Part shown: positions 1 through 64,000 of the stretch, in pieces
How the letters are laid out: every line of letters starts with the position of its first letter
Numbering within the stretch: the stretch's first letter is position 1
DNA from: Amycolatopsis viridis
GTDB taxonomy: Bacteria > Actinomycetota > Actinomycetes > Mycobacteriales > Pseudonocardiaceae
DNA length: 64,000 bases
Direction of reading: 5' to 3'
NCBI RefSeq assembly: GCF_011758765.1
Contig: NZ_JAANOU010000001.1
Location: 1,860,001 to 1,924,000, forward strand
Program-made: the position numbers and the translations under genes
Notes under the pieces: model-generated
What the model was told of the DNA's origin: nothing
The model's input: the letters and a program-made list of their open reading frames with translations, nothing else
The model's database searches: none

Positions 1-26
1 CGCCGAGGAGGAGGTTCACCAGTTCG

Positions 27-611
27 ATGGCAGCCGTGGCCGGACACGAGGACACCCGTACGCGTTTGCTCGCCACGGCGCTGAAGCTGTTCACCGAGCA
101 CGGCGTGGAGGGCACCTCGCTGCAGATGATCGCCGACGAACTCGGGGTCACGAAGGCGGCGGTGTACTACCACTTCAAGACGAAGGACGAGATCACCGAG
201 GCCGTGGTCGAGCCGGGGCTGCGCGAGCTGGAGTCGATCGTGGCGGCCGCGGCCCGCCAGCGCAGGCCGGGCGCACGCATCGACCACCTGCTGGCCGGGT
301 TCGTCGACGTGGTGGTGCGGCACCGGGCGCTGGTGGCGTTGTTCTCGGGTGATCCGGGGGTGGCGCGGGCGCTGGAGAAGCACTTCTTCCGCAAGGAGAG
401 CTTCATGACCGGGATGATGACGATCCTCACCGGCCCCGATCCCGACGCCGCGCGCGTGGTGGCCGTGCACGCCGCGCTGGGCGGTATCGCCCTGGCCGGC
501 GGCGCGCAGGAACTGGCCCGCTTCAGCGACGACGTCCTGCGCGAGTCGCTGCTCGACGTGGGACGCAAGCTGCTGGGCCGTCCCCGGCGCCGCCCCGCGG
601 TGCCGTCCTGA
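27..611 (+). CDS. TetR/AcrR family transcriptional regulator
   Basis: A 194-residue one-domain repressor. The N-terminal helix-turn-helix (about residues 10-55) has the family pattern, with GTSLQMIADELGVTKAAVYY followed by HFKTKDEI. The C-terminal helical domain is the presumed ligand pocket. A purine-rich GAGGAGGAGG lies 12 bp before the ATG, rather far for a ribosome site. The gene sits at the window edge, so its own target, usually divergent or downstream, may lie outside. The convergent GNAT gene ends 22 bp downstream. The ligand and regulon cannot be read from the sequence. Family assignment is secure; function is not. Confidence 0.9.
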   Translation: MAAVAGHEDTRTRLLATALKLFTEHGVEGTSLQMIADELGVTKAAVYYHFKTKDEITEAVVEPGLRELESIVAAAARQRRPGARIDHLLAGFVDVVVRHRALVALFSGDPGVARALEKHFFRKESFMTGMMTILTGPDPDAARVVAVHAALGGIALAGGAQELARFSDDVLRESLLDVGRKLLGRPRRRPAVPS

Positions 612-632
612 GCGCGCGGCCTCGCGTCCACC

Positions 633-1058
633 TCAGGTCAGCGGCAGCGTCAGGCACGCGGCGCTCGCGACGAAGCCGCGCCGCTCGTAGTAGCCGCGGG
701 CGCCCCGCACCGCGACGCTCACCGCGACGGCCCCGGCCGTGCGTGCCCGCTGGATCACCGCGTCCACCAGGAGCCCGCCGATCCCGTGTCCGCGGTGCCC
801 GGTGTCCACCACGAGTTCCAGCAGCTGACTGACCGGCCCGCCGGAATGCAGCGACAGCACGCGAGCGGCCAGGACGTAGCCGACCACCTCGCCGTCCCGG
901 TCCGCCACCAGGAAGTCCGTGTCGTCGTACGTCGTCGCCGCGATCAGCTGTTCGTAGTTGTGTTCGAAGACCGGCCGGGCGGCACGGCCCTCCGTGGCCT
1001 GACCGAGCAGGGTGAAGACGGCTTCGGCATCGGTGACATCGGCTGGCCTGATCCGCAC
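633..1058 (-). CDS. GNAT family N-acetyltransferase
   Basis: A 141-residue acetyltransferase of the GCN5 fold. The acetyl-CoA loop is visible as DTGHRGHGIGGLLVD, followed by the C-terminal GARGYYERRGF signature in which the last strand and the tyrosine complete the fold. I start it at a GTG reading VRIRPADVTDAE because homologous GNAT proteins begin with this first strand. That start lies 17 bp after the stop of the RNA 2'-phosphotransferase gene, so translation is probably coupled and the two genes co-transcribed. The acceptor substrate is unknown. Confidence 0.8.
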   Translation of the reverse strand: MRIRPADVTDAEAVFTLLGQATEGRAARPVFEHNYEQLIAATTYDDTDFLVADRDGEVVGYVLAARVLSLHSGGPVSQLLELVVDTGHRGHGIGGLLVDAVIQRARTAGAVAVSVAVRGARGYYERRGFVASAACLTLPLT

Positions 1059-1075
1059 CCGCTCATTGTCGTCAG

Positions 1076-1621
1076 TCAGTGACGGCGCAGGTACTCCGGA
1101 GGCACCGCCCGGGTGAGCCAGACACCGTTCGCGCTCACCTGGAAGCGGTACCCGTCGCGCGCCATCGCCGCGGCGTCGACGGTCAGCACGACCGGTCTGC
1201 CGTGCCGGGCTCCCACGCGCAGCGCGGTCTCCCGGTTGCCGGAGAGGTGCACGTCGTGCCGCGATCCCGGCCGCAGGCCCTCGCGGCGGATGGCGGGCAG
1301 GAACCGCTCGGCCGTCCCGTGGAACAGCACGTCCGGCGGGGCCGCGTCCGGCAGCCCGAGGTCGACGGCGACGCTGTGCCCCTGGCTCGCCCGGATGAGC
1401 GTCCCCGTCTCGTCGAACGCGAAGCGGCGTTTGTCGTTGCCCGCCACCACCGCGTCGAGTTCCGCCCGGGTGAGTGACAGACCGTGCCGGGCCAGAGCGG
1501 TGAGCAGATCGGCCACCGGGACCCAGCCGCCCGGTCCGAGTGCCAGCCCGATCTCCGCCGGCCGGTGCCGCAGGTGCCGGGAAAGCCGCTTGGACACCCG
1601 GGTCATCGTCTTTTCGTTCAT
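1076..1621 (-). CDS. kptA: RNA 2'-phosphotransferase (Tpt1/KptA)
   Basis: A 181-residue Tpt1/KptA enzyme. This family removes an internal RNA 2'-phosphate by transferring it to NAD+, releasing nicotinamide and ADP-ribose 1'',2''-cyclic phosphate. The usual landmarks are present: RHRP near residue 20, NDKRRFAF, the IRASQGHSV motif, LFHGT, and DVHLSGNRETA. Length matches bacterial KptA. In eukaryotes the enzyme finishes tRNA splicing; bacteria have no known 2'-phosphate splice junction, so the physiological substrate is open. It is followed by a GNAT gene in the same direction. The ATG at 1621 is chosen; a second in-frame ATG lies five codons later. Confidence 0.9.
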   Translation of the reverse strand: MNEKTMTRVSKRLSRHLRHRPAEIGLALGPGGWVPVADLLTALARHGLSLTRAELDAVVAGNDKRRFAFDETGTLIRASQGHSVAVDLGLPDAAPPDVLFHGTAERFLPAIRREGLRPGSRHDVHLSGNRETALRVGARHGRPVVLTVDAAAMARDGYRFQVSANGVWLTRAVPPEYLRRH

Positions 1622-1637
1622 TCCGGCGTCCAGTTAC

Positions 1638-1669
1638 GCACCGGCGGCCCAGCCGGTGCAAGGTTTTTT
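1638..1669 (+). terminator. Hairpin followed by six T residues
   Basis: A perfect 8-bp stem, GCACCGGC and GCCGGTGC, with a 6-nt loop is followed after 4 nt by TTTTTT. This is a canonical intrinsic terminator on the plus strand, rare in such GC-rich DNA. It lies between the divergent kptA and DUF2695 genes, so it could stop transcripts running antisense through kptA or attenuate the DUF2695 leader. Confidence 0.55.
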
Positions 1670-1722
1670 GTCGGCCCAGGCTGGTAGGCAGGACGCAGGC
1701 ACCCGAAGGAGGCCGATGTCCA

Positions 1723-2133
1723 ATGCCCGCCGACGCCGCGCTGCTCGACCTGTGGACCGAGCCGCAGGAGCGCGAATGCCTGCTCTGCTACGTGACGCGA
1801 ATGCGCGCCGATTTCGGCTGCGACGGGACGATGCGCTGGACGCGGCGGTGGCGGACCCGCCGCGCCCCGGCGGTCACCTCGCTCGACCGGATCTTCCGGC
1901 AGCACCGCACCACGTGCGATTGCGGCGTGCCGTCCGCGTTCGGGGCCGGCCCGGTGCGCCACGGCGACGCCGTCACGACGCTGCCGCCACCCTGCTCCGG
2001 GGTCCGCCGCGGCTCGGCACAGCCCTGCCCGGCCTGGCAGCGCCCGCCCCACCAAGCCCCGCCGCCGGGCGGGAAACGGTCATCCGGCACGGGCTCCGGC
2101 CCGGCTACGCCCCGCCCTCGGCGGCGGGCTTGA
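1723..2133 (+). CDS. DUF2695 family protein
   Basis: A 136-residue protein whose first 75 residues look like DUF2695: PQERECLLCYVTRMRADFG, then CDGTMRWTRRWR and a CDC pair. The regularly spaced cysteines (ECLLC, FGCDG, TTCDC) suggest a metal site, but the family has no assigned function. A GAAGGAGG ribosome site ends 10 bp before this ATG. Another ATG 7 bp upstream is in a different frame whose product resembles nothing and has shadow-like Arg-rich composition. The C-terminal 50 residues are Pro/Ser-rich with no recognised domain. The last 29 bp overlap the convergent soxR. Confidence 0.65.
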   Translation: MPADAALLDLWTEPQERECLLCYVTRMRADFGCDGTMRWTRRWRTRRAPAVTSLDRIFRQHRTTCDCGVPSAFGAGPVRHGDAVTTLPPPCSGVRRGSAQPCPAWQRPPHQAPPPGGKRSSGTGSGPATPRPRRRA

Positions 2134-2566
2134 GCCCGCGTGCCCCCGGGCCGTACTGCGCCATCCGGTCGTCGGTGTTGTAGAGGCCGCACACGCGCAG
2201 CGACAGGCAGCCGCAGCCGACGCACCCCGTCAGCCGGTCACGCAGCCGCTGGAGGGCGTCGATGCGGGCGTCGAGTTCGTCCTGCCACCCGCGGGACAGC
2301 CGCGCCCAGTCGGCCTTCGTCGGCGCGTGGTCGCGGGGCAGGGTGGACAGCGCGTCGTGGATCTCCTCGAGGCTGAGGCCCACCCGCTGCGCCGCGCGGA
2401 TGAACGCGATGCGGCGCAGCACCGACCGCGGATAGCGCCGCTGGTTCCCCGCCGAGCGCTCGGACGAGATCAGGCCCCGGTCCTCGTAGAATCGCAGGGC
2501 GGTGTGCGGCACGCCGCTGCGCTCGGCGACCTGGCCGATGGTCAGGTGGTCGGCAAGCTTGGTCAC
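2105..2566 (-). CDS. soxR: Redox-sensitive MerR-type regulator SoxR
   Basis: A 153-residue MerR-family activator. The N-terminal winged helix (TIGQVAERSGVPHTALRFYE) binds DNA and a dimerisation helix follows. The C-terminal cluster C115-x2-C118-x-C120-x5-C126 holds the [2Fe-2S] centre that senses redox-active compounds. Actinomycete SoxR typically answers pigments or antibiotics made by the cell and controls a few oxidoreductase or transporter genes. No such target adjoins it here. The GTG start lies 6 bp after TAGGCT, suggesting a leaderless transcript, and an 18-bp dyad resembling a SoxR box sits just upstream, so autoregulation is likely. Confidence 0.93.
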   Translation of the reverse strand: MTKLADHLTIGQVAERSGVPHTALRFYEDRGLISSERSAGNQRRYPRSVLRRIAFIRAAQRVGLSLEEIHDALSTLPRDHAPTKADWARLSRGWQDELDARIDALQRLRDRLTGCVGCGCLSLRVCGLYNTDDRMAQYGPGARGLKPAAEGGA

Positions 2567-2603
2567 GCGGCCAGCCTATCCCCGACTTCGACTTAAGTCG
2601 AGG
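2567..2603 (-). promoter_or_regulatory. soxR promoter with SoxR-type dyad
   Basis: CTTCGACTTAAGTCGAGG (2586-2603) is an 18-bp dyad whose inner 14 bases, TCGACTTAAGTCGA, are perfectly symmetrical. Size and centre match the enterobacterial SoxR box CCTCAAGTTAACTTGAGG, though the arms differ. Reading toward soxR, a -10 TAGGCT (2578-2573) lies 6 bp before the GTG, and a possible -35 TCGACT lies within the dyad 17 bp upstream. Confidence 0.6.
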
Positions 2604-2841
2604 TTGGTCCGTGGTGGCCTGGGCGACACGACCGGCGTCCCGGGAGACGCCCGGGCGCGGCGGAGTCCACTGTAGATGTGCTGGCGAGGCGCCGGACCGG
2701 GGGTACCGGAGGTCTCGCCGGATGCGCGCGCCGGGGCCGGTCGGCGGAGGGACTCCGGCCGGCGACGGGGTGGCCGTCGAGCAGCTCCCCGTCAGCGGCC
2801 GTGCCGAACCGCTCGGCGCGGCCGAGCACCGGCGTGCGGCC

Positions 2842-3183
2842 TCACTTCTGGCGTGGCGCGTGCTCCGGCAGCAGGCGGCACAGGGCGTCGACGGTGACCT
2901 GGAGGTCCTCGGACGCCGCGGCGGCCTGTTCGAGTGTGCTGTGGATCGTCTGGACCGTCAGCAGCTCCAGGTCGTGCTCCCGCTCGCGCAGACCCGGGCA
3001 GTCCCGCAGTTCGTCGAGCACCCCGGTGACCGCCGCGGCCAGCCGGTCCAGGCCGTCGAGCAGGTCACGCACCTCGTCCGCGCCCAGGGCGACGCTCACC
3101 AGCTCGTCCAGCCGCTTGGCCAGCCGGGCGGCCTGCTCACCGGCCAGCGTTCCGGGCCCCTGAGCTTCGCTCTGCGACGACAT
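2842..3183 (-). CDS. Small acidic helical protein of unknown function
   Basis: A 113-residue protein that I do not recognise. It is acidic and almost entirely predicted helical, with heptad-like Leu spacing (ARLAKRLDELVSVALGADEV, then VRDLLDGLDRLAAAV) and no transmembrane segment or signal peptide, so a coiled-coil bundle is likely. It contains two cysteines (DELRDC and DALC). I prefer the ATG at 3183 because GGGAG lies 5 bp upstream; an in-frame GTG two codons earlier would leave that site no spacing. It stands alone, divergent from hisH. Codon use is ordinary for this genome, so it is probably a real gene. Confidence 0.6.
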   Translation of the reverse strand: MSSQSEAQGPGTLAGEQAARLAKRLDELVSVALGADEVRDLLDGLDRLAAAVTGVLDELRDCPGLREREHDLELLTVQTIHSTLEQAAAASEDLQVTVDALCRLLPEHAPRQK

Positions 3184-3281
3184 GGTCACTCCCTACCGCG
3201 GGCGCCCTCCTGGTGCCTTCCCCCTTCCGGCCCACTCAAACGTCACGGCGCCACCCGGGGCGACCGCGGGCCCGGAACCCC

Positions 3282-3296
3282 TAGACTGGCCAGGTG
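3282..3296 (+). promoter_or_regulatory. Leaderless promoter of hisH
   Basis: TAGACT (3282-3287) is followed by exactly 6 bp and the GTG of hisH. Transcription would begin at or next to the first base of the start codon. No ribosome-binding purine run precedes the gene. Confidence 0.6.
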
Positions 3297-3923
3297 GCTC
3301 GCGTCGTGATTCTGGACTACGGATCGGGGAACCTGCGCTCCGCCGAGCGCGCTGTGCGGCGCGTCGGCGCCGAGGTCGAGGTGACCGCCGACCCGCATGC
3401 GGCGCTCGAAGCCGACGGCCTCGTCGTACCGGGCGTGGGCGCCTACGCGGCCTGCATGGCCGGTCTGCTGTCCGTGGGCGGCGAGAAGATCATCGGCAGC
3501 CGGCTCGCCGGCGGACGGCCCGTGCTCGGAATCTGCGTGGGCATGCAGATCCTCTTCGAGCGGGGCGTCGAGCACGGCGTGGAGACCGCGGGCACGGGTG
3601 AGTGGCCCGGCACCGTGGAACGCCTGCACGCCGACGTCGTCCCCCACATGGGCTGGAACACCGTCCGCGCGCCGGCGGACTCGCAGTTGTTCGCCGGCCT
3701 GGACGCCGGCACGCGGTTCTACTTCGTGCACTCCTACGCCGCCCGGCGCTGGGAGCTCGACTCCGGCCTGCCGGGCCAGCAGCCGAAGGTGACGTGGTCG
3801 CACCACGGTGAGGACTTCGTCGCAGCCGCCGAGAACGGGCCCCTGTGGGCGACGCAGTTCCACCCCGAGAAGTCCGGCGACGCGGGCGCCCACCTGCTGG
3901 AGAACTGGCTGCGCACCCTGTGA
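3294..3923 (+). CDS. hisH: Imidazole glycerol phosphate synthase, glutaminase subunit HisH
   Basis: Class I glutamine amidotransferase that releases ammonia from glutamine and channels it to HisF for step five of histidine synthesis. The 209-residue product has the catalytic nucleophile C81 in GICVGMQ and the His/Glu pair in FHPEKSG (H190, E192). The oxyanion-strand region PGVGAY, typical of HisH, is also present. Length is normal. It leads the segment hisH-priA-(unrelated genes)-hisF-hisI; hisB, hisC and hisD are not in the window. The GTG start is supported by the leaderless promoter directly upstream. Confidence 0.97.
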
Positions 3924-3976
3924 GACGGGTCCTGCCCGGGCCCGTACCCTCCGGCCGGCGCAACCCCGTTGCTCCT

Positions 3977-3991
3977 TATAGTGGCCGCGTG
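3977..3991 (+). promoter_or_regulatory. Leaderless promoter of priA
   Basis: TATAGT (3977-3982) lies 6 bp before the GTG of priA. This near-consensus -10 sits in the 65-bp gap after hisH, so priA can be transcribed on its own. Confidence 0.6.
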
Positions 3992-4729
3992 ACGTTCACC
4001 CTGCTTCCCGCTGTCGATGTGGCCGATGGCCAGGCCGTGCGTCTCGTCCAGGGCGAGGCCGGCACGGAGACCTCCTACGGCAGCCCGCTGGAGGCGGCCC
4101 TGGCCTGGCAGCGCGACGGCGCCGAGTGGATCCACCTGGTCGACCTCGACGCCGCGTTCGGCACGGGTGACAACCAGGAGCTGATCTCCCGCGTGGTCGG
4201 CGAGCTGGACGTCCAGGTCGAGCTCTCCGGCGGCATCCGCGACGACTCCTCCCTGGCGGCCGCGCTCGCCACCGGCGCCCGGCGCGTCAACCTGGGCACC
4301 GCCGTGCTCGAAGATCCGGAGTGGACCGCCAAGGTGATCGCCGCCTACGGTGACCGCGTCGCGATCGGGCTCGACGTGCGCATCACCGAGCAGGGGCACC
4401 GGCTCAAGGGCCGCGGCTGGACCAGCGATGGCGGTGACCTGTGGGAGGTCCTGGAACGCCTGGACCGCGACGGCGCCGCCCGCTACGTGGTCACCGACGT
4501 CAGCAAGGACGGCACCCTCCAGGGCCCCAACCTCGACCTGCTCGCCGAGGTCGCCGCCCGCACCGACGCGCCGGTGATCGCCTCCGGTGGGGTGTCCAGT
4601 TTGGACGACCTGCGTGCGCTGGCGGGCCTGGCGCCCGACGGGGTGGAGGGCGCCATCGTCGGCAAGGCCCTCTACGCCGGGGCGTTCACCCTGCCGGAAG
4701 CCCTCGCCGCGGTCAGCCCGCGAGCCTGA
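3989..4729 (+). CDS. priA: Phosphoribosyl isomerase A, bifunctional HisA/TrpF
   Basis: A (beta-alpha)8-barrel of 246 residues. Actinobacterial PriA isomerises both ProFAR (histidine pathway) and phosphoribosylanthranilate (tryptophan pathway). The first catalytic aspartate lies in [10 protein letters not shown] and the second in the [15 protein letters not shown] strand. The phosphate loops LSGGIRD and IASGGVSS are intact, and the GRGWTSDGG loop is characteristic of PriA rather than plain HisA. No trpF is present near trpEC BA, which fits the dual role. The start is fixed by TATAGT 6 bp upstream. The last 17 bp overlap the convergent PPOX-like gene. Confidence 0.96.
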
Positions 4730-5093
4730 TCGCCAGCCCCACGGTCCGGCGGCGGCCACGCAGCCTGCTGAAGAACATCGTCACCCGACCGACGATCCCG
4801 TACTTGCGCGCGATCACCGTCCGCACCCGTTCGGTGGCTTCGTCGTCCAGGATCCGTGCGCGGCCCCGCACCACCGGGCCGTGTACCGAGTTCCCGCGGA
4901 GGTCGCAGCCCTGCACCGTGATCTCCGGGTTGTTGCGGATCCGCTTGACCTTGCCCGCCGTGCGCTCGCTCCAGACCACGATCTCCCCGGCGTCCCCGGC
5001 CGCCCAGACCGGTGTCGGCACCGGGGCGCCGGACTTGCGGAACGTGGTCAGCAGGAGGAACTTCTCGGCGGCGATCCGCTCGAATTCCGACAT
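4713..5093 (-). CDS. PPOX-class flavin or F420-binding protein
   Basis: A 126-residue split-barrel protein of the pyridoxamine 5'-phosphate oxidase-like superfamily. The pattern [27 protein letters not shown], then [19 protein letters not shown], is that of small actinobacterial PPOX-class proteins, many of which bind deazaflavin F420 and reduce unsaturated substrates. It is probably cytosolic and dimeric. Substrate and cofactor cannot be decided from sequence. It stands alone, ending convergently inside the last codons of priA, with a 19-bp gap before the ABC permease gene on the same strand. Confidence 0.82.
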
Positions 5094-5112
5094 GCCGCCA
5101 CGGTAGCGCGGA

Positions 5113-5844
5113 TCACGGGGTGCGGCGCCGGAGCGTGACCGCGCCGAGGACGAGGGCGAGCAGCACGCAACCGGCCACCACCAGCACGTCCCGCACCGTC
5201 GTGACGTCCAGTGTGGAGGACGTGGTGACGCGGCCCAGTGCCTCGACCGCGTACGACAGCGGCATTACGTGCGACAGCCAGTTCAGCACCCAGCCCATCT
5301 CGTCGCGCGCCGCGAACAGCCCGCACAGCAGGAACTGCGGCAGCACGAACACCGGCATGAACTGGATCGCCTGGAACTCGGTGCGGGCGAACGCGCTGAC
5401 GAACAGGCCCAGCGCCACGCCCAGCAGCGCGTCGAGCAGTGCGATCAGCAGCAGCACCCACAGCGAGCCCGCGATGACGAGCCCGAGACCCACGCTCACC
5501 CCGCACGCGACCCCCACCTGCACCACCGCGAGCAGCCCGAACGCCAGCGCGTAGCCGAACAGCAGGTCCAGTTTGCCCAGCGGCGTGGTCATCAGCCGCT
5601 CCAGGGTGGTGCTCGTGCGTTCCCGCAGCGTGGCGACCGAGGTGATGAGGAACATCGTCAGGAACGGGAAGACCCCCAGCAGCGCCGGTGCGATCCGGTC
5701 GAACTGCGCGGCGGAGTTGAACACGTACCGCAGCAGCAGCATCAGCACCGCGGGGACCGCGACGAGCATCACGACGGTGCGTGGATCGTGCCGCAGCTGG
5801 GTCAGCACCCGGCGCGCGGTCGCGAGGGTGATGGCCGGGTTCAC
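5113..5844 (-). CDS. ABC-2 type transporter permease
   Basis: A 243-residue membrane protein with about six hydrophobic segments and the ABC-2 signature region near the middle, RERTSTTLERLMTTPLGKLD, followed by GYALAFGLLAVVQVGV. It pairs with the ATPase encoded just upstream: its GTG overlaps the ATPase stop in GTGA, so the two are translationally coupled. ABC-2 systems export drugs, lipids or polysaccharides. The substrate is unknown. This type lacks a solute-binding protein, and none is encoded here. Confidence 0.88.
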   Translation of the reverse strand: MNPAITLATARRVLTQLRHDPRTVVMLVAVPAVLMLLLRYVFNSAAQFDRIAPALLGVFPFLTMFLITSVATLRERTSTTLERLMTTPLGKLDLLFGYALAFGLLAVVQVGVACGVSVGLGLVIAGSLWVLLLIALLDALLGVALGLFVSAFARTEFQAIQFMPVFVLPQFLLCGLFAARDEMGWVLNWLSHVMPLSYAVEALGRVTTSSTLDVTTVRDVLVVAGCVLLALVLGAVTLRRRTP

Positions 5845-6566
5845 GGGATCGCCCCCTCGCGGTGGCGGATGAGGTGCAGGAACGCCTGCTCCAGGTCGGC
5901 CGCGCCGGTGCGGGCGCGCAGCGCGGCGGGGGTGTCGTCGGCGAGCAGTGTGCCCTCGCGCATCAGCAGCAGCCGGTCGCACCGCGCGGCCTCGTCCATG
6001 ACGTGGCTGGACACCAGCAGCGTGGTGCCCTGCGCGGCCAGCCGCCCGAACATCTCCCACAGGCTGTCCCGCAGCACCGGGTCCAGCCCGACCGTAGGCT
6101 CGTCCAGCACCAGCAGCTCGGGCTCGCCGAGCAGCGCGACCGCCAGGTTGGCCCGGCTGTGCTCCCCGCCGGAGAGGGTGCCGATGAGCTCGTGCGCGTG
6201 CTCGGTCAGGCCCACCTCGGCGATGACCCGGGTGACGTCGGCGGAGGGCACCCGCAGGATCGAGGCGAAGTACTGCAGCGCCTCGGTGACCGTGAGGTCG
6301 GTGTAGACGGCCGGGTTCTGCGTCGCGTACCCGATCGTGCGCCGCAGCGCCGGGCTGCCGGCCGGGTGGCCGAGCACCGTGACGGTGCCACCCGCCACGA
6401 TCTGCACGCCGACGACCGCCCGCATCAGGGTCGTCTTGCCGCAGCCGCTCGGCCCGAGCAACCCGGTGACGGTGCCGCGCGGTACCGCGAACGTGACGCC
6501 GCGGACCACCTCGCGGCCGCCGCGGACGACCCGGAGGCCGTCCACGCCGACGGCGTAATTGGTCAC
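5841..6566 (-). CDS. ABC transporter ATP-binding protein
   Basis: A 241-residue nucleotide-binding subunit. Walker A is GPSGCGKTTLM, the Q-loop is YATQNPAVYT, Walker B is LLVLDEP, and the switch histidine is in LLVSSHVMDEA. The signature motif reads LSGGEHSR, where the usual glutamine is replaced by Glu-His; most family members have LSGGQ. The C-terminal QAFLHLI is typical of the drug/ABC-2 subfamily. It partners the overlapping permease. The ATG follows a weakly purine-rich stretch. An efflux role is likely but unproven. Confidence 0.9.
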   Translation of the reverse strand: MTNYAVGVDGLRVVRGGREVVRGVTFAVPRGTVTGLLGPSGCGKTTLMRAVVGVQIVAGGTVTVLGHPAGSPALRRTIGYATQNPAVYTDLTVTEALQYFASILRVPSADVTRVIAEVGLTEHAHELIGTLSGGEHSRANLAVALLGEPELLVLDEPTVGLDPVLRDSLWEMFGRLAAQGTTLLVSSHVMDEAARCDRLLLMREGTLLADDTPAALRARTGAADLEQAFLHLIRHREGAIP

Positions 6567-6606
6567 GCGTTGAATTCTGCGCCGGTGACGGAGGCCCGGT
6601 CAAGCG

Positions 6607-7449
6607 TCAGGTCGCCGTCTCCTGTGGACTCTCCAGCTCGCCGAACCGGGCCAGCGCGAGCGCCGCCGCGACCGCCAGCACGAACCCGGCCACCGCGGCC
6701 GTCCCGAACCCGGCCCGCGTCGAATCGCCCAGCACGAGCACGCCGATCACCGACGGCACCACGGTCTCCCCGACGACCATCAGCGCCGTCGCCGTCGTCA
6801 CGCTGCCCCGTTGCAGGGCCGAGGCGAAGAACAACATCGCGAGCACCCCCGCGGCGGCCAGGGCGTACGCGGCCGGATCGGTCAGCACGCTCCCCACGCC
6901 GGTCACGGTCAGCACCCGGCCGGCCAGTGCCACGGTGCCGAAGCACAACCCGGCGATCAGCCCGAGCGCCGGCGTGCGGATCCGCTCCGGCGCGCGGCCG
7001 GCGCCCCAGCCGGCCACGGCCAGCACCGCGACCACCACGAGCAGGCCTGCGTGGAACGCGGTGCCGACCGGCGCCGAGCCCTCGCTCTGCGCGGAGGCAC
7101 CGAGCAGCGCCAGCCCGGCGCACACCACGGCGATCGCGGTCCACTCCCGGCGGGCCAGCCGCGCACCGACCGCGAGCGCGGCCACGGCCGTCACGGCGAG
7201 GCTCGCGGCCAGCGCGGCCTGCACCACGAACAACGGCAGCACCCGCAACGCGACCAGCTGTGCCACGAACCCCAGCGCGTCCAGGCCGAGGCCGAGGACG
7301 TACCGCCACTGCCGCAGCACGCGCACCAGCAGGCGGGGGTCCACACCGGACCCCCCGTCGTCGACCGCGCGCGCCGCGACGGCCTGGAACACCGAGGCCA
7401 CGCCGTAGGCCACCGCGGCGGCCACCGCGCAGAGCAACCCCCACCACAC
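6607..7449 (-). CDS. DMT/EamA-like multi-pass membrane protein
   Basis: A 280-residue protein with nine or ten hydrophobic segments in two homologous halves, as in the drug/metabolite transporter superfamily. The second half opens with [20 protein letters not shown] and ends with the conserved [22 protein letters not shown] segment. I start it at a GTG (MWWGLLCAV...) because TAGAGT lies 7 bp upstream, as in other leaderless genes here; an ATG ten codons earlier is the alternative. It stands back to back with hisF. Substrate unknown. Confidence 0.75.
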
Positions 7450-7480
7450 GGCGACCACTCTAGGCCGGTGCGCGGTCATC

Positions 7481-7495
7481 TACCCTGGTGGCATG
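7481..7495 (+). promoter_or_regulatory. Leaderless promoter of hisF
   Basis: TACCCT (7481-7486) lies 6 bp before the ATG of hisF. It sits between the divergent starts of the DMT gene and hisF. Confidence 0.55.
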
Positions 7496-8266
7496 GGTGT
7501 AGCGGTCAGGGTGATCCCGTGTCTGGACGTCGACGCGGGCCGGGTGGTGAAGGGCGTCAACTTCGCCGACCTCCGGGATGCCGGTGATCCGGTGGAGCTG
7601 GCGCGGGCCTACGACGCGGAGGGCGCCGACGAGCTCACCTTCCTCGACGTGACCGCCTCCTCGGGCAACCGCGAGACGACCCTCGACGTGGTCCGCCGTA
7701 CCGCCGAGCAGGTGTTCATCCCGCTGACCGTCGGCGGCGGGGTGCGGGCCTGCGACGACGTCGACCGCCTGCTGCGCGCCGGTGCGGACAAGGTGAGCAT
7801 CAACACGGCCGCGATCGCCCGGCCCGAGCTGCTGCGCGAGGCGTCCCGCCGGTTCGGCGCGCAGTGCATCGTGCTGTCGGTCGACGCCCGCCGGGTCCCC
7901 GAGGGCGCCGAGCCGACGCCGTCCGGCTTCGAGGTCACCACCCACGGCGGCCGCCGCGGCACCGGCATCGACGCGGTCGACTGGGCCCAGCGCGGCGAGG
8001 AGCTCGGAGTGGGGGAGATCCTGCTCAACTCGATGGACGCCGACGGCACCAAGGCCGGGTTCGACCTGGAGCTGATCGAGAAGACGCGCAAGGTGGTCAG
8101 CGTGCCGGTGATCGCCAGTGGTGGCGCGGGCGCGGTCGAGCACTTCCTGCCGGCCGTGCGGGCCGGGGCGGACGCGGTGCTCGCCGCCAGCGTGTTCCAC
8201 TTCGGACAGTTGAAGATCGGTGCGGTCAAGGACGCCCTGCGCGCCGGCGGGGTGGAGGTCCGGTGA
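7493..8266 (+). CDS. hisF: Imidazole glycerol phosphate synthase, cyclase subunit HisF
   Basis: A 257-residue barrel that condenses HisH-derived ammonia with PRFAR to give imidazole glycerol phosphate and AICAR. Catalytic Asp12 is in [17 protein letters not shown] and the second acid in IVLSVDARR. Phosphate loops are seen at [10 protein letters not shown] and [12 protein letters not shown]. Length is standard. The last 4 bp overlap hisI in GTGA, giving a coupled pair. It is separated from hisH and priA by four unrelated genes on the opposite strand, so it needs its own promoter, which is visible at 7481. Confidence 0.97.
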
Positions 8267-8616
8267 GCCTGGCACCCGAACTCGCCGGGCGCCTCAAGCG
8301 CAACGCCGACGGGTTGGTCTGCGCGGTCGTGGTCGACCACGCGACGTCCGACGTGCTGATGGTGGCGTGGATGAACGACGAGGCGCTGGAGCGCACCCTG
8401 ACCACCCGGCGCGGCACGTACTACTCGCGCAGCAGGCAGGAGCTGTGGGTCAAGGGCGAGACGTCCGGGCACGTGCAGCACGTGCGCGAGGTCCGCGTGG
8501 ACTGCGACGCCGACACGCTGCTGGTGCGCGTGGACCAGACCGGGCCCGCCTGTCACACCGGCAGCCGCACCTGCTTCGACGGCGGCGAGCGGCTCCTGCT
8601 GGCCGACGAGGGCTAG
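8263..8616 (+). CDS. hisI: Phosphoribosyl-AMP cyclohydrolase HisI
   Basis: A 117-residue monofunctional cyclohydrolase that opens the adenine ring of PR-AMP, the third step of histidine synthesis. The Zn/Mg site is visible as [20 protein letters not shown], with further conserved [21 protein letters not shown] and KGETSGH. The C-terminal Cys of SRTCF is also kept. The GTG start overlaps the hisF stop and GGTGGAGG lies just upstream. HisE is not fused here and is not in the window, as is usual in actinobacteria. Confidence 0.97.
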
Positions 8617-8748
8617 CGCCTGTCGCGAAGCCTGTTCCGCCGCCGGCAGCGGGCCCGTCGGTGACAGCAGATCCTCGGGCCCGAGCCGGGCGCCTCGATG
8701 GCGGCGGTGACCGTGGGGAACTGGGGCGCGCCCGGCCGCGCCCGCCGC

Positions 8749-9585
8749 TCATGCCACGGCGGTGGCGATCACGTCCAGCGCGGACTGCGGGGCCCGGCCG
8801 AGCAGATCGGCCAGGTCGCCGGCGGTTTCGGCCATGAAACCGGCCGCGATGACGGAGTAGGTGGAGACCACGATCGGGATCTGCCAGCCCGGGACACCGG
8901 CGGTGGTGAGCGCCTCGCGGAGCTGGGCCAGTGTGCCGGGCTCGTAGACGACGTCCCGTCCGGTTGCCTCGGCCACCGCGCGGGCGATGTCGGCGCCACC
9001 GATGGCGTGCTCGCCGACCAGTTCGTAGATCTTGCCACCGTGGCCGGCGGGCTCGGCCACGATTTTGGCGGTGACCTCCGCGAGGTCCGCACGGGCCACC
9101 GCGGCCAGCCGTCCCTCTCCCAGCGGGCCCGTGAACCTGCCGGTGGCCGCGGCCTCGGCCGCACCCGGGATGCTCATCTCGGCGTAGATGCCGTTGCGCA
9201 GGATCGTCCAGTCCGTACGGCCGGCCATCAACCGGCGCTCCGTCCAGCGATGCGGCAGCGCGAACGCGAGGTGGTCCCCGGCCGCGGACAGGCTCGTGTA
9301 GACGATGTGGCCGACCCCGGCCTGCTCCGCGGCGTCGATGGCGGCTCCATGGCGTGCGATGACCACGTCGTCCTCCGCGTATCCCGCGGAGATGAGCAAC
9401 ACCACTTCCGCGCCCTCGAACCCCTTCGTCAGACTCGCCGGGTCGTCGAAGTCGATGTGGCGTGTCGGCACGTCCACCGACAGCTGATCCGGAGTCCTGC
9501 TTGCCGCCCACACGCCCTCGTTCTCGGTCAGGCGCTCCAGCACAAGGCTGCCCAGCCCACCCGACGCACCGGTCACCAGGATCAA
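8749..9585 (-). CDS. NmrA-like NAD(P)-dependent oxidoreductase
   Basis: A 278-residue atypical short-chain dehydrogenase. The dinucleotide loop is VTGASGGLG at the N terminus, followed by a long substrate domain containing TDWTILRNGIYAE. It matches the NmrA/quinone oxidoreductase 2 group, enzymes that reduce quinones or sense NADP state. I choose a TTG start because GCGAGGGGG lies 5 bp upstream and the Rossmann strand begins immediately; longer in-frame extension is Arg/Asn-rich and not family-like. It is divergent from an HxlR regulator, a very common pairing in which the regulator responds to electrophiles and controls the oxidoreductase. Confidence 0.85.
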   Translation of the reverse strand: MILVTGASGGLGSLVLERLTENEGVWAASRTPDQLSVDVPTRHIDFDDPASLTKGFEGAEVVLLISAGYAEDDVVIARHGAAIDAAEQAGVGHIVYTSLSAAGDHLAFALPHRWTERRLMAGRTDWTILRNGIYAEMSIPGAAEAAATGRFTGPLGEGRLAAVARADLAEVTAKIVAEPAGHGGKIYELVGEHAIGGADIARAVAEATGRDVVYEPGTLAQLREALTTAGVPGWQIPIVVSTYSVIAAGFMAETAGDLADLLGRAPQSALDVIATAVA

Positions 9586-9611
9586 CGCTGCCCCCTCGCT
9601 ATGGTTCTCTT

Positions 9612-9620
9612 CGGTAACCG
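9612..9620. promoter_or_regulatory. Candidate HxlR operator
   Basis: CGGTAACCG (9612-9620) is symmetrical about one base and lies between the divergent oxidoreductase and HxlR genes. The 7-mer GGTAACC recurs 73 bp away at 9686-9692 in the first codons of the regulator gene, about seven helical turns, which would suit a looping repressor. This is inference from position and symmetry only. Confidence 0.35.
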
Positions 9621-9665
9621 CACCATTGTCGGCCGCGGCCGGGCGGAGCGTAAGGAGGCACGTCA

Positions 9666-10166
9666 ATGTCGGTGAGGCACACCGGGGTAACCACCGATCC
9701 CGCCATCGTCCGTGACGACGAACAGATGGCCTGCGATGTCCGGGAGGTCCTGGACCGCATCGGCGACAAATGGACGGTGCTGGTGATCAACGAGCTGGCG
9801 CACGGCGTACGCCGCTTCCGGCAACTCCAGCGGGACGTCCCGGGCATCTCCCAGCGCATGCTGACCCTGACCCTCCGCCGCCTGGAACGCGATGGCCTGG
9901 TCGCACGCACCGTCTATCCGACCGTTCCGGCCCGCGTCGAGTACGCGCTGACTCCCACCGGTCACAGCCTCACGTTCGTACTGAAAGCCGTCGCCGACTG
10001 GGCGGCGGAGCACCGCGACACGGTGATCGAGTCCCGCGCCAGCTGGGACAGCGGGACCGGAACGCCTGGCCCCGGTGTGGAGAGGCCGGCCGGGTTCGCC
10101 GCGCCGGCGCCCGGCGGAGTGGCCGGGGTTCGCTCCGGCAGCGGCCTGCCGGCGCGGTCCGGCTAG
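9666..10166 (+). CDS. HxlR family winged-helix regulator
   Basis: A 166-residue MarR/DUF24-type regulator. The HxlR core is clear: [20 protein letters not shown], then [20 protein letters not shown] and [19 protein letters not shown]. Conserved Cys near residue 20 (QMACDVRE) is the position used for thiol-based electrophile sensing in relatives such as HypR and YodB. The start is certain, with AAGGAGG 7 bp before the ATG. The last 50 residues are a Gly/Pro-rich tail beyond the domain. The gene is divergent from the NmrA-like oxidoreductase and overlaps the convergent TetR gene by 4 bp. Confidence 0.9.
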
Positions 10167-10777
10167 TCGATCTCGCCGGTGAGGTAGCGCTGCAGCGTCG
10201 GCCCCACGGCCGCCGCCAGCGTGTCGATGCCGGTGGCCGGGAACGGCTCGAACTTCGCCACGTACCGGGCCATGCCCATGCCCGCGATCTGCGACGCGCA
10301 CAGCGCCGCGCGCAGTTCCGGCCGGTCCGGCGACACGTGCCGGACCACGTTCTCCAGTACGTGCCGGATCAGGAAGTCCTTGAGGCTCAGGGCCGCCTGC
10401 TCGTGCCCGGCGATGCTGCGCACCAGCGCGGGGAACGCACCGCCCTCGGTGGAGTCCCAGGCGGTGAGGAACCGCCGCACGATGCGTTCGCCGAGCTCCT
10501 CCACCGGCCCGTCCATCAGGTCGGACAGGAGCTGCACCGGGTCGAACGGCAGCTTCAGCACGGCCTGCGCGAACAGGGCCTCCTTGCCGCCGAACCAGTG
10601 GTTCACCATGGCCGCGTCGACACCCGCCCGTGCCGCGATGGCGCGGACGGTGGCGCCTTCGTAGCCGCTTTCGCCGAAGACCTCGCGCGCGGCCTCCAGC
10701 AGCGCGGCCCTGGTGTCCTGGCCGCCGGGCCGCCGGCCGCGCCGCCGGGCGGGCGTAGGCTGTTCCGCGGTGCTCAC
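10163..10777 (-). CDS. TetR/AcrR family transcriptional regulator
   Basis: A 204-residue repressor with an Arg-rich start ([13 protein letters not shown]) followed by the helix-turn-helix [20 protein letters not shown] and [10 protein letters not shown]. The C-terminal domain (about residues 75-200) is of the TetR_C type seen in regulators with acyl or drug ligands. The GTG start is supported by CATGAT 6 bp upstream with TTGAAT 17 bp before it. An operator-like dyad overlaps that -35, so it probably represses itself. The next gene on the other side is trpE, whose promoter region shares the same gap. Confidence 0.88.
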
Positions 10778-10783
10778 CCCGCC

Positions 10784-10825
10784 ATCATGACGCGAACACG
10801 GGTAAAATTCAACGTTGCGTGAATT
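10784..10825 (-). promoter_or_regulatory. TetR gene promoter with operator dyad
   Basis: Reading toward the TetR gene: -35 TTGAAT (10812-10807), 17-bp spacer, -10 CATGAT (10789-10784), then 6 bp to the GTG. The dyad AATTCA-N8-TGAATT (10806-10825) covers the -35. AT-rich symmetry of this size is typical of TetR operators. Confidence 0.55.
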
Positions 10826-10859
10826 AGCGCCCGGTGCGAAGAGTGTCGGACCCGGGCGG

Positions 10860-10874
10860 CACAATGGCTCCATG
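10860..10874 (+). promoter_or_regulatory. Leaderless promoter of trpE
   Basis: CACAAT (10860-10865) lies 6 bp before the ATG of trpE. There is no room for a leader peptide or attenuator, so trp control in this organism must act elsewhere. Confidence 0.45.
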
Positions 10875-12434
10875 GTCAGTGCGAATCCCACCGACGGCGG
10901 CCTCGGTTCGGTGAGCCCCGCACGCGACGAGTTCCGCGCCCTCGCCGAGGGCCGTCGCGTGATCCCGGTGGTCCGGCGCCTGCTCGCCGACGGCGAGACG
11001 CCCGTCGGGGTCTACCGCAAGCTCGCGGCCGATCGTCCGGGCACGTTCCTGTTCGAGTCGGCCGAGAACGGGCAGTCGTGGTCGCGCTGGTCGTTCATCG
11101 GTGTGCGCAGCCCCGCCACCCTGACCGTGCGCGACGGTCAGGCCGTGTGGGAGGGCGCGCCGCCGGTGGGCCTGCCCTCCGGTGGTGACCCGCTGACCGT
11201 GCTGCGCGAGACGGTCGCTGCCCTGCACACCGAGCCGCTGCCCGGCATGCCGCCGCTGACCGGCGGGATGGTCGGCTACCTCGGCTACGACGCGGTGCGC
11301 TGGCTGGAGAAGCTGCCCGAGCTGGCCGAGAAGGACCTCGACATCCCCGAGCTGACCATGCTGCTGGCCACCGACCTGGCCGCGATGGACCACCACGAGG
11401 GCACGGTCACGCTGATCGCGAACGCGGTCAACTGGGACGACAGCCCGGAGCGGGTCGACGCGGCCTACGACGACGCGCTGCGCCGCCTGGCGGAGATGAC
11501 CGAGCGGCTGGGCGCTGCCGCACCGGCCACCGCCGCCGTCTTCGAGCGCCCGGCGCCGGAGTTCGAGCGCCGCCGCACCCAGGCCGACTACTACGCGGCG
11601 GTGGAGAAGGCGGTCGAGGCGATCAAGGCCGGTGAAGCGTTCCAGGTCGTGCCCTCGCAACGGTTCGAGATCGCCACCCAGGCCGACGCGCTGGACATCT
11701 ACCGCGTGCTGCGCACCTCCAACCCGAGCCCGTACATGTACCTGCTGCGGCTGGACGGGTTCGACATCGTCGGTTCCAGTCCCGAATCGCTGGTGACCGT
11801 GCGCGACGGCCGGGCCACCACGCACCCGATCGCCGGCACCCGCTGGCGCGGCGCTGACCCGGAGGAGGACGCGCAGCTCGCCAAGGACCTGCTGGCCGAC
11901 GAGAAGGAGCGCGCCGAGCACCTGATGCTGGTCGACCTCGGCCGCAACGACCTCGGCAAGGTGTGCAAGCCGGGCACCGTGCGGGTGGTCGACTTCTTCG
12001 CGATCGAGCGCTACAGCCACGTCATGCACATCGTCTCCACGGTCACCGGTGAGCTGGCCGAGGACAAGACCGCGTTCGACGCGGTCGCGGCGTGCTTCCC
12101 GGCCGGCACGCTCTCCGGCGCACCGAAGGTGCGCGCGATGGAGCTGATCGAGGAGCTGGAACCGACCCGCCGCGGCCTCTACGGCGGGGTGGTCGGCTAC
12201 CTCGACTTCGCCGGGGACGCCGACACCGCGATCGCGATCCGCACCGCCCTGATCCGCGACGGCGTCGCCTACGTGCAGGCGGGCGGCGGGGTGGTCGCCG
12301 ACTCGGTGCCCGAGTACGAGGACAACGAATGCCTGAACAAGGCGCGCACGGTGCTCTCCGCGGTCGCGGCCGCGCAGACCATGGTGCCGCCGCGGAAGCT
12401 GGATCCCGCTGATGACGCCGCCAGCATCCAGTAG
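10872..12434 (+). CDS. trpE: Anthranilate synthase component I TrpE
   Basis: Converts chorismate and ammonia to anthranilate, the first committed tryptophan step. The 520-residue length fits TrpE. Chorismate-binding landmarks are present: [48 protein letters not shown] and [15 protein letters not shown]. The N-terminal [19 protein letters not shown] carries the Ser-containing element used for tryptophan feedback binding in the family. TrpG, the glutaminase partner, is not in the window. The last 23 bp overlap the next gene, so the two are coupled. Confidence 0.96.
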
Positions 12435-12963
12435 ACGTCCACTGTGGATCGTCGCGGTCGCGCTCCTGCTGGCCGCGGCGGCGCTGTGGGGCTCCTCGCG
12501 GCTGGTGTGGTCCGCCGAGCTGCGCGACGCCGGCGTGCGCGGGACGGTGCTGGAGGAGCACACCGGCGCGCAGATCTCCGGCGCGCTGGTCCCGCTCGCC
12601 GTGCTCGCGCTGGCCGGGGTCGCCGGGCTGGTCGCCGCGAGCGGCTGGCTGCGGCGCGTCCTGGGCGTGGTGGTCGCACTGGCCGGCGTCGCCGCCGGCT
12701 GGATCGCCGTCGACGGCTGGCGGTTCGGCGGTTTCCCCGCGGGCGCGCCCGCCGGGCAGATCTTCGCCGGGCGCGGACTGGCTCTGCTGGCGGGAATTCT
12801 GATGCTCGTCGCGGGGTTGATCGCTGGCAAGGGCGCCGGGCGCATGGCGAAGCTGGGTGCCCGTTACCAGGCCCCGGCGGGCCGCAAGAAGGCCGCGAAG
12901 GATCCGGACACCGAACTGTGGGAGGCGCTCTCCGAAGGAGAAGATCCGACTACCGAACGGTAG
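12412..12963 (+). CDS. Trp-operon-associated membrane protein (TIGR02234 type)
   Basis: A 183-residue integral membrane protein with four hydrophobic segments (about 12-32, 58-78, 84-105 and 128-145) and a charged cytosolic tail. It corresponds in position and type to Rv1610, the conserved membrane protein between trpE and trpC in actinobacteria. Function is unknown; a link to tryptophan or aromatic metabolite handling is inferred only from its fixed place. The ATG lies 23 bp inside trpE. A 145-bp gap with a small upstream reading frame separates it from trpC. Confidence 0.85.
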
Positions 12964-13061
12964 GCCACCGTTTTCGCTACCGGACAAGGCAAGTCCGACC
13001 CGGAACCGGTCCGCACAAGTGGGCGGGTTAGCATCTTTTCTGCGGGAAGGGGAAGGTGTTT

Positions 13062-13112
13062 GTGAGCCAGCTTTCGAGTGAATGTGCGACAACCGGTGAG
13101 GTTGCGCCGTGA
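13062..13112 (+). CDS. Possible 16-codon leader peptide before trpC
   Basis: A GTG with a strong purine tract (GGGAAGGGGAAGG) about 5 bp upstream opens a frame of 16 sense codons encoding [16 protein letters not shown]. Its TGA overlaps the trpC start in GTGA. The ribosome site for trpC (GTGAGG) lies inside the frame, so reading it would couple translation to trpC. It has no Trp codon, so it is not a classical trp attenuator. Reality is uncertain. Confidence 0.3.
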
Positions 13113-13914
13113 CCGTTCTCGAAGACATCGTCGCCGGCGTCCGGGAAGATCTGGCCGAACGGGAGAAGTCGCTCCCGTTCGACGAGCTGAAGCGGCTCGC
13201 CGCGCAGGCGCCGCCACCGCGGGACGCGCTGTCCGCGTTGCGTGACTCGTCGATCGGCGTCATCGCCGAGGTCAAACGCCGCAGTCCGTCGAAGGGCTCG
13301 CTGGCCGACATCCCCGATCCCGCCGCGCTCGCCAAGGACTACGAGGCCGCCGGTGCCCGCGTCATCAGCGTGCTCACCGAGCGGCGCCGGTTCGGTGGAT
13401 CGCTCGCGGACCTGGACGCGGTCCGGGCCGCGGTCGACGTGCCCATCCTGCGCAAGGACTTCATCGTCAGCCCCTACCAGGTGCACGAGGCCCGCGCGCA
13501 CGGCGCCGACCTGGTGCTGCTGATCGTCGCCGCGCTCGAGCAGAACGCGCTGGCGGCCCTGCTCGACCGCGTCGAGTCGCTGGGCATGACCGCCCTGGTC
13601 GAGGTGCACAACGCCGAGGAGGCCGACCGCGCGCTCGAGGCCGGGGCCAAGGTGATCGGCATCAACGCCCGCAACCTGCACACCCTCGAGGTCGACCGGG
13701 ACGTCTTCGGCCGCCTCGCGCCGGGCCTGCCGTTCGAGACGGTGAAGGTCGCCGAGTCCGGCGTCCGCGGCCCGGGCGACCTGATGGCCTACGCCGGTCA
13801 CGGGGCCGACGCGGTCCTGGTCGGCGAGGGCCTGGTGGCCTCGGGTGACCCGAAGGGCGCCCTGATGAAGCTGGTCACCGCCGGATCCCATCCCGCATGC
13901 CCGAGGCCGAGCCG

Positions 13915-13918
<4 letters not shown>
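13109..13918 (+). CDS. trpC: Indole-3-glycerol phosphate synthase TrpC
   Basis: A 269-residue barrel catalysing decarboxylative ring closure of CdRP. Catalytic residues lie in [23 protein letters not shown] and [22 protein letters not shown] is also typical. The product ends with a short tail, [10 protein letters not shown], beyond the last helix. The GTG follows TGAGG by 7 bp. It overlaps trpB by 4 bp (ATGA) when the downstream trpB start is used. Neighbours show a trpC-trpB-trpA transcription unit. Confidence 0.97.
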
Positions 13919-15134
<1,216 letters not shown>

Positions 15135-15138
<4 letters not shown>

Positions 15139-15923
15139 GCCTGGCGGAACTGTTCGCCCAGACCCGCAGCGAGGGCCGGGCGGCCCTGGTCGGCTACCTG
15201 CCCGCCGGCTACCCGACCGTGCCCGGTTCGAAGGACCTGTTCGCGGCCCTGCTCGACGGGGGCGCGGACCTCGTCGAAATCGGCGTGCCGTACTCCGATC
15301 CGGTGATGGACGGCCCCACGATCCAGCTCGCCGCGGACGCGGCGCTGAAGAACGGATTCCGGCTGCGCCACCTGTTCGAGGTGGTCGAGTCGGTGTCCGC
15401 TCGCGGTGGCCACGCGGTCGTGATGACCTACTGGAACCCGGTGCGCCGGTACGGGGTCGAGAAGTTCGCGCGCGACCTCGCCGCCGCGGGTGGGCTCGGG
15501 ATCATCACGCCGGACCTCATCCCGGAGGAGGCCGGCGAGTGGGTGGCGGCGTCCACGCAGCACGGTCTGGACCGCATCTTCCTGGTCGCGCCGTCGTCGT
15601 CGGAGGAGCGGATCGACCTGACGGTCAAGGCGTGCTCCGGGTTCGTCTACGCGGCCGCGGTGATGGGTGTCACGGGTGCCCGCGACCAGGTGAGCAGCGA
15701 TGGCGCCGACCTGGTCCGCCGCACCCGGGCGCACACCGATCTGCCGATCGGCGTGGGGCTGGGTGTCCGCTCCCGGGAGCAGGCCGCCGAGATCGCCGGG
15801 TACGCCGATGCGGTGATCGTGGGATCGGCGCTGGTGTCGGCCGCAGCCGGTGGCACCGAACCGGTGCACGCGCTGGCCGGTGAGCTCGCCGAGGGTGTGC
15901 GGCAGGCCGTGGCTCCGGCGTGA
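15135..15923 (+). CDS. trpA: Tryptophan synthase alpha subunit TrpA
   Basis: A 262-residue barrel that cleaves indole-3-glycerol phosphate to indole, tunnelled to TrpB. Catalytic E48 and D59 are in [16 protein letters not shown]. The mobile loop [12 protein letters not shown] and the phosphate site GVGLGVRS are intact. The GTG start overlaps the trpB stop in GTGA. It is the last trp gene here; lgt follows after small genes, as in other actinobacteria where lgt lies immediately after trpA. Confidence 0.97.
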
Positions 15924-15974
15924 GCCGGCACCAAACCCGTAGCCGTGGCGGGCGATGATCGGCAGACTGTCGGC

Positions 15975-16121
15975 ATGGCCCACGAACTCGCGCAGGTGAA
16001 CACCGGGCGGCCGGCTGCACCGTTGACCTCGCCCCAGCTCAAGGACTTCGGGGCCGGGAGGTTCCCGCCCGGTGGTGCCGTCGCCGGGCCCGGGCAGGCC
16101 GACTGGTTGTGCCGGGCATGA
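15975..16121 (+). pseudogene. N-terminal remnant of a DUF3291-like gene
   Basis: A 48-codon frame starting MAHELAQVNTGRPAAPLTS, then PQLKDF. This opening strongly resembles the start of DUF3291 proteins (LAQVN-R-APL-SPQL-DF), which are normally about 150 residues. After residue 24 similarity is lost and composition becomes Gly/Pro-rich, so the rest of the gene appears deleted. A promoter-like CAGACT lies 6 bp before the ATG, and the stop overlaps the MOSC start in ATGA. The remnant may therefore still serve as a translated leader for the MOSC gene. Family recognition is from memory of the motif. Confidence 0.5.
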
Positions 16122-16795
16122 GCACGGGGAAGGTGCTGTCGGTCAACATCGGCTCGAAGCGGGAGCTGCGCGAAGCCGACCTCGGCGTCACCGGGATCGA
16201 CAAGCGGCCTGTCGACGGTCCCGTCGCGGTGGCCGCGCCGGGGCCGCGCGGCGTCGGTGCGAGCGGGGTCGCCGGTGACGTGGTGTGCGATCTGCGCCAC
16301 CACGGCGGCGACGACCAGGCGGTGTACGTGTACGCGCGGGAAGACCTGGACTTCTGGGCCGGGGAGCTGGGCCGCGACCTGGCCCCGGGCGTGTTCGGCG
16401 AGAACCTGACCACGACCGGACTCGACGTGACCGGTGCGCTGATCGGGGAGCGGTGGCGGGTCGGGGAGTCGCTGCTGCTGGAGGTGACCTCGCCCCGGAT
16501 CCCGTGCCGGACGTTCGCCGCCTGGCTGGGCGAGCGCGGCTGGGTGAAGACCTTCACGCGGCGTGCGGTGCCCGGCGCCTACTTCCGGGTGCTGGAGCCC
16601 GGGTCCGTGCGGGCCGGGGACGTGGTGCGGGTCGTGTCGCGACCGGACCACGGCATGACGATCGGCATGACGTTCCGGGCGTTCACCACCGAACCTGCGC
16701 TGTTGCCGCGGCTGGCCGGCGTGGACGCCCTGCCGGAATACGACAAGCGCCATGTGCGCCGCGCGGTGGAGCGGCAGGGAGCGTCCGCGGGCTAG
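16118..16795 (+). CDS. MOSC domain-containing protein
   Basis: A 225-residue protein with a MOSC (MoCo sulfurase C-terminal) domain, as in the YiiM family. Typical elements are the N-terminal STGKVLSVNIGSKRE strand, the HHGGDDQAVYVY motif, FGENLTTTGLD, and the conserved cysteine in SPRIPCRTFAAWLG. Relatives deliver or transfer sulfur and act on molybdenum cofactor or N-hydroxylated substrates. The C-terminal 3-alpha tail region (AFTTEPALLPRL) is also present. The ATG overlaps the stop of the DUF3291 remnant. No molybdenum genes are nearby, so the role is inferred from family only. Confidence 0.85.
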   Translation: MSTGKVLSVNIGSKRELREADLGVTGIDKRPVDGPVAVAAPGPRGVGASGVAGDVVCDLRHHGGDDQAVYVYAREDLDFWAGELGRDLAPGVFGENLTTTGLDVTGALIGERWRVGESLLLEVTSPRIPCRTFAAWLGERGWVKTFTRRAVPGAYFRVLEPGSVRAGDVVRVVSRPDHGMTIGMTFRAFTTEPALLPRLAGVDALPEYDKRHVRRAVERQGASAG

Positions 16796-16864
16796 GACCG
16801 TCGTACCCGGAGGGGGAGTGCGCTCGCGTTTCGAGCGAACCACGGGGCAACATCCGAAAGGGCC

Positions 16865-17097
16865 GGCGGATCCGGGCTGCTTCGTGCCAGGCACGACGCC
16901 CCGCGCCTCCTGCAGCGGTTTCCGGTCGGATTGCCGCCGCTGCTTCCGGCCGGGACCGAGTTGCTCGTCCTGGACCGGGCGGGATGCCGGACCGGGTGCT
17001 CGAGGCAGCGCTACGCCCAGGCGGCCGTGCAGTCTACCTGGTCGTCGACCCGGACGTCCTGGTCGAGCTGGCCGCCACCCTCGACCTCACCCGCTGA
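16865..17097 (+). pseudogene. Possible frameshifted gene remnant
   Basis: Two plus-strand frames together give a protein-like stretch. One reads RLLQRFPVGLPPLLPAGTE then LLVLDRAG; after a switch of frame near 16984 it continues MPDRVLEAALRPGGRAVYLV then VDPDVLVELAATLDL and a stop. Neither part alone makes a plausible gene and I do not recognise the product. It may be a decayed gene or chance in GC-rich DNA. The rest of the 16796-17120 gap shows nothing. Confidence 0.25.
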
Positions 17098-17120
17098 GCC
17101 CGGGGTGGCAGGCTGGGGGC

Positions 17121-17288
17121 ATGGCCCGGCCTTCTCCGCTCCAGGTGCGCAACCTCGTCATCGCCGTGCTGGCGGCTCTCGTGGCGATCTGGAACGTCAG
17201 CCACGGCGGGCAGTGGTGGATCACGGCCCTGTTCGGTGCCGGGTGCGTGCTCGCGCTCGGGTCGGCCGCACTCAACCGCGCGGGCTGA
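17121..17288 (+). CDS. Small two-helix membrane protein
   Basis: A 55-residue protein, MARPSPLQVRNLV..., with two hydrophobic segments (about 11-28 and 33-50) separated by a short NVSHGGQWW loop. It has no recognised domain. CAGGCT lies 6 bp before the ATG, matching the leaderless pattern of its neighbours, and the gene ends 37 bp before lgt. Composition and reading frame look genuine, and short proteins of this kind are common in actinomycetes. Function unknown. Confidence 0.6.
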   Translation: MARPSPLQVRNLVIAVLAALVAIWNVSHGGQWWITALFGAGCVLALGSAALNRAG

Positions 17289-17313
17289 CCCGTACCCCGC
17301 CGGACGGGCACGC

Positions 17314-17328
17314 TACGGTGGCGACGTG
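17314..17328 (+). promoter_or_regulatory. Leaderless promoter of lgt
   Basis: TACGGT (17314-17319) lies 6 bp before the GTG chosen for lgt. This decides the start against an in-frame ATG 90 bp upstream that would lie within the small membrane protein gene. Confidence 0.55.
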
Positions 17329-18270
17329 AATTCCGCCTCGGCTGTGTTCCTCGCAACGATCCCGAGCCCGGACCGCGGCGTCTGGCACCTGGGGCCGGTC
17401 CCGATCCGCGCCTACGCCCTCTGCATCATCGCGGGCATCGTCGTCGCCATCTGGTGGGGTGACCGCCGCTGGGTGCAGCGCGGTGGCACGAAAGGCACGG
17501 TCGTGGACATCGCCGTGTGGGCCGTGCCGTTCGGGCTGGTCGGCGGGCGTCTCTACCACGTCATCACCGACTCGTGGCGGTACTTCGGCGCGGGCAAGGA
17601 TCCGGTCAAGGCGCTCTACATCTGGGACGGCGGCCTCGGCATCTGGGGCGCGATCGCCCTCGGCGCGGTCGGCGCGTGGATCGGCTGCCGCCGCAAGGGC
17701 GTGCCACTGCCGGCCATGGCGGACGCGATCGCCCCGGGCATCGTCGCAGCGCAGGCCGTCGGGCGGCTCGGCAACTACTTCAACCAGGAACTCTACGGCG
17801 CGCACACCACGCTGCCCTGGGGCCTGGAGATCTACCAGCGCTTCGACCCGGGCAACCCCGGGATCCCCGATCAGTCACCGGGCGGCATCGCGTTCGGGCA
17901 CATCCCGCTCGCCGACAGCCCGGTGCACCCGACGTTCCTGTACGAGCTGATCTGGAACCTGCTCGTCGCGGCACTGGTCGTGTACGCCGATCGGCGGCTG
18001 CGCCTGGGCCACGGCCGCGCGTTCGCCCTGTACGTCGCCGGTTACACGCTGGGCCGCTTCTGGATCGAGCTGATGCGCACCGACGACGCCACCCACATCC
18101 TCGGTCTGCGGGTCAACACCTGGGTGTCGCTGCTGGTCTTCGCCGGCGCGGTGGTCTACTTCGTCGCCGCCCGGCGCCGCGGGCCGCGGGAGGAGCCGGA
18201 GACCTTGCGCAGCAAGGGTGACGAACCGGCCGAGCCGGTGGCGAGCAGCGAGACCAGCGACCGCGAGTAG
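17326..18270 (+). CDS. lgt: Prolipoprotein diacylglyceryl transferase Lgt
   Basis: A 314-residue membrane enzyme that moves diacylglyceryl from phosphatidylglycerol to the lipobox cysteine of prelipoproteins. Seven hydrophobic segments are seen. The family signature is [17 protein letters not shown], preceded by [10 protein letters not shown]-like [11 protein letters not shown], and [11 protein letters not shown] follows. The N terminus reads SIPSPDRG-like [21 protein letters not shown]. The C-terminal 35 residues are a charged cytosolic tail ([15 protein letters not shown]) as in other actinobacteria. Its place after trpA is conserved. It ends 9 bp from the convergent B12 transporter ATPase. 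Confidence 0.95.
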
Positions 18271-18279
18271 GGGGTCCGG

Positions 18280-19074
18280 TCATGGCCGCGGGTTCTCCGG
18301 CACGGGTACGGGACGGATCGGCAGCACGGCCAGGCCGCCCTGCCCGGTCGTGTGCACCTCCGCGGACGCGCCGTAGTACTCGGCCAGCGCTTCGGCGGTG
18401 AGCACCTGCGCCGGGGAGCCGGCGGCGACCGCCCGGCCGCGGTCGAGCAGCAGCAGCTGGTCGGCGTACTGGGCGGCGAAGGTCAGGTCGTGCAGCGTCG
18501 ACACCACCGTGATGCCGTCCTCGCGCCGGAGCCGGTCGATCAGTTCCAGCAGCGCCTGCGCGTGCCCGAGATCCAGGCCGGTGGTGGGCTCGTCGAGCAG
18601 CAGCAGGCTCGCCCGCTGCGCCAGCACCCGCGCCAGCACCGCGCGTTGCCGCTCGCCGCCGGAGAGCATGTCCATCCGGCGGCCGGCGAGCCCGGCCAGG
18701 TCCAGGCGCGTCAGCACTTCCTCCACAATGGACAGGTCGGCTCGGCTTTCCCTGGCCAGCAGGCCGAGATGCGGCGTGCGGCCGAGCAGCACGTAGTCGG
18801 TCACCGTCAGTCCCGCGGGCACGGCCGGATCCTGCGGCGCGTAGCCGACGATCCGGGCGAGTTCCTTGCGCGGCACCCCGGTCCGGCCGCCGATGCGCAC
18901 TTCCCCTTGCGCCGGAAGGAGTCCGGCGACGGTTTTGAGCACAGTGGACTTCCCGGCGCCGTTCGGGCCGACGATCGCCAGCCAGCCGCCCTCCGGTACG
19001 TCGACCGAAACACCGTCCAGCACCGGGCAGTCGCCGTACCCGGACCGCATTCCCCGCAGCGACAGCGCGGTCAC
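18280..19074 (-). CDS. btuD: Cobalamin ABC importer, ATP-binding protein
   Basis: A 264-residue ATPase of the FecE/BtuD group. Walker A is GPNGAGKSTVLK, the signature is MLSGGERQR, Walker B is LLLLDEP, and the switch histidine is in VVSTLHDLTFA. It energises import through the adjacent FecCD-type permease. The GTG overlaps the permease stop in GTGA, and GGAGGGGG lies 8 bp upstream. The cobalamin riboswitch ahead of the operon gives the substrate, which the ATPase sequence alone would not distinguish from a siderophore or haem system. Confidence 0.9.
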   Translation of the reverse strand: MTALSLRGMRSGYGDCPVLDGVSVDVPEGGWLAIVGPNGAGKSTVLKTVAGLLPAQGEVRIGGRTGVPRKELARIVGYAPQDPAVPAGLTVTDYVLLGRTPHLGLLARESRADLSIVEEVLTRLDLAGLAGRRMDMLSGGERQRAVLARVLAQRASLLLLDEPTTGLDLGHAQALLELIDRLRREDGITVVSTLHDLTFAAQYADQLLLLDRGRAVAAGSPAQVLTAEALAEYYGASAEVHTTGQGGLAVLPIRPVPVPENPRP

Positions 19075-20099
19075 GACAACCCCCTCCGCGACGAGCGCAG
19101 GATCCAGGCGAAGAACGGCGCCCCGGTGAACGCGGTGACCACGCCCAGCGGCAGTTCGCCGGGCATGATCGTGCGCGCCAGCTGGTCGGCCAGCACCAGG
19201 AACGCCGCCCCGCCGATCAGCGACAGCGGGATCACCACGCGGTAGCTCGCCCCGGCGAGCAGGCGCACCACGTGCGGCACCACGATCCCGACGAACCCGA
19301 TGAGCCCGCTCACCGACACCGCGGCCGCGGTCGCCAGCGAGGCCGAGGCGAGCAGGACCAGCCGGATGCGCCCGGGCCGCAGCCCCAGCGAGGCGGCCTC
19401 GGCGTCGCCGAGGGCGAGCACGTCGAGCAGCCGCGCCGACAGGCACAGCACGACCGCCGCGACCGCCACGTACGGCAGCGCGATCGCGACCTCGCGCCAG
19501 CCGCTCACCGAGAGACCGCCGAGCATCCACGTGTAGACCTGCCGGATCGTGTCCGTGTTCAACTGCTGCGCGAACGTCTGCACCGCGGTGAGGAACGACG
19601 CGACCGCGACCCCGGCCAGCAGCAGCGTGCTCGTGCCGCGGCCCGCGGACCGGCCGACGAGCCAGCTCAGCCCGACCCCGCCGAGCGCACCGGCGAACGC
19701 CGCCAGCGGCAACGGACCCACGACCCAGCCGGTGACCGCCGGGGCGAGCACGACGACCAGCGTGGCCGCCATGCCCGCCCCGGCCGCGGCACCGAGCAGG
19801 TAGGGATCGGCGAGCGGATTGCGGAACACGCCCTGGAACGTGGCACCGGACACCGCGAGCGCGGCGCCGACGATCCCCGCCAGCAGCACCCGCGGCACGC
19901 GCAGCTGCCACACGATCGCCGCTTCCCGTGCCGACAACGGTGACCGGCCGCCGGTCACCTGCGCCCAGAGCTCGGCGAGCACGCGCTGCCAGCCCAGGTC
20001 GCTCGCGCCCACGAGAACCGCGCCGAGAAGCGCGGCCGCGAGCACCAGCACACCGGTGAGCAGCACCGGTGCACGCAGCCGGGACCGGGTGTCAGGCAC
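19071..20099 (-). CDS. btuC: Cobalamin ABC importer, FecCD-type permease
   Basis: A 342-residue permease with about ten hydrophobic segments. Family landmarks are RVPRVLLAGIVGAALAVSGA with TFQGVFRNPLADPYLLG, and later GFVGIVVPHVVRLLAG. A dimer of this subunit forms the channel with two ATPases. Start overlaps the binding-protein gene by 8 bp and its end overlaps the ATPase gene by 4 bp, so all three genes form one coupled unit in the order binding protein, permease, ATPase. Confidence 0.92.
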   Translation of the reverse strand: MPDTRSRLRAPVLLTGVLVLAAALLGAVLVGASDLGWQRVLAELWAQVTGGRSPLSAREAAIVWQLRVPRVLLAGIVGAALAVSGATFQGVFRNPLADPYLLGAAAGAGMAATLVVVLAPAVTGWVVGPLPLAAFAGALGGVGLSWLVGRSAGRGTSTLLLAGVAVASFLTAVQTFAQQLNTDTIRQVYTWMLGGLSVSGWREVAIALPYVAVAAVVLCLSARLLDVLALGDAEAASLGLRPGRIRLVLLASASLATAAAVSVSGLIGFVGIVVPHVVRLLAGASYRVVIPLSLIGGAAFLVLADQLARTIMPGELPLGVVTAFTGAPFFAWILRSSRRGLS

Positions 20100-21021
20100 C
20101 GGCCTTCGCCACCGCGTCCGCCACGGTCCGGACGAGTTCGACGATGCGCGGGCTCCACCGGGAGGCGATGTCGTCGTCGAGCGCGATCACCTGCTGGCGC
20201 TGCACGGCGGTCAGCGTGTTCCAGCCCGGCCGCGCGGCGACCGTCTGCGCGCTCTGCCCGCAGCACTTGCTGTCGGCGAGGAAGACGAGATCCGGGTTGG
20301 CCTGCAGGATGCGCTCGGCCGACAGCTGGGGGTAGCCGCCGTTCGCCTTCGGGTCGGTCCCGTCGGCGATGTCGGTCAGCCCGAACCGGGTGAGCACCTG
20401 GCCGATGAAGGTGGCCGAGGTCGCGCTGTAGTACGTCGGGTCCAGCTCCCAGTAGTACGACAGCGGACGCGCCGGCTTGCGGGTGCCCGCGACGACCTTG
20501 TCGATGTCGTCCCGCGTCTGCCGCGCCAGGCTTTCGCCCTCGGCCTGGTGCCCGGTCGCCTTGCCCAGCGCCGCGAACTGCGCGTAGGCGTCGTCGAGGG
20601 TCTTGGCGTCCGGCATCACCAGGGTCTTCGTGCCGATCTTCGCCAGGGCGTCGGCCAGGCCGAAGGTGTCGGCGTAGACGACGACCAGGTCCGGGTGGTA
20701 GGCGGCGATCGCCTCGGGATCGGGGCTCAGGCCGGACAGCTGGGTGTGCGGCGCCTGCGCGGGATAGTCCGAGGCCGAGTCGACGGCGACGACCTGTGAC
20801 CCCGCGCCGAGCGCGAACAACGTCTCGGTGGCCGACGGTGACAGCGACACGATGCGCTGCGGCTGCCGGTCCAGCGTCACGGGCGGGGCGCCGGGGGCGG
20901 CGACCGTGACGGGGAAGGTGCCCTCGGTGTCGGGCGGGGCGGCGGAATCCTCCGACGGCCGGGTGGCGCACCCGGTCAGGACGAGCAGCAGCGCGAGGAG
21001 CGGTGCGAAACGACGGAACAC
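20092..21021 (-). CDS. btuF: Cobalamin-binding lipoprotein (BtuF-type)
   Basis: A 309-residue periplasmic-binding-protein-like lipoprotein. The signal peptide MFRRFAPLLALLLVLTGCA has lipobox LTGC with C18 as the lipidated residue. The mature part has the two-lobed fold: RIVSLSPSATETLFALGAG, then PDLVVVYADT, and a C-terminal lobe with GGYPQLSAERILQANPDLVF. It captures corrinoid and delivers it to the permease. The GTG start has GAGGA 6 bp upstream. A cobalamin riboswitch lies about 100 bp before the start. Lgt, two genes away, would lipidate it. Confidence 0.9.
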   Translation of the reverse strand: MFRRFAPLLALLLVLTGCATRPSEDSAAPPDTEGTFPVTVAAPGAPPVTLDRQPQRIVSLSPSATETLFALGAGSQVVAVDSASDYPAQAPHTQLSGLSPDPEAIAAYHPDLVVVYADTFGLADALAKIGTKTLVMPDAKTLDDAYAQFAALGKATGHQAEGESLARQTRDDIDKVVAGTRKPARPLSYYWELDPTYYSATSATFIGQVLTRFGLTDIADGTDPKANGGYPQLSAERILQANPDLVFLADSKCCGQSAQTVAARPGWNTLTAVQRQQVIALDDDIASRWSPRIVELVRTVADAVAKAGA

Positions 21022-21121
21022 AAGAAATCCTCGGGTTTCCGGCCGGCGTCACGGGGCCCCGTCCCGCACCCAGGCGTTACGGACGCCGCACCCCTGCGCC
21101 GGGGGCGTTCTGGCGTCGGCG

Positions 21122-21275
21122 CGGCGGCAGGCGACCTGGCTCGACCGGGGTGTGCACGCAGCGCACCCGGGTCATCACAGTTGCGGCACAGCACCGGGTT
21201 CACACCGGTTTCGCGGCCGCCGCGTCACTGGTCGGCAAGCCGCTGACCAGCGTGAGGAACGCTACCACCGCTGAT
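21122..21275 (-). promoter_or_regulatory. Cobalamin riboswitch of btuFCD
   Basis: On the minus strand the conserved adenosylcobalamin aptamer elements appear in order: ACCGGTGTGAACCCGGTGC (about 21211-21191), the core GCCGCAACTGTGATGACC (21188-21171), and the B12 box GAGCCAGGTCGCCTGCC (21142-21126). Upstream stems extend to about 21275. About 100 nt containing GC-rich hairpins separate the aptamer from the btuF ribosome site, where the expression platform must lie. No U-tract terminator is visible, so translational control is the likelier mode. Family features are well established; boundaries are approximate. Confidence 0.9.
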
Positions 21276-21540
21276 TCTGGTCAATCGCGGCGATACTCGC
21301 GTAATCTTCACGGGATCGCGCGCGGCGTAGAGTCGGGGACAGCACCGGCCGCAGCCCATCAAGAACGATGTCGTTCCTCGCAGCCAGATCGTTACCGATC
21401 GGATGAGAAATTCCACAGGCGAGAGGGTGCCGTCATGTTTCCTGGGTGTTAAGGTCGCGCTAATCCAAGGGCCATCGTCGTCCCGCAGCAGTACCGGGGG
21501 AACTTTCCGAACTGATTGAGACGACGAAGGAGGTCCCCGC
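21276..21540 (+). promoter_or_regulatory. gltB upstream region
   Basis: This 265-bp gap holds the btu promoter on one strand and the gltB promoter on the other. A weak gltB promoter can be drawn: TTTCCT (21438-21443), 17 bp, TAATCC (21461-21466). AAGGAGG at 21527-21533 is the gltB ribosome site. The dyad GAACGA-TG-TCGTTC (21363-21376) is a possible operator. GTTAC at 21391 begins something like half a GlnR site, but the GAAAC part is missing. Confidence 0.35.
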
Positions 21541-24500
21541 ATGATCTTCTCCGCCAACCCGGGCAAGCAGGGCCTGTACGACCCTGCCCTGGAGCAGGAT
21601 TCGTGCGGCGTGGCGATGGTGGCCGACATCCAGGGCCGCCGCACGCACGCCATCGTCACCGACGGGCTGACGGCGCTGATCAACCTGGACCACCGGGGTG
21701 CCGCGGGCGCCGAGCCGACCTCCGGCGACGGCGCCGGGATCCTCGTGCAGCTGCCCGACCAGCTGCTCCGCGCAGAGGCCGGGGTCACGCTGCCCGAGCC
21801 CGACGCGCAGGGCCACCACCGCTACGCCGCCGGCATCGCGTTCCTGCCCGCCGAGGAGGAGGCGCGGGGCAAGGCCGTCGCGCTGATCGAGCGCCTGGCC
21901 GGCGAGGAGAGCCTCGAGGTGCTGGGCTGGCGCGAGGTGCCGGTCGACCCGGACGGTGCCGGCCTCGGCCCCACCGCGCGGTCGGTGATGCCGCACTTCG
22001 CGATGCTGTTCGTGGCCGGCGCACCGGACGCCGACGGCGTGCGCCCGTCCGGCCTGGAGCTGGACCGGCTCACGTTCTGCCTGCGCAAACGCGCCGAACA
22101 CGAGAGCAGGAACATCGCGGACGCCGGGTCCGAGGGCGTCTACTTCCCGTCGCTGTCCTCGCGCACCATGGTCTACAAGGGAATGCTCACGCCCGAGCAG
22201 CTCCCGGCGTTCTTCGGCGACCTCCGCGACCCACGGCTGACCAGCGCCATCGCGCTGGTGCACAGCCGGTTCTCCACCAACACGTTCCCGTCCTGGCCGC
22301 TGGCGCACCCGTTCCGGTTCGTCGCGCACAACGGTGAGATCAACACGATCCGCGGCAACCGCAACCGCATGCGTGCGCGTGAGGCGCTGCTCGAGTCGAG
22401 CCGGATCCCGGGCGACCTGACGCGGCTGTACCCGGTCTGCTCACCGGAGGCGTCCGACTCGGCGTCCTTCGACGAGGTGCTGGAGCTGCTGCACCTGGGC
22501 GGCCGCAGCCTGCCGCACGCGGTGCTGATGATGATCCCCGAGGCGTGGGAGAACCACACCACGATGGACGCGCAACGGCGCGCGTTCTACCAGTACCACG
22601 CCAGCCTGATGGAACCGTGGGACGGCCCGGCCTGCGTGACCTTCACCGACGGCAGCCTGGTCGGCGCGGTCCTGGACCGCAACGGCCTGCGCCCCTGCCG
22701 CTGGTGGCGCACCGCCGACGACCGCGTCGTGCTGGCCAGCGAGGCCGGCGTGCTGGACGTGCCGCCGGACCAGGTGGTCGCCAAGGGCAGGCTCAAGCCG
22801 GGCCGCATGTTCCTGGTGGACACCGAGGCCGGCCGCATCGTCGCCGACGACGAGATCAAGTCGCAGCTGGCGCAGCAGCACCCGTACGAGGAGTGGCTGC
22901 ACGCCGGCCTGCTGCAGCTGGCCGACCTGCCCGACCGCGACCACGTCACGCAGAGCCACGACTCCGTGCTGCGCCGTCAGCTCGCCTTCGGTTACTCCGA
23001 AGAGGAACTGAAGATCCTGCTCGCGCCGATGGCGGAGAAGGGTGCCGAGCCGCTCGGCTCGATGGGCACCGACACCCCGCCCGCGGTGCTGTCCAAGCGG
23101 TCGCGCCAGCTCTACGACTACTTCAAGCAGAACTTCGCGCAGGTGACCAACCCGCCGCTGGACGCGATCCGCGAGGAGCTGGTCACCTCGATGAGCCGGA
23201 TCATGGGTCCGGAGCGCAACCTGCTCGACCCGGGCCCGGCCTCGTGCCGGCACATCCAGCTGCCCTACCCGGTCATCGACAACGACGAGCTCGCCAAGCT
23301 CATCCACATCAACGACGACGGCGACCTGCCCGGATTCGCCTGCACCGTCCTGTCCGGACTGTTCGAGGTGGACGGCGGCGGCAAGGCGCTGGCGGAGGCG
23401 ATCGAGCGGGTGCGCCGCGAGGCGTCCGAGGCGATCGCCGCCGGCGCCCGCACGCTCGTGCTGTCCGACCGGGACTCCGACCACCGGATGGCGCCGATCC
23501 CGTCGCTGCTGCTGGTTTCCGCGGTGCACCACCACCTGGTGCGCACCAAGGAGCGGCTGCGGGTGGCGCTCGTCGTGGAGAGCGGGGACGCCCGCGAAGT
23601 GCACCACATCGCACTGCTGCTCGGTTACGGCGCCGCCGCGGTGAACCCGTACCTGGCGTTCGAGACGATCGAGGACATGATCGCCCAGGGCGCGATCAGC
23701 GGAATCGAGCCGCGCAAGGCCGTGCGCAACTACGTCAACGCGCTCGTCAAGGGCGTCCTGAAGATCATGTCCAAGATGGGCATCTCGACGGTCGGCGCCT
23801 ACACCGCGGCGCAGGTGTTCGAGTCGCTGGGGCTGTCGCAGGAACTGCTCGACGAGTACTTCACGGGCACGGTGTCCAAGCTCGGCGGCGTCGGCCTGGA
23901 CGTGCTCGCCGAGGAGGTCGCGGTCCGGCACCGCCGGGCCTACCCGGACAACCCCACCGACCGCGTGCACCGCCGGCTCGACAGCGGCGGCGAGTACGCC
24001 TACCGCCGCGAGGGCGAGCTGCACCTGTTCACCCCGGAGTCGGTGTTCCTGCTGCAGCACGCCAGCAAGACCCGCCGCGACGAGGTGTACCGCCGCTACA
24101 GCGAGGAGGTGCACCGCCTTTCCCGCGAGGGCGGCGCGCTGCGCGGCCTGTTCAAGTTCCGCACGCAGGGCCGCACGCCGGTACCGATCGACGAGGTCGA
24201 GTCGGTCGAGTCGATCTGCCGGCGCTTCAACACCGGCGCGATGTCCTACGGCTCGATCTCCGCCGAGGCCCACCAGACGCTCGCGATCGCGATGAACCGC
24301 ATCGGCGGCCGGTCCAACACCGGTGAGGGCGGCGAGGACCCGGAGCGGCTCTACGACCCGGAGCGGCGCAGCGCGATCAAGCAGGTCGCCAGCGGCCGGT
24401 TCGGGGTGACCAGCGAGTACCTGGTCAACGCCGACGACATCCAGATCAAGATGGCGCAGGGCGCCAAGCCCGGCGAGGGCGGTCAGCTGCCGCCGAACAA

Positions 24501-26127
24501 GGTGTACCCGTGGATCGCGCGCACCCGGCACTCCACGCCGGGCGTGGGGCTGATTTCGCCGCCGCCGCACCACGACATCTACTCGATCGAGGACCTGGCG
24601 CAGCTGATCCACGACCTGAAGAACGCCAACGAGCAGGCCCGCATCCACGTGAAGCTGGTCAGCTCGCTCGGCGTCGGCACCGTCGCCGCGGGTGTGTCCA
24701 AGGCGCACGCGGACGTGGTGCTGATCTCCGGTCACGACGGCGGCACCGGCGCCTCGCCGCTGAACTCGCTCAAGCACGCGGGCACGCCGTGGGAGATCGG
24801 CCTGGCCGAGACCCAGCAGACCCTGATGCTGAACGGCCTGCGCGACCGCATCACCGTCCAGGTCGACGGTGCCATGAAGACCGGCCGCGACGTCGTCGTC
24901 GCGGCACTGCTCGGCGCCGAGGAGTACGGCTTCGCGACCGCGCCGCTCATCGTCGCGGGCTGCATCATGATGCGCGTCTGCCACCTGGACACCTGCCCGG
25001 TCGGCGTCGCGACGCAGAACCCGGACCTGCGCAAGCGCTACACCGGCCAGGCCGAGCACGTGGTGAACTACTTCCGGTTCGTCGCGCAGGAGGTCCGCGA
25101 GCTGCTGGCCGAGCTGGGCTTCCGCACCCTGGACGAGGCGATCGGCCGGGCCGACGTGCTGGACACCGACGAGGCCGTGCACCACTGGAAGGCCACCGGG
25201 CTGGACCTGACGCCGATCTTCGAGATGCCTGCCGACACCCCGTACGGCGGGGCGCGGCGCAAGATCCGCGAGCAGGACCACGGCCTCGAGCACGCGCTGG
25301 ACCGCACGCTGATCCAGCTGTCCGAGGCCGCGCTGGAGGACGCCCACCCGGTCCGGCTGGAACTGCCGGTGCGCAACGTCAACCGCACCGTCGGCACGCT
25401 GCTGGGCTCGGAAATCACCCGCCGCTACGGCGGGGAGGGCCTGCCCGACGGCACGATCCACATCCGGCTCACCGGATCGGCGGGGCAGTCGCTCGGCGCG
25501 TTCCTGCCCCGCGGCGTCACGCTGGAGATGGTCGGGGACGCCAACGACTACGTGGGCAAGGGCCTGTCCGGCGGGCGCATCATCGTGCGCCCCGACCCGG
25601 ACGCGACGTTCGCCGCCGAGCGTCAGGTCATCGCCGGCAACACGCTGGCCTACGGTGCGACCGCGGGGGAGATGTTCCTGCGCGGCCAGGTGGGCGAGCG
25701 GTTCTGCGTACGCAACTCGGGCGCCGTCGTCGTCGCCGAGGGCGTGGGCGACCACGCCTTCGAATACATGACCGGCGGCCGCGCGGTGGTGCTCGGCCCG
25801 ACCGGACGCAACCTCGCCGCGGGCATGTCCGGCGGCATCGGCTACGTCCTCGACCTCGACCAGGGCAACGTCAACGGCGAGATGGTCGAGCTGCTCCCGC
25901 TGGAGCCCGAGGACCTGAACTGGTTGAAGGACATCGTGACCCGTCACCACGAACTCACCCGCTCGGCGGTCGCCGCGTCGCTGCTCGGCGACTGGCCGCG
26001 CCGCTCGGCGAGCTTCACCAAGGTGATGCCGCGCGACTACAAGCGCGTGCTGGAGGCGACCAAGGCCGCCAAGGCCGCCGGGCGGGACGTCGACGAGGCG
26101 ATCATGGAGGTGGCGTCTCGTGGCTGA
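21541..26127 (+). CDS. gltB: Glutamate synthase (NADPH) large subunit
   Basis: A 1528-residue GOGAT alpha subunit that transfers the amide of glutamine to 2-oxoglutarate, giving two glutamates. Domains in order: class II amidotransferase with nucleophile C22 ([11 protein letters not shown]) exposed after propeptide removal, and [10 protein letters not shown] and HNGEINT; central domain; FMN-binding synthase domain with [10 protein letters not shown] and [10 protein letters not shown]; [3Fe-4S] cysteines C1141, C1147 and C1152 in [12 protein letters not shown]; and the C-terminal GXGXG beta-helix. AAGGAGG lies 7 bp before the ATG. It overlaps gltD by 8 bp. Confidence 0.98.
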
Positions 26128-27628
26128 CCCCAAGGGCTTCCTGAAGTACGAGCGGGTCGAGCCGCCCAAGCGCCCCAAGGCGCACCGCGCCGAGGACTGG
26201 CGCGAGGTCTACGCCGACCTCGAACCGGCCGAGCGCGACCAGCAGGTGCGCACGCAGGCCACCCGCTGCATGGACTGCGGCATCCCGTTCTGCCACTCCG
26301 CGGGTTCCGGCTGCCCGCTGGGCAACCTGATCCCGGAGTGGAACGACCTGGTGCGCCGCGGTGACTGGGCCGCGGCGAGCGACCGCCTGCACGCGACCAA
26401 CAACTTCCCGGAGTTCACCGGGAAGCTGTGCCCGGCGCCGTGCGAGGCCGGCTGCACGCTGTCCATCTCGCCCCTGTCCGGGGGCCCGGTCGCGATCAAG
26501 CGCGTCGAGGCGACGATCGCGGAGAAGTCGTGGGAGCTGGGCCTGGCCCAGCCGCAGGTCGCCGAGGTGGCCAGCGGTCAGCGCGTGGCCGTGGTCGGGT
26601 CCGGCCCGGCCGGGCTGGCCGCCGCCCAGCAGCTCACCCGCGCCGGGCACGACGTGACGGTGTTCGAGCGGGACGACCGGCTCGGCGGGCTGCTGCGCTA
26701 CGGCATCCCCGAGTTCAAGATGGAGAAGAAGCACCTCGACCAGCGCCTGGCCCAGCTCAAGAAGGAGGGCACGCAGTTCGTCACCGGCTGCGAGGTCGGT
26801 GTCGACATCACCGTCGAGGAGCTGCGGGCGCGCTACGACGCGGTCGTGCTCGCGGTCGGCGCGCTGCGCGGCCGGGACGACACCACCACGGCGGGACGGG
26901 AGCTCGCGGGTATCCACCTGGCGATGGAGCACCTGGTGCCGGCCAACAAGCAGTGCGAGGGCGACGGGCCGTCGCCGGTCCACGCGCACGGCAAGCACGT
27001 CGTGATCATCGGCGGTGGGGACACCGGCGCCGACTCCTACGGCACCGCGATCCGCCAGGGCGCCGCGTCGGTCACCCAGCTGGACCAGTACCCGATGCCC
27101 CCGTCGACCCGGGACGACGACCGGTCGCCGTGGCCGACGTGGCCGTACGTGCTGCGCACCTACCCGGCGCACGAGGAGGGCGGCGAGCGGAAGTTCGGCG
27201 TCGCCGTGCGGCGGTTCGTGGGCGACGAGAACGGGCACGTCCGCGCGATCGAGCTGCAGCAGGTCAAGGTCGTCAAGGACCCGGAGACCGGGCGTCGCGA
27301 GGTGGTGCCGGTCTCCGACGAGATCGAGGAGATCCCGGCCGACCTGGTGCTGTTCGCGATCGGGTTCGAGGGCGTGGAGCACATGCGGCTGCTCGACGAC
27401 CTGGGCATCTCGCTGACCCGCCGGGGCACCATCTCGTGTGGTCCGGACTGGCAGACGGAGGCCCCCGGCGTGTTCGTCTGCGGCGACGCGCACCGCGGCG
27501 CGTCCCTGGTGGTGTGGGCGATCGCGGAAGGCCGCTCGGTGGCCCACGCGGTGGACGCCTACCTGACCGGCGCGTCCGACCTGCCGGCACCGGTCCACCC
27601 GACCGCGCTGCCCCTCGCGGTGGTCTAG
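26120..27628 (+). CDS. gltD: Glutamate synthase (NADPH) small subunit
   Basis: A 502-residue FAD protein that passes electrons from NADPH through two [4Fe-4S] clusters to the large subunit. The N-terminal cluster ligands are C50, C53, C58 and C65 ([17 protein letters not shown]) with the second set in [13 protein letters not shown] loop [12 protein letters not shown] lies near residue 155 and NADPH loop [11 protein letters not shown] near 295. The C-terminal [17 protein letters not shown] closes the FAD site. GTG start inside gltB. The gene is followed immediately by the first 21-bp repeat array. Confidence 0.97.
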
Positions 27629-27670
27629 CCCGCCCGGCCGCCCGGACCCACCCGGCCCCGGGCGCCCGCA

Positions 27671-27921
27671 AGCCAATACACCGCCCGGACCAGCCAACAC
27701 ACCGCCGGGACCGGCGAACACGCCGCCCGGAGCGGCGAACACGCCGCCCGGACCGGCGAACACGCCTTCCGCAGCGGCGAACACGCCTTCCGCAGCGGCG
27801 AACACGCCGCCGCGGCGTGTTTGCTGCTCGTCGCGCCGTGTTTGCCGGCCGGGGCGGCGTGTTGGCTGCTGGTGGCGGCGTGTTGGCTGCTGGTGGCGGC
27901 GTGTTGGCTGTTGGGGGCGGG
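27671..27921. repeat. 21-bp repeat array 1, 7 forward and 5 inverted units
   Basis: Between gltD and the DAHP synthase gene, a 21-bp unit with core GCGAACACGCC is repeated. AACAC cores (first two degenerate) start at 27675, 27696, 27717, 27738, 27759, 27780 and 27801, an exact 21-bp step. The array then flips: GTGTT cores start at 27817, 27838, 27859, 27880 and 27901. The two halves meet at a dyad centred on 27811 that is symmetrical for 10 bp on each side. Outer units on both sides read CCAACAC or GTGTTGG while inner ones read CGAACAC or GTGTTTG, so the halves are matched for pairing. No gene lies in 27629-28036. Confidence 0.9.
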
Positions 27922-27985
27922 TGGGGCCGGACGGCCGGGCCTGGCGGAGTGGGTGGTGCCGCCGCTGCGCGCCGCGGGAGTGTGA

Positions 27986-29428
<1,443 letters not shown>

Positions 29429-29444
29429 CCAGGCACCGGCCGGG

Positions 29445-30023
29445 TCAGACGGCGAAGGTGTCCGCCACCGCTTCCCGCGGGTTCTCCAGGGGTGCGGGCA
29501 GCGCGAACTCGGTGACCGTGCGCCACGGGCCGTGCTCGTCGTTGCCCGCGACCAGCCGGACACGGTCGATCCGCGCGTGGATCGGGAGGACCGCCGCGGC
29601 GTCCTCGGCCGCCCGGCGGCGGGTGTGCGCGTCTCCCGTGCGGTGGTCGGCCACGGTCAGGTGGGGCACCGTGTCCGGGTGCCGGCCGTCGTAGGGCTGG
29701 TGGCCCGGGAACCGCTCGCACACCGCCCTGGTCAGCGCCCGGAAGTGCGCATCCGGTTCCGGCGCCAGCCACACGACCTCCGACCCGAACCACCCGACCT
29801 GTGAAAACGCGCAGTCGAACGCCTCGATCCCGATCAGCGCGGCTTCCAGGTCGGCCACCGTCCGCGCGTCGATGTCCTTGGGGGGCACGAACGGGTAGAG
29901 CACCGTCACGTGCGCGGGCACGTTGCGCCGGTGCCGGGTGACCAGGTGGTCGGTCTCGGGCACGGGGACGACGATGGCGCTCTGCGTGGCACGGCGGAGC
30001 CACTGCGCGTCGGGGACCGGCAT
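29445..30023 (-). CDS. 2'-5' RNA ligase-like 2H phosphoesterase
   Basis: A 192-residue 2H-family protein. The two catalytic motifs are HVTVLYPF near residue 38 and HLTVAD near residue 122, both of the H-x-T/S-x form that defines the fold. Family members hydrolyse 2',3'-cyclic phosphates or make and break 2'-5' RNA links. Its substrate is unknown; the window also encodes KptA, another RNA 2'-phosphate enzyme, but far away. CATGAT lies 6 bp before the ATG, so it is probably leaderless. It is convergent with the DAHP synthase gene. Confidence 0.82.
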   Translation of the reverse strand: MPVPDAQWLRRATQSAIVVPVPETDHLVTRHRRNVPAHVTVLYPFVPPKDIDARTVADLEAALIGIEAFDCAFSQVGWFGSEVVWLAPEPDAHFRALTRAVCERFPGHQPYDGRHPDTVPHLTVADHRTGDAHTRRRAAEDAAAVLPIHARIDRVRLVAGNDEHGPWRTVTEFALPAPLENPREAVADTFAV

Positions 30024-30055
30024 GGCTTCATCATGACTGACGCCCCCGGCGATCG

Positions 30056-31384
30056 TCAGATGGACCGCTCGTACAGCGCAGCTGCGGACTTCAGCACCGC
30101 GTCCTGGAGCGATCCCGCGTCCGGCACCGCGTCGGCGTTCATCTGGAGTCCGATGTGGACGTGATCGCCGTACGTGGCCGCCGCGATGCCGACCGCGTGC
30201 CGCGGCGCCAGCGGCACGAACGGGTAGACCTCGCACAGCGGCGCGCCGTCCAGTGACAGGTCCAGCTTCGGCAGCGGCACGTTCGTGATCACGGTGTCGA
30301 ACAGGACACCCGCCGCCCGGCCGGCCATCTTCGCCGTCAACCGGTGCAGCCCGGGCGGTAACCGGTCGGCCAGCACCGGCAGCGCGCCCGCCCCGCGCTG
30401 CGGCCCCGCCGCCTTGTTCCGGTTCATCGACCGGCGGATCTCCCGCAGCCGCCGCACCGGGTCGTCCAGGCGCACCGGCAGGTCGTACAGGTAGCCGGAC
30501 AGCTGGTTCGCGCCCCAGCTGCCGTCCCGGCCCCGCATGCTGACCGGGATCAGCGCCCGCAGCGGGGACGCGTCCGGGCGCTGCCCGCGGTTGATCATCC
30601 ATTCGCGCAGCGCACCGGTCACCACCGCCAGGACCACGTCGTTGGGGGTGCCGCCGTGGGCGGTGCGGATGGCGCGGACGTCGGCGACCGGCAATCGGAC
30701 GAACCCGAGCCGCCGTCCGGCCGAACCGGGCGCGCTCAGCGGCGACGACGGGTAGGGCCGTGCGGCGCGCAGGACCGCGGACGCGATCGCCGCGTTCTCC
30801 CCGGCCTGCGTGATCGCCGCGGTGACCCCGTCGCGCAGCGCTTCCAGCGGCGGGCGGGGCTCGGCCCGGCGGGTGGCGGCGTTGTGGGCGTCGGCGAACA
30901 TCCGCGTGATCGGCAGCTCGTCCAGCAGCCCGGCGGCCACGGCGAACGCGCCGGCTCCGTCGGTGAACGCGTGGTGGAGCTTGAGCAGCAACGCGTACCG
31001 GTGGTCGTCGAGTCCGGTGACGACTTCCAAGTCCCACAGTGGCCGGTCCATCGGCAGTGGCTGTTCGATCCACTCGGCCGCGTGCACCGCCAGCGGGTCG
31101 TCGGCGCAGAACCCGGCGAGCCGGTGCACGCGGATGTGCCGGTGCGGGTCGAAGTCCGGGTCGTCGGCCCAAGTGGCGCCACCCGGCGGGAACAGCGACG
31201 GGCGGACCCGCTGCCGCAGCCGGGGGATGCGCCGCGCGCGGTCGGCGAGCAACCCGGCCACGGCCTGCGGATCGATCGGTGCGCCCGGCCGGAAGATCAC
31301 CGCCGCCCCCATGTGCATGGGGGTGGATTCCCCTTCCAGGCAAAGGAAAGCCACGTCCAGCCCACTGAGCTGACGGCCAGCCAT
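30056..31384 (-). CDS. Wax ester synthase/diacylglycerol acyltransferase (WS/DGAT)
   Basis: A 442-residue acyl-CoA:alcohol or diacylglycerol O-acyltransferase of the type that makes storage triacylglycerol and wax esters in actinobacteria. The active-site motif HHxxxDG is LHHAFTDGAG. Other family segments are GLDVAFLCLEGESTPMHMG at the start, PLWDLEVVTGL, GTPNDVVLAVVTGALREWM, and TNVPLPKLDL toward the end. I start it at an ATG with AGAGGGG 6 bp upstream; nine further codons are open in frame. It probably acts at the inner membrane surface. It shares a strand with pknL but is 167 bp downstream, with its own AT-richer upstream region. Confidence 0.9.
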   Translation of the reverse strand: MAGRQLSGLDVAFLCLEGESTPMHMGAAVIFRPGAPIDPQAVAGLLADRARRIPRLRQRVRPSLFPPGGATWADDPDFDPHRHIRVHRLAGFCADDPLAVHAAEWIEQPLPMDRPLWDLEVVTGLDDHRYALLLKLHHAFTDGAGAFAVAAGLLDELPITRMFADAHNAATRRAEPRPPLEALRDGVTAAITQAGENAAIASAVLRAARPYPSSPLSAPGSAGRRLGFVRLPVADVRAIRTAHGGTPNDVVLAVVTGALREWMINRGQRPDASPLRALIPVSMRGRDGSWGANQLSGYLYDLPVRLDDPVRRLREIRRSMNRNKAAGPQRGAGALPVLADRLPPGLHRLTAKMAGRAAGVLFDTVITNVPLPKLDLSLDGAPLCEVYPFVPLAPRHAVGIAAATYGDHVHIGLQMNADAVPDAGSLQDAVLKSAAALYERSI

Positions 31385-31445
31385 AGACGACCCCTCTACG
31401 GTCGGTGACAACGGAATTGCCTGCTACTCGAGCAAACGGACGTGA

Positions 31446-31469
31446 CGAAACGGTAGTCCATTTGTTTCG
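31446..31469 (-). promoter_or_regulatory. Inverted repeat upstream of the WS/DGAT gene
   Basis: CGAAAC-N12-GTTTCG lies about 60-85 bp before the WS/DGAT start in the AT-richest gap of this region. It may be an operator. A second dyad, GTGATC-N8-GATCAC (31536-31555), overlaps the pknL stop and might form a weak terminator hairpin. Confidence 0.3.
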
Positions 31470-31551
31470 GCAGCGCTAACTGTTCCGATTTCTCACTCGA
31501 ACGGGGTATTGGTCCTTTGTGGACGTGAAAAGGATGTGATCCGCTATTCGA

Positions 31552-33537
31552 TCACGGAAATACTTCCAGTTTCACCTTCTTGCCGCGTTCGACCCGCTCG
31601 CCGGGTTCGGGATCCTGCCCGACGACGATCGAGAAGTTGCGGGTGCGGCCTTCGACGTCGGCCTGCAGCCCGGCGTCGCCGAGCAGCCGGATCGCGTCCG
31701 GCACCGGGCGTCCGACCACCGACGGGACCTCCACCGCGGTCGAGACGTAGACCCCGACCCGCTTGCTGCCCTGGGCGTCGACGGCGGTGCCCGCGGCCGG
31801 GGTGGTGCGGGTGACGCTGCCACCCGGCACGTTCTCGGAGAATTCACCGCCGGCGTCGTAGGGCTCGAACCCGGCGTTGCGCAGCCGCTGGAACGCGTCG
31901 TCCCGGCTCATTCCGGCGACGGCGGGTACCGGGGTGGGCGGCGCCCCCTTGGACACGCCGATCTTCACGGTCGCACCGATCGGCAGTGGCGTTCCGGAGT
32001 CCGGGTTGATCGTGAGCACCTTCCCGGCCGGCACCGCCGAGCTGTAATTGTCGGAGCCGGGCTCGCGCTGCGGGGTGAGCCCGGCGTCCCGGATGGCGGC
32101 CTCCGCCTGTGCCAGATCGATCCCGGGGCGGATGTCGGGCACCGTCGGGCGGCCCGAGGACAGCTGCACGACGACCGTCGTGCCCTTCTTCGCCGACGCG
32201 CCGGCCGCCGGATCGCTGCCGATCGCCTTGCCCGCCGGGACGGTGTTGTGCCGCTGCCGCACCACGGTGACCGAGAGCCCGGCGTCGTGCATGGTTTTCT
32301 CCGCCGCGACCTGGTCCAAGCCGGCCACCGACGGGACGGCGACCGTTGCCGCCGCGTCCTGGCCGACGGTGAACCACCAGATCCCGCCGCCCGCCAGCGC
32401 CAGCAGCAGCGCGGCGAGCACCGCCCACAGCACCACCGGACGGCGCCGGACCGCCGCCGGCTGCTCCTCCTCCGCGGGCGGCGCCGGCGGCGGCTGCGGC
32501 ACGGGCGCGTTCTGCGGCCGGACCATGGCGCGGGTGCCGCGCGGGCCGGCGACCGGATTCGCGGCGGTCACCGGGGAGAACGCCGGAACGGTCCGGTCGG
32601 GGTCCGCGGCCGGGGCCGGGGCGGGCACCGGCCTGGGCGGCAGCACCGGGATCGGCGCCGGGGCGACGCCCAGGGCGGCCCGCACGTGCCGCAGCTCCTG
32701 CAGGAACGCGGCGGCGTCCGCGGGCCGGGCCTCGGGGTCGCGGCGCGTCGCGCGCAGCACCAGGTCGTCGAGCGCGGCGGGGATGCCCGGCTGCACCGTG
32801 CTGGGCGCCGGCACGTCGTCGTTCACGTGCCGGTAGGCGACCGAGATCGCCGTGTCGCCGGTGTAGGGGGCCTGCCCGGTCAGCATCTCGTAGAGCACGA
32901 TGCCGGCCGAGTAGACGTCGCCGCGTTCACCGGCCGCACCCGTGGTGACCTGCTCGGGCGCCAGGTAGGCGACAGTGCCGAGGATGATGCTGGAACTGGT
33001 GGTGCCCGCGCTCGCCACGGCGCGCACGAGCCCGAAGTCGGCGACCTTCACCACCCCGCTCGGGGGCTGACCGGTGTGCCCGATGAGCACGTTCTCCGGC
33101 TTCACGTCCCGGTGCACGAGCCCGGCCTGGTGTGCGGCGGCCAGCGCGGCCAGCATCTGCTCGGCGACGCTCAGCGCCAGCGGCGCGTCCAGCCTGCCCC
33201 GCTGGTCCAGCAGGTCGCGCAGCGTGCCGCCGTCGACCAGCTCCATCACGAGGAACACGTGCGAGCGGTCGCCCGCGACGTCCACGCCCTGGTCGTGCAC
33301 GGTGACCACGTTCGGGTGGTGCAGCTTCGCGGCCAGCCGCGCCTCGCGCTCGAACCGCTCGACGAACGACCGGTCGTCGGCGAACCGCGGGTCCATGATC
33401 TTGATGGCGACCGGACGGTCCAGCCTCGTGTCCGACCCCCGGTAGACCGCCGACATGCCGCCGCGGGCGAGGAGGCCGTCGACCCGGTAGCGCCGCTCCA
33501 GGAGCGTTCCGGCCAGGCTGGTGTCCGTGCTCGTCAC
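31552..33537 (-). CDS. pknL: PASTA-domain Ser/Thr protein kinase PknL
   Basis: A 661-residue transmembrane kinase. The catalytic domain has the glycine loop LLARGGMSAVY, lysine K46 in VAIKIMD, HRDVKPEN (catalytic D144), DFG and APE. A Pro-rich linker and one membrane segment (LWAVLAALLLALAGGGIWW) lead to four extracellular PASTA repeats beginning VAVPSVAGL, PTVPDIRPG, PVPAVAGMS and VEVPSVVGR, which bind peptidoglycan fragments in relatives. M. tuberculosis PknL lacks PASTA repeats, but gene order with the Rv2175c-like protein identifies the ortholog. TACGAT lies 8 bp before the chosen GTG; an ATG seven codons upstream is the alternative. Confidence 0.93.
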   Translation of the reverse strand: MTSTDTSLAGTLLERRYRVDGLLARGGMSAVYRGSDTRLDRPVAIKIMDPRFADDRSFVERFEREARLAAKLHHPNVVTVHDQGVDVAGDRSHVFLVMELVDGGTLRDLLDQRGRLDAPLALSVAEQMLAALAAAHQAGLVHRDVKPENVLIGHTGQPPSGVVKVADFGLVRAVASAGTTSSSIILGTVAYLAPEQVTTGAAGERGDVYSAGIVLYEMLTGQAPYTGDTAISVAYRHVNDDVPAPSTVQPGIPAALDDLVLRATRRDPEARPADAAAFLQELRHVRAALGVAPAPIPVLPPRPVPAPAPAADPDRTVPAFSPVTAANPVAGPRGTRAMVRPQNAPVPQPPPAPPAEEEQPAAVRRRPVVLWAVLAALLLALAGGGIWWFTVGQDAAATVAVPSVAGLDQVAAEKTMHDAGLSVTVVRQRHNTVPAGKAIGSDPAAGASAKKGTTVVVQLSSGRPTVPDIRPGIDLAQAEAAIRDAGLTPQREPGSDNYSSAVPAGKVLTINPDSGTPLPIGATVKIGVSKGAPPTPVPAVAGMSRDDAFQRLRNAGFEPYDAGGEFSENVPGGSVTRTTPAAGTAVDAQGSKRVGVYVSTAVEVPSVVGRPVPDAIRLLGDAGLQADVEGRTRNFSIVVGQDPEPGERVERGKKVKLEVFP

Positions 33538-33662
33538 GGTTGCCGATCGTACGGACATCGGCGGAGCCGCCGGACCCGCCCCGGACCGCCGGAGTTGAGG
33601 TTTCGTTACGCCGTTCGCGCGACATTGCGGACAACCAGGCCAGATGTGGCACCCTGTCTTGC

Positions 33663-34031
33663 GTGAGTGCGATCCCAGTCGCTGATGACGTTCTCGACGC
33701 CGACGTGGCCGTGCTGCCGCTGGCGGAGGTGGCCCAGGAAATCGGGCTGTCGGTCAACAAGGTCCGGCAGCTGCTGCGGGACGGTCAGCTGCTCGCGGTA
33801 CGCCGCGGCGGCGACCTGGTCGTCCCGGCCGACTTCCTCGTCGGCGGCCAGACCGTGAAGGGCCTCACCGGCCTGCTGACGGTGCTGGCCGACGCCGGGT
33901 TCAGCCGGACCGAGATGCTGCGGTGGCTCTACACCTCGGACGAGACCCTGCCCGGCAGCACCCCGATCAACGCCCTGCGCACCAACCACGGCACGGAGGT
34001 GAAGCGCCGGGCCCAGGCGATGGCGTTCTAG
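33663..34031 (+). CDS. Rv2175c-like DNA-binding protein, probable PknL substrate
   Basis: A 122-residue protein with a winged helix resembling MerR/excisionase folds: LPLAEVAQEIGLSVNKVRQL with LRDGQLLAVRRGGDLVVPADFL. The C-terminal half (GLTGLLTVLADAGFSRTEML) is typical of the Rv2175c family. In M. tuberculosis Rv2175c is phosphorylated by PknL, encoded next door and divergently as here, and phosphorylation abolishes DNA binding. A threonine-containing N terminus as in Rv2175c is absent in this shorter form, so the phosphosite is unclear. CACCCT lies 7 bp before the GTG. Confidence 0.85.
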   Translation: MSAIPVADDVLDADVAVLPLAEVAQEIGLSVNKVRQLLRDGQLLAVRRGGDLVVPADFLVGGQTVKGLTGLLTVLADAGFSRTEMLRWLYTSDETLPGSTPINALRTNHGTEVKRRAQAMAF

Positions 34032-34054
34032 CGGCGTCCGAGCGGAGTTCCCGT

Positions 34055-34096
34055 GGTGTTGCGGGGCGGGCGCGTGCCGCCGCGCCCCGCAACACC
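34055..34096. terminator. Bidirectional hairpin between convergent genes
   Basis: GGTGTTGCGGGGCG (34055-34068) and its exact complement at 34083-34096 form a 14-bp stem with a 14-nt loop. It fills the 71-bp gap between the ends of the Rv2175c-like gene and the LLM oxidoreductase gene. No U-tract follows on either strand. Confidence 0.6.
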
Positions 34097-34102
34097 GGTG
34101 GC

Positions 34103-34888
34103 TCAGCCGTTCTGCTCGTCGCGCCAGGCGATCCACTTCTTCAGCAGGTCCAGGTCGTAGTCCGGGCCGCTCGCCGCGACGGTGAACAGGCTGACGCCCA
34201 GCTCCCGCAGCTTCGGGCCCAGCTCGTCCGGTTCGCTCTGCACCGCAGTGGAGATCTCGATCTCCGCCGCGTCGCGGCCCACCTCCGCGCAGTGCTGCCG
34301 GAGGATGCCGGTCTTGCGCTCGATGGTCTCCAGGTCGCCGAAGCTGTGCCAGATGTCGGCGTGCTTCGCGACCAGCCGGAGGGTCTTCTTCTCCCCGCCG
34401 CCGCCGATGAGCACCGGGATGTCCCGGGTGGGCGCCGGGTTCAGCTTGGCCAGCCGGGACTCGATGCGCGGCAGCGACTCCGCGAGGTTGTCCAGCCGTC
34501 CGCCGGCGGTGCCGAACTCGTAGCCGTACTCGTCGTAGTCCTTCTCGAACCAGCCGGAGCCGATGCCGAGGATCAGCCGGCCGTCGCTGATGTGGTCGAC
34601 CGTGCGCGCCATGTCGGCGAGCAGTTCGGGGTTGCGGTAGCTGTTGCAGGTGACCAGTGCGCCGATCTCCACCCGGGAGGTCTGCTCCGCCCAGGCGGCG
34701 AGCATCGTCCAGCACTCGAAGTGCAGGCCGTCGGGGTCGCCGGTCAAGGGGAAGAAGTGATCCCAGTTGAACAGCACGTCCACGCCGAGGTCCTCGGCGG
34801 TGGATGCGGTGTCGCGGATGGTCTGGTAGTCGGCGTGCTGCGGCTGGAGCTGCAGCCCGATCCGGATCGGCTTGGTGGTGTCGCTCAT
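34103..34888 (-). CDS. LLM class F420-dependent oxidoreductase
   Basis: A 261-residue luciferase-like (beta-alpha)8 oxidoreductase. Motifs: RIGLQLQPQHADY at the start, FNWDHFFPLTGDPDGLHFE, RVEIGALVTCNSYRNPELLA, DHISDGRLILGIGSGWFEKDY and PVLIGGGGEKKTLRLVAKHAD. The last two are the usual F420-type signatures, though FMN use cannot be excluded. TAGGCT lies 6 bp before the ATG. Substrate is unknown. It is flanked by the Rv2175c/PknL pair and the polyprenyl synthetase. Confidence 0.88.
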   Translation of the reverse strand: MSDTTKPIRIGLQLQPQHADYQTIRDTASTAEDLGVDVLFNWDHFFPLTGDPDGLHFECWTMLAAWAEQTSRVEIGALVTCNSYRNPELLADMARTVDHISDGRLILGIGSGWFEKDYDEYGYEFGTAGGRLDNLAESLPRIESRLAKLNPAPTRDIPVLIGGGGEKKTLRLVAKHADIWHSFGDLETIERKTGILRQHCAEVGRDAAEIEISTAVQSEPDELGPKLRELGVSLFTVAASGPDYDLDLLKKWIAWRDEQNG

Positions 34889-34997
34889 GCCGTCAGCCTA
34901 GCCACCGGTGCGCGAACCGCCCAGCAGGCCGGAACCGGTTGCCCGTCCCGGGCTTCCACCTGGATCGCACTCCAGGTGGTTGTCCACTGTGTACCGA

Positions 34998-36068
34998 TCA
35001 GAACACGCGCTGGGTGGCGGTCTCGGCCAGCCCCGCCAGCCGCGCGGCGGCGGGTTCGGCCAGGTGGGCGCGTTCCAGCGCGGTGAGCGCGGTGGAGGTG
35101 AGCGCGGTGATCTGCACCTCCACCGCGTCGACCGCGCCGACCTCGGTCAGGGTGCGGCGCACGGTGTCCACCTCGTCCTGGGCGAGATCGGCGCCGATCG
35201 CGTCGGCGATGAGCTTGCGCTGCTCCGGGTCCTCGGCCATCTGCAGGCCGAGCGCGACGAGCAGGGTGCGCTTGCCCTCGCGCAGGTCGTCACCCGCCGG
35301 TTTCCCGGTGACCGAGGGATCCCCGAAAACCCCCAGCAGGTCGTCGCGTAGCTGGAAGGCGACACCCAGGTCGCTGCCGAACTCGTGCAGAGCCGCGATC
35401 CGCGCCTCGTCCGCGCCGGCGAGCGCGGCACCCAGGTGCAACGGGCGCTGCACCGTGTAGGCGGCGGTCTTGAGGCGGCACACCCGCAGCGCCGCCTCCG
35501 GCGTGGTGTCGCCGACGGCTTGCGTGCGCACGTCCAGGTACTGGCCGGCCAGCACCTCGGTGCGCATCGCCCGCCACGCCGGGTGGGCTGCCGCCAGCGT
35601 CGCGGGCGGCAGCGGGGCGCCGGCGAACATGTCGTCGGCCCAGGCCAGCGCCAGGTCACCGAGGAGGACGGCGGCGGCCATGCCGAACGTTTCCGGCGCG
35701 CCGAGCCAGCCGTGGGCCCGGTGCTCGCGGGCGTGCGAGACGTGCACGGTGGGCCGGCCGCGACGGGAGTCGGAGGAGTCGATCAGGTCGTCGTGGATCA
35801 GCGCGCACGCCTGCACCAGCTCCAGGCTGGCCACGGCCCGCAGCACGCCCTCGGTGTCCGGGCCGCCCGGGTCGCCGCCCGCGCCACGCCAGGCCCACCA
35901 CGCGAACGTGGGACGGAGCCGCTTGCCGCCGCCGAGCACGAAGCGGGTGAGCGCGTCGACGCCGGAGCCGAACGCGGGCTCCCCGGCCCGGATGTCCGCG
36001 CCCGCCTCGGTCAGGAACGCGGCGAGGTGGCGTTCCAGGTGCTGGGGCAGGTTGGCGTCGAAGTCCAT
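34998..36068 (-). CDS. Polyprenyl (geranylgeranyl-type) diphosphate synthase
   Basis: A 356-residue trans-isoprenyl synthase. The first aspartate motif is DDLID (D93, D94, D97) in ALIHDDLIDSSDSRRGRPTVH; the second is RDDLLGVFGD near residue 233. GGKRLRP and KTAAYTV are also conserved. It resembles IdsA-type synthases; Rv2173 (idsA2) occupies the same neighbourhood in M. tuberculosis. Chain length cannot be fixed, though a small-residue region before the first motif permits C20 or longer. Start choice is uncertain: an in-frame GTG lies eight codons upstream of the ATG used. Confidence 0.9.
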   Translation of the reverse strand: MDFDANLPQHLERHLAAFLTEAGADIRAGEPAFGSGVDALTRFVLGGGKRLRPTFAWWAWRGAGGDPGGPDTEGVLRAVASLELVQACALIHDDLIDSSDSRRGRPTVHVSHAREHRAHGWLGAPETFGMAAAVLLGDLALAWADDMFAGAPLPPATLAAAHPAWRAMRTEVLAGQYLDVRTQAVGDTTPEAALRVCRLKTAAYTVQRPLHLGAALAGADEARIAALHEFGSDLGVAFQLRDDLLGVFGDPSVTGKPAGDDLREGKRTLLVALGLQMAEDPEQRKLIADAIGADLAQDEVDTVRRTLTEVGAVDAVEVQITALTSTALTALERAHLAEPAAARLAGLAETATQRVF

Positions 36069-36148
36069 GAGCCTATCGTCGGGGACGGCCACCGGGCGCG
36101 CTCGCCAGGGGTGCGCGCGATGTGACCGGCACCCGTAGGCTCGGCGGC

Positions 36149-36943
36149 GTGGCCACCCTGGTGACGTTCCACGCCCATCCGGACGACGAGTGCATCGCCT
36201 GCGGCGGGATCATGCGCAAGGCCGCCGACGAGGGCCACCGCGTGGTGCTCGTCGTCGCGACCCGCGGCGAACACGGCGAGGTCCCGCCCGGGTTCCTCGC
36301 CGATGGTGAACCGCTGTGGCAGCGCCGGGTCGTGGAGACCCGCGCCGCGGCCGGGATCCTCGGCGCGAAACGGCTGGAATTCCTCGGGTACACCGATTCC
36401 GGGATGATGGGTGCCCCGGAGAACGACCTGCCCGGCTCGTTCTGGCAGGCGCCGGTCGAGGACGCGGCGGCGAAGCTCGCGGCGATCCTGCGCGAGGAGG
36501 GCGCCGACGTGCTGACCGTCTACGACGACCACGGCACGTACGGGCACCCCGACCACATCCAGGTGCACCGCGTCGGGCTGCGCGCGGCCGAGCTCGCCGG
36601 GACGCCCCGGGTGTACCAGAGCACGGGCAACCGCGACCACATGCGCGCCGGGCTCGAGCTGTTCGCGGCGCAGGCCGCCGAGACCGGGGTGCGGATCCCC
36701 GGCATCGACGGCCTGGCCGAACTGGGCAAGCCGGCCGCGGAGATCACCGCCGCGGTCGACGTGCGGCCCTGGCTGGACGCCAAACGCGCCGCGATGCGCG
36801 CGCACGCCAGCCAGATCAGCGAGCAGTCGCTGTTCCTGGCGATGCCGGCGGACTCCTTCGCCTACACCTTCGGCACCGAGTGGTTCATCCGCGCGGGACA
36901 GGGACCGGGCATCACCGAGACCGACCTGATGGCGGGGCTTTAG
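36149..36943 (+). CDS. LmbE/PIG-L family deacetylase
   Basis: A 264-residue zinc deacetylase of the MshB/Mca family. Metal ligands lie in HAHPDDE (H10, D13) and GHPDH, near residue 130. The conserved RGEHGE and GYTDSGMMG loops match the actinobacterial mycothiol-related subgroup, which removes acetyl groups from GlcNAc-inositol or cleaves mycothiol conjugates. Which of these it does is not decidable. The GTG start is 7 bp after TAGGCT (36136-36141). The last 4 bp overlap the convergent VOC gene. Confidence 0.85.
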   Translation: MATLVTFHAHPDDECIACGGIMRKAADEGHRVVLVVATRGEHGEVPPGFLADGEPLWQRRVVETRAAAGILGAKRLEFLGYTDSGMMGAPENDLPGSFWQAPVEDAAAKLAAILREEGADVLTVYDDHGTYGHPDHIQVHRVGLRAAELAGTPRVYQSTGNRDHMRAGLELFAAQAAETGVRIPGIDGLAELGKPAAEITAAVDVRPWLDAKRAAMRAHASQISEQSLFLAMPADSFAYTFGTEWFIRAGQGPGITETDLMAGL

Positions 36944-37380
36944 CCTTCCTCGATCAGCCCGATCCGCACCCGGCCGTCCGGCCCCACCGACCAGCCGGAG
37001 TTGTACGCGATCTCCCAGATCAGCCCGTTCGGGTCGCGGAAGTGGCCGTGGTAGCCGCCGAACGCGGCCCGCTGCCCGGGCTTCACGATCTCCGCGCCCG
37101 CCGCGGCGGCCTCGGCCAGGCACTGGTCGACCTCCTCGGGGCTGTCCCGGTTGTACGACAACGTCAGCCCCGCCGGCCCGGTCACGGCCGCGCCGCCGAG
37201 ATCCTCGGCGAACTTCACCGCGTCGAACAGGCCGAGCGCGACGCCGGGCGCCACCTGGAAGAACAGGATCTCGCCGGGCACGTCCAGCAGAGGCCGCCAG
37301 CCCAGCCCGGTCACGTAGAACTCGCGGGCCGCGTCGGTGTCGCGGGTGGCCACGGTGATGATCTGCACGCTCTGTTCCAT
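36940..37380 (-). CDS. VOC (glyoxalase-like) superfamily protein
   Basis: A 146-residue single-chain VOC protein: IITVATRDTDAAREFYVTGL at the start, an internal ALGLFDAVKFAEDLGG region, and the closing FRDPNGLIWEIAYNSGW. Family members include glyoxalases, fosfomycin-type resistance enzymes and binding proteins; metal ligands are not obvious. It is divergent from an AraC-type regulator with only 10 bp between the two ATG codons, so regulation by that protein is likely. Confidence 0.82.
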   Translation of the reverse strand: MEQSVQIITVATRDTDAAREFYVTGLGWRPLLDVPGEILFFQVAPGVALGLFDAVKFAEDLGGAAVTGPAGLTLSYNRDSPEEVDQCLAEAAAAGAEIVKPGQRAAFGGYHGHFRDPNGLIWEIAYNSGWSVGPDGRVRIGLIEEG

Positions 37381-37393
37381 ACTCGGCAGCATG
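37378..37393. promoter_or_regulatory. Interlocked divergent leaderless promoters
   Basis: CATACT (37378-37383) lies 7 bp before the AraC ATG, and on the other strand CATGCT (37393-37388) lies 7 bp before the VOC ATG. Each -10 hexamer contains the complement of the other gene's start codon, so both promoters use the same 16 bp. Confidence 0.45.
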
Positions 37394-38146
37394 GCAGGGG
37401 AGCCCGGCGCGGGCTTGAACGAAACGGACGTCTACCGGGAATGGCCGGCTTCCGGGGCGGTGCACTGCTGGTGGGCGCAGCGGACCGCCGGTCACCGCCT
37501 GCAGCGGGTCGTGCCGGACGGTGCGGCAGACCTGATCGTGGCGTCCACCGGGGTGGCGTACCTGGTGGGGCCGACGCTGTCACCCGCCCTGCACCGGCTG
37601 CCGGCCGGCGCGGAGCTGCGCGGGCTGCGGTTGCGGCCGGAGGCGATCGCGGCGGTGCTGGGCCTGCCCGGGCACGAGGTGCGGGACGCCGTGGTGCCGT
37701 TGACCGCGGTGCTGCCGGACGCCGCGGCCCGTGTGGTCGCGGATTCGGTGTGGCGCGGCCAGTTCCCCGCCGCGCTGACGCCCCGGCGCGGCGATGCACG
37801 CGTGCGGCACGCGGTGCGCCGGATCTGGCGCGGTGACCCGCTCGACTCGGTCGCCGCCGGTGCCGGGGTGACGGGTCGCCAGCTGCGCCGCCTGGTCACC
37901 GAGCAGGCCGGGCTCGGGCCGAAGGCGCTCCAGCGCGTCGCGCGGTTCCAGCGGTTCCTGCGCCACGCGGACTCGGGCGGTGCACTGGCCGTTGCCGCGG
38001 CGGCCGCCGGGTACGCCGACCAGGCCCACCTGACGCGCGAGACACGGGAGCTGGCCGGGGTGACGCCCGCGGTGCTGACGCGGGAACGGCACGGGCTGGC
38101 GGCGCCGGACGGCGCCGGAGCGGTGGCGGTGTTCGCGGCGGCCTAG
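37391..38146 (+). CDS. AraC family transcriptional regulator
   Basis: A 251-residue regulator. The N-terminal domain (VYREWPASGAVHCWWAQ, then VVPDGAADLIV) is of the DUF6597 type often found on AraC proteins in actinobacteria. The C-terminal AraC DNA-binding domain spans about residues 140-240, with SVAAGAGVTGRQLRRLV as the first helix-turn-helix and VAAAAAGYADQAHLTRETRE as the second. The probable target is the divergent VOC gene. The end overlaps the convergent XRE gene by 4 bp. Confidence 0.85.
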   Translation: MAGEPGAGLNETDVYREWPASGAVHCWWAQRTAGHRLQRVVPDGAADLIVASTGVAYLVGPTLSPALHRLPAGAELRGLRLRPEAIAAVLGLPGHEVRDAVVPLTAVLPDAAARVVADSVWRGQFPAALTPRRGDARVRHAVRRIWRGDPLDSVAAGAGVTGRQLRRLVTEQAGLGPKALQRVARFQRFLRHADSGGALAVAAAAAGYADQAHLTRETRELAGVTPAVLTRERHGLAAPDGAGAVAVFAAA

Positions 38147-38700
38147 CAGTGCTCGGAGACGAGCACCGCCCGCGTACCCGGCTCCAGGGCCTGGAAGATG
38201 TGCGGGACGTCGCCGGGGTAGACGATGTAGTCGCCGGGGCCGAGTTCGACCGGGTCGTCGGTCACACCGACCAGCGCGCGGCCCGCGCAGAGCACCACGT
38301 GCTCGACCACGCCGAGCGCGTGCGGGTCGGCGCGGCGCGGCGGGCCCGGTTCGGCGGCGACGCGGAAGAGGTCCCGGCGGGCGTGCGGCGGGCAGGACGA
38401 CACCAGCGTCGTCACGTAGTCCGAGCGTTCCGAGCGGAACGCGGGCCCCTCGTCGGCGCGGAGGACCCGCACCTGCGGCCGCACCGGCTGCACCAGGCGC
38501 GCGAACGGGACGTCGAGCACGAGGCTGAGCGCCCACAGCGTTTCCACGCTCGGGTTGCCGCTGCCCGCTTCCAGCTGGGACAAGGTCGACTTGGCGATAC
38601 CCGCCCGCTTGGCGACCTCGCTCAGCGACAGGCCGGTGCGGGCGCGCTCGCGCCGCAGCGAAGCGGCGATGACGTCGAGTGGTGCACTCCGGTCAGCCAT
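38143..38700 (-). CDS. XRE family regulator with cupin domain
   Basis: A 185-residue regulator. Residues 10-65 form an XRE helix-turn-helix (GLSLSEVAKRAGIAKSTLSQ, then LEAGSGNPSVETLWAL). Residues 105-180 form a cupin (ADPHALGVVEHVVLCAGRAL, VELGPGDYIVYPGDVPHIFQ). This architecture commonly senses small metabolites, often amino acids. It is divergent from azlCD, a branched-chain amino acid exporter, and an operator-like dyad lies in the shared gap, so repression of azlCD relieved by an amino acid is the natural reading. GGAG lies upstream of the ATG. Confidence 0.88.
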   Translation of the reverse strand: MADRSAPLDVIAASLRRERARTGLSLSEVAKRAGIAKSTLSQLEAGSGNPSVETLWALSLVLDVPFARLVQPVRPQVRVLRADEGPAFRSERSDYVTTLVSSCPPHARRDLFRVAAEPGPPRRADPHALGVVEHVVLCAGRALVGVTDDPVELGPGDYIVYPGDVPHIFQALEPGTRAVLVSEHC

Positions 38701-38724
38701 GCGTGTTCGCTCCAGAAGTCCAGT

Positions 38725-38765
38725 CGTTCGCCTTGACGAACGCTCGCGTGTCCGTTCAGTATAAG
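38725..38765 (+). promoter_or_regulatory. azlCD promoter and operator
   Basis: CGTTCG-N6-CGAACG (38725-38742) is a perfect inverted repeat overlapping a -35-like TTGACG (38733-38738). CAGTAT (38757-38762) is 18 bp downstream, and overlapping TATAAG (38760-38765) ends 5 bp before the azlC ATG. The XRE-cupin protein is the likely ligand of the dyad. Confidence 0.5.
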
Positions 38766-38770
38766 AGCCG

Positions 38771-39433
38771 ATGCGTGCGATTTACCGAACACTCGACCCT
38801 CGCCTGATGCGCGACGTGGCGCTGGTGGCGCTGGCGGACGGCGTCGTCGGCGTGTCCTACGGCGCCATCAGCACCGGATCCGGGTTCGGCTGGTGGCTCC
38901 CGGTGGTGATGTCGCTGCTGGTGTTCGCCGGGGCCGCCCAGTTCCTGTTCGTCGGGCTGGTGGCCGCCGGGGGCAGCCCGTTCGCGGCGGCGGTCGCCGG
39001 CCTGCTGGTCAACAGCAGGCTCCTGCCGTTCGGCATGGCGGTCAGCGACGTGCTCCGCGGCCGGGGACGGGTGCTCGGCAGCCACCTCCTGACCGACGAG
39101 GACGTCGCCTTCGCCCTCGCCCAGGAGGATCCGGGGCGCCGCCGCACCGCGTACTGGGCGTGCGGTATCTGCATCTTCCTGTGCTGGAACCTCGGCGTGG
39201 TGGTCGGCGCCTTCGCGGGCACCGTCATCGGGGACACCGACGCGTTCGGCCTGGACGCCGCGTTCCCCGCCGTGCTGCTCGCGCTGGTGCTGCCGTCGCT
39301 GCGAGACAGCCGGACCCGGCGGGCTGCGCTGGCCGGAGCGGTGGTCGCGCTCGCCGTGACGCCGTTCCTGCCCGCGGGTCTGCCGGTGCTGCTCGCGCTC
39401 ACCGGGGTGCTCGTGCTGGTGGTGCGGCGATGA
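38771..39433 (+). CDS. azlC: Branched-chain amino acid exporter, large subunit AzlC
   Basis: A 220-residue membrane protein of the AzlC/YgaZ family with about six or seven hydrophobic segments. Recognisable parts are DVALVALADGVVGVSYGAI, the conserved LLVFAGAAQFLFVGLVAAGG, and NSRLLPFGMAVSDVL. With AzlD it exports valine, leucine or isoleucine-like compounds. The start follows a promoter almost directly, and the stop overlaps azlD in ATGA. Confidence 0.9.
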   Translation: MRAIYRTLDPRLMRDVALVALADGVVGVSYGAISTGSGFGWWLPVVMSLLVFAGAAQFLFVGLVAAGGSPFAAAVAGLLVNSRLLPFGMAVSDVLRGRGRVLGSHLLTDEDVAFALAQEDPGRRRTAYWACGICIFLCWNLGVVVGAFAGTVIGDTDAFGLDAAFPAVLLALVLPSLRDSRTRRAALAGAVVALAVTPFLPAGLPVLLALTGVLVLVVRR

Positions 39434-39741
39434 CCATCCTGATCGGGATCGCGGTGCTCGCGGTCGGCACCTTCGCGTTCCGGATCGCCGGGCCGGCGTT
39501 GCAGGCCCGGATCCAGATCCCGCCCAAGGTGCAGAACCTGATGACGATCGCGGCGGCCGTCCTGCTGGTCGCGGTCGTGGCGACGCAGGCACTGACCCAG
39601 GGCCACTCGTTCGCCGGGTTCGCCCGTCCGGCCGGTGTCGTGGTCGGCGGCGTGCTGGCCTGGCGGAAGGCACCGTTCCTGGTGGTGGTCGTGGCCGCAG
39701 CCGCGGTCACCGCCCTGCTGCGACTGGCCGGCGTGCCCTGA
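39430..39741 (+). CDS. azlD: Branched-chain amino acid exporter, small subunit AzlD
   Basis: A 103-residue membrane protein with four hydrophobic segments; GIAVLAVGTFAFRIAGPAL at the start and WRKAPFLVVVVAAAAVTALLR at the end match AzlD/YgaH. It is coupled to azlC by a 4-bp overlap and completes the exporter. The gene is followed by 110 bp of unremarkable DNA and then repeat array 2. Confidence 0.88.
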   Translation: MTILIGIAVLAVGTFAFRIAGPALQARIQIPPKVQNLMTIAAAVLLVAVVATQALTQGHSFAGFARPAGVVVGGVLAWRKAPFLVVVVAAAAVTALLRLAGVP

Positions 39742-39850
39742 CCCGGCCTCGCGGGTGGCCCCACCGCAACGGTGCGCTCCGGCGCTCGTCCGCGACAGGC
39801 GCCCGGAAAACGCCACCGCGCAGCGGATGCGCCGCAACGAGCGCCGCGGT

Positions 39851-40259
39851 ACGCCAACACGGCGCGCGGACGGGCAAACACGCCGCGCGGACGGGCCAAC
39901 ACGGCGCGCGGACGGGCCAACACGGCGCGCGGGAGGGCAAACACGCCGCCCGGACGGGCAAACACGGCGCGCGGGAGGGCAAACACGCCGCGCGGACGGG
40001 CCAACACGGCGCGCGGACGGGCCAACACGGCGCGCGGGAGGGCAAACACGCCGCCCGGACGGGCCAACACGGCGCGCGGGAGGGCAAACACGCCGCCCGG
40101 ACGGGCCAACACGGCGCGCGGACGGGCCAACACGGCGCGCGGGAGGGCAAACACGCCGCCCGGACGGGCAAACACGGCGCGCGGGAGGGCAAACACGAAG
40201 ATGCGGCGTGTTTGCTGCTGCGGGCGGCATGTTTGCTGCTCCGCGCGGTGTGTTTGCCG
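39851..40259. repeat. 21-bp repeat array 2, 17 forward and 3 inverted units
   Basis: Between azlD and the convergent LysR gene. Forward AACAC cores run from 39856 to 40192 in exact 21-bp steps (17 units, typically GGACGGGCCAACACGGCGC or GGAGGGCAAACACGCCGCC). Inverted cores follow at 40208, 40229 and 40250. The distance across the flip (AACAC start to GTGTT start) is 16 bp, the same as in array 1. Units 3-17 form a 105-bp block of five units present three times (39882-39986, 39987-40091, 40092-40196) with few changes. Every 21-bp unit is seven codons, so long meaningless Arg-Ala-Asn-Thr frames run through it. Confidence 0.95.
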
Positions 40260-40472
40260 CCGCCGGCGGTGAGCGGGCCGATGCCACGGCCGGGGTGCGG
40301 TGCGGCACTGGTGCGGTGCGGCCCGGCTGGCGCGCCGGCCGTTGCGCACCTCGCGGATATCCGGCGCGACGCGTTCAGCGCGCGGGCTCAAGCCCTCGAA
40401 CCGCTGCGTCCGCCGTGCACCGCCGAGGGCCCGGGCTGCAGCGCCGGGGCGGCGGTGAGTGCCTCGATCCGC
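40260..40472. other. Gene-free stretch after array 2
   Basis: 213 bp of GC-rich DNA up to the LysR stop. One plus-strand frame reads HLADIRRDAFSARAQALEPL and has protein-like composition, but it has no convincing start or family match. I see no regulatory element. Confidence 0.3.
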
Positions 40473-41321
40473 CTAGCCGTGCAGGCGGCCGGCCTCGGCG
40501 CGGATCGCCTCGGACAGTGCGGCCGTCGGGCCGGTCGCCGCGCGCGTGCTCAGCTGGAACTGCACCTCGCCCGGATCGGGCAGTCCGTGGCCGGGTGGCA
40601 GTTCCGCCAGCCCGGCCGGCACCAGGCTGCGGGCGAACACCGCGACCCCGAGCCCGGCCAGCGCCGCCGCGCGCAGGCCGTTCAGGCTGCCGCTCGTGCA
40701 CACGATCCGCCACGGCTTCCCGTTGTCCCGCAACGACTCCAGTGCCCTCGCACGGGTGATGCTCGGCGGCGGGTAGGCGATCAGCGGCACCGGCTGGCCC
40801 GGCTCCGGGGTGAAGCCCTCGCGGCCCACCCACACCAGCGGGTCCGTCCACAACGGACTTCCCGTCTCGTCGCCCGCGCGTTTCTTGCCCAGCACCAGGT
40901 CCAGCTCACCCCCGCGCAGTTTCTCGTACAGCACACCGGAGAGGTCCACGGTCAGCTCGAGGTCCACCAGCGGGTGCAGCCGCCGGAACTCGCGCAGGAT
41001 CTCGGGCAGCGGCCCGACCACGAAGTCCTCCGACGCGCCGAACCGCACCCGGCCGCGGAGCTCCGGCCCGGTGAAGTAGGCCAGCGCCCGTTCGATGTCG
41101 TCCAGGATCGTTCCGGCGAACCCGATCATCGCCTCGCCGTCCGGGGTGAGCTCGACCGAGTGGGTGTCGCGCAGCAGGAGCTGCTGCGCGGTGGCGTCCT
41201 CGAGCTTGCGCACGTGCTGGCTCACCGTCGACTGCCGCAGCCCCAGTCGCTGGGCGGCGCGGGTGAAGCTGCGGGTTTCGGCCACGGTGAGGAACGTCCG
41301 CAGCCACACGGGGTCCAGCAC
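40473..41321 (-). CDS. LysR family transcriptional regulator
   Basis: A 282-residue regulator. The N-terminal winged helix is WLRTFLTVAETRSFTRAAQR, then LGLRQSTVSQHVRKLE, and the substrate domain begins near residue 90 (GRVRFGASEDFVVGPLPEIL). I start it at a GTG with GGAGG 4 bp upstream (MLDPVWLRTF); a longer in-frame version adds 15 unlikely residues. It is divergent from an SBF-like transporter gene 85 bp away and probably controls it in response to the transported compound. Confidence 0.88.
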   Translation of the reverse strand: MLDPVWLRTFLTVAETRSFTRAAQRLGLRQSTVSQHVRKLEDATAQQLLLRDTHSVELTPDGEAMIGFAGTILDDIERALAYFTGPELRGRVRFGASEDFVVGPLPEILREFRRLHPLVDLELTVDLSGVLYEKLRGGELDLVLGKKRAGDETGSPLWTDPLVWVGREGFTPEPGQPVPLIAYPPPSITRARALESLRDNGKPWRIVCTSGSLNGLRAAALAGLGVAVFARSLVPAGLAELPPGHGLPDPGEVQFQLSTRAATGPTAALSEAIRAEAGRLHG

Positions 41322-41406
41322 GCCACCTCCATCGCGTTCCGCGATAGCAGTTATGCCGCTCATCATACTTCACAATCGGCCTGGCCGGGCGGACCATGGA
41401 ACCGTG

Positions 41407-42411
41407 ATGAGTCCCGCCGCGCTCCTGGCCAAGCTCCGGATCGATCCGTTCATCCTCGGCATCCTCGCCGCGGTCGGGATCGCCTGCCTGGTTCCGGCGC
41501 GCGGACAGGGCGCGGAGGTCGCGTCCTGGGTCACCTCGATCGGCGTCGGGCTGTTGTTCTTCCTCTACGGCGCGCGCCTGTCCACCGCCGAGGCCGTCGC
41601 CGGATTCCGGCACTGGCGGCTGCACCTGGTGATCCTGGCCACCACGTTCGTTCTGTTCCCGCTGCTCGGCCTGGCCACCAAACTCCTCGTGCCGGCCGTG
41701 CTGACCCCCGCGCTCGCCGCCGGGATCGTCTTCCTGTGCACGCTGCCCTCGACCGTGAACTCCTCGATCGCGTTCACCTCGATCGCCAAGGGCAACGTGG
41801 CCGCCGCGATCTGCGCCGCCTCGTTCTCCAGCCTGCTGGGTATCGTCCTCACCCCGCTGCTGGCCGCGCTGCTGCTGGAGAGCTCCGGCCACGGCTTCTC
41901 CCTCGACGCCGTCACCTCGATCGTGCTGCAGCTGCTCGTGCCGTTCGTCGCCGGGCAGATCGCGCGGCGCTGGATCGGGGGGTTCATCGCCCGGCACAAG
42001 AAGGTCCTCGGCCGCGCCGACCGCACGGTGATCCTGCTCGTGGTCTACGCCGCCTTCAGCGAGGGCGTCGTCGCCGGCATCTGGCACCAGCTGACCCCGG
42101 TCGCGCTCGGCGGCCTGGTGGTCGTGAACCTCGCGCTGTTCTACACCGTGTTCTGGATCCTCAAGCTGCTCACGCCGAAGCTCGGCTTCGACCGCGCGGA
42201 CCGCATCGCGATCATCTTCGCCGGGTCGAAGAAGAGCCTGGCCAGCGGCCTGCCGATGGCCGCGGTCCTGTTCCCGGCGCAGACGGTCGGCCTGATCGTG
42301 CTGCCGTTGATGCTGTTCCACCAGGCCCAGCTCATGATCTGTGCGGTGCTCGCGCGGCGGTGGGGGGCGCAGGCCGAGGCGGGGCAACCGGCCGTCGCTG
42401 GGTCCGGTTAA
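41407..42411 (+). CDS. SBF-like (bile acid:Na+ symporter type) transporter
   Basis: A 334-residue protein with about nine or ten hydrophobic segments, of the SBF-like (YfeH/PF13593) branch. Diagnostic stretches are GVGLLFFLYGARLSTAEAV, TLPSTVNSSIAFTSIAKGNV and IIFAGSKKSLASGLPMA. Relatives are uncharacterised sodium-coupled organic anion carriers. The ATG is preceded by CATGGA at 6 bp. LysR control from the divergent gene is likely. Substrate unknown. Confidence 0.87.
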   Translation: MSPAALLAKLRIDPFILGILAAVGIACLVPARGQGAEVASWVTSIGVGLLFFLYGARLSTAEAVAGFRHWRLHLVILATTFVLFPLLGLATKLLVPAVLTPALAAGIVFLCTLPSTVNSSIAFTSIAKGNVAAAICAASFSSLLGIVLTPLLAALLLESSGHGFSLDAVTSIVLQLLVPFVAGQIARRWIGGFIARHKKVLGRADRTVILLVVYAAFSEGVVAGIWHQLTPVALGGLVVVNLALFYTVFWILKLLTPKLGFDRADRIAIIFAGSKKSLASGLPMAAVLFPAQTVGLIVLPLMLFHQAQLMICAVLARRWGAQAEAGQPAVAGSG

Positions 42412-42457
42412 CCGTTCCCAGGACGCGGACCACATTTCCCACTCTGCGGACACCGGT

Positions 42458-42473
42458 TACGATGGCCGGCATG
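42458..42473 (+). promoter_or_regulatory. Leaderless promoter of metF
   Basis: TACGAT (42458-42463) lies 7 bp before the metF ATG. Confidence 0.5.
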
Positions 42474-43355
42474 ACGTCGGTGATCGAGCGCCTCCGCGGG
42501 GACTCCCCGGCGTTCTCCATTGAGTTCTTCCCGCCGCGCGACCCGGCCGACGAGGCCGTGCTGTGGCGGTCGGTCCGCGAGCTGGAACCGCTGGATCCCG
42601 CCTATATGTCGATCACCTACGGTGCGGGCGGCTCCAGCCGGGACGGCACCATCCGCAGCATCGCGCGGGTGGCGACCGAGACCACGCTGGTACCGATGGC
42701 GCACCTGACCGCGGTGGACCACACCGTCGCCGAGCTGCGCAACGTCATCGGCTGGTACGCGGCCGTCGGGGTCCGCAACATCCTCGCGCTGCGTGGCGAC
42801 CCGCCGGGCGACCCGTACGGCGACTGGGTGCCGCATCCGCAGGGCCTCTGCTACGCCGAGGAACTGGTGTCGCTGGTGCGGTCGCTGGGCGATTTCTGCG
42901 TCGGCGTGTCCGCGTTCCCGTACGGGCACCCGCGCTCGCCGGACCTGGACACCGACACGAAGTACCTGGTGCGCAAGTTCCGGGCGGGCGCCGACTTCGG
43001 CATCGCCCAGCTGTTCTTCGAGGCCGAGGACTTCCTGCGGCTGCGGGACCGGGTCGCCGCCGCGGGCTGCGACGCGTTGCTCATCCCCGGCGTGATGCCG
43101 CTGACCACGCCGCGCACCCTGCACACCACCATCCGCCTGTCCGGTGCGCCCGCGCCGCGGCGACTGCTCGACCGGCTCGAGCCGCTGGCCGGCGACCCGA
43201 AGGCGTTCCGCGCCGAGGGGCTGGACGTGGTCACCGAGCTGTGCGAGCGGCTCATCGCCGAGGGCGTGCCGGATCTGCACTTCTACACGTTCAACCGCGC
43301 CAAGGCCACGCGCGAGGTGGTCCGCCGGCTCGGTCTGGTGCCCGCGCGCGCGTAA
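42471..43355 (+). CDS. metF: Methylenetetrahydrofolate reductase
   Basis: A 294-residue barrel reducing methylene-THF to methyl-THF for methionine synthesis. Family features are FSIEFFPPRD at the N terminus with the catalytic glutamate, MSITYGAGGSSRDGT, ATETTLVPMAHLTAVDHT, ILALRGDPPGD and the Asp-containing GVSAFPYGHP. Its place in the aroG-pknL-idsA neighbourhood parallels Rv2172c in M. tuberculosis. The ATG is supported by the TACGAT element. Confidence 0.95.
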   Translation: MTSVIERLRGDSPAFSIEFFPPRDPADEAVLWRSVRELEPLDPAYMSITYGAGGSSRDGTIRSIARVATETTLVPMAHLTAVDHTVAELRNVIGWYAAVGVRNILALRGDPPGDPYGDWVPHPQGLCYAEELVSLVRSLGDFCVGVSAFPYGHPRSPDLDTDTKYLVRKFRAGADFGIAQLFFEAEDFLRLRDRVAAAGCDALLIPGVMPLTTPRTLHTTIRLSGAPAPRRLLDRLEPLAGDPKAFRAEGLDVVTELCERLIAEGVPDLHFYTFNRAKATREVVRRLGLVPARA

Positions 43356-43386
43356 TGCGGTTGCCACATTCGGTAGGTTTGCGTGC

Positions 43387-45048
43387 ATGGGTGTGCACCA
43401 GATCTGTGACCGGTTCGTCGAGGACTTCGCCGCCGCGCACCCGGTCGCGGCGACCGAGCTGGGCATCCCCGGCTACGACGACCAGCTGACCGACTACTCG
43501 CCGGAAGGTCACGCCGCCCGCGCCGCCCTGGCACGACGGGCACTGGCCGCGGTCTCGGCTGCGGAACCGGCCGACCCCGGGGAGCGCGCCGCGAAGGCGG
43601 TCTTCACCGAGCGGGTCGGGCTGGACGTGGAGATCCACGAGGCCGGCCTGGACCTCGCATCGCTCAACGTCATCGCCAGCCCGGTGCAGGAGCTGCGCAT
43701 GGTGTTCGACCTCATGCCCGCGGACACGCCCGAGCAGTGGTCGGTGATCGCGCGGCGCCTGGCGAAGGTGCCGCAGGCGGTGGACGGCATCCGCGCCTCC
43801 CTGCTCGCCGCCGTCGAGGCGGGCAACCCGCCCGCTCTGCGCCAGGTCACCAAGGTGGCCGAGCAGGCCGAGACGTGGGCCGGGCTGTCCGGGGAAACCG
43901 GGTTCTTCGCCAACCTCGTCTCCGGGGCGCCGGAGGGCGCCGTGCGCGCCGACCTCGACCGCGGGGCCCGCGCCGCCCAGGAGGCGTACGCCGAGCTGGC
44001 CGGGTTCCTCCGCGCCGAGCTCGCGCCGAAGGCCCGCGTGAAGGACGCGGTCGGCGAGGACGCCTACCGCTTGTGGTCGCGGTACTTCATCGGTGCGCGG
44101 CTCGACCCGCGCGAGTCCTACGAATGGGGCTGGGCCGAGTTCCTGCGGCTGGAAGCCGAGATGAAGGCCGTCGCCGGACGCATCGCCCCGGGCGGCACGC
44201 TCGCCGACGCCGCCGCCGTGCTGGACGCGAACCCGCGCTACCAGGTACAGGGCCGTGACGCCTTCGCGCGGTGGATGCAGGAGCTGTCCGACACCGCGCT
44301 CGCCGAGCTGCGCGGCAAGCACTTCGACATCCCGGACCCGCTGATGGCGCTGGAGTGCCGGATCGCCCCGCCGGGCGGGGGCGCCGGCGCCTACTACACC
44401 GGCCCCAGCGAGGATTTCACCCGTCCCGGCCGGATGTGGTGGTCGCTGCCGCCCGGCCGCGACGAGTTCACCACCTGGCGTGAGGTCAGCACCGTTTACC
44501 ACGAGGGCGTGCCCGGGCACCACCTGCAGATCGCGACCGCCGTGCACGAGCGGTCGCTGAACCGGTTCCAGCGGCTGATGGCCTTCACCTCCGGCCACGG
44601 CGAGGGCTGGGCTCTCTACGCCGAGCGGTTGATGCAGGACCTCGGGTACCTCGCGGACGACGGCGATCTGCTCGGCATGCTCTCCGAGCAGCTGTTCCGC
44701 GCCGCGCGGGTGATCGTCGACTTCGGGATGCACCTCGAGCTGGAGATCCCGGCGGGCACCGGGTTCCACGAGGGCGAGCGCTGGACGCCCGAGCTGGGCC
44801 TGGAATTCATGCTCACCCGCACGATCACCGACGAACCGCTGGTGCGCGACGAGATCAACCGCTACCTCGGATGGCCCGGGCAGGCTCCGGCGTACAAGCT
44901 GGGGGAGCGGCTGTGGATCGAGGCACGCGAGGACGCCCGCAAGCGCCAGGGTGACCGCTTCGACCTGAAGGACTTCCACACGAAGGCACTCCGCCTCGGC
45001 GGCATGGGCCTGGACACGCTGCGCGAGCAGCTGGCCGAACTGGACTGA
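43387..45048 (+). CDS. DUF885 family putative metallopeptidase
   Basis: A 553-residue cytosolic protein without a signal peptide. The DUF885 family carries an HEGxPGH motif, here HEGVPGHHLQ at residues 372-381, which together with a downstream Glu (GHGEGWALYAERL) resembles a zinc-peptidase active site. Sequence is strongly helical and acidic. A few relatives act as carboxypeptidases or dipeptidases, but most are uncharacterised. TAGGTT lies 7 bp before the ATG. It may be expressed with metF, 31 bp upstream, though it has its own promoter-like element. Confidence 0.85.
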   Translation: MGVHQICDRFVEDFAAAHPVAATELGIPGYDDQLTDYSPEGHAARAALARRALAAVSAAEPADPGERAAKAVFTERVGLDVEIHEAGLDLASLNVIASPVQELRMVFDLMPADTPEQWSVIARRLAKVPQAVDGIRASLLAAVEAGNPPALRQVTKVAEQAETWAGLSGETGFFANLVSGAPEGAVRADLDRGARAAQEAYAELAGFLRAELAPKARVKDAVGEDAYRLWSRYFIGARLDPRESYEWGWAEFLRLEAEMKAVAGRIAPGGTLADAAAVLDANPRYQVQGRDAFARWMQELSDTALAELRGKHFDIPDPLMALECRIAPPGGGAGAYYTGPSEDFTRPGRMWWSLPPGRDEFTTWREVSTVYHEGVPGHHLQIATAVHERSLNRFQRLMAFTSGHGEGWALYAERLMQDLGYLADDGDLLGMLSEQLFRAARVIVDFGMHLELEIPAGTGFHEGERWTPELGLEFMLTRTITDEPLVRDEINRYLGWPGQAPAYKLGERLWIEAREDARKRQGDRFDLKDFHTKALRLGGMGLDTLREQLAELD

Positions 45049-45240
45049 CACCGCCCACGAGGAAGGACAGCGCGATGCACCGGGTCTTCCTGGTCACCCC
45101 GCCGCCGCCGGCCTAGCGGGGCGACCCACACCGCACACCCGCCGCCGGGGCAGGCACACGGCCGCTTCCGGCGACGGACGCCCGCCCCCCGGCGGCCCGC
45201 CTCCACGGCGGCACTCCCAGCCCGCCACCGCCACCCCCGG
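45049..45240 (+). other. Gap with a possible 13-codon frame
   Basis: AGGAAGG lies about 9 bp before an ATG at 45075 that opens a 13-codon frame, MHRVFLVTPPPPA, ending at 45116. It could be a truncated gene start or chance. The rest of the gap is GC-rich and featureless up to repeat array 3. Confidence 0.25.
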
Positions 45241-45244
45241 CCCG

Positions 45245-45333
45245 GTGTTGGCCGTTGCGGTCGGCGTGTTTGCCGTTCCGGTTGGCGTGTTTGCTGCTCC
45301 GGTTGGCGTGTTTGCCGCTCCGGCTGGCGCGCT
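45245..45333. repeat. 21-bp repeat array 3, inverted-orientation units only
   Basis: GTGTT cores start at 45245, 45266, 45287 and 45308, with a degenerate GCGCT at 45329, an exact 21-bp step. The common unit is GGCGTGTTTGCYGYTCCGG. All units have the orientation seen in the second half of arrays 1 and 2, and no forward half or dyad is present. It lies between the DUF885 gene and a DMT exporter gene on the same strand. Confidence 0.88.
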
Positions 45334-45482
45334 GCCCATCCGGCGCCGCGCTCGCTCGGGCAGCACGGCGGCACGAGCCTGGCGGCGGTAGTGCGGTAGC
45401 AACTCCCATCGCGCCGTTCCCGGCGCACGCGTCGCCCCGCGTCGACGGTCATCATCCGTTTCCGATGCTGGAGCGACTTGTC

Positions 45483-46376
45483 ATGTCTGTTTCCCTCGAC
45501 GCGCCCGCGCGTACCCGATCGACTCTCACGCTTCTGCTCGCCGGTCTCCTGTGGGGCACCGGCGGCCTGTCCGGGTCGCTGCTCGCCGCCCGCGCCGGGC
45601 TGCACCCGATTTCCGTTGCCACGTACCGGTTGCTGGTCGGCGGTGCGGTGGTCGTGCTGTTCCTCGCGCTGACCGGTGGCCTCCGCGGAACGGTCTGGAC
45701 CAGGGCGGTCGTCCGCCGGATCGCGGTCGCCGGCGGGCTGCTCGGCTCGTTCCAGGCGACCTACTTCGCCGCGGTCGGCCTGTCCTCGGTCGGCACCGCG
45801 ACCATGGTGACCATCGGCAGTGTGCCGGTGTTCGTCACGGTCGCCCTGGCGATCCGGTCGCGCCACCTGCCGCGGCCGGCGACCCTGCTGTCGGTCGCCC
45901 TCGCGCTGGCCGGACTGGTGCTCCTGTCCGCCGGTCCCGGCCACTCCGGCTGGCGGCTGGCCGCCGGCGTTGCGTTCGCCCTGCTCGCGGGGGCCGGGTT
46001 CGCCACGCTGACGTTGGTCCTGCGCCGCCCGGTCGTGGGCCTGGACCACCAGCGCACCACGGCGTTCGGCTTGCTGGCCGGTGGCGTCCTGCTCCTGCCG
46101 GCGGCGCTGGTCCTCGGCATGGCGCTGCCGTTGCGGATCGACGTCCTCGCCGTCGCGCTCTACTTCGGCGTCGTGCCGACCGGGCTGGGCTACGCGGCCT
46201 ACTTCCGGGTCCTCGGCGCCGCGTATCCGGTCGTCGCGGCGCTCGCGACCCTGCTGGAACCGCTGACCGCCGCGATCCTGTCCGCGGTTGTGCTGCACGA
46301 GGACCTCGGCGTCCAGGGCTGGTGCGGCGCCGCGCTGCTGGCCACCGGCCTGCTGGTGGGCTACCTGCGGTCCTGA
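45483..46376 (+). CDS. EamA/DMT family transporter
   Basis: A 297-residue exporter-type protein with ten hydrophobic segments in two EamA halves: LLLAGLLWGTGGLSGSLLA opening the first, and GVAFALLAGAGFATLTLVLR the second. GVVPTGLGYAAYFRVLGAAY is the usual near-C-terminal signature. GGAG lies 9 bp before the ATG; another ATG six codons upstream is possible. Substrates of this family are often amino acids or metabolites. The last 16 bp overlap the convergent GNAT gene. Confidence 0.88.
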   Translation: MSVSLDAPARTRSTLTLLLAGLLWGTGGLSGSLLAARAGLHPISVATYRLLVGGAVVVLFLALTGGLRGTVWTRAVVRRIAVAGGLLGSFQATYFAAVGLSSVGTATMVTIGSVPVFVTVALAIRSRHLPRPATLLSVALALAGLVLLSAGPGHSGWRLAAGVAFALLAGAGFATLTLVLRRPVVGLDHQRTTAFGLLAGGVLLLPAALVLGMALPLRIDVLAVALYFGVVPTGLGYAAYFRVLGAAYPVVAALATLLEPLTAAILSAVVLHEDLGVQGWCGAALLATGLLVGYLRS

Positions 46377-46930
46377 GGCTCCAGGGGCAGGGTGCGGCCG
46401 AGGATGGCGAACGGGCGTGGATCGCCGGCGAAGTGGTAGTTGCGCAGCGCGTCGGCGAACCCCAGGCGCCGGTACAGCTTCCACGCCCGGCTCGGCCCTT
46501 CCGGCGTCGACAGCAGGACGTGCCGGTTGGGCACCCCGTCGAGCAGGCGCCGCAACAGGTCCTCGCCGATCCCGCGGGCCTGGCTCGCCGGGCGGACGTG
46601 GATTTCGGTCAGTTCGAAGTAGTCGGACAGCCACCGCTGCGCGAGCTCCTCGCCGCCGGACGACGCCAGCCCGCGCCGCACCTGCTCGTGCCACCACTGG
46701 CCGGGCGCGCCCTGGTAGCCGTAGGCGAGGCCGAGCATCGTGCCCTCGGCGTCCAGTGCGGCGACGCAGCGCCAGCCGTCGCGCAACGCGTGCGTCAGCC
46801 ACATCGGGGCGCGTTGCTCGGCCGTGCCGGGCGGGTAGCGCATCGCTTCGACGTAGATGTCCAGAGCTTCCCGCAGGCGGGTGCGGAAGTCGTCCGCGGA
46901 CAGCCGGGCGTAGGACAGGGACGTGGTCAT
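46361..46930 (-). CDS. GNAT family N-acetyltransferase
   Basis: A 189-residue acetyltransferase. The acetyl-CoA loop is VRPASQARGIGEDLLRRLL near residue 115, with TEIHV as the preceding strand and SRAWKLYRRLGF as the closing motif. Its ATG overlaps the YbaK-type gene stop in ATGA, so the pair is co-translated; YbaK proteins deacylate mischarged tRNA. The substrate of the acetyltransferase is unknown. Confidence 0.85.
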   Translation of the reverse strand: MTTSLSYARLSADDFRTRLREALDIYVEAMRYPPGTAEQRAPMWLTHALRDGWRCVAALDAEGTMLGLAYGYQGAPGQWWHEQVRRGLASSGGEELAQRWLSDYFELTEIHVRPASQARGIGEDLLRRLLDGVPNRHVLLSTPEGPSRAWKLYRRLGFADALRNYHFAGDPRPFAILGRTLPLEPQDRR

Positions 46931-47427
46931 GACGCCACGTCCGCGGGCTGCCCGCCGGTGACGGCGACCAGGTCGTCGAAGGTGGTCGGGAACACCGACT
47001 TGGCGTGCCCGGCCGCTGCCCACACCGTGCCGTAGTCCCGCAACGCGGTGTCGACGAGCGTGCGGACCGGGGCCGGGTGCCCGAACGGGGCGACGCCCCC
47101 GATGACCTGACCGGTGTGCTCCCGCACGAACGCCGGATCGGCCTTCTCGACCGATTCCGCGCCGATCAGGGCGGCGAGCGTGCCGGTGTCGGCCCGGTGG
47201 GCACCGGAGGTCAGCGACAGCAGCGGTTCGATCCGGTCGGCGAACACCGCGCGGAAGACGAGGCTGTTGGCGATCGCGCCCACCTCGACGCCGAGGGCCT
47301 CGGCGGCCTGCGCCGCGGTGCGCACCTCGGCCGGCAGGATGCGGATGCCGGCAGCGGCGTCGTGCCTGCCCGCCTCGGCGAGCGCGGCAGCGACCTTGGC
47401 CACCGCCGGATGGTCCAGGCTGCTCAT
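46927..47427 (-). CDS. YbaK/EbsC-type aminoacyl-tRNA deacylase
   Basis: A 166-residue member of the YbaK/ProX editing family, which hydrolyses misacylated tRNAs such as Cys- or Ala-tRNA(Pro). Conserved features are ANSLVFRAVFADRIEPLLSL, the GGVAPFGHP loop and the LRDYGTVWAAAGHAKSVFP segment. It is free-standing, not fused to a synthetase. The dyad CTCATA-N4-TATGAG (47423-47438) overlaps its ATG and may be an operator. It is first in a two-gene unit with the GNAT gene. Confidence 0.88.
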   Translation of the reverse strand: MSSLDHPAVAKVAAALAEAGRHDAAAGIRILPAEVRTAAQAAEALGVEVGAIANSLVFRAVFADRIEPLLSLTSGAHRADTGTLAALIGAESVEKADPAFVREHTGQVIGGVAPFGHPAPVRTLVDTALRDYGTVWAAAGHAKSVFPTTFDDLVAVTGGQPADVAS

Positions 47428-47721
47428 ACCGATATGAGATCACGTGCCACGACGGCCTGCGACGCGTGTCCCCGGTGTGCTGCCGGGGACGCCCGGAAGC
47501 AGGTCTTCACACGGTGCCTCCCGAAGCCGTTTTCGTTGCACGCCAACGAGATTTCCCGCGGGGTGGGTCCGGTGGGGTCGTGACACCGGGCAGGTGGGCG
47601 GACGGCGGACCGGCCCGGCGTGACGTGGTGCAGGTCGCCGAGGGGCCGGAACGGGTTCCCGGCACGTTTCGTTCCGACCTGATCGGGTGATCACGTGCGG
47701 CACACCACGTCATTCGAGGAC
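47428..47721. other. Gene-free stretch with a hairpin
   Basis: GTCCCCGG-N7-CCGGGGAC (47468-47490) is a perfect 8-bp stem and may be a terminator or attenuator. The 9-mer GATCACGTG appears near both ends of this stretch. No reading frame looks real. Confidence 0.35.
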
Positions 47722-47775
47722 TTGAACGAACACGTGTTCGAAGCTACTCTGGAACTCGATCGAACAAGAGTTCGA
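47722..47775 (+). promoter_or_regulatory. LexA-controlled promoter with two SOS boxes
   Basis: -35 TTGAAC (47722-47727), 17-bp spacer, -10 TACTCT (47745-47750). SOS box A, ACGAACACGTGTTCGA (47726-47741), fills most of the spacer; box B, TCGAACAAGAGTTCGA (47760-47775), is a perfect TCGAAC-N4-GTTCGA and covers the expected start of transcription. The 14-mer CGAACACGTGTTCG in box A is the same as in the recA box at 58887-58900. A leader of about 120 nt precedes the HEPN gene. Confidence 0.85.
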
Positions 47776-47876
47776 CATCCGGTGAGCGCTCGCCGGTCAG
47801 GTCGCCCGGTGCTGGGACGGGGGAAGCGTTTCGGCACCGGGCGCCGCCATCGCACGTTGTCCGCAAGGGAGGGGCA

Positions 47877-48386
47877 ATGTCCATTGCCGTCGCATCCCGC
47901 GCCGCGCAGAGGCAGCCGGCGCTGCCACTACCGGTCCGTCCGCCGGCGGCACCCGCCGCCACGGCCCTGCTCGCCGACGCCCGGCGCGGCATCGGCGAAG
48001 CCCGCCACGCCGCCCAGCCCGCGCCGAAGTTCATCGCGGCGTACCTGGCCGCACTCCGCGCGGGCGCCGCGGTGCTCGCCGCGCGCGGCCGGCCCCACCG
48101 GGGCCGCGCACGTCCGGCCAGTGTCTGGGTGCTCCTCGAGACGGCCGCGCCCGAGCTGAGCGACTGGACGGCGTACTTCGCCGCGCACTCGGCGGCCCGT
48201 GCCGCGGCGCAGGCGGGCAACACCCGCCGGATCACCGCCGAGCGCGCCGACGAGCTGCTCCGCCAGGCGTCGCGGTTCGTCGAGCTGGCGCGGGGTCTGG
48301 TGCACGGGCGGACGTCCGCGCCGCAGCCGGGCCGGGTGCGGCAGTGCGGCACGCCACCGGCCTTGGGAAAGGCGTCCCGGCGGTAA
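47877..48386 (+). CDS. SAV_6107-like HEPN domain protein
   Basis: A 169-residue, Ala/Arg-rich, all-helical protein. The stretch ARRGIGEARHAAQPAPKFIA with AYLAALRAGAAVLAARGRP, then SVWVLLETAAPELSDWTAYF, matches the actinobacterial SAV_6107-like HEPN group as I remember it. HEPN proteins are often RNases or nucleotide-binding partners, but a clear R-x4-6-H catalytic motif is not evident here. AAGGGAGGGG lies just before the ATG. The promoter carries two LexA boxes, so it is a DNA-damage gene. Its stop overlaps the next ATG by one base. Confidence 0.75.
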   Translation: MSIAVASRAAQRQPALPLPVRPPAAPAATALLADARRGIGEARHAAQPAPKFIAAYLAALRAGAAVLAARGRPHRGRARPASVWVLLETAAPELSDWTAYFAAHSAARAAAQAGNTRRITAERADELLRQASRFVELARGLVHGRTSAPQPGRVRQCGTPPALGKASRR

Positions 48387-49150
48387 TGGGCGGGCAAGCA
48401 CTCGTCGACCACGGCCGCCTGCTCGACGCGCTCGGCGTCGAGGTCGAGCTGCTTCTCGACACGGCCCGTGAATCTCCGGGGGACACCCCGGTGCCGACCA
48501 CGCCCGGCCTCACCATCGGTGAGGTGGTCCGGCACCTCGGCGGCGTCTACCGCGTCGCCACCGGCTGGATGACCGGCGGCACGCGGCCGGCCCAATGGCA
48601 GGACGGCCCGGCGCCCGGCCAGACCGGGGAGGAGTACCTGCGGGACGGGCTGGCCGCGCTGTACCGCGAGCTCACCGCGCACGACCCGGGCGAGTACGCC
48701 GCCGGCTGGTGGCCCGCGGACCGCACCTACGGGTTCTGGTGCCGCCGGATGGCGCACGAGACGACCGTGCACCGCATCGACGTGCAGAACGCGGCGGACG
48801 CGATCGTGGCCGAGATCGACGACGAGATCGCCCTCGACGGGGTGGACGAGATCCTCGCGCTGTGGTTCGGGCAACGGCTGCCGATGCTCGGCCTGTCCGG
48901 CACCTTCGCCGGAACGGTCGCGATCCGCACCGGCGGCCACAACTGGATCGCCCGCGCGGGGCCCGGCGAGACGACCGCCTGGCGCTGCTCCGGCGCCGAG
49001 GCCGAACGCGCGGACGGTATCGTCACCGGCTCACCGGCCGCGGTCTACCAGTGGTTGTGGGGGCGCCTGGGACACGCAGCGGTGGCCTGGGAAGGCGATG
49101 ACGATCCGATCGGGCAGTTCTGGGCGCTGCTGCGCCTGGCCACGAGGTGA
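48386..49150 (+). CDS. Mycothiol-dependent maleylpyruvate isomerase family protein
   Basis: A 254-residue MDMPI/DinB-fold protein. The metal-binding signature is AHETTVHRIDVQNAAD near residue 130, with GLTIGEVVRHLGGVYRVATG supplying the first histidine. The C-terminal MDMPI_C domain holds SGAEAERADGIVTGSPAAVY. Family members use mycothiol in isomerisation, thiol transfer or detoxification. The start ATG overlaps the HEPN stop (TAATG), so the two are co-translated and this gene should also be SOS-induced. The exact reaction is unknown. Confidence 0.82.
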   Translation: MGGQALVDHGRLLDALGVEVELLLDTARESPGDTPVPTTPGLTIGEVVRHLGGVYRVATGWMTGGTRPAQWQDGPAPGQTGEEYLRDGLAALYRELTAHDPGEYAAGWWPADRTYGFWCRRMAHETTVHRIDVQNAADAIVAEIDDEIALDGVDEILALWFGQRLPMLGLSGTFAGTVAIRTGGHNWIARAGPGETTAWRCSGAEAERADGIVTGSPAAVYQWLWGRLGHAAVAWEGDDDPIGQFWALLRLATR

Positions 49151-49192
49151 AATCCGGGACGTGGGGAAGCGTTGCCGGATATCGTCGCGGGC

Positions 49193-49921
49193 ATGGCGAC
49201 GCGCGTGGACAGCCTGGTGATCGACGGGAACCGCCCCGGCGAGCTCGCGCGGTTCTGGGCGGAATTGCTGGGCTGGACGATCACCTACGTCCAGGACGAC
49301 GAGGTCGGGGTCGGCGCGCCGGGTGACGACGGCCTCGACCTCGTCTTCGGGACGGTGCCGGAGGTGAAGGACCCGGCGGTGAAGAACCGGGTGCACCTCG
49401 ACCTGGCCAGCACCTCGCCGGAAGACCAGGCGGCCACCGTGGACCGGGCCCTGGCCCTGGGTGCGCGCAAGCACGACATCGGGCAGGGCGCCGTCCCGTG
49501 GGAGGTGCTGGTGGACCCGGAGGGCAACGAGTTCTGCGTGCTCGAGCCCCGCCCCGGCTACACCACCACCGAAGCCCTCGCCGCGGTCGTGATCGACTCC
49601 CGGGACCCACTCGCGCAGGCATCGTTCTGGGCCGAGGCAACCGGATGGCGGATCGCGAACCAGGAGCCGGGGATCGTCGGGTTGCGCGCGCCAACCGGAC
49701 GCGGGCCGTGGCTGGAGTTCCTGCGCGTCGGCGAGCCCAAGACCGGCAAGAACCGGCTGCACCTCGACGTGGCGCCGTTCGCGGACGGCGACACCGCTGA
49801 CGAGGCCGGCCGGCTGTGCGGACTCGGCGCCCGGCGCCTCGACATCGGGCAGGGCGCGGTGCCGTGGGAGGTGCTGGCCGACCCGGAGGGCAACGAGTTC
49901 TGCGTGCTCTCGCCGCGCTGA
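49193..49921 (+). CDS. Tandem VOC/glyoxalase-6 protein
   Basis: A 242-residue protein made of two VOC domains, each ending with an almost identical stretch: DIGQGAVPWEVLVDPEGNEF and DIGQGAVPWEVLADPEGNEF. The N-terminal domain starts RVDSLVIDGNRPGELARFWA and the second VVIDSRDPLAQASFWAEATG. The near identity suggests duplication with selection on that loop. Glyoxalase-6 domains are common in actinomycetes and mostly uncharacterised. TATCGT lies 7 bp before the ATG, indicating a separate leaderless transcript. Confidence 0.82.
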   Translation: MATRVDSLVIDGNRPGELARFWAELLGWTITYVQDDEVGVGAPGDDGLDLVFGTVPEVKDPAVKNRVHLDLASTSPEDQAATVDRALALGARKHDIGQGAVPWEVLVDPEGNEFCVLEPRPGYTTTEALAAVVIDSRDPLAQASFWAEATGWRIANQEPGIVGLRAPTGRGPWLEFLRVGEPKTGKNRLHLDVAPFADGDTADEAGRLCGLGARRLDIGQGAVPWEVLADPEGNEFCVLSPR

Positions 49922-50015
49922 GTGTTTCCGGCCGGTTGCCCACTGCGGGCGCGCCCTGACACGGCCGAAACACCGGTGTCCACGACCGGCAACATGCGGT
50001 GGCGACCATGACGTG

Positions 50016-51125
50016 ATGGAGAGTCGAACGGGAACAACACGAACCCCGCCGCGGCCGGTGATGCCCGATCCGGGTGCGGTGTCGCCGGTCGTCTGGCGGG
50101 TGCGGATCCGGATGGACGACGATCCCGGCACGCTCGCCCGCGTCGCCGTGCGGCTGGCCGGCCTGGGGTGCAACATCCTGGGATTGGCCGTCCTGCCGGT
50201 ACCGGGCGGTGTGCTGGACGAGTTGGTGGTCCGGCCCGCGTCCGGGCTCAGCAGGGAGCGGCTGGTCGAGGCGATCCAGGCCGAGGGGTGCGAGTGCGCG
50301 TGCCGCACCGATGCCGACGTCCGCGAGCTGGTGGATGGCCCGGCCGCGACGCTCACCGCGGCCGGGCGGGCGGTCGACGACCCGGCGCGGCAGGCCGAGG
50401 TGCTGTGCGAGGTGCTCGCCGCGGACCTCGTCACGGCCGTGCCGCTCGCCGAGGCGAACCCGGCGCGCGTCGAGGGCGGACATCGGGTGGTGTTCGCCGT
50501 GGACGGGCGGACCGCACTGGTGGCGCGGCGGCGGTGGGCGCCGTTCGTGCAGCTGGAGGTGGCGCGCGCGGAGGCGCTGCTGCGCCTGCTGGACCGCGCG
50601 CGGCGCGCCGTGACCAGCCCGCTGGCCGTCACGTGTGCCGACGGTGCGGCGATCGTGCTGCGCGAGGGCAGGCCGGCGGACGCGGAAGCGGTCTCCGCGC
50701 TGCACGGCCGGTGCTCGATGACCACACTCTTCGAGCGGTACCACACCGGGATGCGCACCGTGCCGCGCCGCTGGCTGCACCGGCTGCTGATGCCGCCGCG
50801 CGGCCTGAGCCTGCTCGCGGTCTGCGGGCGCGACGTGATCGGGGTCGGGCAGCTGATCCCGGGCCCGGGGGAGATCGCCGAGGTGTCGCTGCTCGTCGAG
50901 GACATCTGGCAGCGCAACGGCGTGGGGACGGCGCTGCTGAAGCGTCTGGCGGAGATCGCCGGCGCCCGCGGGTGCCGCCGCCTGGTGGCGATGTCCCTGC
51001 CCGGGCGCGACGCGATCCACCGGACCGCGTGGCGCGCCGGGCTGGCGCCGGAACCGCCGGAGGAGGAGGGGCTGCTGCGCATTGACCTCCGTCCGGCCGG
51101 ACCGCATCTACTGAGCGACCTGTAG
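50016..51125 (+). CDS. ACT-GNAT fusion acetyltransferase
   Basis: A 369-residue protein. Residues 25-100 form an ACT-like amino-acid-binding domain (VRIRMDDDPGTLARVAVRLA, then GLGCNILGLAVLPVPGGVLD). The C-terminal domain, from about residue 215, is GNAT, with EVSLLVEDIWQRNGVGTALL as the acetyl-CoA loop. ACT-GNAT fusions known from actinomycetes are protein lysine acetyltransferases regulated by amino acids and acting on acyl-CoA synthetases. A linker of about 100 residues separates the domains, longer than in a simple fusion. Neither the ligand nor the target can be read here. Confidence 0.8.
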   Translation: MESRTGTTRTPPRPVMPDPGAVSPVVWRVRIRMDDDPGTLARVAVRLAGLGCNILGLAVLPVPGGVLDELVVRPASGLSRERLVEAIQAEGCECACRTDADVRELVDGPAATLTAAGRAVDDPARQAEVLCEVLAADLVTAVPLAEANPARVEGGHRVVFAVDGRTALVARRRWAPFVQLEVARAEALLRLLDRARRAVTSPLAVTCADGAAIVLREGRPADAEAVSALHGRCSMTTLFERYHTGMRTVPRRWLHRLLMPPRGLSLLAVCGRDVIGVGQLIPGPGEIAEVSLLVEDIWQRNGVGTALLKRLAEIAGARGCRRLVAMSLPGRDAIHRTAWRAGLAPEPPEEEGLLRIDLRPAGPHLLSDL

Positions 51126-51320
51126 TGCGGGACGATCTGGGCGGCAGTGTCAGCCCGCGGGTGCGGTCGAGGGGACGTGCCGCGTGGTTGCCGGAGCCCG
51201 GAGCGCGGCCGGCGCGCACGACCTACTTCCGCACCGGGTCCGCCCGCCCGATCACTGCGCTGGGCGAGGCGTAACCCGGCCGGCCACGGGGCCGGGCGGG
51301 GCCGGGCGGGGCCGGGGTGG

Positions 51321-51821
51321 TCACCGGCTCCAGAACCAGTCCTTGTCCCGGGCCTGTTTGAGTGCCTCCCGCTTGCGGTCCTTGTCGAGCCGGTCCAGGT
51401 AGAGCGTGCCGTCGAGGTGGTCGACCTCGTGCTGCAGGCACTGCGCCAGCACGCCCTTGCCCTCGACGGTGACCGGCTCGTTGCGCAGGTCGACGCCGCG
51501 CACCACCGCGCGGGTGGCGCGCCGCGTGGGGAACCACAGCTCCGGCACCGACAGGCAGCCCTCGTTGATCTCGTGCGTCTCGTCGGACAGCTCCACGATC
51601 TCGGGGTTGATCACGTACCCGAACAGGTTGTCCACCTCGTAGCTGAACACCCGCAGGCTCACACCGATCTGCGGCGCCGCCAGCCCCGCGCGTCCGTCCG
51701 GCCGCACAGTGTCCAGCAGGTCGGTCACCAGCTGCTCGAGCCCCTTGTCGAACCGCGTCACGGGGTCGCAGACCGTCTTGAGCACCGGGTCGCCGAAGTA
51801 CCGCAGCTCCCGTAACGCCAT
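51321..51821 (-). CDS. def: Peptide deformylase
   Basis: A 166-residue metalloenzyme removing the formyl group from nascent proteins. All three motifs are intact: GLAAPQIG, EGCLSVP (metal cysteine) and QHEVDHLDG (metal histidines and catalytic Glu). GAGAGGA lies 7 bp before the ATG. fmt is not adjacent. In the leader, CTCACTCG can pair with CGAGTGAG that abuts the ribosome site. Its stop lies near two tandem copies of GGGGCCGGGC. Confidence 0.95.
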   Translation of the reverse strand: MALRELRYFGDPVLKTVCDPVTRFDKGLEQLVTDLLDTVRPDGRAGLAAPQIGVSLRVFSYEVDNLFGYVINPEIVELSDETHEINEGCLSVPELWFPTRRATRAVVRGVDLRNEPVTVEGKGVLAQCLQHEVDHLDGTLYLDRLDKDRKREALKQARDKDWFWSR

Positions 51822-51832
51822 CAGGTCGTCCT

Positions 51833-51880
51833 CTCACTCGTTCAGGTCACGAAAAGTAAATCGTGTTCGCCGCGAGTGAG
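51833..51880 (-). promoter_or_regulatory. Inverted repeat flanking the def leader
   Basis: CTCACTCG (51833-51840) and CGAGTGAG (51873-51880) are exact complements 32 nt apart. In def mRNA the second arm abuts AGGA of the ribosome site, so pairing would hide it. The intervening DNA is AT-rich (AAAAGTAAATCG) and may hold the def promoter, in which case only a DNA-level role is possible. Confidence 0.4.
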
Positions 51881-51901
51881 CCAACGCAGGGTGACGTGAT
51901 C

Positions 51902-54900
51902 TCACGCTCGTAGTCGCAGTCCCTTCGGCGTCGCCCGGAAACCGGCGTCCCGCAGGACGTCGGCCAGCGCGGACGTCAGCGCCTGCTCGCCGTCGGCGCG
52001 CTGGACCGCCAGCTGTCCCAGCCAGCCTTCCCGGACGGCGCGGGACAGGGCGTGTGCGGCTGCCTTCAGCACCGGCTCGTCCTCGGTGAACGACAGCAGC
52101 GACCGGCCACCGCGCTCGACGTACAGCGCCGGCACCCCGTCGACCAGCACCACCAGGGCACCGGCCTTGCGCGCGGGACGGTGCTTGGTGTCACCCGGCA
52201 CCGCCGGCCACGCCAGCGCCGCGCCGTAGGGCTGCGCCGGATCCGTCGCCGCGAGCACAACCGCGTCGGCCACCGCGTCCGGTCGCCGCGTGCCGCCCTG
52301 ATCGGACATGGCACGCAACCGGTCCACCGCCCCGCGCGCGGCGAACTGCGCGGCTCCCAGGCCCTCCACCACGTAGCCGCGGATCACCTGCCCCGAGTCC
52401 TCCATCGCGCGCAGCACCTTGTAGATCCCGGAGAACCCGCCGGTGACCCGCTCCGTCTCCAGCGCACCGCGCGTCAGCACGCCGTGCCGCTCCAGGAACG
52501 CCTCGGTGCGGGCGTGCGTGCGCCGAGTCGGGTCCGGCTCCCGCAGCGGCGTCAGCGCCCACCGCCCGGCCACCGTCGGCGGGCCGGTGCGCGAAGGCAT
52601 CGCGGGACGGCCGGCCCGCATCCGCCCGTACCGGCTGCGCGGCGCCGCCTGCCGGGGTTTGTGCGCCGCGCCCTTGCCCGACACCAGCGCCCGCAGCGGC
52701 GCCAGCGTGTCGCCGGTGACCGTGCCCGTCCACACCAGGTCCCACAACGCGGCCACCACGTCAGCGTCGCCCGGGGCGCTGTCCACCAGCGGCGTCACCC
52801 GGTCGACCAGCTGGCGGAAGAACAACGCGCCACCGTCGAGCGCGCTCAGGACCGCCTCGTGCAGCGGGCCCGCCGGCACCTCCTCGCCGACCTCCGGCAG
52901 GAGCAGGTCGGCCACGTCCGCGGGCGCCAGCGACACCCATCCGTCACCACCGGCCAGCGCACCGGCGCCGCACCAGACCACCTCGCCCGCGGTCATCAGC
53001 TCGTCCATCAGCGCCGGGTAGTACCCGGGCAGGCGGCTTGGCAGGATCAGTGATTCCAGCGCGCTCGCCGGCAGCGGCGCGCCCGCGAGCTGCTCGACCA
53101 CCGACAGCACGTCGTCGACGCTCGGCGCCGCCCGCATGCGCGCCCCGATCCCGTGCCAGGACGGCAGGAACCGGCCCAGCGCGGCGGGTTCCACCGGCTC
53201 GACCTCGGCTCGCAGGCGCGCCAGCGAGGCGCGCCGCAACCGACGCAGCACCGCCGCATCGCAGTACTCGGTGCCCGCGCCGTACGTGTCCGGATGCCCC
53301 ACCGGGCGCAGCTCGCCGCGCACCAGCCGGCCCTCCGCGGTCAGCCGGTCGAGCACCCCGGTGACTACGGCGGGCCCGAGCCCGAACCGCTCCGCCGCTT
53401 GGTGCGCGGAGAACGGCCCGCGTGCGCGCGCGTACCGGGACAGCAGGTCCCCGAGCGGATCGGCCACCGGCTCGGTGAACGCCTCCGGGACCCCGATCGG
53501 CAGCGCCACCCCGAGTGCGTCCCGTACCCGGCCCGCGTCCTCGATGGACAGGTTGCGGTCCTCACCCGCGATGCGCACCCGGATCACCCGGCGCTGTCCG
53601 GCCAGCTCGTCGAGCCACTCCGGCCGGACGCCCCGCGCCGCGGCCTCGGCGTCGGAGAGATCGCCCAGGAACCGCAGTAGATCCGCGGTCTCCTCGGCGT
53701 TGCGCGCCTGCCGGTCGGGCTCCAGACGTTGCAGCGACCGCTCGACCTCGTCGACCACGTCGGCGTCGAGCAGCTCCCGGATCGCCTCGGTGCCGAGCAG
53801 CTCGGCCAGCAGGGTGGAGTCCAGCGACAGCGCCGCCGCCCGGCGTTCCGCGAGCGGCGCGTCCGTCTCGTAGAGGAACATGCCGACGTAGCCGAACATC
53901 AGGCTGCGTGCGAACGGCGACGGCGACGGCGTCTCCACCTCGGCGACCTTCACCCGCCGCGCCCGTACGTCGGCCATCAGCTCCCGCAGCCCGCCCACGT
54001 CGTAGACGTCCTGCAGGCACTCCCGCATCGCCTCCAGCACCACCGGGAAGCGCTCGTACTTCGCCGCCACCGCGAGCAGTTGCGAGGCCCGCTGGCGCTG
54101 CTGCCAGAGCGGGGTGCGCCGCCGCGGGTCGCGCCGGGGCAGCAGCAGCGACCGCGCCGCGCACTCCCGGAACCGCGCGGCGAACAGGGCCGAGCCGCCG
54201 ACCTCCGCGACGATGATCTGCTCGACCTCCTCCGGATCGATCAGCACGTCGTCGGTGCCGATCGTCACCTCGGCGCCGTCGCTGTCCAGCGCCTCCGGCA
54301 GCCGCAGCACGATCCCGTCGTCGGAGTGCATCACCTGCGCGTCCACGCCGCGCTGCTCACGCAGCCGCGCCGCGATCGCCAGCGCCCACGGCGCGTTGAC
54401 CTGCGCCCCGAACGGCGAGTGCAGCACCACCCGCCAGTCGCCCAGCTCGTCGCGGAACCGTTCGAGCAGGATCGTGCGGTCGTTGGGCACGTGCCGCGTC
54501 GCCGAGCGCTGCTCGGTCAGGTACGTCAGCAGGTTGTCGCAGGCCAGCTCGTCCAAACCGGCTTGCCGCGCCCGCGAACGGGCCTTCTCATCGTCCGAAG
54601 TAGACAGTTCGCGGACGAATGCGCCCAGCGCGCGGCCGAGTTCGAGCGGGCGGCCCGGTGCGTCGCCCTTCCAGAACGGCATCCGCGCCGGCTCACCCGG
54701 AGCCGGGACCACGATGACCCGGTCGTGCGTGATGTCCGTGATCCGCCACGACGACGTGCCGAGCAGGATCGTGTCGCCCACTCGCGACTCGTAGACCATC
54801 TCCTCGTCGAGCTCGCCGACCCGCGAGCCCGGGCTGCCGTCGCTGCCCGGCGTCATCACCGTGAACAACCCCCGGTCGGGGATCGTCCCGCCGGAGGTGA

Positions 54901-56533
54901 CCGCGAGCCGCTGCGACCCCGGCCGCCCGCGCAGCTCACCCGCCACGCGGTCCCAGGTGATGCGCGGGCGCAGCTCACCGAACTCCTCGCTCGGGTACCG
55001 CCCGGCCAGCATGTCCAGCACCGCCAGCAACGCGTCGTCCGGCAGCGCGGTGAACGGCGCCGCCCGCCGGACCGTCGCCGCCAGCTCCTCGACCGACCAC
55101 GGCTCCAGCGCCACCATCGACACGATGTGCTGCGCCAGCACGTCGAGCGGGTTGCGCGGGTAACGGATCGCCTCGATCGCACCGGCGGTCATGCGCTCCG
55201 ACACCACCGCGCACGACACCAGATCGCCCCGGAACTTCGGGAACATCACCCCGGTGGACACCGCGCCGACGTGGTGCCCCGCCCGGCCGACTCGCTGCAG
55301 CCCGGACGCGACCGTCGGCGGCGCCTCGATCTGCACCACCAGATCCACCGCGCCCATGTCGATTCCCAGCTCCAGCGACGACGTGGCGACCACGCACGGC
55401 AGCAGGCCGGACTTCAGTTCCTCCTCGACCCGGGTCCGCTGCTCGCGCGACATGGAACCGTGGTGCGCCTTCGCCACCGTCGCCTCGGCGCCCGTGGTGA
55501 GCCCGGACTCGCCGATCGCCTCGGCGGGGAACCGCTGATCGGCCGCCAGCTCGGTCTGCTCCGCCGCCAGCTCGTTCAGGCGTGCCGTCATCCGCTCGGC
55601 CAGGCGGCGGGAGTTGGCGAACACGATGGTCGACCGGTGCTGCCGGATGAGCTCCAGGACGCGCTGCTCCACCGACGGCCAGATCGACGGCCGCCGGACC
55701 GCCGCGCCGGCGATCTCCTCCTGTGTGCCGATGCCACCCTCCGACGGCAGCAGCGCGTCCAGCCGCTCCAGCGGGCTCGGCGCCGGCGCGTCCAGGTTGG
55801 CCATGTCCTCGACCGGGACCTCGACCCGCACCTCGATCGTCTTCGCCGTCTCCGGCTGCACCACCCGCACCGGGCGGCCGCCGGTGAGGAACGAGCTCAC
55901 CTCGTCGATCGGCCGGACCGTCGCGGACAGGCCGATCCGCTGCGCCGGCTTCGGCAGCAGCGCGTCGAGCCGTTCCAGCGACAACGCCAGGTGCGCGCCC
56001 CGCTTCCCGCCTGCCACCGCGTGCACCTCGTCCAGGATCACCGTCTCGACGCCGCGCAGGGACTCGCGGGCCGACGAGGTGAGGATCAGGAACAACGACT
56101 CCGGCGTGGTCACCAGGATGTCCGGCGGGGCCTTGAGGAACGCCCGCCGCTCGGCCGGCGAGGTGTCACCGGTGCGCATGCCGACCGTGATCTCCGGTGG
56201 CGTCCGCCCGAGACGGTGGCTGGCCTGCCGGATGCCGGCCAGCGGCGCCCGCAGGTTGCGCTGCACGTCGACCGCCAGCGCCTTCAGCGGCGACACGTAG
56301 AGGACCCGGCAGCGGCGCTGGGCGTCCGCGGCGGGCGGTTCGGCCGCGAGCCGGTCCAGGGCCCACAGGAACGCGGCGAGCGTCTTGCCCGACCCGGTGG
56401 GCGCCACCACCAGCGCGTGCTCGCCCGCCTGGGCCGCCCGCCACGCCCCCGCCTGCGCCTGCGTGGGCGCGGCGAAGGCACCCGCGAACCAGTCGCGGGT
56501 GGCGGGCGAGAAGAGCTCCAGCACGTCGGTCAC
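51902..56533 (-). CDS. lhr: ATP-dependent helicase Lhr
   Basis: A 1543-residue superfamily 2 helicase. Helicase motifs of the N-terminal core are PTGSGKTLAAFLWAL (Walker A), TTPESLF, DEVHAV (Walker B), LSATVRP, then FANSRRLAERM and GRAGHHVG in the second RecA fold. The winged-helix and Lhr-specific domains follow, and the remaining 700 residues match the long Lhr C-terminal domain of actinobacteria. Mycobacterial Lhr unwinds 3'-tailed RNA:DNA hybrids and is mitomycin-induced. The GTG start follows CATGAT by 6 bp (leaderless). It is divergent from the Hsp70-like gene. Confidence 0.96.
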   Translation of the reverse strand: MTDVLELFSPATRDWFAGAFAAPTQAQAGAWRAAQAGEHALVVAPTGSGKTLAAFLWALDRLAAEPPAADAQRRCRVLYVSPLKALAVDVQRNLRAPLAGIRQASHRLGRTPPEITVGMRTGDTSPAERRAFLKAPPDILVTTPESLFLILTSSARESLRGVETVILDEVHAVAGGKRGAHLALSLERLDALLPKPAQRIGLSATVRPIDEVSSFLTGGRPVRVVQPETAKTIEVRVEVPVEDMANLDAPAPSPLERLDALLPSEGGIGTQEEIAGAAVRRPSIWPSVEQRVLELIRQHRSTIVFANSRRLAERMTARLNELAAEQTELAADQRFPAEAIGESGLTTGAEATVAKAHHGSMSREQRTRVEEELKSGLLPCVVATSSLELGIDMGAVDLVVQIEAPPTVASGLQRVGRAGHHVGAVSTGVMFPKFRGDLVSCAVVSERMTAGAIEAIRYPRNPLDVLAQHIVSMVALEPWSVEELAATVRRAAPFTALPDDALLAVLDMLAGRYPSEEFGELRPRITWDRVAGELRGRPGSQRLAVTSGGTIPDRGLFTVMTPGSDGSPGSRVGELDEEMVYESRVGDTILLGTSSWRITDITHDRVIVVPAPGEPARMPFWKGDAPGRPLELGRALGAFVRELSTSDDEKARSRARQAGLDELACDNLLTYLTEQRSATRHVPNDRTILLERFRDELGDWRVVLHSPFGAQVNAPWALAIAARLREQRGVDAQVMHSDDGIVLRLPEALDSDGAEVTIGTDDVLIDPEEVEQIIVAEVGGSALFAARFRECAARSLLLPRRDPRRRTPLWQQRQRASQLLAVAAKYERFPVVLEAMRECLQDVYDVGGLRELMADVRARRVKVAEVETPSPSPFARSLMFGYVGMFLYETDAPLAERRAAALSLDSTLLAELLGTEAIRELLDADVVDEVERSLQRLEPDRQARNAEETADLLRFLGDLSDAEAAARGVRPEWLDELAGQRRVIRVRIAGEDRNLSIEDAGRVRDALGVALPIGVPEAFTEPVADPLGDLLSRYARARGPFSAHQAAERFGLGPAVVTGVLDRLTAEGRLVRGELRPVGHPDTYGAGTEYCDAAVLRRLRRASLARLRAEVEPVEPAALGRFLPSWHGIGARMRAAPSVDDVLSVVEQLAGAPLPASALESLILPSRLPGYYPALMDELMTAGEVVWCGAGALAGGDGWVSLAPADVADLLLPEVGEEVPAGPLHEAVLSALDGGALFFRQLVDRVTPLVDSAPGDADVVAALWDLVWTGTVTGDTLAPLRALVSGKGAAHKPRQAAPRSRYGRMRAGRPAMPSRTGPPTVAGRWALTPLREPDPTRRTHARTEAFLERHGVLTRGALETERVTGGFSGIYKVLRAMEDSGQVIRGYVVEGLGAAQFAARGAVDRLRAMSDQGGTRRPDAVADAVVLAATDPAQPYGAALAWPAVPGDTKHRPARKAGALVVLVDGVPALYVERGGRSLLSFTEDEPVLKAAAHALSRAVREGWLGQLAVQRADGEQALTSALADVLRDAGFRATPKGLRLRA

Positions 56534-56642
56534 GGATCCATCATGAACTCCGGGTACGACAATTTCCCGCGGGTGCCCCGTGCCGGTCCTGGCGAGCGTG
56601 GCAACATCAGTCCTCGCCTGGGTGATCGTGAGGGGAAGAGCT

Positions 56643-58478
56643 GTGCGCATCCTGTCGGTGGATCTCGGTACGTCCAACACCGTGGCAGTGCTGTCCGCGT
56701 ACGGCAGGGCGCCCCGCGTGGTCGAGGTGGACGGGTCCGCCACCATGCCCTCGGCGGTGTTCGCCGAGGAGAACGGCACCCTCGTGGTCGGCCGCGACGC
56801 CGAGCGGCGCGCCCGCCTTGACCCCACCCGGTTCGAACCCAACCCCAAGCGCCGCGTCGACGAACAGACCCTGCTGCTCGGCCAGGACGTCGTCCCGGTC
56901 AACGAGGCGCTGGCCGCCGTGCTGCGCCGCGTGCTCGACGAAACCACCCGCCAGCTCGGCGGCGAGCTGCCCGACGAGGTCCGGTTGACCCACCCCGCCC
57001 AGTGGGGCCCCACCCGGCGCAACGTGCTGCTGTCGGCGGCCCGCCTGGCCGGCCTGAACGGTCCGCTGCTGCTCGTCCCCGAGCCGGTCGCGGCGGCCGC
57101 CCACTTCGCGTCCCTGCCCGGCCGCGTGCCCGCACCCGGCCAGGCGCTCGCGGTGTACGACCTCGGCGCGGGCACCTTCGACGTCGCGGTCGTCGGGGCC
57201 ACCCAGAACGGCTACGTGGTGCTGGCCGAGGACGGCCTGCCCGACCTCGGCGGGCTCGACGTCGACCAGGCGCTGATGGTGCACGTCGGCCGCGAGGTCT
57301 CGCACGCCGACCCGCAGCGCTGGCAGCGGTTGCTCCGCCCGGAGTCCACCGCGGACCGGCGGGCCCGGCGCGCGCTGCAGGAGGACGTGAAGGCCGCCAA
57401 GGAGTCGCTGTCCCGGCTGCCGCAGACCGAGGTGCCGATGCCCGAGCCGTTCAGCGACGTCCTGGTCACCCGCGGCGAGCTGGAGGCACTGGTCCGCCCG
57501 GCGCTGCTGCGCAGCGTCGAGCTGCTCGGCCGGACGATCGCGGCGGCCGGTCTGTCCCCGGACCGGCTGTCCGGCATCTACCTGGTCGGCGGGTCCAGCC
57601 GGCTGCCGCTGGTCGGGTCGATGATCGCGGAGAAGCTCGGGGTGGTCGCCACCAGCCTGGACCAGCCGGAGACCGCGGTCGCGCTCGGCGCGCACCACGT
57701 GGCGCGCGACGGCATCAGCATGCGCACCCAGAACGTCGAGGGGCGGATGGCGTCCACCGGTGTCCCCACCGCGTTCCCGCCACCGGTCGCCACCGTGCCC
57801 GGCACCCCGCCGGGCGGCTACCCGTACCCGCCGGCGGGGTTCCCGCCGGGCGGGCCGTCGAACTTCCCGAGCCCCCCAGCCCGTCCCGCACCGCGCTCGA
57901 ACCGGAAGAAGCTCGTCGCCGGCATCACCACGGTCGTCGTCCTGCTGCTCGTCGCCGGCGCCGCCTTCCTGTGGTGGCCGTCCGGCTCGCCGGCCGCCAC
58001 CTTCAGTGCGACCGACTGCGACCCGCCCGGCGCGGTCGACGCGCAGGGCTTCACCGGCTGCCTGCGCCAGCTGGCCGGCACGATCGCCGACGGCAAGTGC
58101 GTGCCCGGCGCCGGCACCGGGGACATCGCCCCGCCCCAGAGCGCGAACATCGGCGTGCTGACCACCTGCTCGGCGCCCGCGCTGGCCGGGGCGCAGGTCA
58201 CCTACCTGCACGGCGTCTCGCAGGCCAGGGTCAGGGAGTACACCGACCGGCTGCTCGGCGCCGTGGGCGGCAACCAGGTGCGGGCCGCGTGGAAGGGCAA
58301 CGGCCTGGACGGCAGCTACTCGTCGGCGTCCGGGCGCACCGCCGCGGTGCTGGTGTTCACCGTCGCCGACCGCCCGCTGGCCGGCGTGATCTACCAGAAG
58401 GCGACTGGGGGGCAGGCCCCGCTGCCGGCGGGGGACCTGGCCACGTACTTCGAGAAGAACGTGCAGCCCGGCGAGTAG
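56643..58478 (+). CDS. Membrane-anchored Hsp70-like protein
   Basis: A 611-residue protein. Residues 1-370 form an Hsp70/actin-type ATPase with phosphate loop SVDLGTSNT, connect region AVYDLGAGTFDVAVV and adenosine motif YLVGGSSRLPLVG. The usual Hsp70 substrate domain is absent. A Pro/Gly-rich linker (about 385-420) leads to one membrane segment (KKLVAGITTVVVLLLVAGAA) and an extracellular domain of about 165 residues with four cysteines in its first 60 residues. Such proteins are typical of actinobacteria and have no known function; coupling of cytosolic ATPase to an envelope domain is inference. AGGGGA precedes the GTG. Confidence 0.85.
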   Translation: MRILSVDLGTSNTVAVLSAYGRAPRVVEVDGSATMPSAVFAEENGTLVVGRDAERRARLDPTRFEPNPKRRVDEQTLLLGQDVVPVNEALAAVLRRVLDETTRQLGGELPDEVRLTHPAQWGPTRRNVLLSAARLAGLNGPLLLVPEPVAAAAHFASLPGRVPAPGQALAVYDLGAGTFDVAVVGATQNGYVVLAEDGLPDLGGLDVDQALMVHVGREVSHADPQRWQRLLRPESTADRRARRALQEDVKAAKESLSRLPQTEVPMPEPFSDVLVTRGELEALVRPALLRSVELLGRTIAAAGLSPDRLSGIYLVGGSSRLPLVGSMIAEKLGVVATSLDQPETAVALGAHHVARDGISMRTQNVEGRMASTGVPTAFPPPVATVPGTPPGGYPYPPAGFPPGGPSNFPSPPARPAPRSNRKKLVAGITTVVVLLLVAGAAFLWWPSGSPAATFSATDCDPPGAVDAQGFTGCLRQLAGTIADGKCVPGAGTGDIAPPQSANIGVLTTCSAPALAGAQVTYLHGVSQARVREYTDRLLGAVGGNQVRAAWKGNGLDGSYSSASGRTAAVLVFTVADRPLAGVIYQKATGGQAPLPAGDLATYFEKNVQPGE

Positions 58479-58604
58479 CTACTTCCGGTTGCGCATGTTC
58501 CACAGCGCGCGCAGGGCCACGACGATCGCGGCGATCAGGACGGCCGCCGAGGCGACGGCCATCGCCACCGGTCCCCAGGACGGCATCTCCTGCGCGGAGG
58601 TCAT
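58479..58604 (-). CDS. Small single-helix membrane protein
   Basis: A 41-residue protein, MTSAQEMPSWGPVAMAVAS..., with one hydrophobic helix (about 12-32) and a basic C-terminal tail, RALWNMRNRK. TACCGT lies 6 bp before the ATG, the leaderless pattern. It abuts the Hsp70-like gene end to end (no gap) and is divergent from the DUF3046 gene. Function unknown. Confidence 0.6.
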   Translation of the reverse strand: MTSAQEMPSWGPVAMAVASAAVLIAAIVVALRALWNMRNRK

Positions 58605-58646
58605 GCCCTCACGGTACCGGGCACGCGGGCCGTTACCCTGGGTTCG

Positions 58647-58841
58647 ATGCGCATCACCGTGTTCCGCAGGCTGATGGCCGACGAGTTCGGCCCCGGCCGG
58701 GCGGAGATCCTGGCGAAGGACCACGTCTTCAGCGGCCTGGGCGGCCGGACCGTCGAGCAGGCACTGGCCGAGGGCACCCCGGCGAAGGAGATCTGGCGGG
58801 CGGTGTGCGCCGAGTTCGACGTGCCGCCGGAGCGCCGGTGA
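58647..58841 (+). CDS. DUF3046 family protein
   Basis: A 64-residue cytosolic protein: MRITVFRRLMADEFGPGRAE, then DHVFSGLGGRTVEQALAEG and a short tail. It matches DUF3046, found before recA in actinobacteria (Rv2738c in M. tuberculosis). No function is known; fixed linkage suggests a role with RecA or its regulation. TACCCT lies 7 bp before the ATG. Confidence 0.88.
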   Translation: MRITVFRRLMADEFGPGRAEILAKDHVFSGLGGRTVEQALAEGTPAKEIWRAVCAEFDVPPERR

Positions 58842-58880
58842 GCTCCGCCGGGAAAACCGGCGCTTCCGGGCGTGTCGCTC

Positions 58881-58908
58881 TTGCCTCGAACACGTGTTCG
58901 GCTATTGT
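58881..58908 (+). promoter_or_regulatory. recA promoter with LexA box
   Basis: TTGCCT (58881-58886), 16 bp, TATTGT (58903-58908). The SOS box TCGAACACGTGTTCGG (58886-58901) fills the spacer, so LexA binding would block this promoter. A leader of about 130 nt follows. Confidence 0.8.
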
Positions 58909-59047
58909 GTTGTCCACATCGGGGTCAACGATCCACAGCCTCGTCTCGGCGCCCGGAATTGTCGGACCCCGCCCGTAGTCTCGGGCCCACAGCGAACAAA
59001 CCCGAATACCAGCCCCACAGGCTCCGCAAACGACGAGGTGGATTTCC

Positions 59048-60088
59048 ATGCCAGCAGCACCCGACAAGGACAAGGCGCTCGAACTCGCCCTGGCCCAGAT
59101 CGACAAGCAGTACGGCAAGGGCTCGGTCATGCGGCTGGGCGAGGAGACCCGCCCGCCCATCGGCGTGATCCCGACCGGCGCCATCGCCCTCGACATCGCG
59201 CTGGGTATCGGTGGCCTGCCGCGCGGCCGGGTCATCGAGATCTACGGCCCGGAGTCCTCGGGTAAGACGACGGTCGCCCTGCACGCGGTCGCGAACGCCC
59301 AGAAGGCCGGCGGCATCGCGGCGTTCATCGACGCCGAGCACGCCCTCGACCCGGAGTATGCCAAGGCGCTCGGCGTCGACACCGACGCGCTGCTGGTGTC
59401 CCAGCCCGACACCGGTGAGCAGGCGCTGGAGATCGCGGACATGCTGATCCGCTCCGGCGCGCTCGACATCCTGGTCATCGACTCGGTCGCCGCGCTCGTG
59501 CCGCGCGCCGAGATCGAGGGCGAGATGGGTGACTCGCACGTGGGTCTGCAGGCCCGGCTGATGAGCCAGGCGCTGCGGAAGATCACCGGTGCGCTGTCCA
59601 ACTCCGGCACCACCGCGATCTTCATCAACCAGCTGCGCGAGAAGGTCGGCGTCATGTTCGGCTCGCCGGAGACCACCACCGGTGGTAAGGCGCTGAAGTT
59701 CTACGCGTCGGTCCGGCTCGACGTGCGGCGTATCGAGACGCTCAAGGACAGCGGCGAGGCCGTCGGCAACCGCACCCGCGTCAAGGTCGTGAAGAACAAG
59801 GTCGCGCCGCCGTTCAAGCAGGCCGAGTTCGACATCCTCTACGGCGTCGGCGTGTCCCGCGAGGGTTCGCTGATCGACATGGGGGTCGACCAGGGCATTC
59901 TGCGCAAGTCCGGCGCCTGGTACACCTACGAGGGCGACCAGCTCGGCCAGGGCAAGGAGAACGCGCGGAAGTTCCTGCGGGACAACCCGGACATCGCCAA
60001 CGAGATCGAGAAGCGGATCAAGGAGAAGCTGGGCATCGGCCCGCAGGTCGACGCCGAGGCGGCCGAGCCCGCCCCGGTCGACTTCTGA
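59048..60088 (+). CDS. recA: Recombinase RecA
   Basis: A 346-residue DNA strand-exchange ATPase and LexA co-protease. Walker A is GPESSGKTT, Walker B is [12 protein letters not shown], loop L1 lies in [11 protein letters not shown]2 in [13 protein letters not shown], and the polymerisation strand at the N terminus is intact. No intein interrupts it, unlike in M. tuberculosis. GAGGTGG precedes the ATG. The C-terminal tail is acidic ([12 protein letters not shown]), as in other RecA proteins. LexA controls the promoter. Confidence 0.99.
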
Positions 60089-60091
60089 TCG

Positions 60092-60628
60092 ATGCCGAGG
60101 TTCGACCCGGCGGAGCTGTCCCGGGACGAGGCGTGGAAGAAGGCCAAGGAGGTCTGTTTCGACCTCCTGGCCGTCCGCGCCCGCACCAAGGACGAGCTTC
60201 GGCAGGCGTTGCGGCGCAAGGGTTTCGACGAGGAGATCCGCGAGCAGCTGCTCGGCAAGCTGGACGACGCCGGGCTGGTCGACGACGCCGCGTTCGCCGA
60301 GCAGTGGGTGCGTTCGCGCCACGCGTACCAGGGCCTGGCGCGCACCGCACTGGTCGCCGAGCTGAAACGCAAGGGCGTCGACGCGGAGGTGGCCGCGCAG
60401 GCGGCGGGGGAGATCGACCGCGAGTCCGAGGAGCAGCGGGCGCGTGAGCTGGTGCGCAAGCGCCTCCGCACGATGACTGCGCTGGACGAGCAGACCGCGA
60501 CCCGTCGTCTGCTCGGTACGCTCGCGCGCAAGGGCTACCCGCAGGGCCTGGCGTACACCGTGGTGCGCGAGGAGCTCCGCAACGCCGGCGCCGACTCCAC
60601 CCCGCTGGACGACGCTGCCCTGGACTGA
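60092..60628 (+). CDS. recX: RecA regulatory protein RecX
   Basis: A 178-residue modulator that binds RecA filaments and limits their growth. The three-helix repeats are visible: AKEVCFDLLAVRARTKDELR, then LVDDAAFAEQWVRSRHAYQG and the RELVRKRLRTM-TRRLLGTLARKGYP segment. Three bases separate it from recA, so it is co-transcribed and SOS-induced. Length is usual for actinobacterial RecX. Confidence 0.95.
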   Translation: MPRFDPAELSRDEAWKKAKEVCFDLLAVRARTKDELRQALRRKGFDEEIREQLLGKLDDAGLVDDAAFAEQWVRSRHAYQGLARTALVAELKRKGVDAEVAAQAAGEIDRESEEQRARELVRKRLRTMTALDEQTATRRLLGTLARKGYPQGLAYTVVREELRNAGADSTPLDDAALD

Positions 60629-60777
60629 CGGTGGCGAGAGGTGCTGCGCCGCTGACCTGGCGTCTGCCGGCCGTGCGCGAAGCCTTTCAGCCGACCCGAA
60701 GTTGCTGGTTGCCGCCGTACTGTTTGCGGCGCACCGATCGGGACGGCCGCTGCCCGCCGAGCTCGCTCATCCTGACC

Positions 60778-60819
60778 ACGTGAAGAAGCCCACCGCACCC
60801 GCGGTGGGCTTCTTCACGT
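60778..60819. terminator. 19-bp perfect hairpin between convergent genes
   Basis: ACGTGAAGAAGCCCACCGC (60778-60796), loop ACCC, and the exact complement at 60801-60819 form a 19-bp stem with 4-nt loop. It lies 150 bp after recX and 317 bp from the end of the convergent aminotransferase gene. There is no U-tract; the stem itself contains GAAGAAG and CTTCTTC. A bidirectional terminator is most likely. Confidence 0.75.
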
Positions 60820-61135
60820 CCGCGTCGAAGGCAGGCGGACGGCTACCGCGAAAGGGGCCGCGTAGCCGAGCGATCCGCCGGCCAGGGATGGATCGCGATG
60901 GTCCCGGAGAAATGATCGTGGCTCAGAGCGGATGGCGGACCGGCTCACCGCCGAGCCACGGCACGCGCCGAGGCAGGACCGGCGACTCGGAGCAGCACGT
61001 CTCGGCCGTCGGCGGGTACGCCCGATCCGTGCAAGAGCGCATCTCGCGACCACACCAGCCGACGACCTCAACTACCCACCGCTGGGACTGTCATCCACTG
61101 GCGGTTTCCGGCCGAGTCCTCGGTTACGTGGGGCC
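60820..61135. other. Gene-free stretch after the recX terminator
   Basis: 316 bp without a convincing reading frame, promoter or RNA gene. A small GGCTC-N6-GAGCC inverted repeat is present. Nothing else is seen. Confidence 0.4.
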
Positions 61136-62227
61136 TCACGAGTCCGATGAGGCCCGTAGCGCGGCGCCGATCAGCTCGAGCCCCTCGCGCAGCCGGTCGA
61201 TCGGCTCGTGGGCGAAGCCGAGCCGGAAGGTGCCGGCTTCGTCGCCGAACCACTCGCCCCGCGCGACCGACACCCCGGACTCGCCCAGGCGCTCGTAGAA
61301 GTCCGCCACACGCACCCGCGCGCCGAGCCGCAGGCAGCAGAACGCGCCCGCGTCCGGCCGGATCCACGTCACCCGGCCGTCCTGCCGTGAGATCCACTCT
61401 GCGACCACCTCGAGCGCCGCCGTCATCCGCGCCCGCTTGCCGGCCAGCACCTCGTCCGCCCGGCGCAGCAGCTCCAGCGCGAGGAACTCGTCCAGCGTGC
61501 CGCACGCCACCGCACTCGTGAACTTCGCCCGGCGCAGCTCCTCGTACCACTCGGGGTCGCGCACCGTCAGCCACCCGATCCGCAGCCCGGGCGCGCCGTG
61601 CGCCTTCGAGAACGACCCGCACGTCATCACCTTGGGCGACAACGACGCGAACGACGGTGTCGCGGTGTACGCCGCTTCACGGTAGTTCTCGTCGATCAGC
61701 AGCATCGCCTCCGGGCACACCGACGCCATCACCGACAGCGCCGCGTCGATCTCGTCCCGGGTGAACGCCACCCCCGCCGGGTTCTGCGGCGTCGCCAGCA
61801 TCACCAGCCGCGTCCGCGGCGACAGCGCATCCCGCAGCGCGGCCACGTCCAGCCGGTATCCGTCGTCGAACCGCAGCTGCACCGTCCGCACCCGTTCGGC
61901 GAGCCCCTGCGCCAGCCCCAGCATCGGCGGGTACCCCGGCTGCACCACCACGACCTCGCCCGCGGCGATCAACCCGGTGAGGAACAGGGCCGTGCCCGCA
62001 CCCGTCGTGACCAGCACCTCGTCCGCGGACACCCCGAGCCGCTCGCCCAGCAGCTTCCGCAGCTCCACCTGCCCGGCGGACGTGCCGTAGCCCAGCGGGA
62101 AGTCCGCCAGCCGGCCGGCGTCGACGAGGTCGGCGACCGTCAGGTCACCGCAGGTGCTCTCGGCGAGGTCGTAGCGGGGGCTGTCATCCAGCAGGCTGGT
62201 CATCGCGCTGGGCGGGAAACGTCGCAT
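61136..62227 (-). CDS. PLP-dependent class I/II aminotransferase
   Basis: A 363-residue fold-type I aminotransferase. The Schiff-base lysine is in GSFSKAHGAPGLRIGWL, the substrate Asn in ATPQNPAGV, the Asp of IDENYRE pairs with the PLP ring, and the final arginine is in GTFRLGFAHE. The N terminus is short (RRFPPSAMTSLLDDSPRYDL). It is 44 bp inside the end of the upstream MocR gene, so it is co-expressed with it; AGGGTGA lies 5 bp before the ATG. Substrate unknown. Confidence 0.88.
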   Translation of the reverse strand: MRRFPPSAMTSLLDDSPRYDLAESTCGDLTVADLVDAGRLADFPLGYGTSAGQVELRKLLGERLGVSADEVLVTTGAGTALFLTGLIAAGEVVVVQPGYPPMLGLAQGLAERVRTVQLRFDDGYRLDVAALRDALSPRTRLVMLATPQNPAGVAFTRDEIDAALSVMASVCPEAMLLIDENYREAAYTATPSFASLSPKVMTCGSFSKAHGAPGLRIGWLTVRDPEWYEELRRAKFTSAVACGTLDEFLALELLRRADEVLAGKRARMTAALEVVAEWISRQDGRVTWIRPDAGAFCCLRLGARVRVADFYERLGESGVSVARGEWFGDEAGTFRLGFAHEPIDRLREGLELIGAALRASSDS

Positions 62228-63668
62228 GTCTGTCACCCTGACACTCCGGACCGGCACCGGCCAGTGCCAATGGGGCCGCATTGGCACCCGGGTAGGCGTC
62301 CCACGCCCGCCGCAGCCGCCGTACCGCTTCGGTCGACGTCTCCTCCGGGAGGGTGAACGGCACCCTGATGTGCTCACCGCTGGACTCGTGCGCGGCCAGC
62401 GAACTGCCTTCCAGCAACGCGACCCCGTACCGCAGCGCGAACTGGGCGAAGCGCCGCGAGTCCACCCCCGGCAGCCGGATCCACAGCGTCTGGCCGCCCG
62501 CCGGGGTGCGGAACTCCCACGACGGCACCGCCGAGCGCAGGTCCCGCACCACCTGGTCGCGCCGGTCCCGCAGCTCACGCTGCCGCTGTTCGGCCAGCTC
62601 GCCGAGCCGCGCGAACAGCGCGACCCCGATCGCCTGCGCGACGACGTCGGTGCCGAGGTCGGCGACCGCCTTGAGCCGCGCCAGGTCCGCCGCCGTCCGC
62701 GCGTCGGCGCGGACCCACCCGATCCGCACGCCGCCCCAGATCAGCTTGCTCAGCGACCCCACGCTGATCACCTCGTCGCCGTGGCGGGCGAGCGGCGCGG
62801 GCGGCGGGCCGTCGAGCGCGAGATCGGCGAGCACGTGGTCGTCCACCAGCGGCACCCCGTGCGCGGCACACAGCGCCACCACCCGCCGTGCCGCGGCGGA
62901 CGGCAGCACCGAGCCGGTCGGGTTCTGGAACGCCGGCACCAGGTACACCAGCCTGGCCCCGGCCACCAGCTCCGCCAGCGCCGGGACCGACACGCCATCG
63001 GCGGTCAGCGGCACCCCGAGGATGCGCGCCCCGGTCCCGCGGAACGCGTCGATCGCACCCGGATAGGTCAGCTCCTCGACCACCACCGTGTCGCCGGGTC
63101 GCACGAACAACCGGGCCAGCAGCGAAATCCCCTGCTGCGCGCCCGAGGTCACCACGATCTGGCCGGGTTCGGTCGGCAGCCCCCGCGCCGCGTAGTAGTC
63201 CGCGATCGCCTGCCGCAGCGCCGGGATCCCGGACGGGTGGTAGCCGATCCCGAAGTCACCGGCCGTGCCGACGGCCTCCGCGACCAGATCCGGGAAGCCC
63301 GCGGGCTGGGGTGGCGCGGCGCAGGTGAGGTCGATCAGGTCCGGCACCGGGTCGAGCAGGTGCAGGAACATCGGGTTGAACTGGCTGACCACGCCGCGGC
63401 CGGGCCGGGGCGGGCGCCGCACGAACGTCCCGCTGCCGCGCCGCCGTTCGACGAGCCCGTGGTCGCGTAGCACGTCGTAGGCGGCGACCGCGGTGTTGCG
63501 GCTGATCGCCAGCTCGGCCGCCAGTGCCCGTTCGGTCGGCAGCCGCCCGTCCGCCGGGATCTCGCCGCGCTCGATCAGCGCCTCCAGCCGCGCGGCCAGC
63601 TTCTGGTAGAGCGCCTCCCGCCCGCTCGACCACCGCCCGAGCAGCTCCGCGAGCCGGCCAGCGTGCAT
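62184..63668 (-). CDS. MocR family regulator (GntR HTH plus aminotransferase fold)
   Basis: A 494-residue MocR/PdxR-type regulator. Residues 15-85 form a GntR winged helix (REALYQKLAARLEALIERGE, then LPTERALAAELAISRNTAVA). From about residue 110 an aminotransferase-like domain follows, with VTSGAQQGISLLARL, PAFQNPTG and the lysine motif SVGSLSKLIWGGVRIGW. Such proteins bind PLP or an external aldimine and regulate amine metabolism. It overlaps a true aminotransferase gene, the likely target or partner. A 50-residue Gly/Ala/Pro-rich C-terminal tail is probably unstructured. Confidence 0.88.
   Translation of the reverse strand: MHAGRLAELLGRWSSGREALYQKLAARLEALIERGEIPADGRLPTERALAAELAISRNTAVAAYDVLRDHGLVERRRGSGTFVRRPPRPGRGVVSQFNPMFLHLLDPVPDLIDLTCAAPPQPAGFPDLVAEAVGTAGDFGIGYHPSGIPALRQAIADYYAARGLPTEPGQIVVTSGAQQGISLLARLFVRPGDTVVVEELTYPGAIDAFRGTGARILGVPLTADGVSVPALAELVAGARLVYLVPAFQNPTGSVLPSAAARRVVALCAAHGVPLVDDHVLADLALDGPPPAPLARHGDEVISVGSLSKLIWGGVRIGWVRADARTAADLARLKAVADLGTDVVAQAIGVALFARLGELAEQRQRELRDRRDQVVRDLRSAVPSWEFRTPAGGQTLWIRLPGVDSRRFAQFALRYGVALLEGSSLAAHESSGEHIRVPFTLPEETSTEAVRRLRRAWDAYPGANAAPLALAGAGPECQGDRHATFPAQRDDQPAG
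62231..62243 (-). promoter_or_regulatory. Dyad just before the aminotransferase start
   Basis: TGTCA-CCC-TGACA lies 4 bp upstream of the aminotransferase ATG, inside the end of the MocR gene, and contains its ribosome site on the minus strand. It could be a MocR operator or a short RNA hairpin covering the site. Confidence 0.3.
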
Positions 63669-63678
63669 GTCGTCCTCC

Positions 63679-64000
63679 TCATTCGACGGCGACCACCGCG
63701 CCGTCCGCTCCCAGGCGGGTGGTCGGCAGCACCGGGCCGCGGGCTTCGCGCACCCACCACGCTCCAGTCTCCCGGCGCTCCCGTGGGGTGGTGAAGCGGT
63801 ACCGGTAGAGATTCGCCCGCACGTAGGTCGGACGTCCGCCGTGGAACGGGTCGTGCCGCAGCAGCTTCAGCGTCTCCGGGTCGGCGGCCAGCAGCTTCTC
63901 CGCCAGGCCCGGCAGCCACGACTGGGCGTACCGGGTGGACAGCGCGGCGAACCACATCAGCCAGTCCAGCCGCAGGTGGTACGGCGCGAACTGGGGTGGG
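63679..64000 (-). CDS. Lipase maturation factor family protein, C-terminal part
   Basis: The window holds only the last 106 codons; the gene continues beyond position 64000. The visible part reads QFAPYHLRLDWLMWFAALS, then WLPGLAEKLLAADPETLKLL, and PTYVRANLYRYRFTTPRERR, which match the end of LMF-family multi-pass membrane proteins that help fold lipases in eukaryotes. Bacterial members are uncharacterised. The MocR gene begins 10 bp after its stop, so the three genes on this strand may be one transcript. Confidence 0.8.
   Translation of the reverse strand, partial: PPQFAPYHLRLDWLMWFAALSTRYAQSWLPGLAEKLLAADPETLKLLRHDPFHGGRPTYVRANLYRYRFTTPRERRETGAWWVREARGPVLPTTRLGADGAVVAVE

Follow-up and report, generated by a model that had tools for sequence, protein, structure and literature searches.

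The intergenic repeat arrays described here form a family that is dispersed over the genome of Amycolatopsis viridis (G000, one contig of 5,684,261 bp), and we propose, with a probability of about 0.5, that they are phased sites for a putative DNA-binding protein, with an architectural or insulating role where transcription units end. The initial annotation of the window, i.e., the whole 64-kb stretch of DNA that was analyzed, had reported three such arrays (27.67-27.92, 39.85-40.26 and 45.24-45.33 kb) with exact repetition at 21 bp; all three are present at these places, and the step is 21 inside every arm (Table 1). The pattern GCNRACACG-N12-GCNRACACG has 26 matches in the window, compared with a mean of 0.00 and a largest count of 0 in 100 dinucleotide shuffles. 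Furthermore, arrays 1 and 2 are two-armed, i.e., consist of direct repeats, a 9-bp hinge and then the inverted unit, an organization absent from that annotation; array 3 is a single arm with units in the inverted orientation only, and in the genome G010 the corresponding gene end (DUF885) carries a two-armed array.

Table 1. Arrays of the 21-bp unit and the adjoining genes in the 64-kb window (positions of the window).
Feature	Position	Strand	Description
gltD-like gene (Fer4_20, Pyr_redox_2)	26120..27628	+	3' end adjoins array 1
Array 1, forward arm	27672..27806	+	7 cores, 21-bp step; outer two are variants
Array 1, forward core starts	27672, 27693, 27714, 27735, 27756, 27777, 27798	+	
Array 1, hinge	27807..27815	.	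9 bp
Array 1, inverted arm	27816..27908	-	5 cores, 21-bp step
Class II DAHP synthase gene	28034..29428	+	downstream of array 1, tandem
azlD	39430..39741	+	3' end adjoins array 2
Array 2, forward arm	39853..40197	+	17 cores, 21-bp step; 105-bp higher-order repeat
Array 2, hinge	40198..40206	.	9 bp; identical in sister genome G001
Array 2, inverted arm	40207..40257	-	3 cores, two are variants
LysR-type regulator gene	40473..41321	-	convergent with azlD across array 2
DUF885 gene	43387..45048	+	3' end adjoins array 3
Array 3	45244..45315	-	1 variant and 3 strict cores, inverted orientation
EamA transporter gene	45465..46376	+	downstream of array 3, tandem

Genome-wide, the strict core pair GSMRACACG-N12-GSMRACACG, with its 21-bp step, is found 207 times in G000 (113 and 94 hits), and the reversed-pattern control yields none. 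The proposal of a dispersed repeat family is thus borne out far beyond the three arrays originally reported, and absence of arrays elsewhere, which had been named as an outcome that would speak against such a family, is not what was found. The core followed by an inverted core within 30 bp occurs 55 times in this genome, some of these pairs being nested within one array, and the opposite arrangement of facing cores occurs 3 times, with 0 matches in the controls. Single facing core pairs inside called genes number two in all, and neither is a 21-bp array. The 21-bp consensus derived from 86 arms and 446 units of the G000 loci, with up to two core mismatches allowed, is GC[ACG]AACACGCCGCCCGGAGCG, which is not a palindrome. 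Selection of these loci relied mostly on the hinge (39 loci with a hinge, one without and the window), so that two-armed arrays are over-represented in the set, 11 other unhinged loci being left out. In G000 arrays (e.g., L059, L060 and L062), degeneracy rises away from the hinge, and core position 3 is A close to the hinge and shifts to C with distance from it; in G001, G is favoured at this position (11 two-armed arrays).

Twenty-one base pairs amount to two turns of the double helix. In 16 array-rich genomes, which were picked for richness at step 21, core triplets occur 2177 times at this step (overlapping matches) versus 22 times over 100 combinations of steps 11-20, with a control count of 14. 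Neighbours in the same orientation within 130 bp number 545; of these, 445 are spaced at 21, 28 at 42, 8 at 63 and 2 at 84, with 2 at 22 and 1 at 20; steps greater than 21 were checked within the fetched loci only. In G310, a genome of another genus, 161 of the 162 neighbours are at step 21. The core is also retained where the rest of the unit has changed. In spacer-diverged units, which are unlike the left neighbour in at least 4 of 15 spacer positions and were picked solely for exact cores on both sides, core identity is 0.97 in G000 (67 units), 0.984 in G010 (42) and 0.992 in G185 (42), with spacer identity of 0.65, 0.66 and 0.64, respectively. A weaker second conserved patch (unit positions 12, 14 and 17-18) lies approximately one turn from the core. 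A word that is kept while the unit drifts is evidence of recognition, be it by a protein or by an enzyme that copies the units, and a fixed helical step together with a conserved word is the organization that characterizes a phased array of protein-binding sites.

The geometry of the hinge appears to follow the helix as well. In 85 two-armed arrays (42 from G000, 11 from G001 and 32 from G010, the latter drawn from 31 hinges and one 120-kb region, among the matches listed), the gap between the arms is 2-3 bp in 15 cases, 9-13 bp in 67, and 23, 31 and 32 bp in one case each; gaps of 4-8 bp were not found among the 85, and the start-to-start distances are 11-12, 18-22, 32, 40 and 41. Since hinge distances 21 apart might only mean skipped units, the firm statement is that there are two registers; these are 8.7 and 9.7 bp apart, which is near but not exactly 10.5, and none is in antiphase. 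All 34 hinges of G310 lie at 6, 15-16, 25-27, 37, 46 or 69, with R of 0.93 at 10.5 bp and a best fit at 10.25; its nine distinct hinge values give R of 0.89, and 14 non-array pairs give 0.20. Two other genomes of g16 contribute three hinges, at 26, 6 and 46. In the first genus, hinge phasing is weaker (R 0.68). Taken together, the specificity of the step, the core kept despite spacer divergence and hinge registers approximately one turn apart support the earlier claim that the cores face one side of the helix.

The arrays are found between genes, mostly at 3' ends, a placement that, like the inverted arms and the dialects of other genera described below, was not part of the initial annotation. 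For 160 arrays or arms (42 from G000, 33 from G010, among the matches listed, 13 from G001, 28 from G185 and 44 from G310), the context is convergent in 82 cases, tandem in 69 and divergent in 9 (the divergent assignment of L058 is uncertain), with 0 genic, gene calls being those of a codon-usage caller and not curated. The background of intergenic regions of at least 100 bp, array regions included, is 21 convergent, 73 tandem and 43 divergent in G001, and 34, 88 and 53, respectively, in G185; the corresponding background of the G310 loci (24, 28 and 15) comes mostly from array regions and hence is not independent.

Given these observations, we infer that the arrays bind a protein, in which case one 21-bp unit would be one site, spanning two helical turns, for a sequence-specific DNA-binding protein, and head-to-tail units would place successive protein molecules along a single face of the DNA. 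Many Amycolatopsis-type genomes would then have pairs of these strips facing each other, kept in register by an intervening hinge of approximately one or two turns. Located between genes and mostly at the 3' ends of transcription units, the strips would most likely be architectural or insulating elements, possibly acting at the end of transcription as a roadblock or as an anchor that resists supercoiling; this effect of binding, insulation or roadblock, is speculative. The protein-binding element suggested in the initial annotation therefore stands as the best inference from the step, the core conservation and the hinge registers, and the protein itself was not found in a search that covered the RAYT domain only. 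If a protein does bind, a family of antibiotic-producing actinomycetes would possess tens to hundreds of undescribed helix-phased gene-end sites, and it would become possible to test directly for a boundary function of sites between convergent genes of high-GC bacteria.

The strongest rival of the protein-site reading, which we nevertheless consider rather unlikely, is selfish copying: an enzyme that recognizes the core, or slippage combined with template switching, would copy and spread the 21-bp units, and 3' ends would be merely the places where they are tolerated. The comparison with the sister genome G001, which is syntenic with G000 over the window, with long blocks of 95 to 98% DNA identity, bears on this scenario in two ways. 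On the one hand, tandem expansion is apparent, with 17 forward cores in G000 versus 3 in G001 at the azlD locus, and neighbouring units within an arm resemble each other, as copying would predict. On the other hand, when eight G000 array loci (gltD, azlD and six more) were looked up in G001, the array was retained at the same gene end in all 7 comparable loci (L062 has no flank in the stretch examined), which speaks against a spreading element, nor would such an element be expected to produce hinge registers one turn apart. The hinge is identical between the two genomes at azlD and different at other loci. Unit number varies between orthologous loci, and the 21-bp step stays constant in G001, so that the drift of the period that had been named as a possible refutation was not seen.

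The DUF885 locus has an array in G000, G001 and G010 and none in G003, G013 and G017, and the tree pairs G010 with G003; filled and empty sites compared by eye revealed no clean insertion or target duplication. At the 3' end of gltD, G003, G005, G010 and G017 (L093, L089, L094 and L090) have hairpin terminators of the ordinary type that end in an AT-rich tail, and the downstream gene there differs from that of the array-bearing G000 and G001. Some close relatives have no arrays and others hundreds, a patchiness that would be surprising in an essential architectural system and counts in favour of the selfish scenario, as does the absence of genic arrays among those placed; indeed, a selfish element that is tolerated would likewise be expected to stay clear of genes and promoters. 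However, the RAYT domain (Y1_Tnp, PF01797) is absent in 18 of the 19 genomes of the genus, including G000, with a positive E. coli control. The sole match in the genus is partial (G012:C9:97357-97464). Both RAYT-driven mobility and intrinsic termination fit the observations poorly.

Termination or protection at the RNA level, with the transcribed arms pairing as long hairpins that would end transcription or shield mRNA 3' ends, is an improbable alternative. Its appeal comes from the location of the arrays just past stop codons (median distance of 37 bp in G000 and 40 bp in G001; 180 bp in G010, among the matches listed), from strong predicted folding if the two-armed arrays are transcribed (z of -10.75 and -6.18; a third value is -2.03), and from the presence, in relatives lacking the array, of an ordinary hairpin where the gltD or DUF885 gene ends. 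Non-array hairpins (stem score of at least 10; intergenic regions of more than 600 bp or with fewer than 80 unmasked bases excluded) are present at 2 of 13 array-bearing versus 23 of 64 other 3' ends in G185, 5 of 27 versus 12 of 47 in G000, and 4 of 13 versus 7 of 30 in G010; the lower share at array-bearing ends in G185 would fit arrays replacing ordinary terminators.

The pairing predicted by such hairpins is not significantly supported, however. There is no symmetric pairing signal in G000 (match at position 3 of 0.38 for symmetric, 0.37 for asymmetric and 0.35 for between-array comparisons), and the innermost cores agree in 23 of 42 arrays in G000 (p 0.13), 21 of 32 in G010 (p 0.056, a borderline excess over expectation that was counted against the protein-site reading; the first G010 list appeared covariant by eye and this is the outcome of the permutation test) and 3 of 11 in G001 (p 0.89). 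The complementarity of hinge ends does not exceed that of shuffled ends, and the best loop lengths (4-8) are exactly those that are missing. The long-hairpin model was examined through the matching of symmetric pairs, the complementarity of the hinge and the length of the loop, and was rejected as unsupported in G000 and not significant in three genomes. Furthermore, no arm among the 28 of G185 faces an inverted arm across a hinge-sized gap, i.e., these arrays are one-armed, and they show no transcription polarity: 5 arms are sense and 7 antisense in tandem contexts, or 11 and 16 when convergent contexts are included and assigned by the nearer gene. This lack of alignment with transcription in G185 favours an action through DNA over one through RNA. 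Terminator-like sites are at the chance level (6 found versus 4.0 expected in the region, two of them inside arrays), and an Rfam scan of the window gave 0 matches above the gathering score.

Finally, a neutral minisatellite, i.e., functionless 21-bp tandem repeats arising by slippage, would account for the fast change in unit number and for the higher-order repeat in array 2 but is very improbable, given the core retained despite spacer divergence, the near-exclusive step of 21 and the sharing of this step and a related core by other genera.

Returning to the reading of the arrays as phased protein sites, several known systems offer partial parallels. The REP/BIME elements are dispersed, extragenic, located at 3' ends and between convergent pairs, present in both orientations and lineage-specific, and have RAYT transposases and an imperfectly palindromic unit. 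The arrays share the dispersed, extragenic and mostly 3'-terminal location, both unit orientations and the lineage differences, but lack the two defining features, a RAYT in the genome of G000 and a palindromic unit; moreover, their head-to-tail step is strictly 21 bp, and those of G185 are single-armed. Iterons of plasmid origins are direct repeats of ~20-22 bp, or two turns, with the Rep protein bound on one face; the arrays likewise are ~21-bp direct repeats spanning two turns but, unlike iterons at an origin, are spread over dozens of chromosomal loci. DNA uptake sequences are short words with dialects that form inverted terminator pairs at gene ends; the arrays, which also consist of short words inverted at gene ends and differing in dialect, are unlike them in being tandem and phased, with none genic among those placed. 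The Sal-box arrays of rDNA, bound by TTF-I, form a eukaryotic roadblock behind a transcription unit; here a protein-site roadblock behind a transcription unit would be an analogy of working only, the Sal-box being eukaryotic, confined to a single kind of locus and of another motif. The TAACTGA direct repeats of Beggiatoaceae (PMC4679880) form many intergenic sets with a patchy distribution and a putative binder, for which a post-transcriptional role has been proposed. The arrays resemble them as patchily distributed intergenic sets of a short direct repeat and differ in the word and in having a 21-bp step at 3' ends versus a location just upstream of start codons. Thus, the arrays appear closest to BIMEs in distribution, to iterons in geometry and to the TAACTGA repeats in kind. 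We found no description of the 21-bp unit in the open-access PMC full-text literature, nor any mention of Amycolatopsis or Pseudonocardia in the available portion of the RepRanger paper (PMC12306157). The kind, dispersed extragenic repeats, is known; there is a real chance that the system behind the arrays is new.

Relatives within Pseudonocardiaceae share the 21-bp architecture and differ in core "dialects." The strict core pair matches, very unevenly, in 15 of 61 genomes (G000 and 60 relatives), and an AACWCG triplet at step 21 matches in 75 of 297 genomes of the family and 21 of 46 genera; at least 10 matches are found in 36 of the 297 genomes, in 10 genera, the others having fewer, some of them coding-like, and most reversed controls have no match (the maximum is 29, in G174). 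For example, G012, which is devoid of the strict core pair, has arms of GGAACTCGC at 21 bp around GGGGACACGCC-N7-GGCGTGTCCCC (six loci), and the dialects are AACTCGCGTGATTGAAGGCGT in g16 and GCAACACG, with varied spacers, in g55. The same geometry under a changed word in G012, g16 and g55 was counted in favour of the protein-site reading, and if a protein binds, these genus dialects would be a natural experiment in protein-site co-evolution. We consider it possible, at somewhat less than even odds, that this is a Pseudonocardiaceae system in which a putative protein lines 21-bp sites at transcription-unit ends, the word drifting by lineage and the two-turn geometry remaining fixed, i.e., a bacterial array-type insulator or roadblock without a described counterpart. 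A second 21-bp dialect, of the GCGAGTCCC type, occurs alongside AACACG arrays in G010 (51427-51472 and 115311-115432) and also in G013 (3854-4006).

Outside Pseudonocardiaceae, there are almost no matches in a phylum draw of 396 genomes, where only G000 is array-rich and 16 other genomes have hits, 15 of them one or two; a GAACTCG 7-bp microsatellite (G628:C3:22806-22916) accounts for 11 false hits to the 21-step pattern in this draw. A four-unit pattern recovered 24 stretches in named genomes, namely 12 in Amycolatopsis acidicola, a member of Pseudonocardiaceae, 2 in A. alkalitolerans, 3 in Saccharomonospora sp. CUA-673 and 7 in distant taxa; the latter (L170, L173, L177, L180, L184, L186 and L192), mostly MAGs, contain 21-bp tandem repeats. 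Another array pattern gave 0 matches in viral contigs, and a three-unit pattern matched a single viral contig, L275 (IMGVR_UViG_3300025652_005113, 560-610). Assembly also seems to be interrupted at arrays, as several contigs of G009 start within one.
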